From: Closterium sp. NIES-65
Lineage: Eukaryota > Streptophyta > Zygnematophyceae > Desmidiales > Closteriaceae
NCBI GenBank assembly: GCA_948144175.1
Contig: CANXME010000875.1
Span: 806,001 to 870,000, forward strand
Reading direction: 5' to 3'
Length of the DNA stretch: 64,000 nucleotides
In this document: positions 1 through 64,000 of the stretch, one piece after another
Position numbering within the stretch: position 1 is the first letter of the stretch
How the letters are laid out: every line of letters starts with the position of its first letter
Translations under genes and position numbers: made by a program
Notes under the pieces: model-generated
What the model was told of the DNA's origin: nothing
Seen by the model: the letters and a program-made list of their open reading frames with translations, nothing else
Databases searched by the model: none

Positions 1-211
1 GCACAGACTGGAGCACAGGACGAAGCACATTGCTCTGCGCTACTTTCTTGCTCGAGAGCTGCAGCAGCGAGGTCAGCTTTGTCTGCGTTACGTGGCCACT
101 CGGGCCAACACTGCTGACGTGTTCACCAAGGCGCTTCAGCCTTGTGACCATCAGCGCTTCTGTACTGTTCTAGGCCTCGTGCCTACTGTCCCTCATTTGC
201 TCACTTCTTGA
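1..211 (+). mobile_element. Ty1/copia polyprotein 3' tip, RNase H end (fossil fragment)
   Basis: The reading frame that begins at base 2 gives the end of a copia RNase H. It contains RTKHIALRYFLARE, then YVATRANTADVFTKALQ, and a stop at 209-211. The block 'TKHI..RY.F.RE' followed by 'T..N.AD.FTK.L' is the standard end of Ty1/copia pol. The element enters from the left edge, so its family and size cannot be judged. A 3' LTR should follow, but I could not place its ends. Confidence 0.85.
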
Positions 212-625
212 CTTTGCTTGTACAGTGATCTCTATATATATATACCTGCATGCTTACTCTTGCTAGGTTGTGATCACTGTATCTCTTGTTCTTTTATAAA
301 TCTGCATGTGAACTGGTCTTGTGACCGCTTGCTTGTGCTCGGAACTTGTGTGGTATCCTTGAGATCCACCCTGAGCTTTGCTTTGCTTTGACTGGTCTTG
401 TGACCCCTTGTTCTCCCCCACTTTGCCTACGGGGGTGTGTCAAACATTGTATGTTGTGCTTGTTTAGGCTACAGTGGGTTAGCCTATAGTGGGTACACAT
501 TTCTAGGGTTAGGTTTGACCTATTTGTACCCAACTCTCATTCTAGTCATTCATTCTCGTTTCTCATTCTGACAACCACGCCAATAGGCTACGACCCGGTG
601 AATGGGTTAGCGGAATCGTGATTGA
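212..625. other. Non-coding, possible copia 3' LTR sequence
   Basis: No gene is visible here. The stretch follows the copia stop directly, so part of it is probably 3' LTR. It has a short TA run near 234-243 and a T-rich region. I saw no clear TG...CA pair or target duplication that would fix the ends. Confidence 0.4.
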
Positions 626-1622
626 TTGGCTCGGTGTGTGAGTATCACGAATATAGACTCATTACACAGTGACGACACGGTTCTCTCATGCTTATATTTT
701 GGCGTTAATCTGCGCACTCGCAGGATGCTGCAGTACGAACACGGTCTCAACCGCACAAAGTGGCTTTACGCTGGATCCTATTTCTGGGACTACGCTCGGA
801 AGGACACACCGAGGCCTGAAAACGCCTACACTTTCGGATTGGGAATATTCGAATTCACACACGTTCTAGTTCCGATTAATACCGAGTAAGTTCTCGCCGC
901 GTCGTGCCGTTGCACCAGAAATAATTCGCAATGATAATGTCGTTTTTAATGATGCTAGTCCTCGTTTGCGCATTAGGAGTCATTGGAGCTTGATCGTCAT
1001 CGAGAGAATCCCGAGACCCGACGACCCGATTCCCATGAACTGCGTGCTATGGCACGCTGACTCGAACGGTACCCATGACGGTGTTGACGCTCCGTTGCGC
1101 AGGTATTCGCTCTCAAATGGCAGTATGCTGTTGTCTCGTAACTCAAAACGGGGTATCTAAATAATTGAAGAACCATCATCCGATATGCAGGTATTTACGA
1201 AACGAGGTCGTAAAATGCTGTTCGTGGATCATTGATTCGGACGCTGATGCATGGGCTGCGAGCATCCCGCTACGGCACGTCAAGGTGAGCGAAATTGCCT
1301 TGTTTGTACGAGCTCCGAGCCCATGCATCTCTTTTTCTCGCAACGCGATTTCCTCCACCAACCCCCAATTTTGGACGGGCCTTACACTGCCGTAATTGAC
1401 CCTGTGTGTCTTCAGATTCCAATGCAGGACAATGAGAACGACTGTGGTGTGTTCGCGATGCGTGTGATGCACACATTGGTCGAGGATGGTTTCCGTAACC
1501 TCCCTGCGTGTGAGCTTGTCGGTACGCCACTCAAATGGCGCCGTCAGTACCGTCGCGATTTGAGGAAGTGGTCTGTGTTTTTTCGGGGAAAGACGATGGT
1601 GGAGGTTAGAGGTGGGGCATGA
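626..1622 (+). CDS. Ulp1/SENP-type (C48) cysteine protease, spliced
   Basis: Ulp1-family proteases cut SUMO or related tags from proteins; many plant DNA transposons also carry them. Four exons fit together in frame: 626-885, 977-1102, 1191-1284 and 1416-1622, giving 228 residues. Each junction has GT and AG (gtaagt, gtattc, gtgagc; cattag, atgcag, cttcag). The catalytic set is complete: His89 in HWSLIVI, Asp115 in VLWHADS, and Gln164 plus Cys170 in QDNENDCGVF. The segment before the His, VLVPINTE, matches the usual strand before it. The end is TGA at 1620-1622. The N-terminal WLND-type motif is not seen, so the start at 626 is provisional: an exon may begin near 724 and another may lie upstream. 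It could be a host SUMO protease or a transposon passenger; nothing in the sequence decides this. Confidence 0.75.
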
Positions 1623-1682
1623 GGCGGGTCTAAGCTGGTAATGGGGCGGGGAGCTTGGTGGAACGCGACTGGAATGAGAATG

Positions 1683-2420
1683 ACAGGGTGAGCGAAGGGG
1701 GATGAGGCTGATAGCAAAGGGGGAGTGAGGCGGGTATGAAGTGGGGATTGAGACGGGTAGCAAGGGAGATTGAGGCGGGTAGCAAGGGGGAATGGGGCGG
1801 GTAGCAAGGGGGAATGAGGCGGGAAGCATGGGGGAATGAGGCAGGTAGCAAGGGGGAATGAGGCGGGTAGCAAGGGAGATTGAGGCGGGTAGCAAGGGGG
1901 AATGGGGCGGGAAGCATGGGGGAATGAGGCAGGTAGCAAGGGGGAATGAGGCGGGTAGCAAGGGGGAATGGGGCGGGTAGCATGGGGGAATGAGGCGGGT
2001 AGCATGTGAGAATGAGGTGGTTAGCAAGGGAGAATGGGGCGGGTATGAAGTGGGGATTGAGGCGGGTAGGAAGGGAGATTGAGGCGGGTATCATGGGGGA
2101 ATGAGGCATGTAGCATGGGGGAATGAGGCGGGTAGCAATCGGGAATGAGTTTGGTAGCATGGGGGAATGAGGCGGGTAGCAATCGGGAATGAGTTTGGTA
2201 GCATGGGGGAATGAGGCAGGTAGCAAGGGGGAACGAGGCAAGTAGCAAGGGGGAATGAGCAGGGTAGCAAGGGGGCATGAGGTGGATAGCAAGGGGTAAT
2301 GAGGCAGGTAGCAAGGGGGAACGAGGCAGGTAGCAAGGGGGAATGAGGCTGGTAGCAAGGGGGAATGAGGCATAGGCAGGTAGCAGGGAGCAGGAGGGGA
2401 TGAGGCGGGTAGCAGGTCTC
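1683..2420. repeat. 22-bp minisatellite
   Basis: About 33 tandem copies of a G-rich 22-bp unit, roughly GGGTAGCAAGGGGGAATGAG plus two bases. Copies differ by single changes such as caagg/catgg and by variants with 'aatcggg'. The minus strand is open over long stretches only because 22 is not a multiple of three and the unit lacks stops. The proline-rich products (LIPPCYPPHSP) are not genes. Confidence 0.9.
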
Positions 2421-4135
2421 AGCATAGGGTGAACTTATTGGGCCTATGTTGTCAAACAAGACCTATAAGGAGGATCTTTTTGTCCCACCGTCCAGTCCAT
2501 CGTGACAAGCCAACAAGCAAGTCACAGAACGCGTGGGTGAGGCTTCGAAACAGTCCCCATCACTCACGTGACCAAACAGCAAGTGTTTGTCACCTCCTGT
2601 CAAGCATGAAATAAGAACATACAACACATCAAGCAATTTATTTATGCACTATAGCTGCCCTACAGGACAACAGTGCAGAGACGCCCCATGATGGGAGTTT
2701 GTGTTGGAAACAATCGGTCCTAAGCGCCTGTGTCGTGTCGAAACACCAAAACACAAACGAAGCAAAACACTACGGTATCGAAGCACCAGCGAGTCAACCC
2801 TCGGAGGATGAAGTAACTGTCGGAGGTTACGGTCAGGTCAAAGGTCAGCGACCTTTGACCTGACAAGTACAGCGCGACATCAAGGACACACAACTGACTC
2901 GCTGCAGAGCAGTTGCCCGAGTCGTCACTGTATCGAACCACAACAGCAACAGTAAAGTAGTTGCAACCGTATCTCTTCGTATTCCTTGTACTCTTATATA
3001 ATCTTGTATCTCTTTGCTTTAATCAATTTACTTTGCCCTCACATACAAGCGCAAGGTGGTTCACAACACTTTAATTAACGCTTCCGCTACTACACCAAGT
3101 CTACCCAGAGTTCACCCCTGCAAAGATCCTAAGGGCTTTTCAGCCCAACTGTTTGTGTATGGCACTGGTAATGTTGCACCACAAATGACATACCAGTAGC
3201 TACCTTGTTGCGACACCAATATATTATTAACCTAGACCATATTTAAACAACAATCAAGGTAACAGGGTCACTGCTCTCCTTAAACAATTTGACAGTTGGT
3301 CCGTGAAGGATGTGTCTGGTTATGCACTGTCGGTGCTCATACTTGTGAGTAAACGTACGGTATTGGACAGCTCAACATTCCTTTGGTAGTAATGATTTAT
3401 ATGTTCTTTCAACACTGTATTGCAGCCTTGCAAATAAATGTGTCATTTTGTGCCCCCCGTGCGCCATACCACGTACCTCAGTTCATTGCCACGAACGTTG
3501 TTCTCTCCGACTTGCGACCCAATCGCCACCACTCACAACTAACTCCCGAGCATGCGTTCTTATCGCAGGTGTTCCATAACGGCTTCGTATCAGACTGTCG
3601 CATCGCTGTACGAATTGCGCCAATGGTTCGTCCCCGTTTCTCCGAAGTGGCGATTTTACTATTGACGTGACGCCTGCGCCAAGCTTCGTGAGGCACGCGT
3701 GGAAGACTATGAAAATTAGCCACATAAAGTCTGTGCGGGCAGAATAGATATCTTTCGTGAGCCCTAATACACTAGCGCACGTTTAAGCACTAGCAACATT
3801 TTGTATCGCTCCCTGCCGCTACTGGACGGATAAACGCCCACTCCCACTTAATCATGCCCCATTGGAGCCTCAATTTTTTTATGGATGCACGTTAACCACC
3901 GTGTGATTGGTTGTTTGGGGAAACGAGGGACCTGGATGTCGCAAGGTGGAACAGAGCAGGAAACACTCAAACCCTCGTCACCTCCGTGCTCCTCTTGCGT
4001 GCCTGCTTGTGGGACGGTCATCTGCTCCAGGCCCCTGTCTGATCCTCGTCCCTTCTATGCTCAACAATTTTTTAGTGCGCGAAGCGTAGCCGTCAGGTTG
4101 CAACGTCATAACTAACACACACCTCAGACTACTGC
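2421..4135. other. No recognisable gene
   Basis: Mixed non-coding sequence between the minisatellite and the next gene. It has AT-rich tracts near 2990-3030 and 3220-3260, and a perfect palindrome that is listed separately. None of the short reading frames shows a known motif or joins to a neighbour through splice sites. Confidence 0.5.
2832..2864. repeat. Perfect 15-bp inverted repeat with 3-base loop
   Basis: GTCAGGTCAAAGGTC and its exact reverse complement are separated by AGC. The half-site AGGTCA is present, so the palindrome also looks like two inverted AGGTCA sites. It lies about 1.2 kb from the nearest recognised gene end. Its role is unknown; it may be part of a dead element. Confidence 0.85.
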
Positions 4136-7100
4136 GTGAATGGAAACCTAGACATTGCAATGGATAGTCAGACGATTAAGGGGCCCGATGGGGCGATCGT
4201 TTTGGCAGACTCGTCGAAATTGCCGGAGGAAAAAAATTATATGGAGTTAGTTACAGTAGATAAAACGGCCGAGATCGTTAACGAGTACCGCAAGTACAAT
4301 GCGTCGTCGGCGCGTGATGACGTTGAGTCAGGACGGGACTCTTCATCTGGTGACGAATCAAATAGCGACGGCGATGTTGGGGCATACGCTAACAAGGGCG
4401 TGTCCTCCCCTCCAAAACCAAAGGAGAGGCGCGTGAGGCGCTTAGATGACATCGGTCCCAAAGCCGGCCAGAAAGGTACGTGTCTTTGGTACCATCTGCT
4501 GAAAGGTAGACTTGCATGATTAATTACCTCCGACCGATCCAGTAAGTGCGGTTTGCCGTCGTGTTTGACTTGTTCCCGTTACTGAAGCTCCGATTGTGCT
4601 CCCCCGTAACATTGTCAGAGGACAAGCGTGACAACCGAAAGGGGCGTAAGCGCCGTCAACAAAAGAGAGGCACTACTTCCCATGCTGCGTCTGAAGGCGA
4701 CGAGGAGGTCGAGGACGGCGGACCCGTCAAAGAAGGTGCGTGTTTGTGTAATATCGCCGGTTCCTAAGTAGCACGTTACTCCCTGCATCGACTGATCATA
4801 CTGATGCCACTTCGTGCAATTAAGGTTAGCGCGCACTGGACTGCTAATGTTCTTGTGATGTCCGCCCTCGCAGCTCCGTCAGCAGGCAGGCGTGCAGGAC
4901 AACGCGGTAGATGTTATGACCGTAGCGGGAGGGCTGCGGAGTATCATGGCAGTCCATCTGGCCGCCTAGGAATGTCTGCGCGTGGCGACGAGCATGAACA
5001 TGGTGAGCTTGAAGGGCGTGGTGGTGGAAAGCGCAACAACGTGAAGGCGGCGGCGGCAAAGGGCAGTCCCTCGGGGAGGCTCTCGCAGGAGGTGGCTGGT
5101 GGCGACGAGCAGGAACATGGCGAGCTTGAAGGGCGTGGTGGTGGAAAGCGCAACAACGAGAAGGCAGCGGCGGCGGCCAAGGGCAGTCCCTCGGGGAGGC
5201 TCTCAGAGGACGTGGCTGGTGGCAACGAGCAGGAACATGGCGAGCTTGAAGGGCGTAGTGGTGGAAAGCGAAACAACGCGAAGGCGGCGGCGGCAAAGGG
5301 CAGTCCCTCGGGGAGGCTCTCGCAGGAGGTGGCTGGTGGCGACGAGCAGGAACATGGCGAGCTTGAAGGGCGTACTGGTGGAAAGCGCAACAACGAGAAG
5401 GCAGCGGCGGCGGCCAAGGGCAGTCCCTCGGGGAGGCTCTCGCTGGATGTGGCTGGTGGCGACGAGCAGGCGCTGCCCAGGCCCGTTATAGAAGGTTGGC
5501 GGTTCCTGGCTACTTCTGTCGTTGATTTTGAGGTTGCATAGCCTTCGCTGCCACCCTCCTTGTATATTGTTACCTGTTGCACCAGCAACTATGTCGTGAG
5601 TGACGTGACACCGAGATTGTCTCTCTCATATCCCTCTCGCTGCAGGGCTAGCAGAGCAGCGAGGTGGTGGCGGTATCGATCAGGATGAGGACAAGCCTGC
5701 AGTAGTGACTGCTGGGAAAGAACATGGACGTGAAGCTGTGATTCCGTACAAACGACGCAATGCTGTGGATTCGGCCGGTCGCGACCGAAATGCGAGACAA
5801 GCTCGACAAGGGACGAAACAGTATGTTTCGAGCTCGTCGGGTTCGGAGGAGGGATCCAGTGACAGTGAGTCAGGCAGCTCATCCGGGAGTGAGGAAGTAT
5901 ACGAGGACGAGGAGGAGGAGGAAGAGGAAGAGGAGGATGAGGAGTTGGAGCCGGAGAGCGAGGATGAGGAGGAGGCTCGGCCTTTGAAGAGGAGGGGTGT
6001 GCGGAAGACCAAGAAGGGCAATGGAAAGCGAAAACCGGAGACAGGACGGGTGAAGAGCTATAAGCAGAGTGTGGGTCGTGCCAAACCACATGGCAAGCAC
6101 CAGAGACCTCGATTCGAAGCTAAAATTGTGGGTGTGCGTAGCAAGGAGAAGCGGGAGTTGGATTTTTACGAGTCCATGGGGCAACGATGTCCATCAAGCC
6201 CTCATGATCGGAAAGCCACCGACACGTATGCTGCGTTACGCGAGCAGATGGATTCGTCTGGGAAGGGAGATCCGATCGCTTGGGGGTCAGCGCGGTTTGG
6301 CAGGGAAGCGACGGACCCGCATGCAAAGCTTTCGGGGGGTCATGCGGTTCAGGTGAAAATCGAGGGAGCAACGAAGCGGCACGAACCCTCGGCCGCCGCA
6401 GCAGCCAATGACGGTGTGGGAGGAGGTGTGTGGGCGAATTCCTTGGGTGAATGTGGCGGCGGTGTGGAAGGCTCCATGTGGGATGTACGGGATAGCAGGG
6501 GAGAAGGACGAGACTTGAAAATGGATCCGGCGACTAAGGAGGGGAGGGGCGAGAGCATGGGCACACCTGGCGCATCCAGTCGGCCCAATGTGGCTGGCGG
6601 CAAGACGGTGGAGCAGCTCATTTGGGAGCTTGCCCAGCGGGATCGCGAAATTGCGGCACTCAAGGCAAGGCCAGGAGCCAAAGGACCTGTCAAACCCTGC
6701 ACCCCTCCGTCTAGGCCTCCTCGTATTGCGTCTCTGTCGAGCGGCCCATCTGCAGTGGGCCTCGATCCAGGCGTGGCGCCAGAAAGCCCATCGACGGTAG
6801 ACGTACCGGTCCGTCGAACGCGTGGGATGCCCAAGCCCAAGCTGCTGAAGGTGGGTATGTTTAAGTGTTAAGCAAGGTGTGGCATGGGGCTCAGTGATAG
6901 CTGCAGCTCTCTCTCTCAACACCTCGTTCCCCCCACCTCTTTATGCTGGTCAGAGTGTTTGTACCATTATGCGCAGTGATAGCGGCCTGGCTGCGGTGTG
7001 ATAGGCTCTCCCAGTACGCCCCGCTTCAGGGACGCTGGCGCTGGGCGTACGATACTCTCACACTCTGCCCCACCTCTCCGAGCTCACCATAACTGTTCTA

Positions 7101-10100
7101 TTTCCTCCCCCCCCCCCCCCCTCTCTCCCGTCACTCCACATCCTCTTCCAGAGCCCCTGTTCATGGCGCTGCTTGTCTGGTATGGGTGGCATGCGGCGCA
7201 GAGATAGCAGCAGCCCTCTCTGTCATCCCTACGCGCCCAATCCCTTCTTTCCGCTTGCTCCCCCCCCCCCCCCCCCCCTCTCTATCCCACCCCTCCCCCT
7301 CCTCTTCCAGAGCCCCTCTAAACAGTGCTGCTGGTCTGGTGTGGGTGGCATGCGGCGCAGAGATAGCAGCAGCACTCTCTGTCATCCCCATGTGCCCAAT
7401 CCCTTCTTTCCGCTTGCTCCTCCCCCCCCCTCTCTATCCCACCCCTCTCCCTCCTCTTCCAGAGCCCCTCTAAACGGTGCTGCTGGTCTGGTGTGGGTGG
7501 CATGCGGCGCAGAGATAGCAGCAGCACTCTCTGTCATCCCCACGTGCCCAATCCCTTCTTTCCGCTTGCTCCCCCCCCCCCCCCCCCCCTCTCTATCCCA
7601 CCCCTCTCCCTCCTCTTCCAGAGCCCCTCTAAACGGTGCTGCTGGTCTGGTGTGGGTGGCATGCGGCGCAGAGATAGCAGCAGCACTCTCTGTCATCCCC
7701 ACGTGCCCAATCCCTTCTTTCCGCTTGCTCCCCCCCCCCCCCCCCTCTCTATCCCACCCCTCCCCCTCCTCTTCCAGAGCCCCTCTAAACGGTGCTGCTG
7801 GTCTGGTGTGGGTGGCATGCGGCGCAGAGATAGCAGCAGCAATCTCTGTCATCCCCATGTGCCCAATCCCTTCTTTCCGCTTGCTCCCCCCCCCCCCCCC
7901 CCCCCTCTCTATCCCACCCCTCTCCCTCCTCTTCCAGAGCCCCTCTAAACGGTGCTGCTGGTCTGGTGTGGGTGGCATGCGGCGCAGAGATAGCAGCAGC
8001 ACTCTCTGACATCCCCACGTGCCCAATCCCTTCTTTCCGCTTGCTCCTCCCCCCCCCTCTCTATCCCACCCCTCTCCCTCCTCTTCCAGAGCCCCTCTAA
8101 ACGGTGCTGCTGGTCTGGTGTAGGTGGCATGCGGCGCAGAGATTGCAGCAGCACTCTCTGTCATCCCCACGTGCCCAATCCCTTCTTTCCGCTTGCTCCT
8201 CCCCCCCCCTCTCTATCCCACCCCTCTCCCTCCTCTTCCAGAGCCCCTCTAAACGGTGCTGCTGGTCTGGTGTGGGTGGCATGCGGCGCAGAGATTGCAG
8301 CAGCACTCTCTGTCATCCCCACGTGCCCAATCCCTTCTTTCCGCTTGCTCCTCCCCCCCCCTCTCTATCCCACCCCTCTCCCTCCTCTTCCAGAGCCCCT
8401 CTAAACGGTGCTGCTGGTCTGGTGTGGGTGGCATGCGGCGCAGAGATTGCAGCAGCACTCTCTGTCATCCCCACGTGCCCAATCCCTTCTTTCCGCTTGC
8501 TCCTCCCCCCCCCTCTCTATCCCACCCCTCTCCCTCCTCTTCCAGAGCCCCTCTAAACGGTGCTGCTGGTCTGGTGTGGGTGGCATGCGGCGCAGAGATA
8601 GCAGCAGCACTCTCTGTCATCCCCACCTGCCCAATCCCTTCTTTCCGCTTGCTCCTCCCCCCCCTCTCTATCCCACCCCTCTCCCTCCTCTTCCAGAGCC
8701 CCTCTAAACGGTGCTGCTGGTCTGGTGTGGGTGGCATGCGGCGCAGAGATAGCAGCAGCACTCTCTGTCATCCCCACGTGCCCAATCCCTTCTTTCCGCT
8801 TGCTCCCCCACCCCCCCCCCCCCCCCCCCTCTATCCCACCCCTCTCCCTCCTCTTCCAGAGCCCCTCTAAACGGTGCTTCTGGTCGCGTGTGTGGCATGC
8901 GGCGCCAGCGTGTAGTGGGCCGGGCTGCAGCGGGGGTTGTGACTCTTAGTACGAGGAGAACATGACCCCTTACGCAGTCCGTACGGTGCTCTCACACTCT
9001 GCTCCCTCTCCCATATGATTTCACTCAGACTAGTTCATCCCCTCTCTCCCCCCTCTATCTCCCTGCTCTCCCCTACCTCAACCAGAGCCCCTGTTCATGG
9101 TGCTGGTGGTGGTGTGGGTGGCCTGCGGCACGTGTTACCCAAATCCCACTCTCTCGACCTCTGGTTTCCGCCCTTCTTTGGGAGTCACCCACATATCCTT
9201 TTTTCCTATCCATCCGGCTGTCGTAGGTTCATTTCGCAGAGGGGCGGGACCGGATGTGCCTCGAGGCGCCAGACCATGCCATAGACTTCTACCCAACGCT
9301 CGAACAGCGCGTGCAGGTGTTGTATGAGGTTATCAGCGAGACGCACATCATCAACATGATGCAACTGCGAGAGGCTATGGAAGACAAAAACATCATAGGC
9401 GCTTTTAAACGCGCCTGGACGTCATGGAAGAACGAACGTGGCTTCCACCTCAAGCGCAGAGTGCTCGCCACTTTCGGCAACAAGGTGGAAGGCCTGCGTG
9501 CAGCCGAACTGTGGATGGGCACCAAGAAGAAGCGGAAGATGTGGAAAAAATACCAACCGAGTGAGTACTTGCGTGACTGTTTTCCATCCCCTATTGACAT
9601 GTCTGCTCATGCACCCCTCGTGCATGCCCCACGTTGATGAAGCACGTACCCCCAATGCATCCCCACTTTGGCACGCGACTACATACCTGCTCTCCTCGCC
9701 CATGCTTGTAGCGCATGTGCAAACACATCCGCATGACAGCCATCCGTTGGTTCTTCTCCCACACTCCCCTTCTCCCGCCCCCCGTTTAACTCCTGCCCTC
9801 CTCTTCTCTCCCGCCACCCCCTTCTCTCCCGCCCTCCCTTCCTCTACCGCCCTCCCCTTCTCTCCCGCCCTCCCCTTCTCTCCCGCCCTCCCCCTATCTC
9901 CCGCCCACCCCTACTCTCCCGCCCTCTCGCCATTCATTCCCCCCCGCCCTCGATGTTCATCCATACCCTTTGGACAACCCTAAACCATGAGTCATGCATG
10001 ATCACGGATGTCTCATGCTTCCCCGCATTCTCATACATGCGCGCAGGAGGGAAACAGCGGGTCAGCTCGTGGGGAAACAACAGAGACGGGCTCCCGTTTG

Positions 10101-11277
10101 CCAACGGCCGGTTTGTAGATGCGGTCCGGGAAGCATTTCGGAATTTCTGTGTCGGGCGCCGGGTGTGCGTCAAAGCATACCACATTGCCTGGTCAATCAT
10201 GGTGGTACGCAATTATTGCTCAACCCATGGTATGCTCTAGCTTGGCATGCTATTTTATAGTCCCTCGGCATGGTATGTGGGGCATTTAGCGCAGCCTCTA
10301 AACTCTGCACGCGAGTGTCCACTGAAGTTGGTGTTTTTCCTCCATCCCATACTGTGCTATGCCTTTTCAGATTGACCAGGGCCTATCAAAGGTTAAGAGG
10401 ACTGACTGGAACGTCTCCAACTCCCACCGGAAGAACAGTGAATGGATGGGGGGTTTGCACCGTAATGTGCGGTGGATTATCAAGGACCACTTCACACGCC
10501 ACACCCCCGTGTACAACACAGACGTGAAGGGCTTCAAGTGGGGCGACCGTGGGCTGTATGTTCACGAGTCAGGATTTGAGGCCTTCCGGGGGAAGGCTGA
10601 GCTTGATGCCGAAACGAAGGACCTGAAGGAGGAAGAAAAGGAGGTGTACGACTCGGAGGACATGGAGGAGGATAAGGAGGAGGAGGATGAGGAGGAGGAG
10701 GATGACGAGGAGGAGGACGAGGAGGAGGAGGAGGAGGAGGAGGAGGACGAGGAACAGTGGGGGCAGGAGCAGAGGAAGAGGAAAAGGCACAAGAGACCTA
10801 GGGCAGGCGGGAGGGATGAGGAAGAGGATGAGAAACGGGGGGGGGCAAGAGCTTAGGAAGGGCAGAAGGCACAAGGGAGGGAAAACCAGGGGAGGCAGGA
10901 GGGAAGCGGACGAGGAAGAGGAGAAGGAAGAGGAGCTGGGGGATAAGAAACAGGGGGGGCAGGAGCGGAGGAAGGGCAGGAAGCACAAGAGAGGCAGAGG
11001 GCAAGGAAGCAGGAGGGAAGAGGAAGTGGAGGAAGATGAGGAAGAGGAGGAGCAGGAGGATGAGAAACAGGGGGGGCAGTCGCGGAGGAAGGGTAGAAAG
11101 CACAAGAGAGGCAGAGGCAAGGGAGGTTGGAGGGAAGTGGAAGAGGAGGAAGAGGAGGAAGAGGAGAAAGAGGAGGAAGAGGATGAGGATGAGGATGAGA
11201 AGCAGGGGGGCCAGGAGCGGAGGAAGGGCAAAAGGCACGAAAATGGCAAAAGAAGGGGAGGCAAGAGGGCCAAATGA
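4136..11277 (+). CDS. Unknown large multi-exon protein with acidic, basic and tandem-repeat regions
   Basis: Seven exons join cleanly: 4136-4475, 4619-4735, 4874-5494, 5646-6854, 9240-9560, 10047-10204 and from 10371. All introns but the last are phase 1, with good donors (gtacgt, gtgcgt, gtatgt, gtgagt). I do not recognise the family. In order, the protein has a Ser/Asp-rich start, four repeats of 39-40 residues (about 190-350) rich in HGELEGR and KRNN, and an acidic Glu run near 445-470. A folded-looking core is coded by exons 5-7 (AELWMGTKKKRKMWKKYQ, FVDAVREAFRNFCVGRRV, WIIKDHFTRHTPVY). A Glu/Asp run is then followed by repeats around GGQERRKGRKHKRGRG. In exon 7 the frame ends at 10856, just after a run of nine G at about 10838-10846. 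The same repeat motif goes on in the next frame to TGA at 11277, so a one-base slip in the G run, real or from sequencing, is likely. With the longer end the product is about 1,220 residues. The charge pattern hints at a nuclear protein, which is inference. Confidence 0.6.
4984..5470 (+). repeat. Coding tandem repeat, alternating 117- and 120-bp units
   Basis: Units begin at 4984, 5101, 5221 and 5338, with a partial one at 5458. Spacings alternate 117, 120, 117, 120 bases because alternate units code four or five alanines before KGSPSGRLS. The array is therefore two copies of a 237-bp dimer. All spacings are multiples of three, so the host reading frame is kept. Confidence 0.9.
7080..8900. 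repeat. Intronic array of about 152-bp units with poly-C tracts
   Basis: About twelve units lie wholly inside intron 4 (6855-9239) of the unknown gene. The motif CCAGAGCCCCTCTAAACGGT recurs near 7307, 7459, 7618, 7774, 7934, 8086, 8238, 8390, 8542, 8693 and 8856, with an early variant near 7148. Spacing is 151-152 where the C tract is short and up to 163 where it is long. Each unit has a pyrimidine tract ending in CTCCTCTTCCAG, which looks like a 3' splice site. A diverged unit sits near 9077. Long open frames on both strands here are artefacts. Confidence 0.9.
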
Positions 11278-12520
11278 TGGTGTGACGAGACAAGGGGGGA
11301 TGCAGATGAGGCATGCGTGGAGTTTACAAAAGGGGACAGCAGGAGAGGCATCACATACGTGCGAGGAGAGGCATTGGTGGAGACAGCAAGGGGGGCATCA
11401 GGGAAGGCACGTGTGGATAGAGAAAGGGGGACAGCATTACGGAGGGGAGTGGTGCAAGGGCCGCAGCAGTATAGGCATGACCGGATAGGACAAAGCAAGC
11501 AGCAGTAAAGGCTTGACTGGAGGATGTCTAAGGCGGAGCAGCAGACGCATGACAGGGCTGGACATGCGAGGAAGCAGTGGACGCATGGGCAGGGCAATAG
11601 TACCACAATTAGTGAAGGAGGGATGGGAGATGCAGGAAGAGAGGCAGGAAGTGGGGTCGCAGCCAAGGCATGGATCATGGGGGCTAGGTGTAGGGGCGAG
11701 CATGCTCGGCCTAGAGCACGAGACATGGGGTGTAGTGGGAGGCATAGTGTACGGGAGCATGAGAAGCAGGTTGATGCAGATCACCCTAAGAGGCGGGGGT
11801 CTTTGACTAGAGAGGGTGGGGTGTAGGATGCTCTTGTATGTGCCTTTTTTGTTGAGAATAAAACCCATTTACCAACGCTTCAGTAATGGTCATTTTGGAT
11901 GCTAGGATGAGGCAACTAAACATCTTGTTAAACAACATGTTAACCATTGCAAGTCTCCAATCCAACTTCATTATAACTAAACCGGATGTCCTTGAAGAGT
12001 ACAATGCAATGAGATCCAATCTCCGAAATTGCTCTGCGGAAACTCCAACCAAACTTCTGCCGAAGGTTTTCACCTGAGAGGTTTGAACACACAAGCATCG
12101 CAGAAGCATGCGAACAGCGTTCGACAAAGCATCCAGAAGAAGGTATATACTTTCTCAAAATATCGTACCAAACAAGACGTTTATAAATCATTCAACAAAG
12201 CTTTAAAGCAACTCTTTTCAAAGGTTTTCTGGACGCAGGATTTTTGTGATGGCCATGCATGCCATCCTTATGGGCACGATCATGCCCACACCCACCTCCT
12301 CCTCCCTGGGCTTCCCCCAGTGCCCGCAGCATGGCAGCACCGCAGTGCCCACAACGGCGGCGGCGGTGGCATGGTGGGCAGGGCAGCAGCGTGGATTGCA
12401 GTCACAGCATCAGTGTGGCGATCGGGCGGCGCAGCCTTGACAGCAGCGGCAGCGGCGTGGTGCTGCAGAGACAGGGCGGCGTGGCACTCAATCGACAAGG
12501 TAGCATGTGGCACGGCGGCT
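11278..12520. other. No recognisable gene
   Basis: The first part, to about 11820, is A/G-rich and looks like the 3' flank of the unknown gene. An AATAAA at 11858-11863 could serve as its polyadenylation signal. The rest has short reading frames without known motifs. Confidence 0.4.
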
Positions 12521-12625
12521 TGGGGCAGGGGGGCAGGGGGGCATGGGGCAGGGGGGCATGGGGCAGGGGGGCATGGGGCAGGGGGGCATGGGGCAGGGCG
12601 GCATGGGGCAGGGGGGCACGGGGCG
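12521..12625. repeat. 15-bp minisatellite
   Basis: About six copies of GCATGGGGCAGGGGG. The unit is a multiple of three, so every frame repeats a five-residue motif such as GMGQG. No gene context supports coding. Confidence 0.85.
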
Positions 12626-14081
12626 GCATGGGGGCACGTCGAGAAGAGGTAAGCCATCCTATAGTTGTCCCAGTCGGCCTTCCGCATTGCAAGCCTTGCA
12701 AGCCTGGCTCGCGGCCTACAAATTGCTGTGCTCGTACTTTCTGTCATGTCATATCGGGCCAATGTGCCAAAGCGAGTCGACCAACCTCGACCCAATTTGA
12801 GTCAAATCTCTTCTACCAAACTCCGCTTTTTGGGTCGATTCAACTCGCAAATCAACGTTGACTCGACCTGCAAATGCGTTCCAGTCACATTTGAGGAGTG
12901 CATTTGCTTGTGGTTTAAACTAAAAATATAATGCCCGTGCTGAGGAGGCTCTCAGCAAGCTGCCAGGCTCGCCCCAGCCTTGCGACTCATGAGCCACCTC
13001 GTTCCAAACTCCCCCGGGGGTAGTCCTCCAGGTCAGGGGATGGATTTAGCATGTCTTACGCTCTTCGCCAACCTCAACCAATGGAGAATCTCTGAAACTG
13101 AGGTCTTGAATGCATGAGATTGGGCTTGGAACGTGTGTAATAGAACCCAGCACAGTCCGAGTTGCTCTGGTTTTCTATCAGCCCCATGGTCTCAAGCTGG
13201 CCCGAGTTGCGTGCGAGTCTACTTTAGGAATCTCCTTCATCAACTTAAATAGCACCTCAAACGGCCAGGCCACGAGCCCCTTCGCTCTCTCATGGTATAG
13301 GATTCCCCACCATTCTTCTTCTCCCTTCCACTATAATTTCAGATCGCGCGTGGTGTGCTCACTCTGTCTTCCCTCGCCCGCCTGGCTGTGGTAAGGAGAA
13401 ACAAGCCACGGAAGCAACCAATAATGGATTAGGTTCTATCCAGTGTGAGGATGTGTATTTGATGGGTGAGGTTGCATATTTCATGCCAGGCTGAGCTGAG
13501 ATCTTTGACTCGTCGTCATTCCTGCTCCGCATCCTCATGTAGCCTCGTATCTTGCTCCCTTCCTACTCTTGGGATCCCTTCTGGCCTATCCATCACTGGT
13601 GCGTTTTGCAACCCTCACCTACCTACTTGCATTGATGTGATGGGAGCGTCAAATTCTGCTTATACAATGGAGACATTTTTGTTTGGAGAAACTTCAACAG
13701 ATAAGGCCCCTCTGTCTTTGCATGCTACTTTTCTTTTTCTCTCGCCTCCTTTCTCTTGCACCACGATTCCCTCTTAGAAACCTTTTTTTCTGATACCATC
13801 GCTGTTCCTGGGACCTTCTGGCTGCTCTGCTCATTCAGCTCGCTTCATTTGGCTGATTTTTCATCACCTTCATACCAGCCCCTCTTGGGGAGAATTTCTA
13901 GGAGAGTACCGATTTCAGAATTCGGGGATAGGTTGCGTGAGTGGGAGATCCATGATGGTCGTGCATGCGTGGAGGTGTACATAACAACCTTACAGCCTTC
14001 CTCGCATCTCGTTTCTGTAATGAGAACCAAAGGCACAAATCCAGTTTAGCAAAAACGAAAGACCCAGATCGGAGTGGGCCT
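12626..14081. other. No recognisable gene
   Basis: Reading frames of up to about 100 codons near 13110-14049 carry no motif I know and do not join by obvious splice sites. The tail, 14051-14055, is the terminator of the tRNA gene that follows. Confidence 0.45.
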
Positions 14082-14153
14082 TATCAGAGCGAGGTTTCGA
14101 TCCTCGGACCTATGGGTTATGGGCCCACCACGCTTCCGCTGCGCCACTCTGAT
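14082..14153 (-). tRNA. Initiator tRNA-Met (CAT)
   Basis: The minus strand folds into a 72-nt tRNA. The acceptor stem pairs ATCAGAG with CTCTGAT, and the discriminator base is A. The anticodon CAT is at 14119-14121 in the loop CCCATAA, and GGG/CCC pairs close the anticodon stem, a mark of initiators. The T-arm reads GGATCGAAACC, with A in place of the usual T of TTC, as in eukaryotic initiator tRNAs. The internal A box (GTGGCGCAGCGG) and B box are intact and there is no intron. A run of five T follows on the minus strand at 14055-14051 as the Pol III terminator. The sequence closely matches plant initiator tRNAs as I know them, and it is probably functional. Confidence 0.95.
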
Positions 14154-14304
14154 GTGTTTAAGTTATTCCGTTTTGTTTCCCGTCCCTTTTGACTTCTACC
14201 CTCCTTGCTCCTCCTCTTGTACTCTCCTTGCCCCTCCTGGCCTTCCCTTGTTCCAACGCAGTCTGACTTCATACCAGATGCGTGAGTGTGCTTGATCCAT
14301 ACTT

Positions 14305-15120
14305 GTGTTCTACCTACTCTACTTGTATTCTACCTACTCTACTTGTGTTCTACCTATTCTACTTGTGTTCTATCTAATCTACTTGTTGTGTTCTACCTAC
14401 TCTACTTGTCTTCTACCTACTCTACTTGTCTTCTACCTACTCTACTTGTCTTCTACCTACTCAACTTGTCTTCTACCTACTCTACTTGTCTTCTACCTAC
14501 TCTACTTGTGTTCTACCTACTCTACTTGTCTTCTACCTACTCTACTTGTCTTCTACCTACTCTACTTGTCTTCTGCCTACTCTACTTGTCTTCTACCTAC
14601 TCTACTTGTCTTCTACCTACTCTACTTGTCTTCTACCTACTCTACTTGTCTTCTACCAACTCTACTTGTCTTCTACCTACTCTACTTGTGTTCTACCTAC
14701 TCTACTTGTCTTCTACCTACTCTACTTGTCTTCTACCTACTCTACTTGTCTTCTACCTACTCTACTTGTCTTCTACCTACTCTACTTGTCTTCTACCTAC
14801 TCTACTTGTCTTCTACCTACTCTACTTGTCTTCTACCTACTCTACTTGTTTTCTACCTACTCTACTTGTCTTCTACCTACTCTACTTGTCTTCTACCTAC
14901 TCTACTTGTCTTCTACCTACTCTACTTGTCTTCTACCTACTCTACTTGTCTTCTACCTACTCTACTTGTCTTCTACCTACTCTACTTGTCTTCTACCTAC
15001 TCTACTTGTCTTCTACCTAATCTACTTGTCTTCTACCTACTCTACTTGTGTTCTACCTACTCTACTTGTGTTCTACCTACTCTACTTGTGTTCTACCTAC
15101 TCTACATGTCTTCTACCTAC
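14305..15120. repeat. 20-bp minisatellite, open in three frames
   Basis: About 41 copies of TTCTACCTACTCTACTTGTC, with C/G variation at the last base in some copies. The array lies just upstream of the initiator tRNA gene. All three plus-strand frames stay open for 240-310 codons because the unit has no stop in any frame. The product would be LLPTLLVFYLLYLSSTYSTC repeats. It is almost certainly not translated. Confidence 0.95.
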
Positions 15121-15333
15121 TCTCCATCTTCTTCTGCTCCTCGTCTCCTCTCTTACTCACATTAGCCCCTCGTCCCTCACGCCCATGAGATGTCTGTCCA
15201 TTGACTTCCCCCCTTCTCCCCCCTATCTTCTGTTTTCCTCACGAGAATTGACTCTACCCTACTCAGAACCTGGCTGCATTCTCTATGCTGTAGTGAAAGA
15301 GGTGGTTGAACGCAATGATCAGTCATTGAAGAT

Positions 15334-17551
15334 ATGGCTGCTGAGAAGGTGATGGGTACACCGATCGATGTGGTCAAAGAGGCGGTGCTGGCAGCAGTGA
15401 GAGAGGAGCTGGCTGCACACAAGGAGGAGGTGGATGAGCTGCGGTATATGTCAACCGCAGTGAAGGAGAGGAATGAAGCAATTGCTTCTCTGATGGAGGA
15501 ATTGGCAGCAGTCAAGTGGGAGTTGGCAGTGGTTAATGGGGAGTTGGTGGAACAAAAGGTCGCTGTGGCATAGCAATGGGCTGAGAGGACTCAGGCATCG
15601 GCTGTAAGAGTGCCGAGGGGGGAGAGTAGAAAAAGAAGGCAAGTATTGACAGCGGAGCTAGCACGGGAGACAGAGGAGTGGAAAGGGGGGGTGCAGGTGA
15701 TGAATTGGCTGTGTGGTATAGAGAAAGGGCAGACAAGACAAGATCTGAAGTTGAATGTTGAGGTGGAAATCAGGAAAAGTAAAGGTGATCGCAGGGCTGC
15801 ATGGCAGGTGAGTGCTGATTCAACTGTTTCACAGGGCTGCATGTTGTTACTCTCTGTTTCGTTCTTGTCACTCTGACCATCCCTTTCCTTGTCTTCTATT
15901 CCCGCTCAACCTATTCCTTCCAGGCAATCAAGTCAGCCACTCATGCGAGCACTCTGACAATGAGGCGACTCCCCCTCGGCCCCTCAAATGCCATCTTCGG
16001 CCATGTGTCCACAATGACTCGCCTGCAGATCATCGACCTACAACTTGGTTCAGATTTCAGTGCAGAGGGCATGAAGCACCTCTACACACTGCCACGGCTT
16101 GAGATGCTATACATCAGTCACACAGACATTTTAGACGGTGCTTGGAAGGCATTGGGTCAATGGTCGGTCTTAGATACCTCTATCTCCAAGAGAAGCATGT
16201 AACTGATGCTGGTCTGCCGCACTTGATAGGTCTCTCCTCTCTCAAACTACCCATGGCTTACTAACTGCAAGGGTGTGATAAATGCTGGCATGGTGCATGT
16301 GAGTAAACTGACCAAACTGGAGGAGCTCAGTGTGTATGACACACAAGTCACAGATGACGGGCTGCAGCAGCTGACTGCCCTGAACAAGCTGATAGATGTC
16401 TGGCCGCCAGAAGGGGGTAAGCTTAGGAACACTGATGTATGCAGGCGTATAGACAGGCTGGCAGGGTGTGATACCGTATTCTCCCAGATAAAACACCCCC
16501 CCGTAATTGTACACCCCCGGGTAGCTTATACGGGGTGGGTGTTATATCCGGCCCCGTTAGTACTACACCCCCCCCCCCCCCCCCCCTTTGAGGTGATTCT
16601 CTATAACACCGCCCTTTTATTATAGATTCCTATTATAGCTGTTATCGAGTCCGATTCCTTACGGGAGGATATTGTGAGAATCGCTCCCTATAATAAATTT
16701 CGCATGTACTTTCACTTAGAATCAGCCGAGATATCCCCCCTCCCACAATCTCGTTGTTGCCACGCTGGCGTATCTTCCACTGAAAGTGGTCCAAAAGGTG
16801 AAGTGAAGTGGCCCAAGTGGCCCACAATATCCTTGTACTCGGTTTTGCGGCATTGATCAACAATGTTGAAGTGAAGTCAGACCCCTGATTTTGTTTCACA
16901 TCTTTTCTGCTTTATAAAAAATATACCATACAATAAGACCCGGGTGTTATGTAGGATTTTCCTTTGAGGAGACCCCCCTTCATTTTTTTCCAGTGGTTTT
17001 CATAATATCCTAGGGTGTTTTATCCGGAAGAATGCGGTATGGAGGGGTTGAGGTGATGAGGTGAGGGCAGAGTAGGCTGGCAAGGCTTTGTTCGTAACAA
17101 ATATATGTAACCCGTATAGAGCAGCCTCCATCCATATGACCTGTACACATAGATATATAATGGAAACATAAGGGGGTGAAGTTGTGCCTTGTAGTCATGC
17201 CCAAACATGCATCGCATCGCAGGCGACTTGGAATAGTTATATGAGGAGAGGACTGTCTGACTCAGTTCAGGTGTAGTGTATTCTGCAATGTGATGTTGTG
17301 ACAGCGAGCGAAGTTTTCCTAGAAAGACGAGGGACAGTGCCTGCAAGGGAAGGCCGGTCATGCACACTGTTCCTCACCCACCCAGTCCATCGCCTCATTC
17401 TCTCCTCCTCACTCTCTTCCTTGACCGTGAACAACTCCCATGCTCTCCATCTCTTGCAGCAACAACAAATGGTGTGAAGGAGATGTTGCCCTCCTCCCTT
17501 GAAGAGTTGGATTTGGGTGGCATGCTGCAGGCAATGAAGGCTTGCATTTAA
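15334..17551 (+). pseudogene. Leucine-rich-repeat gene, decayed
   Basis: The first part codes a coiled coil (EELAAHKEEVDELRYM, MEELAAVKWELAVV). Its frame has one TAG at 15571-15573 and goes on in frame to a donor at 15808. The next exon starts at 15924 and codes LRRs: LQIIDLQLGSDFSAEGMKHL and LPRLEMLYISHTDI. Further LRRs of the AMN1 type follow (VTDAGLPHLIGLSSL; LTKLEELSVYDTQVTDDGLQ). They sit in shifted frames, with slips near 16160 and 16250. A donor at 16417 and an acceptor ending at 17459 would join a last exon with LPSSLEELDLGG and a TAA stop. A MITE lies inside that intron. One stop and two frame slips suggest a pseudogene, though the repeat class is clear. The family is common among plant and algal LRR proteins of unknown ligand. 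Confidence 0.65.
16471..17039. mobile_element. MITE with 28-bp TIRs and TA duplication (Tc1/mariner-like)
   Basis: The ends are inverted copies. The left end starts TACCGTATTCTCCCAGATAA and the right end, reversed, starts TACCGCATTCTTCCGGATAA. Both go on AACACCC, with four mismatches in 28 bases. The outer TA of each end fits a TA target duplication. The inside is non-coding and has a long C run at about 16566-16586. The element sits in an intron of the LRR pseudogene. The superfamily call rests on the TA duplication alone. Confidence 0.7.
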
Positions 17552-17781
17552 AGCCAGCGGCTAAAATAGTGACCCCCCCCTTCTAGTTGGGTCCACTTGA
17601 ATTCTTTAAGGAAGTTTGGGTGGTGTTATGTTCTTTTTTTTTGTCAAACACGTTTGATACTCGTGTGAGTCTTCGCATATTTTATCCAACAAAAGGCATC
17701 GCAAGCATGTGCACTGCAAGTCTCATTCACATGCAGTGCCAATTTCACAGATGTGGAATTCACTCACAGCAAAACGCCTTA

Positions 17782-18025
17782 GGGCGTGTTACATTTTTTC
17801 AAGTCGCTGATAGTCAGGACGGTTATTCGGACGCGTGCGAAGATTGCGACGTCGTACGGTCGCTTTGCGACCAAAGCGAAGTCGTAATGAGGCAATACGA
17901 AGAATACGACGTTGTTTAGACCCTAACGAGCTCACTGCCGAGAATTGACGCCCTCTGTAACCACACAATCGTCCGGACGATTGGCCATCCGGACGAAAAA
18001 AAAAATACAAAACTATAACACGCCC
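17782..18025. mobile_element. MITE with TTA duplication (PIF/Harbinger-like)
   Basis: A 244-bp element begins GGGCGTGTTACATTTTTT and ends with the reverse complement of GGGCGTGTTATAGTTTT. It is flanked by TTA at 17779-17781 and 18026-18028. A GGG(C)GTGTT end plus a three-base TWA duplication is typical of PIF/Harbinger MITEs. The inside has short inverted pieces around CGTCCGGACGATTGG and no coding capacity. The ends are still very similar, so the copy is not very old. Confidence 0.75.
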
Positions 18026-18279
18026 TTAGCCAAAAACCTGTATGGCGGCAAAAACAGCATCGAGGAACAAAAAGAACGGAAAAACCAGAGAGTTAGCAGG
18101 GTGACCAGAGAAGAACGCGACAGGGCGACGGAAACGGGGCGTGAGGAGAGATATAAGTGTGCACAAATCGCAACGGGGCGTGAGGAGAGATATAAGTGTG
18201 CAAAAATCGCGGAAAGAGGTAGGGTGATGGGAGGGCAGGGAAGAAGGGCGCGAAGAGCACGACGACTGCATCTTGCGAT

Positions 18280-18353
18280 AGCGACGGGAAGGGAGGGGAG
18301 AGCTCGATGGTGACGGGAAGGGAGGGGAGAGAGCGAGGGCAACGGGAAGGAAG

Positions 18354-18422
<69 letters not shown>

Positions 18423-18690
18423 CGACGGGAAGGGAGAGGAGAGAACGATGGCGACGGGAAGGAAGGGGAGAGAGAGAGGGCGACGGGAAGGGAGGAGGGA
18501 GAGCGATGGCGACGGGAAGGGAGGGGAGAGAGCGAGGTCACCAGGAAGGGAGGGGAGAGAGAGAGGGCGACGGGAAGGGAGGGGAGAGAGAGAGGGCGAC
18601 GGGAAGGGAGTGGGGAGAGAGAGGGCGACGGGAAGCGAGGGGAGGGAGCGAGGGCGACGGGAAGGGAGGGGAGAGAGAGAGGGCGATGGA
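18280..18690. repeat. GA-rich minisatellite with a (GA)n core
   Basis: Units of about 25-30 bases around GGCGACGGGAAGGGAGGGGA alternate with GA runs. The longest (GA)n is at about 18355-18420. One strand is almost pure purine. Long frames coding Gly/Arg/Glu are artefacts of composition. Confidence 0.9.
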
Positions 18691-20705
18691 TGGATTAACT
18701 GCACGAAAAAAACAAAAGAAAAAGGCTAAAATGGGTCACGGTAACGCGATAGCAGAGGGAGAACAAGACGGCAACGAGAGGACAAAGGAGATATAGTTGC
18801 AAAACGAGGGAACGAGAGGGCGAGTGAGAGGGCGACGAAGTGGAGATGCAAAGGGAGACTCGAAGGGCGACGGGAGGCCGATTCGAGGAGAGGCGACGGC
18901 TGAAGTGGAGGGGGAGAGAGGAAGGACGGTCGGAAGGCCGATTCGAGGCGACTTACCAAAATCGCGACGGAAACGAGGTGGCTCGTGGGAGAAAGGAGGG
19001 GAAGGCTGATTCGCATGCGAGTAGGGGGTGAAGATTCATACTAAGCTAATATATTACGCATGTGAGCTAAGTCCCTAGTTACGGCACGTGCCTAGGCCAG
19101 TAAAAAATAGGCGTTCTCAGCTATGCTATGCTACTTCGTGACTGAAAATCAGCTAGTTGTGAACCCAGTTCCAACTTGAACTGGAAGTTCGCCCAACGAT
19201 GGAAACCATCGCTGGACAACGGTCGTGTGGGTGCAGCATGTAGAAATGCGACGGCGTGCCGTGCGCCGAAAAAAACGTTTTGGCGGGACTCTTACCACGT
19301 TGTGGCGGAGTTCCGAGTGCGTTTGCCCCATGATCCGAGGCCTTGGATCCGTGTGTTCCGGATTCCGAAGGGCTTGGGCGCAAGGCTCCGCCGCATACGA
19401 CACGGCCAGCCGCTCACAATTCCGCGCCCACCTGACCGTGAAAAATGTGTTCCAACGAACCTGCCCTGACCCTTTGTGCCAGTGATGTTTGTCGCGAATG
19501 ACATTTTTCGCCATCGTAACTCTTTGGCCGACAAGTGACGACCGCCGGTCGCATGGCCGGTTGCGACCAACTGGTCTTCCTTGCGTCGTTATATGCTTTA
19601 ACTCGGTTTTTTTTTTTCTGCCACCTTAAAGCTGCAGCACACGTGTTCCTTTATACCTTTGATCTTATGTGTTTTATAAATAACATGAGTACAAGTGTAG
19701 CATCCTACGTTTGCTCATTGTGTTTTATAGTCATTGTTTACCAACTGTAGGTGTTCTGCACACGTGGCCATGGCAACAGTTGTTGTCAGAGTCCCAAGGC
19801 TGCAAGAGCCAATCAGCGTCTAGAAGGACCATATCCCAACTGTTGTTTTTTGGCGGGAGAATCATCCAGCCCAGGGTTGGATGACCAGATCTGGACACGG
19901 GCTTCTGTGTGTGGTGGATGGGTATGAATGGATGTTTTCGTGCTCATTTGCTTCTTTTCATTTGCATTTCATGCTCCGCAAGCTCTTTGAGATCTTTTCA
20001 TCCAGCACCTGTTAGTCCACCAGCGTAATCTTTTAAGCCTGCTTGGCCCACTGGCAGAACATTGGCGTCCTCGACATAGTGACGTAGGTCGTATAGAGTG
20101 GGTTTTTTTTTTGGGTCAGCCCGGTTAGGATAACTGCAGTCGTACTTGTTAGGTCGCATATGTAGGCGCAGACGTGTGTGGTATAATATTTTGTCGGTAG
20201 AACTGTTTGTATTTGCCCGGAACAATTGTCGTAGGTCGTCCGCTCTTGTAGGCGGACATCTTCGACGTTAGGCTTCTTTTATCGGTAAAAGTATTCGCTC
20301 CCGATCCATCATATCGTCGAACCCACGAAAGTTATGTACAAGCATAAGGGTGCCGTAGATGATTATATCCGTATAATGGTAGGAACTTATTTTCGTTGTT
20401 TCGTTGTAGAGAATTAAAGCGGTAAAACAAAGTGTGACAGAGCTATACGGTACGGGACAGTCAAGCGACCCTGTATACGCAAATTGTAGGCGCAGATATA
20501 TTTAAACGCAAGTTGTAGGCGGTGTTCGAAGACCAATGTGCAGACGTCTGAAGCACAGACTCTCTTACGCCTTCTGCGCTTAGCCCACTAAGCATTCTGC
20601 CTATGTTATCTGCACACTTGCGAATCGTTACCACCTACCGCGGCTGACACCATCCGATTCTTTCGTCTAGTCTCGGTTGCTAGCTAATAAATTAGGAATC
20701 TGTGA
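18691..20705. other. No recognisable gene; upstream region of the recombinase gene
   Basis: 18691-19020 is an A/G-rich extension of the array. 19140-19560 holds overlapping frames of under 125 codons with no known motif. 20040-20620 has several diverged copies of a TTGTAGGCG-like motif (near 20157, 20249, 20486, 20513). This may be the 5' part of the mobile element that follows, but no boundary is visible. Confidence 0.4.
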
Positions 20706-23700
20706 ATGGCCGACAGCTCGGTCCACTCTCGCCCCATGGCAGCCCAGGGCGCAGAGGATGGAGAAGAAGACCTGGAGGACGTTGAAAATACTGACCAAGA
20801 CTACGCACAGGATCGCGAGAACGATAGCGAGTTTGAGGCGACCGAGGAGGATTTGTTTCAGGGTGGTCTCTACGAACCATCCGTCCGGATTCAAGTCCAG
20901 GGGAGTGAAGAAGAGAGTGAAGGGCCGGGAGGCGATGGAGTGCGCCCACGACCCGGTGCACCCGAAGAACGGTACGAGGATGGAGATCACTCTGACGCAG
21001 AAGAGGGGGGAGAATCATCGCCAGGACGACGACGACCTCCCGATTCTGCGAGCCATGTCGAGCAGGCTGCGGCCCCCGGAAATGCGCAGCGGCAGACCGA
21101 CGTTGCGGAAAAGGAGAGCAGGATCCGGCGTTCAACAATCCCGCTTCGACTGATAGAGGCCGGGACGAGAAGGCACTATTGTTTCCACTTTCTACACTTC
21201 AAGTGGTGGGTGATAATCTTCATGGCAACTATGGTAGATGTCCCTGTGGCAGATAGCCTTGCTCCCTCTCTGCATGACGAGGTTGGATTGCATATGAGCA
21301 ATAACTTGGGAAACGATGGGTGGTCGTGCAGCTCTGACGAGTGGCAGATTCATCTGCACGGGCCGCGAATCACGGAATGGAGGCTCGGCCGATACATCGA
21401 GTATCTCTTCTGCGAAACTGACGAGCAGGCAAAGTTTTTGCGTGGAAAAATGCGGCCAGACATCGAGAAATATGTGGGGAAGGAGGCAAAGGGGTGCACG
21501 GCTTCAATGATCAAGGCAAAGATGAACGCAATGGGATGCCTTGCCAGGTGCGAGGCGAGGCTCTACGGCTTCTCCATCACACTGACCAAGGACTGGATCA
21601 AGGATGCTCGGGATTATCTCAAAGTCAAGCTGAAGGATCTGAACGACGAGCAAGTCGCGTGAGTAACATATACGTGTGCTTTCTGTTTGTGTGAATGTTG
21701 TTGTACATGGTTTACATAATTACTGTGCTATTCTATGCAGGGATGGTCGAGATCAAACCCGTGGATCAATTGGTGATCGCTATACGGGAAGCCAGTATAG
21801 GACGCTGCATCTTACTGTTCTGCGAAAAGAGCTCCTAGAGATCTGGTGGCGGACGCCTCCGTCACAAATCTCGCTTCCTCTCTGGAAGGCTCTGCAAGTC
21901 CCGATTATGATGCACCTCGGACACCAATTTCTCGGAAGAGGGTGCAGCATTCGAAAGATTCGACTTGGAAACCTGTTTGTCCGCATGACGCGGAGCACAT
22001 CACACCTCGACGACTATCTAGACGTTTTCATACTCGTCGTTGTTTCCAGGAAGTCGAAGACCAACCCCAACAACAAGCTGAGTCATCATTTTCTTGCAAG
22101 GCATAGGGACTGGCGGCTCTGCGGAATGGGCCATGTGTTCCTGTGGCTTTATTTCATCTACGACCTCGTTCCTCTGCGCTACGGCCCCGGTATCGTCGAG
22201 CCTCTCGACTTTTGTGAACCGATCTTGTGGACGAAAGCGCACCTCTTCTTTTCTTTGAAGAAGGGCGACCAGGGAAAGCAGAAGCAAGACGAGATGCACT
22301 ACAAAACGCATAACACCTGGATTAAGTGGGCCATGACGAAGGCGAGATGGATTCTGAGCAAGGTAACACATGCATTCCGCAGATCCTGAGCGCAACAACT
22401 CCATGACGACGGTTGCTCCGACAACGATATCGGCACTCTCGGCGGATGGGCGCAGGGGGAGTTGCGGAGGTGTTATGTGTTCGGCATACCGTTCAAGCCG
22501 GTTTGGCTGCTGGCAGGATTCAGCGGGGATCGTGGAGACTACTACATCGGCAGAGCCCGCGCCAAGCTTCCGCGGCATAAGGTTAAGGAGAAGGATGAGT
22601 GGTTGCAGCTCTTGGATCTCTTGAGGCTTCACATTTTCCCCTGGGTCGAAGAGGGTTGGAAGAAGGTACGTGCTAGTGTACAGTCTTCGCGTTCGTAGCT
22701 TAATTTTGAAACGCAATTATGAACCGTCCCATTTCTCCTGCATACTCGTCCCGTCAGGTCGAAGAATGGAACGCTGCGCAGACCGATCCGCTGAAGAGGC
22801 ACTATGCGGGGGCGAGGTTCCTAGACACCCTCGCGAGCATCGGACGCCTCGTTGTTGCACAGGATCTGGCCATGATGTGGGCGTTCTGCCATCAGCACGG
22901 CGTGAGAAACCCGCGGTGCAATTGCGAGAGGCATCCATATGTGCAGATGAGCCCCTTGTGCAACCACCCGCTGTTCCAAAAGTGGGCGTACCTGGTCGCT
23001 ATCTCTCACTTCCAGGGCGAGAAGCTTCGGGCAACCGGCCAAACCACCGCCAAAGCAGTAAGTGCCTGCTATTAGTGGTAGAGAGGAGTTATTCGTTCAT
23101 GCTGAGTTCTGCCGTGTTGGTTTCTGCAGGACGCTATTTTTCGCACGACCGCAGAAGAGAAGCTGCATAAGATGCACCTCACCGCCAATATGCTCAGGGA
23201 GGAGCTTGGGATTTTGAGAGGACGTGAAATGCAGTTGGCGATGGAGAACGCTGAACTGAGGGAGAAACTCGCCGCTGAGCGAGAGGACAAGGCTCGGGTC
23301 ATTGCAGAGTTCGAAGCATACAGGAGGTCTGTTGCGGCCAGGGATGACGCGGCAAACACCTCTGCAGAGATCGACGGATCGTCGAAGAGCGCGGGAACAG
23401 GAGGAAACCAGGCAACGGACGCATCCAAAGCACCAGTTGCCGTAGAAGAATTCTTCGTCGTGGTCGTTGTGTCTTGGCGCGAAGCCACCACTGTTGCTGC
23501 TGCCTGGAAAGTGTGGGTGCAGCCAAGCCTCATCATGGGCGGCCGGTCACTGCGCGAAGTCTTTGCAGAGTTCGACCGGTATAAGAAGAAGGGCAAGAAT
23601 TCCAGCTTCATCACCGCATATTCCCGGTTCGCTGTCAAAGGTACGCCCGGGATGGCTGTGGGTGCATGCGAGCGAAAGATGCGTTGCGTGCATCGTGTCA

Positions 23701-24110
23701 TGGTTTCCGTGGAGACGCTAAGAAAAGACAGCTCCGAGGCGGCGACCGCAACGGCCATTAAGCTGCTGGACGAGGTTTTACTCGTGTGCAACTTCACGGA
23801 ATTCACCAACGGCCTGGCTGTGCTGCATGAGACTCCGACCATCAAGAAACAGAAGACCGGTTCGTCGACGGAAAATAGGACCGTCAACGACTTGGCGCAA
23901 CGCAGAGTGGGCTGGCTGTTAGTCAAGAAGGGCCTTCGCGACCAGGAGTGGGCAACTTCGCTGTTTGGTGATGATGAGTGGGAGGAGATCCACAAGGAAT
24001 ACATGGCGCAGGAGAAGGCGGAAGAGGAGAAACAACGAACCGCTGCGGCGAAGAAGGCGGAACGGGAAAAGGCGAAGGGCGAAGCGTCGAAACGCAAGGA
24101 GCAGAAATGA
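20706..24110 (+). CDS. Crypton-like tyrosine recombinase with GCR1_C-like C-terminus
   Basis: Tyrosine recombinases of Crypton elements cut and join DNA through a Tyr nucleophile. The exons are 20706-21658, 21741-22362, about 22383-22665, 22758-23057 and 23130-24110, with GT-AG ends, for about 1,040 residues. After an acidic N-terminus comes the catalytic domain. GHQFLGRGCSIRKIRLGNLF carries the first Arg, K.KTNPNNKLSHHFLARHRD.RLCGMGHVFLWL is the typical Crypton middle block, and THNTW is the His motif. GGWAQGELRRCYVFGIP carries the likely Tyr. Exon 5 has a Leu/Glu coiled coil, then WREATTVAAAWKVWV and GGRSLREVFAEF, which resemble the GCR1_C DNA-binding domain, and a Lys/Glu-rich tail. Two oddities stand out: the His motif has Trp where Arg is usual, and exons 2 and 3 are one base out of frame at 22383-22400. 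The latter is a small indel or an unseen splice choice. The gene is probably recently active or recently dead. Confidence 0.72.
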
Positions 24111-25002
24111 GGGGGCATGTACCTTAAGGGTGGGGCGGTTTAGTTATTTGGGTACTTTATTCCGGTTGTACTGAATATGCACTACAGGCACTTGTCTGTC
24201 TCTGTAGAAGCCCGATTTGGGGCTTGTATGCCACCTTCTTCCCTGGACGCGCTGTTTTTCGTAGAATGTTTTTCTGGTGTATGCAATGAAGCACACATCG
24301 ATGGTATACACCGGGCGAAATTCTGCGGAGTCATGTCGTATCGTATACGATGTTATTCTATAGAGCGGCGTCGATGAATTCACTCTCACGATTGTAGATG
24401 TGTGTTCTTAGGTCACTCGGTAGACTTTTGCGTGGATTTATTCAGTCTCAGCATATGTTTCTGGGCAAAGGAGTGTCATATTCTACTAGTAGCAACGAAG
24501 ATCCTATCCATGACGGTAGATATTATCAATACGTGGGTTTTTCTGCGGTATAGTGGCGTTTCCAATTTGCCTCCAGAATTCGGCGTCGAGGAATTCAATC
24601 TCCATAGCAGAAAGGTCTGTGCATAGGAATACCGTATACGTTCTTAACAAGGTGCTCCCTAAGACAAGATGTTATGCGATTGTTTAGCCCCATACTTCTA
24701 CCTCCTCGTAGAAGCCGAGTATTAAACGTAGATTAAGTGTCGTAGAAGGCCGTCCTGTCGTCAATTATTTTATTCGCCTGGCCCTCCCTTTGATGGCGAG
24801 TTCTATCGGCTGCATTGCTAGCTCCATACGCGCCCTACAAATTTTGCTAGTGTAGTGAAGGTTTGCAGAGCAAAAATACATCTCTCATTGTATTGTATAC
24901 AACAACACCTATATTTATACACGATTAAATATAAAAAACGAAAAGGAAAATCTTTTTCTACTGCGGTACTAACAAGACCTCCAAAGAACCCGTCTGCCTC
25001 TA
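24111..25002. other. Intergenic gap between two convergent genes
   Basis: AT-rich sequence between the stop of the recombinase gene and the stop of the opposing coiled-coil gene. It must hold both 3' ends. I saw no reading frame with a known motif and no terminal repeat. Confidence 0.5.
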
Positions 25003-28000
25003 TCACTCCTGGCCGCCAGTGCCGGTGTTCTCCTCCGTCGACGCATCCTTCGTCGCGTTCCCCTTCGCGGACGATTTCTTGGTTTTCTTCTCCTTACCCG
25101 CCCCTGTTGTGGTATCCCGGCCGCCCAACTTCTTCTGCAGGACTCCGAGCCAGACGCCCTGGTGCTGGCGAAGGCCTCTTGATGCCATGCTGCATAGGAA
25201 CCAAGAGGTCACCACCTTTGCCACCACCCTCGTCATCCGCTTCGCATCCTCGGCCGCTCGCGACTCTGCCGGAAGCGCTTTCAGCAGCGCATCCGACAGG
25301 GGCAGAATCCACGCTTCCTTGTCATGCTCCTGATCTTTTACCGACCTCATCGCCTCAACCGCAACGCAAGCAACCGAGGCTGCAAGCGTCGCAAGGGCAT
25401 TGTGGACGGCAGAGGGCACATCGGCCGCAGAAGATGACGAGGCAGCCGACGAGGCGGTGGCAGCAGTGGACGATCTGGCAGCAGAAGATGCTATGGCCGT
25501 AGAAGTTCCACGTGCAGCTGTTGTTGCGCCCGTCTCCCACTGGGTCTAGTCCACATTCGTGGATGCGGCCCACATTACAGACAACGTGGCGGCAAGTCCG
25601 ATTGCGTGTTCTTCCGTCGAATAGCCGTTTTCACCCTCCACGCCTCCCACCATCTTCTGCCACGCAGTTATTCCGACACCAGCGCAGGCAGCTACCTGAA
25701 AGCCATCCCCCTGCTGCTGCCGAAGAGCCGTGTTGGTTTGAACGAGTGAGAATCTGCACAAGACACCAGTGTCGCAAGATCAGAACCATCGAACTTCGCG
25801 GGTGTTTAGAAGTTGCAACTGTCCATCACATAAACACTCACCCGTCCGGTTTGTCCAGGTGGAGTTCGTTGATGACACTCCACACCCCTGTTGGAAGCCA
25901 CGTTGTGAAGTCGAGGTCTTCCCGCCACTTGTTAATACGGTTTGGATTCATGCCGTATGCCTGCATGTCAATATCCGGGAAGTAGAGCTTCCAGCAGACT
26001 GCGACCGTGTATGCCCTCTCCCACACCGTTTTGTGAGAGCCGAGGTTCCGCTTCCGGCTGCCGACGGTCTGCTCAGACGTCCACTTCTGCAAAGCTCCCT
26101 CGCCCCGTTGAGAGAACCCGCTTCCCCTAAACGGCAGGCAGACACCCAAAGTCTTACCCTTGTCGTCCACTGCGGCGTTTTTCCTGTTGTCACACTTGTC
26201 GATCTTCATCCCTTTCTTTTCCCCTTGGATTATGGGTATCAACTCCTGTATTCCAGCTGCACGCCGTCTCTTAGCCGCATGACCCTCCGGCTCCCTGTCC
26301 TCTTGTCTAGGCCGCCTCCTGGACACCTCTACATTCCGTACAGGAACACTAGCCACGCCCTCTGCTACATTCGCCTCCCCGCTCTCAATCAACAGCAAAC
26401 TCCCCAGCCCCTCAGCTATTTCCTCCTCGGCTCCTGTCCAGGTCCCCTCCCCCTGCATGATCAAATCCTCCTCTTCCATCTCCCTTGCCAATCGTTCCGT
26501 CTCTTCAGCCATCGCCTTTGCCTTTGCCTCCAGTTGCCGCTGCTGTTCCGCGTAGGATGCAAGTCTGGCCCTCTTCTCTGCTCGGCACTGCTCCGCCTTC
26601 TGCAGGCGCTCCATCTCCTGCTGTTTCGCCCTCTGCTGCCGCTCGGCCTCTTCTGCCTCCTTCTGCGCTTCCTCCTTCTGCAGGCGCTCCATCTCCTGCT
26701 GTTTCGTTCTATGCTGCCGCTCGGCCTCCTCTGCCTCCTTCTTCTGCGCTTCCTCCTTCTGCAGGCGCTCCATCTCCTGCTGTTTCGCCCTCTGCTGCCG
26801 CTCCGCCTCCTCTGCCTCCTTCTGTGCTTCCTCCTTCTGCAGGCGCTCCATCTCCTGCTGTTTCGCCCTCTGCTGCCGCTCGGCCTCCTCTGCCTCCTTC
26901 TTCTGCGCTTCCTCCTTCTGCAGGCGCTCCATCTCCTGCTGTTTCGCTCTCTGCTGCCGCTCGGCCTCCTCTACCTCCTTCTTATGCGCTTCCTCCTTCT
27001 GCAGGCGCTCCATTTCCTGCTGATTCGCCCGCTGCTGCCGCTCGGCCTCCTCTGCCTCCTTCTTCTGCGTCTCCTCCTTCTGCAGGCGGTCCAATTCCTG
27101 CTGTTTCGCCCTCTGACGCCGCTCTACCTCCTCTGCCTCCTTCCTCTGCCTCTCCTCCTGCTGTTTCTCCCTCTCCTGCCTCTCGGCCTCCTCTGCATCT
27201 TTCCGCTGCGCCTTTTCCTTCTGCAGGAGCGCCATCTCTTGCTGTTTCTCCCTCTCCACCCGCTTTGCTTCCTCTGCCTCCTTCCTCTGCGCATCCTCCT
27301 TCTGTCGCCGATCTCCCTCCGTTGCCTTCCTACCCTGCTCCTCCTTTTGCCGCCGCTCTGCGTCCAATCTCAGAACCATTGACAGCCGCTTTTCCACCTC
27401 ACTTAGCATCCCCTCCTTCCACCCCTTAATCCCCGTCTTCATCTCCTTCACAGCCTCCATCACTTCCTTCATTCCCGCCTCCACCTCCTTCTGCCGTCGC
27501 TCTTCCTCCTGATGTTTGTTCTTCCTCCGCCGCTCTGTGGCCTCTACATCCTTCCTCTTCACCTCCTCCTCCTTCCGCCATTGCTCGTCCAGTTGTTTCC
27601 TCTTGTGTCTCTCCTCGTCGTCCGCCACTTGTTTCCTCTTCGCGTCCTGCTGTTGTCGCCGCTCCGCGTCCACTTGCCTCTCCTTCTTCTGCCGCTCGGA
27701 TTCTTCTTGCAAAACCGCGCTCAACCTCCCCACAATCTGGTTTACCATCCCATCCTTCATCTCCTTCATTTCTGCCTTCATCTCCTTCATCATCGCCTCC
27801 TTCATCTCCTTCATTCCCTCTCTCATCTCCTTCTGCCGACGCGCTTCCTCCTGCTGTTGTTCCTTCTTCCGTCTCTCTGCGGCGTCTGCTTCCTTCCTCG
27901 TGGCCTTCTGCCTCCGCTCCTCGTCCTGCAGTCTATCCCTGTTCCGCCGCTCAGAGTCTTCTCTCAGAACCTCTCTCAACCTCTCTTCCACCCTCTTTAA

Positions 28001-31000
28001 CGTGCCCTCCGCCATCCCCCCTCCCGACTGGCGAACCTGATCACTCATCCTTACGATACTCTCCTGCAAGTTGGAGAGTCTCGTGTCCACCTCCTCGCGA
28101 AACCTGGCCGCCGTTTCAGCTTGGCGCCGCCGTTCCTCGTTTCCATGGCGGACTTCTTCCAGGTTGGCCAGGGCGTCGCGACAGTAATGGACGGTCAGAT
28201 CGGCCACGTCGCGACTGATGCTGCTGTTGCGGGCCGCCAAGTTGCAGAACGTCTGCGTCACCATTCGGGCTAAGAGCGTCAGACGACGCGTTACCTCTGC
28301 CGGGCTTATGTCCCAGCTTTCGGCCTCGACGAACCTGTCACCTTGTTCGACCAGGACTGTACTCGTCCGATGCAGCATCCGCCGTATTGCCGTCTCTGCC
28401 TCGACCCACTCTACCTGCCAAAACGCTTCTGCCACCCCGCCTTGGCCGAGATTCCTCTCCACTGCTCTCTGGTGAAGGGTGGGCCGCCTCTGCCTGTTGA
28501 GATCCAGTGTATCCCTAGGCGCCCCATCGTCTGCCACCCTCCATGGCCCCTCTACCCCGGTTCCTGGTCCCCGCGTCGGACTTCCTCCCAAAAATATCCG
28601 GACTGCCGGATGTACCGTATCCTCCTCATTCTGCTCCTCTTCTGTTTCCAGCGCATCTCCCTCGTAGTGCCCCACTCCAGCCTCCGGGACGACACGAACC
28701 TCCTCCATAGTATTTTGACGCCTTGTCTCTGCCATGCTCTGCATCTCTCGGTATGCAAATACCTGCGACGCTGCCTCCTCGTTATGCTGCCCCTCTTCCT
28801 CTGCGATGATGTGCCCCTCAGCACCCGCCGTCTCCCGTCCCTCTGTCTGTACCATTTTATTCCCATCTGAACCGTCCTCTCCATCTGGCTTCCTACGTGC
28901 GTCTGCCTCAGCCTGCTTCTGCTCCTCGGCCTCTGCCATCTTCTGCGCCTCACCCTCCGCCTTCTTCTGTGCCTCTACAATAGCCTTCTTCCGCGCTTCT
29001 GCCCGAGCCAGTTGTAGTGCCTCTTCCGCAGCCTGTTTCTGCTCCTCTGCCTCCGCCTTCTGCCGCGCCGCTGCTTCTGCCTTATTCCGAGCCTCTCCTT
29101 CCTTATGTGCGTCTGCCTCCTCCATATGCAGCGCCGCTGCCTTATCCTTCTCCCTCGCCGCTGCCTCTGATTCCTTCTGCGCCTCTGCCTCAACCATGTT
29201 CGGCGCCGCACCCTCCTCCTTCTGCAGCGCCGCTGCCTCTGATTCCTTCTGCGCCTCTGCCTCAACCATGTTCGGCGCCGCACCCTCCTCCTTCTGCAGC
29301 GCCGCTGCCTCTGATGCCTTCTGCGCCTCTGCCTCAACCATCTTCGGCGCCGCACCCTCCTCCTTCTGCTACGCCGCTGCCTCTGATTCCTTCTGCGCCT
29401 CTGCCTCAACCATCTTCGGCGCCGCACCCTCCTCCTTCTGCTGCGCCGCTGCCTCTGATTCCTTCTGCGCCTCTGCCTCAACCATCCTGGGCGCCGCACC
29501 CTCATCCTTCTGCTGCGCTGCTGCCGCTGATTCCTTATGTGCGTCTGCCTCATCATTCTGCTGCGCCGCTGCCTCATCCTTCTGGCTCGCCATTGCCTCT
29601 GATTCCTTCTGCGCCACTGCCTCCACTACCATCAGCTCGACTGCCTCCGACGTCAGCTCTGCTGCTGCACCCGCTTCTTTACGCGCGACTGCCTCCGCAC
29701 CCTTGACCGCTTCTGCACCCACCTTCTGCTGCGCCGCAGACTCTGCTTCCTTTGGCGCCCCGTCCTCTGCCGTAAGTGCCGCCTCTGCATCGACGAACCG
29801 ATGGGCCGCATCCTCTGCATTCTGGTGCGCCTCTACCTCCACCATCTTATGAGCCTTAGCACGAGCGTTGCTCTCCTCCTTCTTTTTCGCCTCTCCCGAA
29901 TTCTCTGGCACGTCGACGTCCCCTCTCCGGGCCTCTTCAGCCGCCTTCCGCTTTAGGCTGGGCAAGCGAACTTTCACGTATCCCCTATCCTCCTCGATAT
30001 GCTGCCGCACATTGCTGGCGAGCTCCTCTCCTGCCTCTCCCACGTGTGCCCTTGCAGCGGCTCGTGCCCCACGCTCCCATGCTTCACGTATGTCTCCAGT
30101 TCCCGGGAAAGAGACGGTAGGATCGGTGTCGCCATCACTGCGCCGTTGCATCTCTTCAGCCCGTCTACTCTTGGCTTCTGCTTCGCCCATCCGCTTTTCA
30201 TCAGCCACCTTCCTCCACTGCTCCTCTGCCTGTTCGACCTGACTTGGCAGCTGTGGATCTTCTACACCCTCCTCGCCTTCATCTGCTACACTTGCCAAGT
30301 CGGTCTCCGTCCGTGCTTCGCGTTCCCGCGGCCTCCTAACCCGATCAGCAAACCTGAGCTGCCTAACTCCAGACCTATCACGCTCGTCCGCAGTGGCTGA
30401 CCTTGATGTCGGGCCACTCAGTAGTGCATCCCCCGATGCAGGTCGGCGGGAATATGAAATAAACCCAACTCTTGGATTTGCGTCCCGGTTTGCGGCAGGT
30501 ACGTCTATCTGTCCCTCTACCGCTTCGGATATGTTCTGTGCGGGTGCGCTCTCTACCACTCGAGCACAGTGGGTCGTCATGACTGCATCCGGGGCGGGAC
30601 GGAGCTGGACTCCTTGCAGGTCGAAGAAGGCCCTGCAGGTCGACTCCAGCATACTCCGAATTTCTTTCGCGCTGTTTTTCCCCTTCCCTAAGACCATCAT
30701 CGGCTCTACAGACTGAATCGCCATGACATCCCCCCATTTGTCCAGCAACTTGCTGAACACATGGGTAACGTGCAGCCCGGAACCCACTTGCCTCTGTCCC
30801 TGAACCTTGTTGATCTGCAACATGTGCGTGAAAAGGTGGTTGTCAGACACTCCCGTTACTTTTTACAAGCTTAATATCATACAACGCTTAAATCATAAAA
30901 ATAGAGCCTCCTTCCTTACCCTGCCTTCCTCCATCTAGGCGAGCCCTCAAATCTTTCTGCACCGCTTCGGCGTGGCTGCCAGAGACCCTGCGACCTCGGC

Positions 31001-31766
31001 TGTATTCCACATCTAGTTGTCGGATAAGCCAGCTGCAGGGCAAGGGGGTCGCAAATAATCAATAACATGCGTCCATACAAACCGCACATCTGATTAAGGA
31101 GTGATACTTACTCGAACACCTCCTTGGCATGCTCGCTGTGGCGATGGGTTGGGATTGCAGATTTAGGGTCGAAGTGTAGCAGACGCGTACGGTACTCTCC
31201 GCGGGGATGTGCTAACAAATCTTGCGGGTTCATCAGCACCATGAGACTGATCGCCGTCGAGTGAACAACAGGGACTCTGCGGTACATGGAAGTTTGGATT
31301 AGCAAGATAGCTGGTGTCATCGACAAACGTTGCGGATCCATGTCAGGAAACTCACTCTGATATCATGGGTATTAAAACCATCTGGTAGTCCAACAGCGAC
31401 CAATGTTCGCTGCCACAACTGGGGACACGCGGGACGGCAGACCTCAAACGCCGATGCTCGGTAGGAGCCAGAATCTTTATGTCCTTGCGAACGCGAGGAT
31501 CCCCAATCTTGTCCTTGGCAACCTCCCTGCATCCAAGCCGACATGTCGCAGAGGTAAGAAGATAGCAGGTGCCTGTCTAAAAAAACAAGGGTTCAACGTG
31601 ACGATGAAGTCAGCGTGCGTTACAAACCGCGATTGGATACATACACAAGGCCGAAAAGTAACAACGCCTCGTTCCACTCTTCCTGACGAGCGATTAACCT
31701 TTCATAAGACTCCCGCCCTAGTCGTACCGACAATCCGCAGCCGTCTGTGATTAGCTGGGACGACAT
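25003..31766 (-). CDS. Ulp1-like fold fused to a giant coiled coil, mobile-element partner gene
   Basis: Six exons on the minus strand join in phase: 31766-31645, 31526-31356, 31276-31112, 31032-30920, 30849-25842 and 25753-25003, about 2,110 residues. The start is ATG at 31766 (MSSQLITDG). The first 200 or so residues follow the Ulp1 order. First comes RQEEWNEALLLFGL, then MVLIPMISEVPVVHSTAISL at the His region. LLHFDPKS sits at the Asp region and VQGQRQVGSGLHV at the Gln/Cys region, with Ser where the catalytic Cys is expected. A long coiled coil follows, with repeats of KMVEAEAQKESEAAA and of QQRAKQQEMERLQKEEAQKK. A C-terminal part around VWERAYTVAVCWKLYFPDID is unknown to me. Two in-frame TAG codons occur, at 29369-29371 (where sister repeats have CAG or CTG) and at 25546-25548. 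The gene converges on the recombinase gene. It may be an accessory protein of the same element, which is inference. The acceptor of exon 5 is weak. Confidence 0.6.
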
Positions 31767-32689
31767 CGCGTAAGTATGCCAGAAGATGGCAGGTAACTAA
31801 ACGGTTACTACCATACACTGTCCGCCTGCAGGATTAGAGGCCGACACTAGAATGAGAGGGAAGCTTGTGAGGCTAGTTGTGGAACCTCGACTCAGATTGG
31901 AATGGCGAGAATGACGTTGAGCTTTGGTGCACCCACCCTGATCCCAACTTCTGCTTCGCTGGTAGAATTGGTTGTGCTCTGTCCTCAAAGAAGGTGGGAA
32001 AGGCTTTGCTACAAACGCCAGGCGTAGTAAGAATTTTCTGCCCCCTGGCTCAAAATATTAGGCTTCTCACCATTTCCCTTCGAACATCTGCGAACTATTC
32101 TTTGCATACTTCTGCAATGATTTACCTATTTGTCGCCAGATTGTTCTCCTAAATGTTTTACTTCAGTTGCTGGTTGGTTGATTGCCAACCTTATATGCCA
32201 TGTTAGCATATTGCATGTTCGGCGGTGCATTGCATGGTCTCAGCTTTGCCTCGACCTAGTACGAAATGGTGACGGGCAGCCCCTAAAAAAAAAGAATGGT
32301 GTCCTGTGACAGGTTAATGACAGGCTGCCACGTATAGCTATCCCATCCGCATGGCTCCCTCCGCAACCTGGAAATAGAGCTGTCTCTGCGACCTGTCACA
32401 CGTGTCAGAAACCGAATGACACCCTATATCCGAGATTACCGCTATAGGGGTACTCGTGTAGCACGTATAGTACTAGTTTTTGTAACCCATAAAACAAACA
32501 CAAGCATGAACTTTGCATGATTAGCACACCCAATTCTATAACGGGTAATCCTATAAGTGTGAGATGAGTGCCCTATCATTAGCACCCGTATAACAGTGGC
32601 ATTTGAATACAAAACAAATGTTGTACATTTCACCAAAGTGATCTGCTCCCGCCTGCAGAGGAGAGAGTGAAAAACATACTACACGTCTA
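31767..32689. other. No recognisable gene; upstream of the coiled-coil gene
   Basis: This stretch should hold the promoter of the minus-strand gene. Reading frames are short. Near 32300-32420 there are scattered inverted pieces (GGTGTC, GTGACAGG and their complements) that do not form a clear terminal repeat. Confidence 0.4.
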
Positions 32690-34870
32690 CGAAATGAGGT
32701 GAATTTTAGGTGGGGGTCTGGAATATGTGTGGTGAGAGTCCCCTATAAAAATCAGCTCATTTTCTCAAGGAGAAGTGGGTCATTTCAAATGAAACCTGAT
32801 TCCAGGCAATTCTGCATAGAATTCTGCAGACTGCTGCACAACAAGGCTTAAAAAACATATCAAACCTTGGGTAAATGAGATGAATTTCCGGTGGGGGTCT
32901 TGAATATGTGTGGTGAGAGTCCCCTATAAACATCAGCTCATTTGCTCAAGGCGAAGTGGGTGATTTCAAATGAAACCTGATTCCAGGCAATTCCGCACAG
33001 AATTCTGCAGACTGGTGCACAACAAGGCTTACAAAACATATCAAACCTTGGGTAAATGAGATGCATTTCAGGTGGGGGTCTTGAATATGTGTGGTGAGAA
33101 TCCCCTATAAAAATCAGCTCATTTGCTCAAGGCGAAGTGGGTGATTTCTATTGAAACCTGATTCCAGGCAATTCTGCACAGAATTCTGCAGACTGCTGCA
33201 CAACAAGGCTTAAAAAACATATCAAACCTTGGGTAAATGAGGTGAATTTCAGGTGGGGGTCTGAAATATCTGTGTTGAGAGTCCCCTATGAAAATCAGCT
33301 CCTTTTCTCAAGGAGAAGTGGGTGATTTCAAATGAAACCTGATTCCAGGCAATTCTGCACAGAATTCTGCAGACTGCTGCACAGCAAGGCTTAAAACACA
33401 TATCAAACCTTGGGCAAATGAAGTGAATTTCATGTGGGGGTCTGGAATATGTGTTTTTAGAGTCCCCTATAAAAATCAGCTCATTTGCTCAAGGCGAATA
33501 GAGTGTTCTCAATTGAAACCTGATTCTAGGCAATTCTGCACAGAATTCTGCAGACTGCTGCACAACAAGGCTTTAAAAACATATCAAACCTTGGGTAAAT
33601 GAGGTGAATTTCAGGTGGGGGTCTGAAATATCTGTGTTGAGAGTCCCCTATGAAAATCAGCTCCTTTTCTCAAGGAGAAGTGGGTGATTTCAAATGAAAC
33701 CTGATTCCAGGCAATTCTGCACAGAATTCTGCAGACTGCTGCACAGCAAGGCTTAAAACACATATCAAACCTTGGGCAAATGAGGTGAATTTCATGTGGG
33801 GGTCTGGAATATGTGTTTTTAGAGTCCCCTATAAAAATCAGCTCATTTGCTCAAGGAGAATAGAGTGTTCTCAATTGAAACCTGATTCTAGGCAATTCTG
33901 CACAGAATTCTGCAGACTGCTGCACAACAAGGCTTTAAAAACATATCAAACCTTGGGTAAATGAGGTGAATTTCAAGTGGAGGTCTGGAATATGTGTGTT
34001 AAGAGGCCCTTTATAACAATCAGCTCATTTTCTCAAGGAGAAGTGGGTGATTTCAATTGAAACCTGATTCCAGGCAATTCTGCACAGAATTCTGCAGACT
34101 GCTGCACAAGAAGGCTTAAAAAACCTATCAAACCTTGGGTAAATGAGGTGAATTTCAGATGGGGGTCTTGAATATGTGTGGTGAGAGTCCCCTATAAAAA
34201 TCAGCTCATTTTCTCAAGGAGAAGTGGGTGATTACAATTGAAACCTGATTCCAGGCAATTCTGCACAGAATTCTGCAGACTGCTTCACAACAAGGCTTTA
34301 AAAACCTATCAAACCTTGGGTAAATGAGATGAATTTCAGGTGGGAGTCTGGAATGTGTGTGGTGAGAGTCCCCTTTAAAAATCAGCTCATTTGCTCAAGG
34401 AGAAGTGGGTGATTTTAAATGAAACCTGATTCCGGGCAATTCTGCATAGAATTCTGCAGACTGCTGCACAACAAGGCTTAAAACACATATCAAACCTTGG
34501 GTAAATGAGGTGAATTTCATGTGGAGGTCTGGAATGTGTGTGGTGAGTGTCCCCTATAAAAATCAGCTCATTTTCTCAAGGAGAAGTGGGTGATTTCAAT
34601 TGAAACCTGATTCCAGGCAATTCTGCATAGAATTCTGCAGACTGCTGCACAGCAAGGCTTAAAACACATATCAAACCTTGGGCAAATGAGGTGAATTTCA
34701 TGTGGGGGTCTGGAATATGTGTGGTGAGAGTCCCCTATAAAAATCAGCTCATTTTCTCAAAGAGAGGTGGGTGATTTCAATTGAAACCTAAATCCAGGCA
34801 TTTCTGTACAGATTTCTGCACCCGCCTACAGAATATAACATGAAAGGCATGGCAAACCTTGATGAAATGA
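32690..34870. repeat. 181-bp satellite array
   Basis: About twelve monomers. The motif TGGGGGTCT or a close variant recurs near 32711, 32892, 33073, 33254, 33434, 33616, 33797, 33978, 34160, 34341, 34522 and 34703, so the period is 180-182. Each monomer carries AATTCTGCAGACTGCTGCAC and TCAAACCTTGGG. Diverged monomers go on to about 35330. The length is close to one nucleosome repeat, as in many centromeric satellites, but there is no proof of a centromere. Confidence 0.95.
33236..33961. repeat. Higher-order dimer of the 181-bp satellite, present twice
   Basis: A two-monomer block of about 363 bp at 33236-33598 is repeated almost exactly at 33599-33961. The first monomer of each has TCTGAAATATCTGTGTTGAG and CAGCTCCTTTTCTC; the second has ATGTGTTTTTAGAGTCC and ATAGAGTGTTCTC. 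No other monomer in the array shows these combinations, so the block was copied as a unit. Confidence 0.85.
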
Positions 34871-36140
34871 AGTGAAAACTGGATAGGGATCAGGACTAGG
34901 TGTTATGACAGTGCCCTATCAAAATGGGCTCATTGGCCCAAGGAGAAGTAGGGTGATTTCACCAGACACATCACAGCAGGCAACTCAACACTAACTTCCT
35001 TGCAAGAAAAAGTCCACCAAATCAGTTTGCATATAGCTGAAAATGTTCAGGGGGGCTGGAACAGGTGTCATAACACTAAAAATGCTAAAAAAAAATGGTC
35101 ACCACATAACACATGTGTGTGATGCCCAGAGAATGACTTTACATGTGCTGTGAGCAATCTTAGTTGACCCAAAAGTGACAAAATGGAACAAATTTGACAA
35201 AATAACAAACTCATGCCCGCTGGTAGAGGATATCAAGGAGATGTTGGAAATCCATGTTTGTGTGCAAATGACCAACAAATTATGGAGTTATGAGCCAAAC
35301 CATATAGAATGTTGACTTAGCCATTTTGACATTCTGCTTGTCAGAATTACACCGAAGTGTCAACAACAAAGTTTATCTACAAATACTGTACAACAGTCGT
35401 TGCGACGTTGCTTTCGTGCGACCGTCGATAATCCAAACCGGTAGTGTAACCACTCTTGTGCCCATTTCGTTGCGCCATCAGGTGGTTTGGATTTTGTAAG
35501 ATCCAACACCCTTTTGCGCCGAATCCGAGTCAAATCCGAGTAAAATCGTCTCGCCACGGGCAAAATGGAGTTTCGCCAAAAAAAAATGAATCCCGGTCGA
35601 AGTAGAGGATCCGAGTGCTGCTTCCGCCTTTGGCCCGCCCTTCCCCCGTCAGGTGGTTTGGATTTCTAGGGATCCAGAAAATTTCACGGAGGCGTGAGCC
35701 AATCAAATGAGTTCCCTCTTCCTACTCCTTTTGTTTCGAACAGTGTTGTTTCCGCCGAACTCATCGCAGCGATTTCAAGCTGGGACGGCCTTCACAATTT
35801 TATATTTCGGTTTTAATCTGATTTTATCTCTCACTGCATGCTACAGTGGCGCAAGTGGCTCGTCCATCTCACATCTAAGGGTGTTGTTTGTCGCCGACAC
35901 CCAACACAATGTGTTGATTAATTCAGTATAGGTAACCAATTTTGAGCACAAAATGTTAAAAAAAAATCCATTTGTATTAGACAGAGGCACCTGAGCTGCT
36001 TCTTTTCCCAGCATGTGCAGGCCTGTGCGCTGGAGGAACTAGTGCCAGTCTGAATGATCCCTCAAGCTGCAACCCTTCCCCCTCCACGACAACCCCAAAA
36101 TGCTTCCATTCCTTGCATCTCCTCCTCGAGTACTAATGGA
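34871..36140. other. Decayed satellite edge, then non-coding sequence
   Basis: To about 35330 the sequence still shows weak satellite likeness (TGAAATGAAGTGAA, CAAGGAGAAGTAGGGTGATTTCACC). From 35340 to 36140 I see no gene. A 17-base direct repeat TCAGGTGGTTTGGATTT occurs near 35478 and 35649, each followed within 12 bases by a GATCCA. Confidence 0.5.
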
Positions 36141-36149
36141 AGGAGCAAA

Positions 36150-36360
36150 GAGCGTGGGAGCATGGGAGCATGAAAGCATGGGAGCATGGGAGCATGGGGA
36201 TTATGAGAGCATGGAGCATGAAAGCATGGGAGCATGGGAGCATGAAAGCATGGGAGCATGGGAGAATGGGAGCAGGGAGAATGGGAGCAGGGAGCATGGG
36301 AGCACGGAGCATGGGAGCAGGGAGTATGGGAGCTGGAAGCATGGGAGGATGGGTTGGGTT
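36150..36360. repeat. AGCATGGG array, left block
   Basis: An 8-bp unit AGCATGGG repeated with variants such as AGCATGAA and AGCAGGG. The same unit forms the much longer array at 44065-44915 on the other side of the copia element. Confidence 0.85.
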
Positions 36361-36641
36361 GAGCATGGGGGCGGGCTGGGCCCAGCCCGGGTCGGGCAGG
36401 CCCGAAACTGCCCTGGGCCGAACCTCTAAGTTGGGCTGTCGGTCTGGGGCAGGCCGGGCAGTCCCGGCCCGCCGGGCCGTAGTCGACTCGCTTTTGGCCC
36501 GGCCGTTAAAAGGCGGGCCAGGCCGGGCCCGGGTCGGGCCATTTCGGCCCGGGAACCCCCTGGGCGAACTCGGGCCGAGGTCTAGCTCCTTCGACCCACT
36601 TTTTGAGCTGCCCAGCCCGGCCCGGCCCGTTCTCAGCCCTA
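36361..36641. repeat. GC-rich block of GGCCCGG-type motifs
   Basis: Dense overlapping GGCCCGG, CGGGCC and GCCCGGGTCGGGC motifs, many self-complementary, over about 280 bases. No coding potential is seen. Similar blocks occur in non-autonomous elements of plants, but I saw no element ends here. Confidence 0.6.
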
Positions 36642-36646
36642 AGAAT

Positions 36647-37651
36647 TGTGGAGATTAACTATACAACGGTAGTGAGCTAGACTACAGGGGTTGGCACGAA
36701 CTACTAGAGGTGATCTTAGCTTTGCTTAGTTCCTTAGTGTTTGCACATTCACGGAAGAGATCGGCAAGAGTTTCCACCAGCAAAGTTGGAATTCCAGAAT
36801 CATACAAGAAGCAATGACAACAATGACTACATCATGCACCTAGCAACCCTGCAGCTAGCCTGGTCGACCGCCAACGCAGCTCGGTCGACCGCCTGCCAGC
36901 ATTGCGTAGAGGAGCCGCGCCAGCATTGCAGAAGGGCGACCTGCCAACAAAGCAGGTCGACGGCGTGCCCCGTAGAACACAGCAGTGCGCGCGCTCGCAG
37001 GTGTGCGCAGACGATTGGCCCGACTTGCCTCGTTGGGCATCCGTCGGCTGTAGTCTGCGCCTGACGAGCCACATTGACTTCGGGATACCAGCCTGCGCCA
37101 TCGCGATCTCGACGACGTTCGCGTGCCTCCGCAAAACTCGTCGAGCAGGTTACCCGGCCGACCTGGTCGACCCCTGGTGCTCTGGTCGACTCCCAGGTGC
37201 CTCCCGTCGACCACTGGGTCCATCTAGTCGACCACCGGGCGCTCTTGGTCGACCACACCTCCCGTCAAGCTACCCCTTGGTCGACGGACCCCTTCCGTCG
37301 ACCAAAACTGCTCCGTCGACCTCCCGATCGAACTGCAGTTCGACGGGATGCTCCGTTGACCTCCCGGTCAAGCTGCAGTTCGACGGGATGCTCCATAGGC
37401 CTCCCCGTCGAACTGTAGGTCGACGGACTGCTTCGTCGACCTCCCGGACGGCTCACCCGTCGCCTAGGCCAGTCAGGTGCAGTTGTCGAGCATCCTGGTC
37501 GACAGCAACACCACAGCGGTCCGCTGCAGCTCAACGTAACCTGTCGAGCAGCTATCCCACTGTGAGCGGTCGGCTGCTACTCCCGTACATCCGACCAAGT
37601 TGTCGGCGTTGCCCAAGCGAGGGCGGGGCCAACACTCCATTCCGGTTAACA
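36647..37651 (-). repeat. 3' LTR of the minus-strand copia element
   Basis: In element orientation it starts TGTTAACC and ends ATCTCCACA. It is exactly as long as its partner (1,005 bases) and very rich in GTCGAC, often as GGTCGACC. Confidence 0.93.
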
Positions 37652-40600
37652 CTCCCCTGACGCGCTCACGCTTGGGCCTCCAGCCCTCACGGCAGTACTC
37701 CACGGAGAGAACTCGTCCTCGGCGTGCACCCCACACACAGCACGCCGTCACCGCACCAGCCGTGCAGAAGGGCACGGCGCCTACTGCTGCACCTTGTCGT
37801 CGCCGTCGCCGACGTCGACCAGACGAACTTGGCCGATGGCGACAGAGCACTGGTTGAAAGCCGGAAAATGCAGCGCCTTCGTCAGGAAGTCCGCCGGCTG
37901 CTCGGTGGTCGGGATGTAGTTCAGCACTAATTTCCCGCGCCTCACCACGTGCTGCAGCCACGCATAGCGTCGCTCCATGTGCTTGAGGTTGTCCGTCAGC
38001 CCCAAGCCCTCAGCGACAGTGATTGCTGACTTGTTGTCGACGCGGAGGATGGTCGGCTTCCCAGCGTCGAGCAGCTTGAATTCCGCATGGAGGAAGCGAA
38101 GTCGACGCCCCTCCTTGCCGGCATCTGTGGCCGCCACGTACTCCGACTCGGTCGATGATAATGTCGCGCACTTGATGCGCGAGCTCGACCAGGAGACGGC
38201 GGCCCCTCCGTAGATGAACACGTAGCCTCCCGTGCTCGTCCGGTTCTGCTTGTCGCCCGCGTTGTCGGCATCGACGTAGCCGATCAGCTCCAACGACTTT
38301 GGTCCACCGCCGAACTCCAGGGCGGTGTCGCGGGTGTCGGTGAGGAAGGCGAGGCAACGGTCGAACTCACGCCAATGCTGGTCGCTCCTCATCGTGAGGC
38401 CGCTCCCCAGCTTGCTGCAGGCGAACGCAATGTCCGGCCTCGTCGTCATCGCCGCGAACTTCAGCGAGCCGACCTTCTGCCGGTACTCCTCCTCTTCGCG
38501 CTCCTGAGCCTCCTCGTCGTCGAACGTCAGCTGAGCGTAGGCGTCGACTAAAATCGGCATCTTCGGGACTCGACCGCCCTGTTCCTCGTCGATGAAGCGC
38601 CTGCGCAGCTTGTCAGCATAGCCCTGCTGGTGCAGCCACAACTTCCTGGCTGGCCTGTCGCGCACGATCTCCAGCCCAAGGTACTTCACCACCGGCGAGA
38701 TCTCACGTAGCTCGAAGGCGGCCTCCAGCAGCTCCTTCAGCTCCTTCAGCATCGTGGTGCTGCTGCTGGCGGCGAGCAGGTCGTCGACGTAGACCAGCAC
38801 CCAGCAGGTCACTCCCTCATCGCTGGTCTTGAAGTAGAGCGCCTCGTCGACCTGGCTCTTCTTCCTGCTAGCGCCCAGGAGCACACCGTCGAGAGCCCTG
38901 TACCACAGCAGCGGCGACTGCTTCAGCCCATAGAGGCTCTTCAACAGCTTACACACCCGGCCGGTCCCGTCGTTGAAGTAGTCCGGCTGGTACATGTAGA
39001 GCACCCTGTCGAGCTTGCTCTGCAGGAAAGCGTTCTTCATGTCGAGCTGCATCAGGTTGAGATCGAGGACGGCGACGATACTGAGGAAGATCCTCAGTGT
39101 GACGTAGCTGCTCACTGGTGAGTACGTCTCGTCGTAGTCGGCGCCATACACCTGCGTAAAGCCCTTCACGACTAGCCTCGCCTTTTTGTGCTCGACGGTG
39201 TCGTCGATGCGGTACTTGGTCGTCAGCACCCACCGGTTCTTCATGATGTTCACCCCGCGTGGGCGTTCGACCAGCTCCCAAGTCCCCATAGCGATGAGGC
39301 TACGGATTTCTTCTTCCATGGCGGCCTTCACCGCCTCGCCCTTCCAGCTCGACAACGCCTCCTTCACCGTCATCGTGGCGATGTCCCAGCGGTGTTCGGG
39401 GTCGGCATGCACGTCAGGGTCGAGCTCAGGCAGGTCTTAATCCTCCTCGGCATCGTCGTACAGCAGGTCGTCGTCGACCTCGTCGTACACCGTTGTGAAG
39501 GCAGCTGGCGGTAGGCAGGAGTGGAAGCTCAACCGCTCCGGCGGCCGTCGGGCTCGACCTGTGCGTCGCAGCTCAGGCTGCGTGATCGGCACTTCCATCA
39601 CGTCGCTGTCGGTGGACTCCTCACCCGCCGACTGCTCCCCTTTCTCGTTGACGAGAACGTCATCGACCAGATGCTTTGACCCTTTGACCGGCTGTTCGTC
39701 TGCTGCTGCCTTCGACAACTCTCCTGTCGGCCACTCTGACTGCTGCTCCCCTGTCGAGTGTACCCTTGCCGTTGCCTCCTGTTCGACCGGCTCCCCTGTC
39801 TGGTGCTCCTCTGTCGTCGCGGCTTCCCTTCCTGGTCGACGAGCTTGGCGCCGTGTCGACCGCCGGTGATGCCACGAGCCGGCGCCACAGGCGACGCCTT
39901 AAGGGTCCCCTCATCGTCGGTGGTCGACACAGGCCAAGTTGCGACGGGGAATGGAGGAGAAAAGACAGGGGGAGGGGAAAGAACCTCCACAACATCCTCA
40001 TCACCGGGTCCATCGACTTCGGCGAGCAACGGAACCGGCGCTGTCGATGTATCCGTTGGCGGGTGCGCCTGCGGCCGCTGCAACGCCGTCCCATACTTCG
40101 CCTTCCACACCTCCAGCGACAGCGTCTCGTAGAAGATCACCTCGACCGACGTGACCACCTTGTTGTCAGTCAGGTCGAGCACTTCCCAGCCCTTGCTCTC
40201 TGGCGACACACCCAGGTGAAGTCCCCAGCGAGCCTTCGGCGCCAGCTTCCCACCACGCTGCTGCTCGGGAACCATGAACTGCACCATGCAGCCCCACACC
40301 CGCGCCAGCGTAAGGTCGGGCTTCTGCCCGGTCAGCAGCTGGTACAGAGTCGTCCCCGGCGGCGTCGTCGACCGCTCCAAGCAGTTGCGCACCAAGACAG
40401 CTTGTCGTAGAGCAAGGTGCCACCAATGGTGCTGCACGCCCATGTGCAGCAACATTGTCCCCACGGACTCGACGACCGTGCGCATCTCCCGCTCAGCCAT
40501 GCCATTCTGCTGCGAAGAGTAGGGGCATGTCAGGTCGTGGACGATGCCCTTCCCGTTGATGAAGTCGGTGAACGCTATCCCGAGGAACTCCCCTCCTCGA

Positions 40601-43022
40601 TCGGAGCGAAGCGACAGCACCGACTTCTTCGTCTGCCGTTCCACCAGCACTAGCCACCGCTGGAACTCCCGCAGCACATCGCTCTTCTTGGCGACTGGCA
40701 TTGCCCATACAAATCGAGTATGGCGATCCTTTAACAGCAGGAAGTACAAGCTGCCATCCTTGGCAGCCACTCGAAATGGCCCGCACAAGTCAATGTGCAC
40801 GACAGCCAGCGCCTCCGCTGCGTCCGAGCCCTAGGCAGGGAAGGTGTGCCGCGCCAGCTTCCCTGCGACGCACGAGACACACGGCGGATCTGCTCCGGTC
40901 GACAACGTGATGTCGAGCCCAGTAGCAACATCATGCTTTGCCGAGCTCTTGATCGTGTCGACGCTGACGTGTGCGAGCCGCGCATGCATCCTGTCGGGGG
41001 TCGTCTTCGTCGTTGAGATGATTGTCCGCAGAGCCACCACCTCGGTCGACAGCGACTGCGTCGAGCAGGGGCGATGGTCGGTGCAGAGGACTCGTCCGCT
41101 GTAGCGTGCTCGACCAAGCACCTCCCCGGTCGTAGCGACGAGCAGTATCTCGTCGCCGTCACCCTGCAGCTGCACTCCGCTCTCCTTGAGTTGGCCGGCT
41201 GACAGCAGGTTCGCCTGAACACCCGGAACGTAGAGTACGTCGGGGATGAGCACCCGCTTCCCGGCCTCCCTTTGCAGAGCGACAGTTCCACGACCCTCGA
41301 CAGACTGTAATGCCCCATTGAACCCACGCACGTGCTTCACTCCGTCGCTCGGCCCCATGTCGACGAAGACCGACTTCGTCCCCATCAGGTGGTGGGAGCA
41401 CCCGCTGTCGAGCAGCACCGCCATCGGGTTGGCCTGCACAGCTGCTGCCACCGCCTGGAAGTCCTCGCCAGCCTCCGGTGCTAGCGAGACAGTCGGCTCC
41501 ACCACGCCGACCATCGAGCACGACGCCTCCCCGTCGCCTCGGCTCTTGCCGTTGGAGCTGTCGACGTCCTTCGTCAAGGACGTTTTCTTCGACGCTTGCT
41601 TCTCCTTGCGCGACTTCTCAACTCGACGGGGGCGACGACTGGCCGATCAACCGCGGCCTTCCTTGTTGTCGTCCTCGTCGCTGTCATCGCGGTCGGGGCA
41701 CTCGAAGGAGAGATGGTCAGGGTCGCCGCAGATCCAGCACTCCCGCCGTCGACCACCACCTCGTCGACCCTTGTCCCGCATCGACCTCTTCTCGTCAACG
41801 TCCTTCGTCCACCGCCCACTTCCGCTACCACCTCCGCCTTGCTTACCGCGCTGCTCCCGCTGTGTATTCAGCTTCGTCGGTGCAACGTAACTCGCTTGCG
41901 GAAGGAACTCCGTGGGCTGCTCTGCCTCCTGCATCGCCTCATCCTGAAGAATGTAGCTGGTGATGGAGTCCTCGTCGAGGGACTCACGCGTGCCGGGCAC
42001 CATCATCATCCTCTTCATGAGATTGTAGCTGCGCGGCAAGCCCTTGACGATGTGGGTGATGTAGGACGCCGTCGAGTATTCGGCGCCCGCCATTCGCATT
42101 TCAGCCAGGATCCGTCGAGCACGGTTGCAGTAATCCGTCGCCGACTCCTGCTCGCCCATCCGAATGTGGGTCATCTTCTCCTCCAGCTGCCCGATGTACA
42201 AGTCGTCCCTGACCTGGTACGTCGACATGATGAAGCGCCATGCCTGGTGGCCAGCATCCAGTTGCTCTCGACAACTCCTCAGGGCTAGCTGCACCACCGG
42301 CGAGCAGCACCTCGAGATGACCATGAAGGTGAGCAGGTGAGCAGAGCGAAACTCACCGCGCAACTCGACATCCTCCTCAGGCGGAAAGGGCACGGTGCCA
42401 TCGGCGAAGCCCTTCAGCCCAGTGACCTCTAGCTAAGGTTCAATCGACTCCCTCCAGATGATGAGGTCACGTCGACCTTGCAACGGTGCTACGGCGATCC
42501 GGTCTGGTGAGAACTTGAAATAGCCATACGCCGGTGCAATTCCGCCCGCCGTCACGTGTGTCGTCACCGAGAGCCCTCCACTGCTTCGTAGGGGAGAGCG
42601 GCGTCGAACATGGACGTTGGCACGCGAGCTGCCTGCAGCCACCGTCGACCGCTGCACTCGCGCCTGGATTCCGTCGACACCACCGTCGACTTTGATCACT
42701 CCTCTCTGCCTCATGCCTTCGCTGCCGTTGACGCGTGCACCACCATCGACCTCGTCGTCGACGCCACCTTCGTTGCGCACCGGTCGAGGAGAAGTAGGAC
42801 GGGAAGGGTGTTCCGTCGCCCACTGCGACCGGATGCCCAACTCGGCGATCACCAAGGGGATCGTCCCGTACTCGCCATTCGCGTGGCGTCTCCTCGCGTC
42901 AGCCAAACGTGCCTCCAAGGTGTCCGCTACACCCGCATCAACTACGGGGTCGACCATGGCGACTATCGCTGCTGCCGGCCTACGAACGACTTAGTAGGTG
43001 CAAAACTCGGCTCCTATCTAAA

Positions 43023-43054
43023 GGTCGCGTGTTCGCTCCACGCTCACCGCACCA
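43023..43054 (-). other. Primer-binding site, tRNA-like over 32 bases
   Basis: In element orientation the site begins TGGTGCGGTGAGCG directly after the 5' LTR. The plus strand reads as the 3' part of a tRNA: a T-arm GCGTG-TTCGCTC-CACGC with a perfect 5-bp stem, then TCACCGC, A and CCA. This is not the initiator tRNA that most copia elements use. I could not name the tRNA. Confidence 0.7.
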
Positions 43055-44059
43055 TGTGGAGATTAACTCTACAACGGTAGTGAGCTAGACTACAGGGGTT
43101 GGCACGAACTACTAGAGGTGATCTTAGCTTTGCTTAGTTCCTTAGTGTTTGCACATTCACGGAAGAATTCGGCAAGAGTTTCCACTAGCAAAGTTGGAAT
43201 TCCAGAATCATACAAGAAGCAATGACAACAATGACTACATCAGGCACCTAGCAACCCTGCAGCTAGCGTGGTCGACCGCCAACGCAGCTCGGTCGACCGC
43301 CTGCCAGCATTGCGTAGAGGAGCCGCGCCAGCATTGCAGAAGGGCGACCTGCCAACAAAGCAGGTCGACGGCGTGCCCCGTAAAACACAGCAGTGCGCGC
43401 ACTCGCAGGTGTGCGCAGACGATTGGCCCGACTTGCCTCGTTGGGCATCCGTCGGCTGTTGTCTGCGCCTGACGAGCCACATCGACTTCGGGATACCAGC
43501 CTGCGCCATCGCGATCTCGACGGCGTTCGCGTGCCTCCGCATATTTCGTCGAGCAGGTTACCCGGTCGACCTGGTCGACCCCTGGTGCTCTAGTCGACTC
43601 CCAGGTGCCTCCCGTCAACCACTGGGTCCATCTGGTCGACCACCGGGCGCTCTTGGTCGACCACACCTCCCGTCAAGCTACCCCTTGGTCGACGGACCCC
43701 TTCCGTCGACCAAAACTGCTCCGTCGACCTCCCGGTCGAACTGCAGTTCGACAGGATGCTCCGTTGACCTCCCGGTCGAGCTGCAGTTCGACGGGATGCT
43801 CCATAGGCCTCCCCGTCGAACTGTAGGTCGACGGATTGCTTCGTCGACCTCCCGGACGGCTCACCCGTCGCCTAGGCCAGTCAGGTGCAGTTGTCGAGCA
43901 TCCTGGTCGACAGCAACACCACAACGGTCCGCTGCAGCTCAACGTAACCTGTCGAGCAGCTATCCCACTGTGAGCGGTCGGCTGCTACTCCCGTACATCC
44001 GACCAAGTTGTCGGCGTTGCCCAAGCGAGGGCAGGGCCAACACTCCATTCCCGTTAACA
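43055..44059 (-). repeat. 5' LTR of the minus-strand copia element
   Basis: Partner of the LTR at 36647-37651, with the same ends and length and about 97.5% identity by eye. The primer-binding site abuts it at 43054. The target duplication AGAAT follows at 44060-44064. Confidence 0.93.
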
Positions 44060-44064
44060 AGAAT

Positions 44065-44915
44065 GAGAGCATGGAAGCATGGGAGCATGGTAGCATGGGA
44101 GCATGGGAGCATGGGAGCATAGGAGCATGGGAGCATGGGAGCAGCGAGCATGGGAGCATGGGAGCAGCGAGCATGGGAGCATGGGAGCATGGGAGCATGG
44201 GAGCATAGGAGCATGGGAGCATGGGAGCATGGGAGCATGGGAGCATGGAAGCATGGGAGCATGGGAGCATGGGAGCATAGGATCATGGGAGCATGGGAGC
44301 ATGGGAGCATAGGAGCATGGGAGCTTGGGAGCATGGGAGCATGGGAGCATGGGAGCATAGGATCATGGGAGCATGGGAGCACCGAGCATAGGAGCATGGG
44401 AGCATGGGAGCATAGGAGCATGGGAGCATGGGAGCATGGGAGCATGGGAGCATGGGAGCATGGGAGCATAGGAGCATGGGAGCATGGGAGCATGGGAGCA
44501 TGGGAGCATGGAAGCATGGGAGCATGGGAGCATGGGAGCATGGGAGCAGCGAGCATAGGAGCATGGGAGCATGGGAGCATGGGAGCATGGGAGCATAGGA
44601 GCATGGGAGCATGGGAGCATGGGAGCATGGGAGCATGGGAGCATAGGAGCATGGGAGCATGGGAGCATGGGAGCATGGGAGCATGGAAGCATGGGAGCAT
44701 GGGAGCATGGGAGCATGGGAGCATGGGAGCATAGGATCATGGGAGCATGGGAGCATGGGAACATAGGAGCATGGGAGCATGGGAGCAGCGAGCATGGGAG
44801 CATGGGAGCATGGGAGCATAGGAGCATGGGAGCATGGGAGCATTGGAGCATGGAAGCATGGAAGCATGGGAGCATGGGAGCATGGGAGCAGCGAGCATGG
44901 GAGCATGGGAGCAAT
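44065..44915. repeat. AGCATGGG array, right block
   Basis: About 100 copies of an 8-bp unit, with variants AGCATAGG and AGCAGCG spread through it. Long frames on both strands (MGAWEHGS; LPCSHAPM) arise because 8 bases times 3 gives an 8-residue repeat without stops. They are not genes. Confidence 0.95.
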
Positions 44916-47900
44916 GCTCCTCCCACGGAGATGCAGCTGAAATAGTGGTCATGGGACCAGCATGGTGAGTGGGGAGAGGGAGAAGCGTGCAGATGCATCA
45001 GAAGGGCAGGCGAGGCGTGAGGTGGGTGACAGGGTCTTGCGGGTGGAGATGGAGCTGAGGGCAGACGGCATGCTCCCAGTGAACCGGTTGACCAAAAGGC
45101 TCCTGGACATGGCCACAAGGAATGGACCACAAGCGATGCATTATGTGCCCCACTGAGTGCTACAGAGAATGAGATACACAGGCATGGGATAGCCTTGGTG
45201 AAAGCAGAATCCCATATTCTTGCGTGGTGTAGTGTTGAATGCTGCTGACATACAACAATGCATGCATGCATGCACACAACGCCCTGTATATAGTCTGCAA
45301 CGCATTGCAGCAACTCCCTCCCATTCGTCTTTCAATATCTATGCACACGCATATGCCCCATGCCAGTACGCGCAACCACTACCCCTCTCCCTCCCCTCTT
45401 CTACCCAGTGACACCCCTCAGCGGTTCAGCCTGCCCAGATCTCTCAGTGCAATGCAGGTATTATAGTGTGGCGATTTGGTTGAGGTGCGACAGGGAAGGG
45501 ACTCGGGCACATAGATCCACTGAGCCGTTTCTGCGGCAGGTTCCTGCGGAGGAGAGGAGAGATGGTCGAGCAGGGATCCAAGGGAGAGAGCGTGTGGGTG
45601 TGTTGCAAGTGATGCAATGAAATAGAACCACAGCCAAGGAGCCATGGGGTGGATTAGGGGTGGGGCAGGGGTGGTTGTGACTGTTAGGTGGGGCAGGGGT
45701 GGTAGTGACTAGTAGGTGCGACCTGAGAGCTTGCAGTCATCTGAGTGTTCAGATGATTCACACTCAGCTTGCCGCATGTATGGCATGGTGCACACGTCAG
45801 GATGTATGCGGATGGACGGGATAGATGAAATGGGGGTGGATGGGGGTGGATGTATAAGAAGGGGGGCAAGAAAAAATAGAATGATTAGGGGTATCCAGAA
45901 ACAACTGTAGAGTTGGAAAGGGAGAGGGAGGGAGAGAGAGATGCAAAATATTACAGATGGGGCTATGTATTGAGGTGAGGAGAGGGATGCATGGGACGTT
46001 GATGGGGGAAGTAGGTATTGATAGGAGTGGGACAGTGTCCTCTGCAGCTACGGCAGGCGCGACACAAGGCAGTGCTAACACTTGCAGCATTGGGTGTTCG
46101 CAGCACTCTGTGTTGGGCGCATTGACCTCCTCTGCTTGTGTGTGTCTTTGTCCCACCGTAGAGGGCTGGCACGGCAGAAGCACTAGTGGCATAGCCTCCG
46201 CACGAATTCGCGACTACAGCCTGCTGCTGAGGGGGATGGTGCTGCAAGAGCAGCTGCTGGTGCCACGGCGTGCAATCTACCCGAGTTGCACACGTGGCGA
46301 CGTCTACTTATGCAAACGAACCATGCAAGGAGGTGGGCGATGCTGAGTTGAACGAAGGTTAGTATAACCATGAAATTTAAGGTTGCGGGTGGCCCGCCTT
46401 CATCACAGCTGACCGAATTTACCACAACCACTTCTGCTGCTGCTTCTGGCTCACTGCCTAGCTGTGTGCTTCAGCACAGGGCAAGTGTTGTTGGTGTGAG
46501 AAAGGGAAGAGTTGGGGAGGTGGGTGGGAGGGGGTGGAGGGAAAAGGAAGGGGTGAGGGAGGGGGGGTGAGGACAAGTTAGACGATTGATTGTCTGGTCA
46601 GCAACAATCGCCAGAAGTGCCACTGGATGTGGAGGCGTTGTCAGTAAGCAGATGGGGGAAACCCAGCAGCGACACCGGATTGGATCTCAAGAGGAGGCTT
46701 CAGATTCGTCCAGAATGGCCACAGTTGCGTATGCACTCGTCTCACCTGCACTGGTCATTGCCCTGCAACAGCCAGCTGAGAGGCCGTTCATCGACGCTCA
46801 CATTCATTCGAGTTTCCAGCTGCTGCTACGGCACAGAGGTGCATTCACCATGACCAATGTGGCGACGAGAGCGATTTGCGGTGACACACGAGCAGTGTGA
46901 GGAAGGTTGACTGAATGCGTTTAGCCATCACTCTCCTTGCCGCCAAATCGATATGTGAACATTACAGAATTAGGGCCTTTACAACCCTGGTGGTTACTTC
47001 TTTGTTTCGGATACTTCGGGGACAATGCTCGGTTTGTCGGTCGCAGTGGCACCGAGGCAGCGCAAGTTCAGCCCCCGTTTCGTCAACAGTTTAGGCAACA
47101 TACTACGCAGGTGCGATGCGACTCGGATGGCAGATCATACCACAGGACCGAGAATGCTTTCGATCATGATGGGCTGACGGAAGCTGAGGGATGGATGGAT
47201 GGGAGGCGCTGCAGCCCGTGGCTCTGTCTTACTGCCCCACTGTGTGTCAGGGCGATCAGCTGGGCTCATGGCTAGTGAAGGCACGTGCTGTTGATGTGAG
47301 AAGAGGAATTGTGTGGGGAGAAAGTGGGGGCGAGGGCGAAGAAGGGATTGGTGTATTGCGGAGTGAGGAAGGGGGAGTAGAAGATATAATTCGGTAAAGC
47401 AGTGTTGTTGACATTCGTTTTTGCATCAGCTAACTGGGCCTGGATCAAGCAACGCCCCTCCACGGCTTCTGCTGCCTCCTTCCTCGCCTACATGCACGCG
47501 CTTGTCATTAAATGGCGTCTCGTGGCTCGGCCATGCTGTGTGTTGCATCGGTAAGTCGGGGACCTCACGACTGGTTAATGGAAGGTGCTGTTGGTGCGGG
47601 AAGGGAAGGCGATTTGCAAGGAGAGGAGGGGGGTTGTGGATGACAGCTGGTGGTAATTACAAAAACAGGGGGGGGAGGGGGGGGGAGGGAGGGGAAGGGG
47701 GGAAGGGGGGGGTGGGGTGGGGTTGAGGGTGGGGTGTGGAATGTGAATAATAGCTGGTGGTGCATACTAGAAAGTAGCACTGGAACGTTCTGTTTCGGCA
47801 GCACATCGGGACCAGCAACGCCACTTTGGCCCTGGATAGGACGGCAAAAGAGAGGGATGGAGAAAGGCGACTATGACTCACTTCCCTACATGGCCGCGGC

Positions 47901-48547
47901 GGAGCCATTCATTCAACGCGGATTCGCTCACCTCCGCTATTCGCGCTTCGATAGCCGTGCCTCTCGTTGAAATTTCCGCGTTCTCCGAGCTTCTTCCTTC
48001 TGGCGGTTTAAGCCCTCGGGTGGGAAACGGAACAAACAGCATAAGTGACGCGACGCGTTGCAGAAAGATCACACGCGCGAGAGCGCAACGAATGGGAAAC
48101 CCAGGCGAGGAGCACGGAGGATGGGAAACCTGGCAATGCGAGGTTAAATGCTCCACTCTAGGCGATGACGCGCTCCGACTGCTGCTACGGCGCAGCGGTG
48201 CGTGAGGCAACTTGTAGTGCTACGAGGCAGCGATGGAGTTGCGGGCGCACGCGAAAAAAATGGCACGCCCTATTTCGACCGTTTCTGGACACACTTCGCC
48301 ACCACGCCCTCGCCTTCGTCTATTCTTGCAATAACTGCATCACATCCAAGCTGACGGCGTAGGGGTCTCGCGAAGAGAGGATTATGGGTTCCAAGGTGCG
48401 CAGCGACGTCTTTGAATCCAGCATGCCGGGAAATAGTGTCGTGTGGATCCAGGATATTTCACCGCACGTGACGGAACGACTGGCTGTCGAATGAGAAGGA
48501 TTTGCGAGTCAATATATCAAATTTCGTGCATCCAACAAGGCAACCTG
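44916..48547. other. No gene I can name; G-rich non-coding or diverged exons
   Basis: The stretch has short frames of up to 130 codons, simple G runs (46540-46570, 47668-47730), and a few splice-like sites. Three related spots, near 46482, 47281 and 47590, read GTG(T/C)TGTTG(G/A)TG, and two of them would code CCWC followed by (E/G)KG. This may be a remnant of a repeated exon. I cannot assemble a convincing gene. Confidence 0.35.
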
Positions 48548-48775
48548 GAAACTGTTGGAGAATCAAGTTTCTGCCGCCCCAGCCCTTTGCACACAAGGAG
48601 CAGCAAGGGGGGAATGGCGACGGATTGAAGGCTTCGCAAACAAATAAGAAAGTTTGAGGAGAATGAGGGGTATGAGGAGAAGCAATATGGGCAGCAGCAT
48701 CGAGTGTATGCCAAAGGAAGTAAGAGGACAATAAGAATGGGCGTATGTGTGCTTCGGGTCTGGTGCGAGGGGGAG

Positions 48776-49277
48776 TGTTGGAGAATCAAGTTTCTACCGC
48801 CCCAGCCCTTTGCACACAAGGAGCAGCAAGGGGGGATTGTTGGCGACGGATTGAAGGCTTCGCAAACAAATCAGAAAGTTTCTCAACCAATCAGATTGGA
48901 GCCGAATTCTCGATACAGTTCGGAATTGTTTTCAAGAAGTGTCAATAGTTTCTACAGGTTTCTACCAAACAAAATCAGCTATGACAGAGAAATCCAGAGC
49001 TTTCTTATTCATGCACCTCATGTGGCTCTCAAGTCACTCAAGGTTCATGGAATCTGAATCGTGCCTAAGTTCTCCAGGAAGTTGCCTTGTCTAGCAGCCT
49101 AGTTTGAGCTATCAATCTGCATGATTGTAATGCTTAAGAAGTTGTGCCTTAGTGGGCTTGTACAATCTTGAGCATAGTGTAAGTTTTCTCTCATCAAGTC
49201 AAGTCCAGCAGCTCTGTTGAGCTTTTCCAGCCAAGTTTCCAGCCTTCCGGTCATCAGAGCTACTCTGTTTTACAAGT
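48776..49277 (+). repeat. 5' LTR of the plus-strand copia element
   Basis: It starts TGTTGGAGAATC and ends TTTTACAAGT, directly before the primer-binding site. The shared end with the 3' LTR and the position of GAAAC after the 3' copy fix this boundary, although it does not end in the usual CA. Confidence 0.85.
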
Positions 49278-49289
49278 TGGTATCAGAGC
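49278..49289 (+). other. Primer-binding site for initiator tRNA-Met
   Basis: TGGTATCAGAGC is the exact complement of the last nine bases of the tRNA at 14082-14153 plus the added CCA. This is the standard copia primer. Confidence 0.92.
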
Positions 49290-52200
49290 TTGTCGTTTCA
49301 ATCAACCTAGCCCACCACGTTCCTATCCTAGCACCATACGAACATGGCGGGAGACAATCCATCTGGTCCTGCACTCCAGCCAGCCGGAGGAGCTTCAGAG
49401 TCAACATCAGCAGCTACAGGATTAGTGGAAGCAGTTGCACCAGGCAGTCCTTCAACAACATACACACCACTCACCTTCTTCATGCCTAAGCTTCACCTCC
49501 CCAAGTTCAACGGCAAAGATTTTCCAACATGGGCAACTCAGTTTGAGCTCACTGCATCCCTTCTGGATCTGTGGCCTTACTACAATGGAGAAGCAGCCAA
49601 ACCAGCAGCAGATGCTTCAGAAGCTGAAAAACGACTTTACGAACGACGCAACAAGGAGGCCTTCCTCTACCTACTCAATAGCATTTACGAGCAGCAGTTG
49701 AAGTCGCTCCTGCCCTGTTCTACTAAGGCAAACAGTGCAGAGGAAGCATGGAGCCGATTGAAGACTATGCACCAGTCAAAATCCGAGAGCAGCCAAGCCG
49801 AGATGTGGAGCCGCTTCATGAATCTGAAGATGGAAGAAGATGAATCAACACAAGCCTACCTACAACGAGCTGAAGCAATATTGGAGGAAGCAGCAGCAAT
49901 CGGCTAGGAGATTCCAGAGTCTCTTTTCAATACCGTCGTCCTCACCAGCCTTACACCGAAGTGGGACACTTTCCGTGCAATACTACAAGCGCTCGCGCAG
50001 TCAATGAAGAGTCGTGCGTTCATCTTTGAGGCCCTTATCAACGAGCAGCAGAGTCGAGACCTTGCACAGAACAAGCGGAGTAACGAGGGTGCGTGGAGTG
50101 CTGCACCAGCTACAAGATATGGCAACCAATCGCAGAGGCAAGGAAATTTCAGCCCAAACCGCCCTCAACCATACTATGGTACGAATTTTTAGTCATCTTC
50201 CAACCCATACAAACCCTCTCGTTTTGCTCAGTCAAGTCCTCCCTATAAGTCAAGTCCCTATGTCCAGCCAAGGCCTTCTATTCCCAATCAATATCAGCCT
50301 AGGAATGCAAGAGTTAATCCGCCAAGAGTCAATAATTTCAGCCAAGCCTCGAATGCTAAAAAGTTTAATTCTGAGTGTTTTTGTTGTCATGAGTGGGGTC
50401 ATCCGTGGTATGCTTGTGATAAGAAGCCTCCTAATTGGGTCCCCCCTCCTCAGCTACTATCTGAAAAGGGTAAGGCAGCCATAGCAAATATAGCAAGTCA
50501 TTCTACAAGTCAAAATGAGTCCAAAGATTCTGATGGTCCTGTCCTTTTCAACGCTGCTACTTGCATGTACGTTTCTTCTACTAGTAGTGAGGAGTTCATT
50601 CTTGATAGTGGCTGTTCTAAAACCATGACTCCCTATCAATCCATTCTCAAGGATTGTCAGCCCTCATATGACTCAAAAGCTGTGACTCTTGCTGATCTTG
50701 GCAAAGTACCAATCAAAGGAGTCGGCAAGCTTGAGTTTGAAAAGGATGGTAAGTCATTTTGTGTCAATAAAGCTTTGTTTGTTCCTGATTTGGGAGCAAA
50801 CTTGCTCTCAGCCGGACAACTCGAAGAGAAAGGTGCCTCCATTCTCTTGCAAGGGGGGAAAGCCAAATTGTGGGACAGTGCAGGAAATCTGGTGGCTGAA
50901 GGCGACCGTATCGGGCGGCTCTACAAGATGAAGTTGGAGATTAAGCGCGGTGCTAGCAACACGAAGAAGGACGTTGTCTCGCTTCCCGTTGTTTCAACCG
51001 ATCAAGTCAACAACAAAGGGAGTATCTCCCAAGCTGAGGTATGGCATGCACGCTTGGGGCACGTGGGAGTGCAAGCATTAAAAGAGTTGGTAAATCACAA
51101 GAGCGTGGAAGGATTAAGTTTGAGTGAAAATGCAGTCAAGTCCCTTTCTTCCGTTCCATGTCCATCTTGTGTGGAAGGTAAGCTAGCTAGAAAGTCATTC
51201 TTCCCTTCTAAGTCTCAGTCAAGGGACCTCCTAGAGTTGGTCCACACTGATGTCTTCGGCCCCATGCGAGACCCTACTCGAAACGGTAAGAAATATTTGG
51301 TGTCTTTCATTGATGACAAGAGTCGTTTCTCGTGGTCCTTTTTCATCAACACCAATGATGAAGTGCACAAGTGTTTCAAGCAATGGCTAGCACTTGTTGA
51401 GAGAGAGTCAGGGAAGAAGTTACTCACCTTGAGGTTGGATCGAGGAGGTGAGTATATGGGGAAAGTGTTTTAAGGGGAGTTGTTGGCATTGGGCATCAAA
51501 CAACAGTTCACTTGTCCCTATAGTCCTCAGCAAAATGGAGTGGCAGAGAGGTTTCATCGCACTATTCAAGCTATAGCTACCACTTTTCTTCAGTTTAAGG
51601 GCCTTGACAAGCTCTGGTGGGGTGAGGCAATCACTATGGCAATTTATGTTCGCAATAGGAGACCCACAAGGCCCTTACCAGATGGTGTAACGCCATATGA
51701 GGCTTGGTTTGGAGTTTAACCAGATCTGTCTATGCTTCGTGTTTTTTGTTCCATGGCCCAATACCGTGTTCCAGATGCAAAGAGACTCAAGCTGGACAGC
51801 AAAGCTCACTGGGGCCTCTTCATCGGCATGAGCAATGAGAGCAAGGGATGGGTCCTTTGGGATCCTATCACCAAGCGAGAAGTGGTTCCAAGGGATGTTG
51901 TCTTCTATGAAGACATGTCCCTTGCAGGTTGGCATAAGTTTTCCTCTTCCTCCTCTCTACCCTTTCTCCAATAGGAACCAGCAAACGCACCTGAGGAAAC
52001 AACACAAGAGGAGGAAGAAGGTGACACCGATTCTGACCATTGCGGACCGATCATCGATCTCCCTCAAGCCGTCGTCAACGAGTCCAGCCGTGCCACGCCA
52101 GTGCCACCAGCAGCTACTCAACCAAGTGGAGATGAAGTTCAGCCATCAAATGAAGACAATCCACCGCAGCAAGTCACCGTTCCATCACCACCAAAGGAGC

Positions 52201-54882
52201 AGCAGCCAAATGTCACAAACTAGCCAGCTATATCAACACCAACCTCACAATTTCAACGCCAACCGGATCAGCCCACCACTACGCCATCGAACCCATCACC
52301 AGCCATCACTCCAGAGACAACCACAGAAGCTCACCATCATCCCATGCAACAGCAATCAACAGCTACAAGACCCCAAGTACCTACATCAACACCATCTACG
52401 ACTCTTTCTAGCAACAAGTCAACCGTCACCGCAACACCTCGTTCTCATACCACACGTTCATCACTTGTTCCAAAGTCAAGCCAGCTCATAGCACGAGGAT
52501 CACTTCAGCGAATCACCACCAACACTAGCTCCAACGATCCACTTCTTCACCCAAGACCTTTCTCAACTTCACCCCCACGTCCCGGAATTGGCCGTCATCA
52601 GTTACCGTCATCTTCAACACCGAGAAACAACACCAATCAGCCCCATTCATCATCACCTCTTGACAAGGCAGCGTCATCATCAATTCCCAAGCTTCTAGTC
52701 TCAAGATCCCCACCAAGAGCATCTTCACAACCAACTATGCCGACAAACGTTTCAGCTTCACCGCCACGAGTCACCGTACCTAATCCTCAAGTCAACACCG
52801 ATAATCAAGATATTTCCACGCCAGGAGAAGAACAAGCAACCGTGCCGTCGTCGCAGCCGATGTCGCAGCCGTTGTCTCAGCCGCAAAAGACCGCATCAAC
52901 GCAATCAAACACTGTGAGACCGAACCTTACCACTAATGTGTCGCAGCCAAGTGAGGAGTTTGGTAAAGGTAAACGAGTCTGCAAGGTAAAAAGCCCTTCA
53001 CTTTCATGGTTGACATGTCATCAAGGTGCATATGTGAGGAGAGTGAGAATTGCATTCACAAGAAGGTAGAGGCAATATGCATGGCAGCATCACACCTTCC
53101 GCGAGAGCCTTTGAGTCGTCTTGAGGCAGTGGCAAGTCCCGAGAGAGAGCATTGGTTGAAGGCCGAGGAAGAAGAGATTGAGAGTCTTATGAAGAGAGGT
53201 ACATGGCGTCTTGTTGAGCCACCTCCAGAGAAGAAGGTAATTGGTGTCAAATGGGTGTACAAGATTAAGGTAAAAGGTGATGGTACACTTGATAGGTACA
53301 AGGCAAGGTTAGTGGCAAAAGGTTATTCCCGAATTCCAGGTCTTGACTTTACTGAAACCTTTGCCGCGGTAGCGAAGTACACCACAGTACGAGTCCTCCT
53401 TGCCATAGCCGCATATCTCGGTCTCCATATCCATCAAATGTATGTCAAGAACACATTTCTCTATGGTGTCTTGGACGAAGAGGTATACATGGCACAACCT
53501 GAAGGTTATGATGACGGTACGGGTCGAGTGTGTTGCTTGGTAAAGTCCCTTTATGGTCTCAAACAGTCCCCACGGGTTTGGTATCATGCTCTTGAGCAGG
53601 TACTTTTCAAGCATGGTTTCACAAGGTCCATGAGAGACAACGCTCTGTACTTTATGCACACGAGTGAGGGGGAGTACATTTGGCTCTTGGTACATGTCGA
53701 TGACCTCCTCCTAGTCTCAGGCTCTCTTGATCTTCTCAACAAGGTGAAAGGTATTCTCACAAGTGCATTCACGATGACCGATCTTGGTGAGCCGAGTCAT
53801 TATCTTGGTATGAACATTGTGAGAGATCGTAAGTCACGGTCCATCTTCGTATTCCAGCAAAGGTACATCCAAAAGGTCCTTGAGGGGTTTGGTCTTGATG
53901 ATAGCAAGCCATCACCTACCCCACTTCCTTCCAACTTTGTGCCTTTGTCTTCACATCAGCCCTATGAAGAGAGAGAGTCAAGCTTTGATATCATAGGTAT
54001 TAAGGAGTTGTGTCTTGAGGAGAGTGAGCATCATGGTGAGAATTCACTAAAGGTATCCCCACAATACCTAGCTCTCTACCAAAGTCAGGTTGGGTGTCTC
54101 ATGTATGCAGCCCTATGCACAAGACCCGACTTAGCATTCACGGTATCTAAGCTAACTCAACATATGAGTGCCCCTTCACCTATTCATATGCATGCAGCCA
54201 AGCGAGCTCTTCGGTATCTCGAAGGTACTTCTAATCATGGTCTTCTCTTCCAACCCAGCCCATATGCAAGCTCCCGCCAAGGCTTTACCAATGCAGATTG
54301 GGCGGGAGAATTGAGCACACGCAAGACTACCGGCGGCTACATCTTCCTCATGTGTGGTGCCGCTGTTTCTTGGCAATCGCGCAAGCAAAGTTGTGTGGCA
54401 CTTTCAACAACCGAAGCTGAGTACATGGCAATGACCGAAGGAGCAAGAGAGGCAATCTGGTTACGTGGACTCTTGGAGGACTTGAGGCATCCGTAAACTC
54501 AAACAACTCCGCTTTACGTGGACAACACTTCAGCCATAGCTCTTTCCAAGAACCCGGTTCATCATGGGGCGTACAAAACACATCGAGGCGCAATACCACT
54601 TCATTCGTGAGTAACTAGAGAAGGGAGTTCTCGCCGTCAACTTTTGCTCTTCATTCGATTAAGCAGCAGATTTCATGACCAATGTTCTTCCACATGATGC
54701 ATTCAACATGTGCAAGGCAAGAGCAGGCCTCATGACACTTCATGAAGCAGTGGAGCAGTTTGAGGAGAATGAGGAGTATGAGGGGAAGAGACGTGGGCAG
54801 CGGCATGAAGTGTATGCTAAGGAGAAGTGAAAGGAGCATCAGCATGGGTGTATGTGTGCTTCGGGTCTGGTGCGAGGGGGAG

Positions 54883-55342
54883 TGTTGGAGAATCAAGTTT
54901 CTGCCGCCCCAGCCCTTTGCACACAAAGCAGCAAGGGGGGAATGTCGGCGACGGATTGAAGGATTTGCAAACAAATCATAAAGTTTCTCAACCAATCAGA
55001 TTGGAGCCGAATTCTCGATACAGTTCGGAATTGTTTTCAAGAAGAAGTGTCAAAAATTTCTACAGGGTTCTACCAAACAAAATCAGCTATGACAAAGAAA
55101 TCCAGAGCTTTCTTATTCATGCACCTCATGTGGCTCTCAAGTCACTCAAGGTTCATGGAATCTGAATTGTGCCTAAGTTATCCAGGAAGTTGCTTTGTCT
55201 AGCAGCCTAGTTTGAGCTATCAATCTGCATGATTGTAATGCTTAAGAAGTTGTGCCTTAGTGGGCTTGTACAATCTTGAGCATAGTCTAGCCAAGTTTCC
55301 AGCCTTCCAGCCATCAGAGCTACCGTACTCTGTTTTACAAGT
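54883..55342 (+). repeat. 3' LTR of the plus-strand copia element
   Basis: Same ends as the copy at 48776-49277 but about 40 bases shorter. GAAAC follows at 55343-55347. Confidence 0.88.
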
Positions 55343-56342
55343 GAAACAGCTTTGCCAGCGAAGTTAGGGCGCATCACCTCAGGGCTGGAAGGCCCAAATC
55401 CGAACATACGTAACGAATTCACTGTACGAACAGTTTCCCGACGAGATCCGAACACAAATTTGAACACCCTGGTGAATGTGAGAGCTCGTGATGAGAGGTG
55501 ACAGGGTACATTTGGCCTCAAATGTGTTTGCCCCAGGGCACTGTAGCGGGAACAGAAAGGAAAAATCGGAAAAAACAAAAGATTCGCGCCCCCTGCTGTT
55601 GGGGAAATCCAACTTTAAAAAAAAACGATCAATGTATTTTTTTTATGTAGTAACCCTTTCCTTTGTAGGGTCCAATGTTGGCCCGTGAACAGTGAACCCA
55701 GGTGGAATCAGAAAAGTGATTCTTCCGTTTTCAAAGAATCACCACCTTCTTCCAATGTTCGCCCGTGAACAGTATCACTAGGGCGGAACCTGTCTGCCAA
55801 GGGGGGGAGAATAGGGACAGAAGACGGTGCGGAAAGTTTACCCTACATCCCGTACTGTTTGGCCCTCGATAATGCAATTAGAAGCTTTTGAGGTGTTCGC
55901 GTCGCTGCTGCTAAATACATGCGTTTCGATTTTCGGAAATTTAACCCTACAGCCCGTACTGTTTGGCCCTCGATAATGAGACTAGAAGCTTCGAAACATT
56001 TTTCTTCCGCCCCTTCTCCAGTGGCTGCCGAACTGAGCCTAGAAATTTGTCAAATACGAATTCGCCTTATACTGAGAAATTTGTGATCGGGTCCAGTCTG
56101 ACTGAGGTTGGTCTGATAGGGGCCCCGTAGGAACACGCTCTAAGGCATAAAATCTCGTTTTCATTCGGCGACATGCTTGTGCCTATGTACACACCCTAAT
56201 ACATTATGACAAAGAAAGGTACTGATAAATGTACTAGCTTCCAGTTGCCACAGCACATTTGTCCGTGGGAACAGAAGCAAATACAAAAAAAAGGCTAAGG
56301 TACCGTACGTAAAGCCTGCTGTGACAAGATGACATGCTGCAT

Positions 56343-56771
56343 TTAGAGCGACACAGTCTTGCGAAGGGGAGCGAGCTCAGCGTTCTCTTCGCATTGAGGT
56401 GTCCGCGTCGTCGTCGTTACACGCTTAGGTGTGCCGTTGCGCGTTCCAAGGATCTCTTGACGATGGACAGACATTCCGCAGGCACTGGAGATTGAAGCCT
56501 CTTCATCTTCATCGAACGCTGCCAGTCGAGATCGACGCACGGAACCGTGTCGGCAACCTAAAACGCGTGCACGTGTCAGTTCAATGTCATCAGGTGAGTG
56601 CGCGCCGAAACGACGATCCAAGTCGTCAACGTACACAGCAACAGCTCCATGCACAGCCGGTGTGAGTCTTGAAGCTGACGTGGCCAAAGTAGAGGCCATC
56701 CCGCATGTGTCGGCGATAGGCGAACGAGGCATGCAAGCGCGAACGAAAGCCAGAGAGGCAGAAGATTCCAT
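56343..56771 (-). mobile_element. Possible copia protease-region fragment (fossil)
   Basis: A minus-strand frame contains AVYVDDLDRRFGA and IELTRARVLGCRHGS. The second block resembles IEETRASVLGCRFGS in the fragment at 58491-58739, which carries a retropepsin-like DSGCT. Likeness between the two suggests a common source element. The evidence is thin and it could be an unrelated open frame. Confidence 0.3.
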
Positions 56772-57779
56772 AATGGATTCTAGGGTTTGACAATGAAGCT
56801 TAACCTCAGCTTGCGAGGGGTTCGCTTAAACGGCGACGCGTAGATACGTGCTTTTTACTAGGGTCAAATGAGAAAGCAGCTGGAGTGGTTCGCTCAAATT
56901 GAGGCGAGGAATAATTGTACGGAGAGGGCAGGTGCTGCAGATACGAGGTAAAATGTGATGGTAGCGAACTTTTTATGCGCTTTGGAGCAGTGATGGGTGT
57001 TAGACGTATCAGTGGCAGAAAATCACGAGACGAGGGGAGGAGGGCGGAACCAGGCAAAGCGGAGAACAGAGCGGAAGGGAGGCGGGGTGCAGCGTTGAAG
57101 CATGGGCGGAGCCTCAATTGAAGCGCACACGAAAGGCTGGCGGGCAGAACATGCTTTGGTTGGCTGCGCGGAACGAGTATGGCGGACCAGGCTCCAGGTG
57201 CCAGTGTTGTCTGTGGGGGAAGGGATTCGAGTTTGATTTTGTGGGAATCATTTCCACTGGGAGCACGAGGCCCCACCTGAGGTGAGGTGGTTTGGTAAGC
57301 ATGTGGGTAGAAATATCCACTCTTCCCGCCCAAGCTGCACTGACCATGAAATTGGAGGGTCAACAACACGCATAATCAACTGGTGTTGAAAAATGCTGTA
57401 AGCTAAAATCTAATCCTTTTGCTTCGCTATAGCCTCGGGGGCGTTTCCGCAGCATCTATAACACTGTAGACTTCGTTGACCTGGAACTTGACACGATCCT
57501 CCTTACCCCTCCAGCGGATTCGATTACACTGACTGTTTCCTGGTGACAGGAGAGGATGTGATGTAACGCACGTGAAATGCATCGACTGAACAGCTCGGCT
57601 CGTACAGTCTTCGTTGAAGCCCACGTGACGTTGTCATCAGGGCGCAAATGATGATTGAAGTGGTGTGTGGTTGGCCCCGAATCTCATCACCCTAGTCTCT
57701 CCCCAGAGAACGCAACCATTTTGTGGAGGGGAAGAAAGGCAGGGGCGGCGGAAATGATTGAAGATGGGTGGAAAGTGTG

Positions 57780-57945
<166 letters not shown>

Positions 57946-58490
57946 GTGTGAGTTTACGCGGTGTTCAAAGATTGAAGAGGGTTGTGTATGCGCCTGTGCG
58001 GTGGTGAGGGGCGGGGAGGGAAAACGGTGAGAAACCATTCCTGGAATCCTTAACCAGAATACTCGCTACTGTTCCTTCAATATTGTGATGCCATTTCTTG
58101 CAGAAATGAGTGTATGCTATGTAAGTTGTGGAAAATCTTATCCACACATGCTTATAATGCTATCCATCGACTCTGAACATGTAAGTCTGATCAGGGAGAT
58201 AAAAGTTTTGTTGGAACAAGCTGACTTCGCTGTTCTGAATCTGGAGATTTGGAGTATGAAACTTCACTCCGGCCGCCATAGTCCTCTTTTTGCCTCCGCA
58301 AAGGCGTCCCATTCCTAACTCCTAGGACCTGGAGTCACCTCGTACTATGCTGATGACAGTTGACAGCAACATTCAAGCTCTCGGGCTTGCATGTTCCAGA
58401 TAAGGACACGTCCGATGTCCATGCCGCGTCCATCGCTTCATCATCATCGTGACGATGCGCGTCGTGAGCGAAACAGGTAACCCGAAACCG

Positions 58491-58739
58491 TCATGGGGAG
58501 CCAAATCTGCAGCCAAGAACGCTCGCGCGAGTCTCTTCAATGTTCGCGCCCGCAGCGCCAGAAATGTTCTCAAAGCGCTCCAAATAGACGTCGACTTTGC
58601 CGCCCACGACGATATAGTCGGTACATCCACTGTCGACGTAGGTCACACCACTGCCTAAAGTCGGTTGCTCCATTGTTCGTGCGAGTACAGCAGCTGTGGC
58701 GTGACTAGTAGTCTTGCGATCGTTTACGGGAAGGGACAT
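58491..58739 (-). mobile_element. Possible copia aspartic-protease fragment (fossil)
   Basis: A minus-strand frame reads YVDSGCTDYIVVGGKVDVYL. DSGCT followed by a hydrophobic strand is the active-site pattern of copia proteases (D-S-G-C-S/T). No reverse transcriptase or LTR is visible nearby, so this is at most a short relic. Confidence 0.4.
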
Positions 58740-59603
58740 TTTTTTTTTTTTTTAACGCGTTACGACCTCGCGGAGTGAAGCTGAAACTCGTGGATTTAAG
58801 GCGAGAGCTGCTAAAAAAATTCGACAAAAATGTGATGCTTGGGAGCGTCGGATCCTTCGCTCGCATTTGAAGAGCCGTCATTATCGCCATGCGCTCCTAA
58901 AACTCTCTGGAGTTTCGACTGTGCTCTAGAAGCTGTGTGGCTCACCTCCTCCTAAACTCCACGTCGCGAGTTCTCATAGCTGGAGATGCTTGCTCATGCA
59001 TGGATATTGGAGAAATGTCGGGTAGGGTAGTTGGTAGGAAGGACGAGTTGGATTCTCAGGAGTAAAACCAAATCTTGCTTCAGGTGGATGTCCTTGAATG
59101 ACTGGGAAATGTGCGGTCCGAAGTGCTCAATTGTGCGCTTCGACATGCTCATCACCACCGCGTCCGCCGACAGGCAGAACCGTGTGCGCTGTTTTAGGGA
59201 TCATGCGTACGTGACCGGGAGCGTGACACCTGGATATCTAGGCAATTGATGTGCTGGACATTGACTCCACGTACGTGTCCTTTCATTTTAGTATCAGCCG
59301 CAGTGAGATTGGATTGACCTAGATAGTTTTGTAGCCCCTGCACAATCAAACAGCAAACAGAAAAATCTGTTTTCTCTGTAGTTCACAACAGTTTTTACAT
59401 TCAAATTGCACGAATTTAAAGCTGATTGGGAACATAGCACAATGCATGTTATTATAATACTTGACATCAATACAATTTATTACATAAATTTCTCATTAAA
59501 CGCTTCCTGTAGTGTACTCTGTTTCATTTATTACATAAATGCTTGTCAGAACTTCACCTTCTCTTTCAGAAATAGGATCCCTTCTTTCTTGCATAAATAC
59601 GTG

Positions 59604-62600
59604 ATGTTGTGGAACATCCAGTCGGCGCTGCCGCGAGCGACGCGGAGCCCATCGTCGATTCCGATGTCAGCCCGTGCCATGGCTTGGGAATGGTGTCGAA
59701 GCGATGGGCCTCGCTGCTGCCCGTCGTGCGCATCAGCGCTCCTGCCGACTCTCCACCTCGTCGGGAGGACTGTTACTGTCACGACGACTCGCCGCTCCCC
59801 GTCCCCACGCTCCGCGCCCGCGCTTCTCCGCTTGCTGTCCCGCGCGCCGAGCATGACTTCCCTCTCGCTGGGCGACGGCGCCGTCGATTTCTACGACGAT
59901 AGCTTTATTATCTCGCTGCTCGCCGCCTGTCCCAAGCTGACCTGCTTGAGCCTCGGCGATCCTCGTTTCACCGCCGCACCGCCGCCCTTCACCATCAGCT
60001 TCGCATCGCTCAACTCACTCTTCCGCGCTGCAGCGCCGCAGTTACAGGTGCTCGCGCTGCTGCTTCCTTACGAGGCCAGGAAGCTTCTCGATTCCATTTC
60101 GTCGCTGTCGTCGCTGCGCGTGCTTCGCCTCCGCTCCAACACGATCCAACAGCTCCCGGACGGACTGTGCAATCTGCCCGCGCTCCAGGAACTGCAGTTC
60201 AGCTGCTCGATGCTGTGGGATGTGCCCGAGGACTTCGGGCAGCTGAAAGCTTTGACGCGCCTCTCCATCGTCGACAGCATGAACGGCGCGCGCAGCCTGC
60301 CCGATTCTCTGGGCGACCTCTCGTCGCTCACCTCGCTCTGCATAGCCTTCCCGTGCGGGCGACTCCCGTGTAGCATCACCGCGCTGCAGCAGCTGCGGCG
60401 CCTGCAGCTGCGACGCTACGACAGCCTCGACTGGCCAGACGGGTGCGAAGCGTGGACGAGGCTGGAAGAGCTTTCGCTGGAGCAATGCAGCGTGCGCTCT
60501 TTCCCGCCTGCGTGGCTGGAAACCCTAAAGCGCCTCACTGTTCGCTTCTGCGACAATTTCAAGTCGCTCCCCTTAGATGACGTCGTTCGAACCTCACCGT
60601 TGCGTCTCTTGACTCTTGAGGAAGTCCTGGCGTTCGACAATTTACCGCTCCACCCTCTCAGTCGACTCACCTCCCTCCAACGACTCAAGGTCTCGGTTAA
60701 AGCCCTTTTCCGACCCATCATTACTGGGAAGGAGGAATTTCCAGTGGGCTTGTTGGCGTTGCCGTCGCTGGCGCACGTGAGTGTGGACAGGGTGGCGTGG
60801 GTGGAGCAGGGCGACGCGCCCAAAGGGTCTCTGCTGGCCTATCTGCCTCTAGCCCTCGCTTCGGAAACTGCTGCCGCTGCCGATGCCTCTGCCGCCGCCG
60901 CTGCTGCAGCTGCCGCTCCTCCTGCTGCTGCTGCTCTTGCTACTGCCGCTGCTAGGGCTGCTGCTGCTTCTGCCACTGCTGCTGCTGCTGCCGCTGCAGC
61001 CGCCACCGCCGCCGCCACTGCCGCCGCTCAATCCGGGTGCTCGCCTCTCGGCCCCTCGCTGCAGCACCTAGAATTGAGCTTAGGTGAAAAGTGCCCACAA
61101 GGCAGCTACCTATCCGCCCACCTCTGGTCCCTCTGCTCGCTCACGCACCTCTCCATCACCGATCTCAAGCCTAGAAGTCTCGTGATGGCTGCCTTTGGCT
61201 GCCTCACCAACCTCCGCAATCTCTCCCTCTCCGGCTGCTTCCTCCGCCTCCCTGACTCCCTCTCTCTCCTCGCCCCATCCCTCCAGTTCTTATCGCTGGA
61301 GTACAACTCTTCCTCCACCGCCAGCACCAGCAGAGGCACCAACAACAGCAGCGGCAGCGGCGGCGGCGGCGGCAGCGGCGGCGGCGGCGGCAGCGGCGCC
61401 TCAGACTGCCCTAGTGAGGGAGGTGAGGTGGAAGATGAACAGCAGCAGCAGCAGCAGCGGCAGCGACAGCGACAGCAGGAAGGCAAGCGCCCCACTCCGC
61501 GCCTCGCACTACCCTCGTTCATCTCCCACCTCACCTCCCTCACCGAGCTTCACCTCACAGACGTTTTCATTCCCTCTCCCCTTCCTCACCTCGCCCGCCT
61601 GCTCGCACTAAAAATATTGCGCATCACGAGGAGCGCCCACCTTCCACAATCTGAGCCCTTCATTCCCGAGAACATCGGCGAGCTGGCATCGCTGGAGTCG
61701 CTGGAGCTGAAAGGACGCGTGTCGGGTAAGGAAGCTTCGCCATATATGAGCATGTTAGCCAGGATGGCTAGAGGAGAAGAGCCGCAGCCTGAACGGTGCA
61801 ATCACTTGGAGCATTTACCACAAGGGTTAGGATCCCTTGGGGCACTAACGAGGGTGACTATCGAGGGTTCGTTTTCCTCTCTGCTAGACACCCTCGGCGG
61901 CCTGACCTCCCTGCAAGAAGCATCTCTGAAGTCTCCAGTCCTTGCCAGCCTGCCTCCCTCCTTCTGCCTCCTCCCTCGCCTCCACACACTCCAGACTCGC
62001 TTCATGAGGCGCGTGCCTCCAGCTTGGGTGTGGACCAGCAACTCTCCATCGGCCGCGAACACGTTGCAGTGGACATTCCAGGCACTGTGGGGGGTGGCGA
62101 CATCTCACATTCAGCTCGCGTTTTGGCGCACTGGGTGCGTCCCGGACGAGTGGCTGCCTCGGCTTCAGGCGATCAACCGCGACATGCATGTCGAGGTTGT
62201 GGAGCAGCTCGTCGTTAGCCTCACAGGCCTGCAGAGGAGGCTGGACCAGTTGGACATCCCCGACTACGTGATGGATACATTGGACTACGCATCTTGGGAT
62301 GACACCATGGACGAGGATACGGCCGAACGTTTTCCAGAGCCGGTCATCCGTCGGATTGATGATTCAAGCTGTGTCGGCCGCGTCAAATGGGACGACAGGA
62401 CTCGCCGTCGGTTCATGCGTATGGCATCTGATGCGTACACAAGGCTTGCTAGCGCGGCGGGAGTAGCTCCGAGTGTTGTCGTCACGCTTAAGCGCTTGGG
62501 GAACCCGGACCTCGTTGACCGTCTGCTGCGCACACCAGAGAAGAAGGTTAGGAGGCATTCATACGCGCCTTCCTCGTCCATGTCTTCCACGGCCAGCGAG

Positions 62601-62669
62601 GAGATATGCTTCAACTCCCCAACGGCATCCCTATCTAGCGTGCATGGGGATATTGAGTATGGGATGTAG
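59604..62669 (+). CDS. Leucine-rich-repeat protein, intact long ORF
   Basis: A single uninterrupted frame gives about 1,020 residues from ATG 59604 to TAG 62669. The frame is open farther upstream to 59406, but that part is AT-rich and looks like leader or intron sequence, so I chose the first ATG in GC-rich coding sequence. Plant-type LRRs run through the first half (LSSLRVLRLRSNTIQQLPDG, LPALQELQFSCSMLWDVPED, LKALTRLSIV, WTRLEELSLEQCSV). An Ala-rich low-complexity stretch (about 60865-61030) and Gly/Ser and Gln/Arg runs (61345-61480) interrupt them. More LRRs follow (LTSLTELHLTDVFIPSPLP, LASLESLELKG). The last 200 residues are not LRR and hold Ser-rich and acidic parts. There is no signal peptide or membrane segment in the chosen start. 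A VSKRWASLL motif, as at the end of an F-box, lies in another frame at about 59690-59720. The ligand is unknown. Confidence 0.75.
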   Translation: MLWNIQSALPRATRSPSSIPMSARAMAWEWCRSDGPRCCPSCASALLPTLHLVGRTVTVTTTRRSPSPRSAPALLRLLSRAPSMTSLSLGDGAVDFYDDSFIISLLAACPKLTCLSLGDPRFTAAPPPFTISFASLNSLFRAAAPQLQVLALLLPYEARKLLDSISSLSSLRVLRLRSNTIQQLPDGLCNLPALQELQFSCSMLWDVPEDFGQLKALTRLSIVDSMNGARSLPDSLGDLSSLTSLCIAFPCGRLPCSITALQQLRRLQLRRYDSLDWPDGCEAWTRLEELSLEQCSVRSFPPAWLETLKRLTVRFCDNFKSLPLDDVVRTSPLRLLTLEEVLAFDNLPLHPLSRLTSLQRLKVSVKALFRPIITGKEEFPVGLLALPSLAHVSVDRVAWVEQGDAPKGSLLAYLPLALASETAAAADASAAAAAAAAAPPAAAALATAAARAAAASATAAAAAAAAATAAATAAAQSGCSPLGPSLQHLELSLGEKCPQGSYLSAHLWSLCSLTHLSITDLKPRSLVMAAFGCLTNLRNLSLSGCFLRLPDSLSLLAPSLQFLSLEYNSSSTASTSRGTNNSSGSGGGGGSGGGGGSGASDCPSEGGEVEDEQQQQQQRQRQRQQEGKRPTPRLALPSFISHLTSLTELHLTDVFIPSPLPHLARLLALKILRITRSAHLPQSEPFIPENIGELASLESLELKGRVSGKEASPYMSMLARMARGEEPQPERCNHLEHLPQGLGSLGALTRVTIEGSFSSLLDTLGGLTSLQEASLKSPVLASLPPSFCLLPRLHTLQTRFMRRVPPAWVWTSNSPSAANTLQWTFQALWGVATSHIQLAFWRTGCVPDEWLPRLQAINRDMHVEVVEQLVVSLTGLQRRLDQLDIPDYVMDTLDYASWDDTMDEDTAERFPEPVIRRIDDSSCVGRVKWDDRTRRRFMRMASDAYTRLASAAGVAPSVVVTLKRLGNPDLVDRLLRTPEKKVRRHSYAPSSSMSSTASEEICFNSPTASLSSVHGDIEYGM

Positions 62670-62999
62670 TAACTGATGAGCCCTATTGATCTCAGTAACC
62701 GTTGTATTTGTCGAATAATACGCACATTGTCATTCATTGTCTACGTAACGAGATTGTTCACGTTGGGGATATAGCACATTCCACGCTCAATCCGAGAGCG
62801 AGTAAAATGTTCACCTCCCCGATATGGCACATACTGAAGAACGCGCGAAGTAATTTTGCACTTTTTGCTCGGTATACCCTGTTGACCATGAAAGCGTGCC
62901 AACAATCCACAAACCATTCCACACCGCTTCCAATCGTCCCACCAGCCCGTTCCTCGATTTCCATAGGACGGACACTTACAAAACCCTAACGTCCGCCTA

Positions 63000-63707
63000 A
63001 TGTTACCGATTTCAGTTGGTAGTGGCATGATGAGCGCAACGCGTAGTAAAGCGCGCGACGTGCTGGAGCCTCGTCGGCGCAACACCCGGGGTTATTTCAT
63101 ACGGTCTAAGCCCACTATAGCCTACGCCATAATGCAGGTGCAGGGTGCCATAATGTCACAACGAGGTCAGACCCTTAGCGCGGCCACGATTCTTAGGTCT
63201 CTGGACCCATTCCTGGGTAGTGGAAGGCGCAGTCCTAGACAGCACAGGGCGCGCGCGATTTCAGAAGCCCGTGCGTCTCTTGCAATAACACCCGATGCAC
63301 CCACACCGTTCATGTACCTGAGGCTCATATACGCCACGTATCCGGACGAGTCGGAGTCGAGCATTACACGTGCCAAAGGTCGCCGGTTTATGACGTCAAT
63401 AGCGGATTACAGACTCGTAAATCACAGCGCAACAAGCCTCGAGGATGTCATAGTGCTGGAGTTACCGACATTTGACTACAGAGTCGTTCTAATGGCCGAG
63501 GCAAGGGCGATGGGATATGAGGTGAGGATCGTTGGCGTGCCGACTGGGTGTGTTTCAGATGGCCATGAAAGGTGTGGGACGTTTATCTGGTGTGCAGGAG
63601 GAGAGACATCGGTCCGATGGGTCCAGGATTTCGGCACCTCACTCACGAGACATATGCACGGGATGTGGCACCTCATCCATTGTAAGACGTATACGTTGTT
63701 CCGTTGA
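63000..63707 (+). CDS. Unknown ORF of 235 codons
   Basis: The frame runs from ATG 63000 to TGA 63707. The product is basic at its start (RSKARDVLEPRRRNTRGYF) and mixed later (FDYRVVLMAEARAMGYEVRI). I recognise no family. The length is more than chance would give often at this base composition, but no splice links to neighbours were found. A further open frame at 63772-63975 could be another exon. The 330 bases before it (62670-62999) hold nothing I can name apart from the 3' flank of the LRR gene. Confidence 0.35.
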   Translation: MLPISVGSGMMSATRSKARDVLEPRRRNTRGYFIRSKPTIAYAIMQVQGAIMSQRGQTLSAATILRSLDPFLGSGRRSPRQHRARAISEARASLAITPDAPTPFMYLRLIYATYPDESESSITRAKGRRFMTSIADYRLVNHSATSLEDVIVLELPTFDYRVVLMAEARAMGYEVRIVGVPTGCVSDGHERCGTFIWCAGGETSVRWVQDFGTSLTRHMHGMWHLIHCKTYTLFR

Positions 63708-64000
63708 TGCCCTTACAAAGGACGGTGTGTGTTGTGGTGCCTGCATATCCTACGCTAAACCTAGATGAAGCATGTTTCAGGTGCACAGGCCCAAGGTGTT
63801 GAAGGACATGGACGAAGGAGTGCGCATCGGGGATCTCAGTCGTGCTCTGGGAATGATACCTTGGTGGTCCAAGGTATCTACTAAGCCCATGCAAGAACAG
63901 TCCATGACGGGCACCTCATCCAAGACTATTGATTGTGCCTACGTTCGCCTAGTAAAGTATAACGCCAACCGGTAGACATGACCTTTTGACTTATCGGCGT

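Follow-up and report, generated by a model that had tools for sequence, protein, structure and literature searches.

A 16.4-kb two-gene mobile element, probably of Crypton type, inserts at GG dinucleotides in a green-lineage genome

The window, a stretch of 64,000 nucleotides of Closterium sp. NIES-65, holds two convergent genes. The first is a tyrosine recombinase gene on the forward strand at 20706-24110, with exons at 20706-21658, 21741-22665, 22758-23057 and 23130-24110, the splice sites being inferred. The initial annotation had identified this gene by a Crypton sequence block, which the gene does hold, and its product matches the Pfam family NDC10_II (E 3.6e-10). Relatives in the same genome, which we call families B and C to distinguish them from the family A of the window copy, match NDC10_II with E 2.4e-07 and 3.6e-10, respectively. 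A Pfam scan of the family-A recombinase up to E 1 returned NDC10_II, one weak unrelated match (E 0.014) and nothing else. When exon 2 is aligned across families A, B and C, Arg66, Lys106, His210, Arg213, Trp236 and Tyr245 are invariant; we take these residues, assigned by eye, to be the catalytic set of tyrosine recombinases. The NDC10_II match and the kept residues, so assigned, identify the enzyme as a recombinase of the Crypton kind. The window copy has one in-frame stop in exon 2; of the 54 long matches to the recombinase that reach ≥92% identity, 41 have an exon 2 free of stops. The pN/pS of this exon is 0.45 in a small sample of eight distinct copies. A GCR1_C-like tail, also part of the initial annotation, was not recovered: Pfam did not detect GCR1_C in family A (E up to 1) or in families B and C (E up to 10). 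By eye alone, the recombinase bears a weak resemblance to GCR1_C.

The partner gene lies on the reverse strand and runs from 31766 to about 25003. It agrees with the convergent six-exon gene proposed earlier, with a long fifth exon: the exons were modelled at approximately 31766-31647, 31576-31356, 31276-31112, 31032-30920, 30813-25842 and 25753-25003, with splice sites inferred from the reading frames and by comparison with family B, C and D relatives. Its layout consists of two conserved terminal regions bridged by a long charged, repetitive stretch. The N-terminal region (30615-31766, reverse strand), conserved in an alignment of four families, comprises exons 1-4 plus the beginning of exon 5, and the C-terminal module of about 105 amino acids (25850-26165, reverse strand) is conserved among six divergent copies. 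The charged stretch (26290-29880, reverse strand) is built of 24/72-bp and 81-bp DNA repeats. In the sister copy C2194, exon 5 has an open frame of 1,681 codons; over 1,280 residues of its middle, 64% are Glu, Lys, Arg, Gln or Ala. The long charged region expected after the N-terminus is present and is a probable coiled coil, as had been proposed. In the window copy both genes are decayed: the partner has an 11-bp frameshifting deletion in exon 4 and in-frame stops in exons 5 and 6, two in total. The pN/pS of the first 160 codons of exon 5 is 0.63, and that of the first 100 codons is 0.44; both come from a small sample, five of eight copies for the longer segment, from which the window copy, a copy carrying a deletion and another that escaped the search pattern were left out.

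The partner resembles no known family in our searches. Pieces scanned against Pfam gave no match beyond chance level, and no PDB chain scored better than E 1.1. Single-sequence structure models had mean pLDDT values of 36 and 42 and gave no usable fold. An AP2/ERF assignment of the C-terminal module was tried and rejected: there was no Pfam match and no significant PDB match, the hhalign probability was 0.3%, and the real comparisons were no better than those with 28-30 shuffled alignments. The N-terminus had been described as following the Ulp1 layout. In this reading, the partner would be a Ulp1/C48 SUMO protease, either functional or derived from one, that clips or stabilises the recombinase. 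Oomycete Cryptons with a C48 gene provide a precedent (PMC3212892), and the block order in the partner (hydrophobic strand, HFD, GSG-hydrophobic) resembles C48 by eye. However, neither Pfam nor a PDB profile search gave a match, a further PDB search produced one unrelated chance-level match (E 1.2), and hhalign assigned a probability of 0.5% to Ulp1/SENP1, with the real profile comparisons again no better than 28-30 shuffled alignments. The putative nucleophile position, placed by eye, is alanine in family C and serine in the other three (A, B and D), and the putative histidine, likewise placed by eye, is not conserved across the four families. HWSLL was discarded as the histidine motif, since it reads HRSLL in six of eight copies and lies upstream of a better candidate. 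We therefore consider the protease reading improbable; the N-terminus, if of C48 descent at all, would be a pseudo-protease.

Both genes are multi-copy. Protein searches of the genome found at least 129 recombinase and at least 210 partner matches. Because the best candidates were scored (128 of 568 for the recombinase, 150 of 378 for the partner and 150 of 333 for the C-terminal module), copy numbers are lower bounds, and little weight attaches to the absence of a mate or of an empty site. Second pieces were dropped before counting (3 of 129 recombinase and 3 of 150 module matches), and the partner counts use 59 exon-5 matches, leaving out two divergent ones (C2325 and C1017:320596) and two second pieces. 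Among the matches listed, a convergent partner exon 5 lies within 40 kb of 53 of the 61 family-A recombinases, defined by ≥82% identity. The C-terminal module lies within 15 kb of the recombinase in 48/61 cases in family A, 2/6 in family B and 54/59 in family C, again among the matches listed, with a median gap of 3.2 kb in A and of 2.4 kb in C. Between families C and A, the recombinases are 44-47% and the partner N-termini 25-30% identical. In one family-B copy, L044, the module is on the recombinase's own strand, and the N-terminal part of the partner was not found in the 13.8 kb read.

The initial annotation had asked whether the genes occur apart or whether the partner is a single-copy host gene. 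Neither gene is single-copy, and pairing is the rule in family A, with exceptions on both sides. For eight family-A recombinases, no exon 5 of the partner lies within 40 kb among the matches listed. Three of these have the C-terminal module within 15 kb, and two more, which are 83% identical copies, have a convergent module at 16 and 22 kb, leaving three without any partner sign among those matches. Five family-C recombinases are without a module within 15 kb, six of the 59 partner exons are without a recombinase, and 43 of 147 C-terminal modules are unpaired, all among the matches listed. These three family-A and five family-C recombinases suggest that a copy may do without the partner gene, and the partner could act in trans.

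A tyrosine recombinase beside a second gene also calls to mind the Starships of fungi, giant transposons that are mobilised by a tyrosine recombinase located near one end and facing inwards, and that carry cargo. The same arrangement here, with the recombinase near one end facing inwards and the extra gene internal, would fit a partner that is a captured passenger gene without a role in transposition. Unlike Starships, however, the element has a constant partner instead of variable cargo, and DUF3435, the Starship recombinase family, is absent from the recombinase's Pfam matches up to E 1. Across recombinase families that are about 46-55% identical, a homologous partner has been retained, and it is convergent in families A and C and in one family-B copy. 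We consider a cargo role unlikely. DIRS/Ngaro retrotransposons use a tyrosine recombinase, as the element here does; no reverse transcriptase, a feature of that group, was found in the element pieces scanned with Pfam.

The ends of the element are sharp. In the window copy, the whole family-A element occupies 19285-35670 (forward strand), with a GG at each end, and exceeds the two-gene block by 1.4 kb on the left and 3.9 kb on the right. Its length of 16,386 bp, which follows from the common start and stop across copies, is larger than the minimum of 11 kb proposed initially. The left end lies at 19285 in nine of the ten family-A copies compared, the tenth (C2188) having a different sequence at this position, and in 14 of 20 further stretches, the other six of which do not cover it. 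The right end lies at 35670 in six of the ten first-compared stretches (one copy is truncated and three stretches stop short) and in 20 of 20 stretches chosen from the right-end search, in which all 40 scored matches extend to 35670. The flanks vary among family-A copies, except in duplicated contigs with common flanks (C874/C1780, C2194/C2074, C1757/C2261 and C387/C1928), which are included in the copy counts. Close copies with identical ends were found elsewhere in the 874-Mb genome. When the genome was searched with the starting DNA of the two genes, 41 of 73 and 40 of 68 candidates were scored as matches, and the long matches are 95-100% identical. None of 47 pattern matches in viral contigs was a relative. 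The family-A element is a real, recently active, 16.4-kb mobile element of a green-lineage genome. The host is assigned to the green lineage by six matches to the small Rubisco subunit above the curated cut-off, one of which, judged by eye, resembles the streptophyte form.

The right part of the element contains a 181-bp tandem satellite (32563-35035), with about 13 units in the window copy and 7 to 50 units in nine other stretches. Two 25-bp direct repeats near the right end (35470-35494 and 35641-35665, forward strand) are possible binding sites of the recombinase. An apparent similarity between the right flanks and the left end of the element, noted in the first six copies, did not hold up: in 23 copies, all that persists is a purine bias at the first base.

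Comparison with empty sites, which the initial annotation had suggested for locating the ends, revealed how the element inserts. The joined flanks of 17 insertions were used as queries, and nine (C946, C1028, C2194, C1540, C340, C874, C481, C1794 and C1923) gave a clear empty site that reads left flank, one GG, right flank; the corresponding filled sites have a GG at both ends. The match for C1701 was ambiguous, that for C2129 covered the query in part, and no empty site was found for the remaining six among the best 40 of 509 candidates scored; the sequences of 16 of the 44 matches were read. In contig C1566, two copies lie head to tail with a single GG between them. The element thus inserts at GG dinucleotides, and the terminal GGs at 19285-19286 and 35669-35670 (forward strand) are the predicted recombination core, given the single GG in the nine empty sites and at the tandem junction. 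No target duplication beyond the GG was seen in the 17 insertions with both flanks: exact flank repeats of 2 bp occurred in none, of 3 bp in one (0.25 expected) and of 4 to 6 bp in none. One-GG empty sites and a tandem junction without further duplication fit recombination by the encoded recombinase. The junction is also compatible with an extrachromosomal circle as a putative intermediate.

The GG flanks at the family-A ends read could instead be a fixed 2-bp target duplication of a DDE-type element moved by another transposase. Such an element is hard to reconcile with a head-to-tail tandem that has a single GG, with the kept catalytic residues of the recombinase, and with the Pfam scan, which found no DDE gene in the pieces covered. 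Terminal inverted repeats were not seen when the terminal 80 bases were compared by eye, and the window contains no inverted pair of ≥40 nt. We regard a DDE origin as very improbable. Common sharp ends, empty sites and the fact that a divergent family shows the pairing again provide strong support for the earlier proposal that the two convergent genes form one mobile element. That they are unrelated neighbours, whether as transposons nested in one another or as a host gene with a transposon next to it, is contradicted by the convergent pairing in families A and C and by the common ends; with nothing in its favour after the genome searches, its probability is negligible.

Fixed ends, the GG pattern in filled, empty and tandem sites, kept catalytic residues and conserved convergent pairing are direct observations, and we read the locus, with a probability of roughly 85%, as a 16.4-kb transposon of Crypton type that encodes a tyrosine recombinase, holds two convergent genes and moves as follows. 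The recombinase would excise the element by recombination between its two terminal GGs, yielding a circle with one GG at the junction. The circle would then reintegrate, either at a GG elsewhere in the genome or at the end of a copy already in place, and the latter event would generate the tandems. The partner may be an accessory scaffold that binds the recombinase or the DNA of the element and assists in end synapsis or target choice; we offer this role tentatively, as one that is rather more likely to be wrong than right.

To place the element among known systems, we compared it to published Cryptons. Kojima and Jurka 2011 reported Cryptons in fungi, animals and stramenopiles, derived Cbf2/Ndc10 from CryptonF, and described, in oomycetes, CryptonF and CryptonS elements that also carry a gene for a C48 peptidase (PMC3212892). 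A two-gene Crypton is therefore not new in kind, which corrects the earlier remark that the layout was not known as a described family. As far as these elements are described there, the C48-bearing CryptonF elements of oomycetes, CryptonF-2_PS and its relatives, share with ours a Cbf2/Ndc10-related tyrosine recombinase, an additional protein and short terminal direct repeats without terminal inverted repeats (PMC3212892). Most of them have 6-bp repeats, in contrast to the 2-bp core found here, which is also below the 4-6 bp of Crypton terminal repeats where these are present (PMC3212892). Furthermore, our element has a partner that is not detectably C48 and no detected GCR1_C, measures 16.4 kb, resides in a green-lineage host and has dozens of close copies (compare PMC3212892). 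CryptonS, from oomycetes and a diatom, resembles it in a conserved C-terminal region without GCR1_C and, in some cases, an additional protein, but differs in its 5- or 6-bp terminal repeats, host and partner family (PMC3212892, as far as described). Tyrosine-recombinase transposons are described as being without inverted repeats and making no target duplications (PMC3627910). The MCi-2 elements, whose status as Cryptons their authors left open, similarly pair a Crypton-like recombinase, partial in their case, with a second protein, Fanzor1, but have 11-12-bp target duplications (PMC3627910, in the part available); Fanzor was not found in the element pieces scanned. Cryptons have been called rare, and the accessible part of that source names none from green plants (PMC11630846). 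No two-gene Crypton of the green lineage was found in the literature searched by titles and abstracts, a scope outside which most subscription journals and Repbase lie.

What is new here is the partner family, the size, the 2-bp core and the green-lineage host. The conserved partner suggests that a second protein may serve a Crypton. One could go further and postulate a separate streptophyte Crypton lineage with two-protein transposition, in which a GG-core recombinase depends on a giant coiled-coil protein of a new family as its obligate partner, the two having stayed convergent since before the families diverged; we consider this conceivable, at somewhat less than even odds. With dozens of close copies whose ends are exact, with empty sites to match them and with copies in head-to-tail tandem, the integration reaction is directly testable.

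Family C resembles family A in its behaviour, less sharply and with a CC core. Its ends were located in nine of 12 cases on the left, where the base or two following the CC vary, and in eight of eight on the right, one of which is off by a base. Head-to-tail copies occur at three scored places, twice in C752 (one being the query) and once in C2019, and the tandem junction reads TCTT-CCC-GATTATAT.

Several copies of the element families lie in head-to-tail tandem arrays. Family A, to which the window copy belongs, is arranged in this way on contig C1566 of the same genome (G000), and the divergent family C on contigs C752 and C2019, with a unit of about 9.5 kb on C752. Judged from spacing only, contig C2261 perhaps holds a further tandem. 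On contig C343, an insertion at the place that corresponds to window 31874-31884, inside the bounds of the element, is accompanied by a duplication of about 11 bp.

In the family B copy L044, the recombinase and the C-terminal module of the partner (L044:3781-4702) share one strand, and no N-terminal part of the partner was found near this copy. An additional partner family is represented at L126 (G000:C1757:157000-164900), where an exon is open for 1,977 codons.

The 181-bp satellite within the element (window 32563-35035; L034) differs in length across the stretches read, with 7 units in the shortest and at least 50 in the longest, and is a possible satellite DNA seed borne by the element. 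The window is also dense in unrelated tandem repeats, at 7107-9110, 14206-15200, 18211-18740 and 44020-44900, with units of about 152, 20, 29 and 8 bp, respectively. At its left edge, positions 1-573 are part of a different repeat, distinct from the element, which also occurs inside or adjoining several element copies (L018, L027, L032 and L036).
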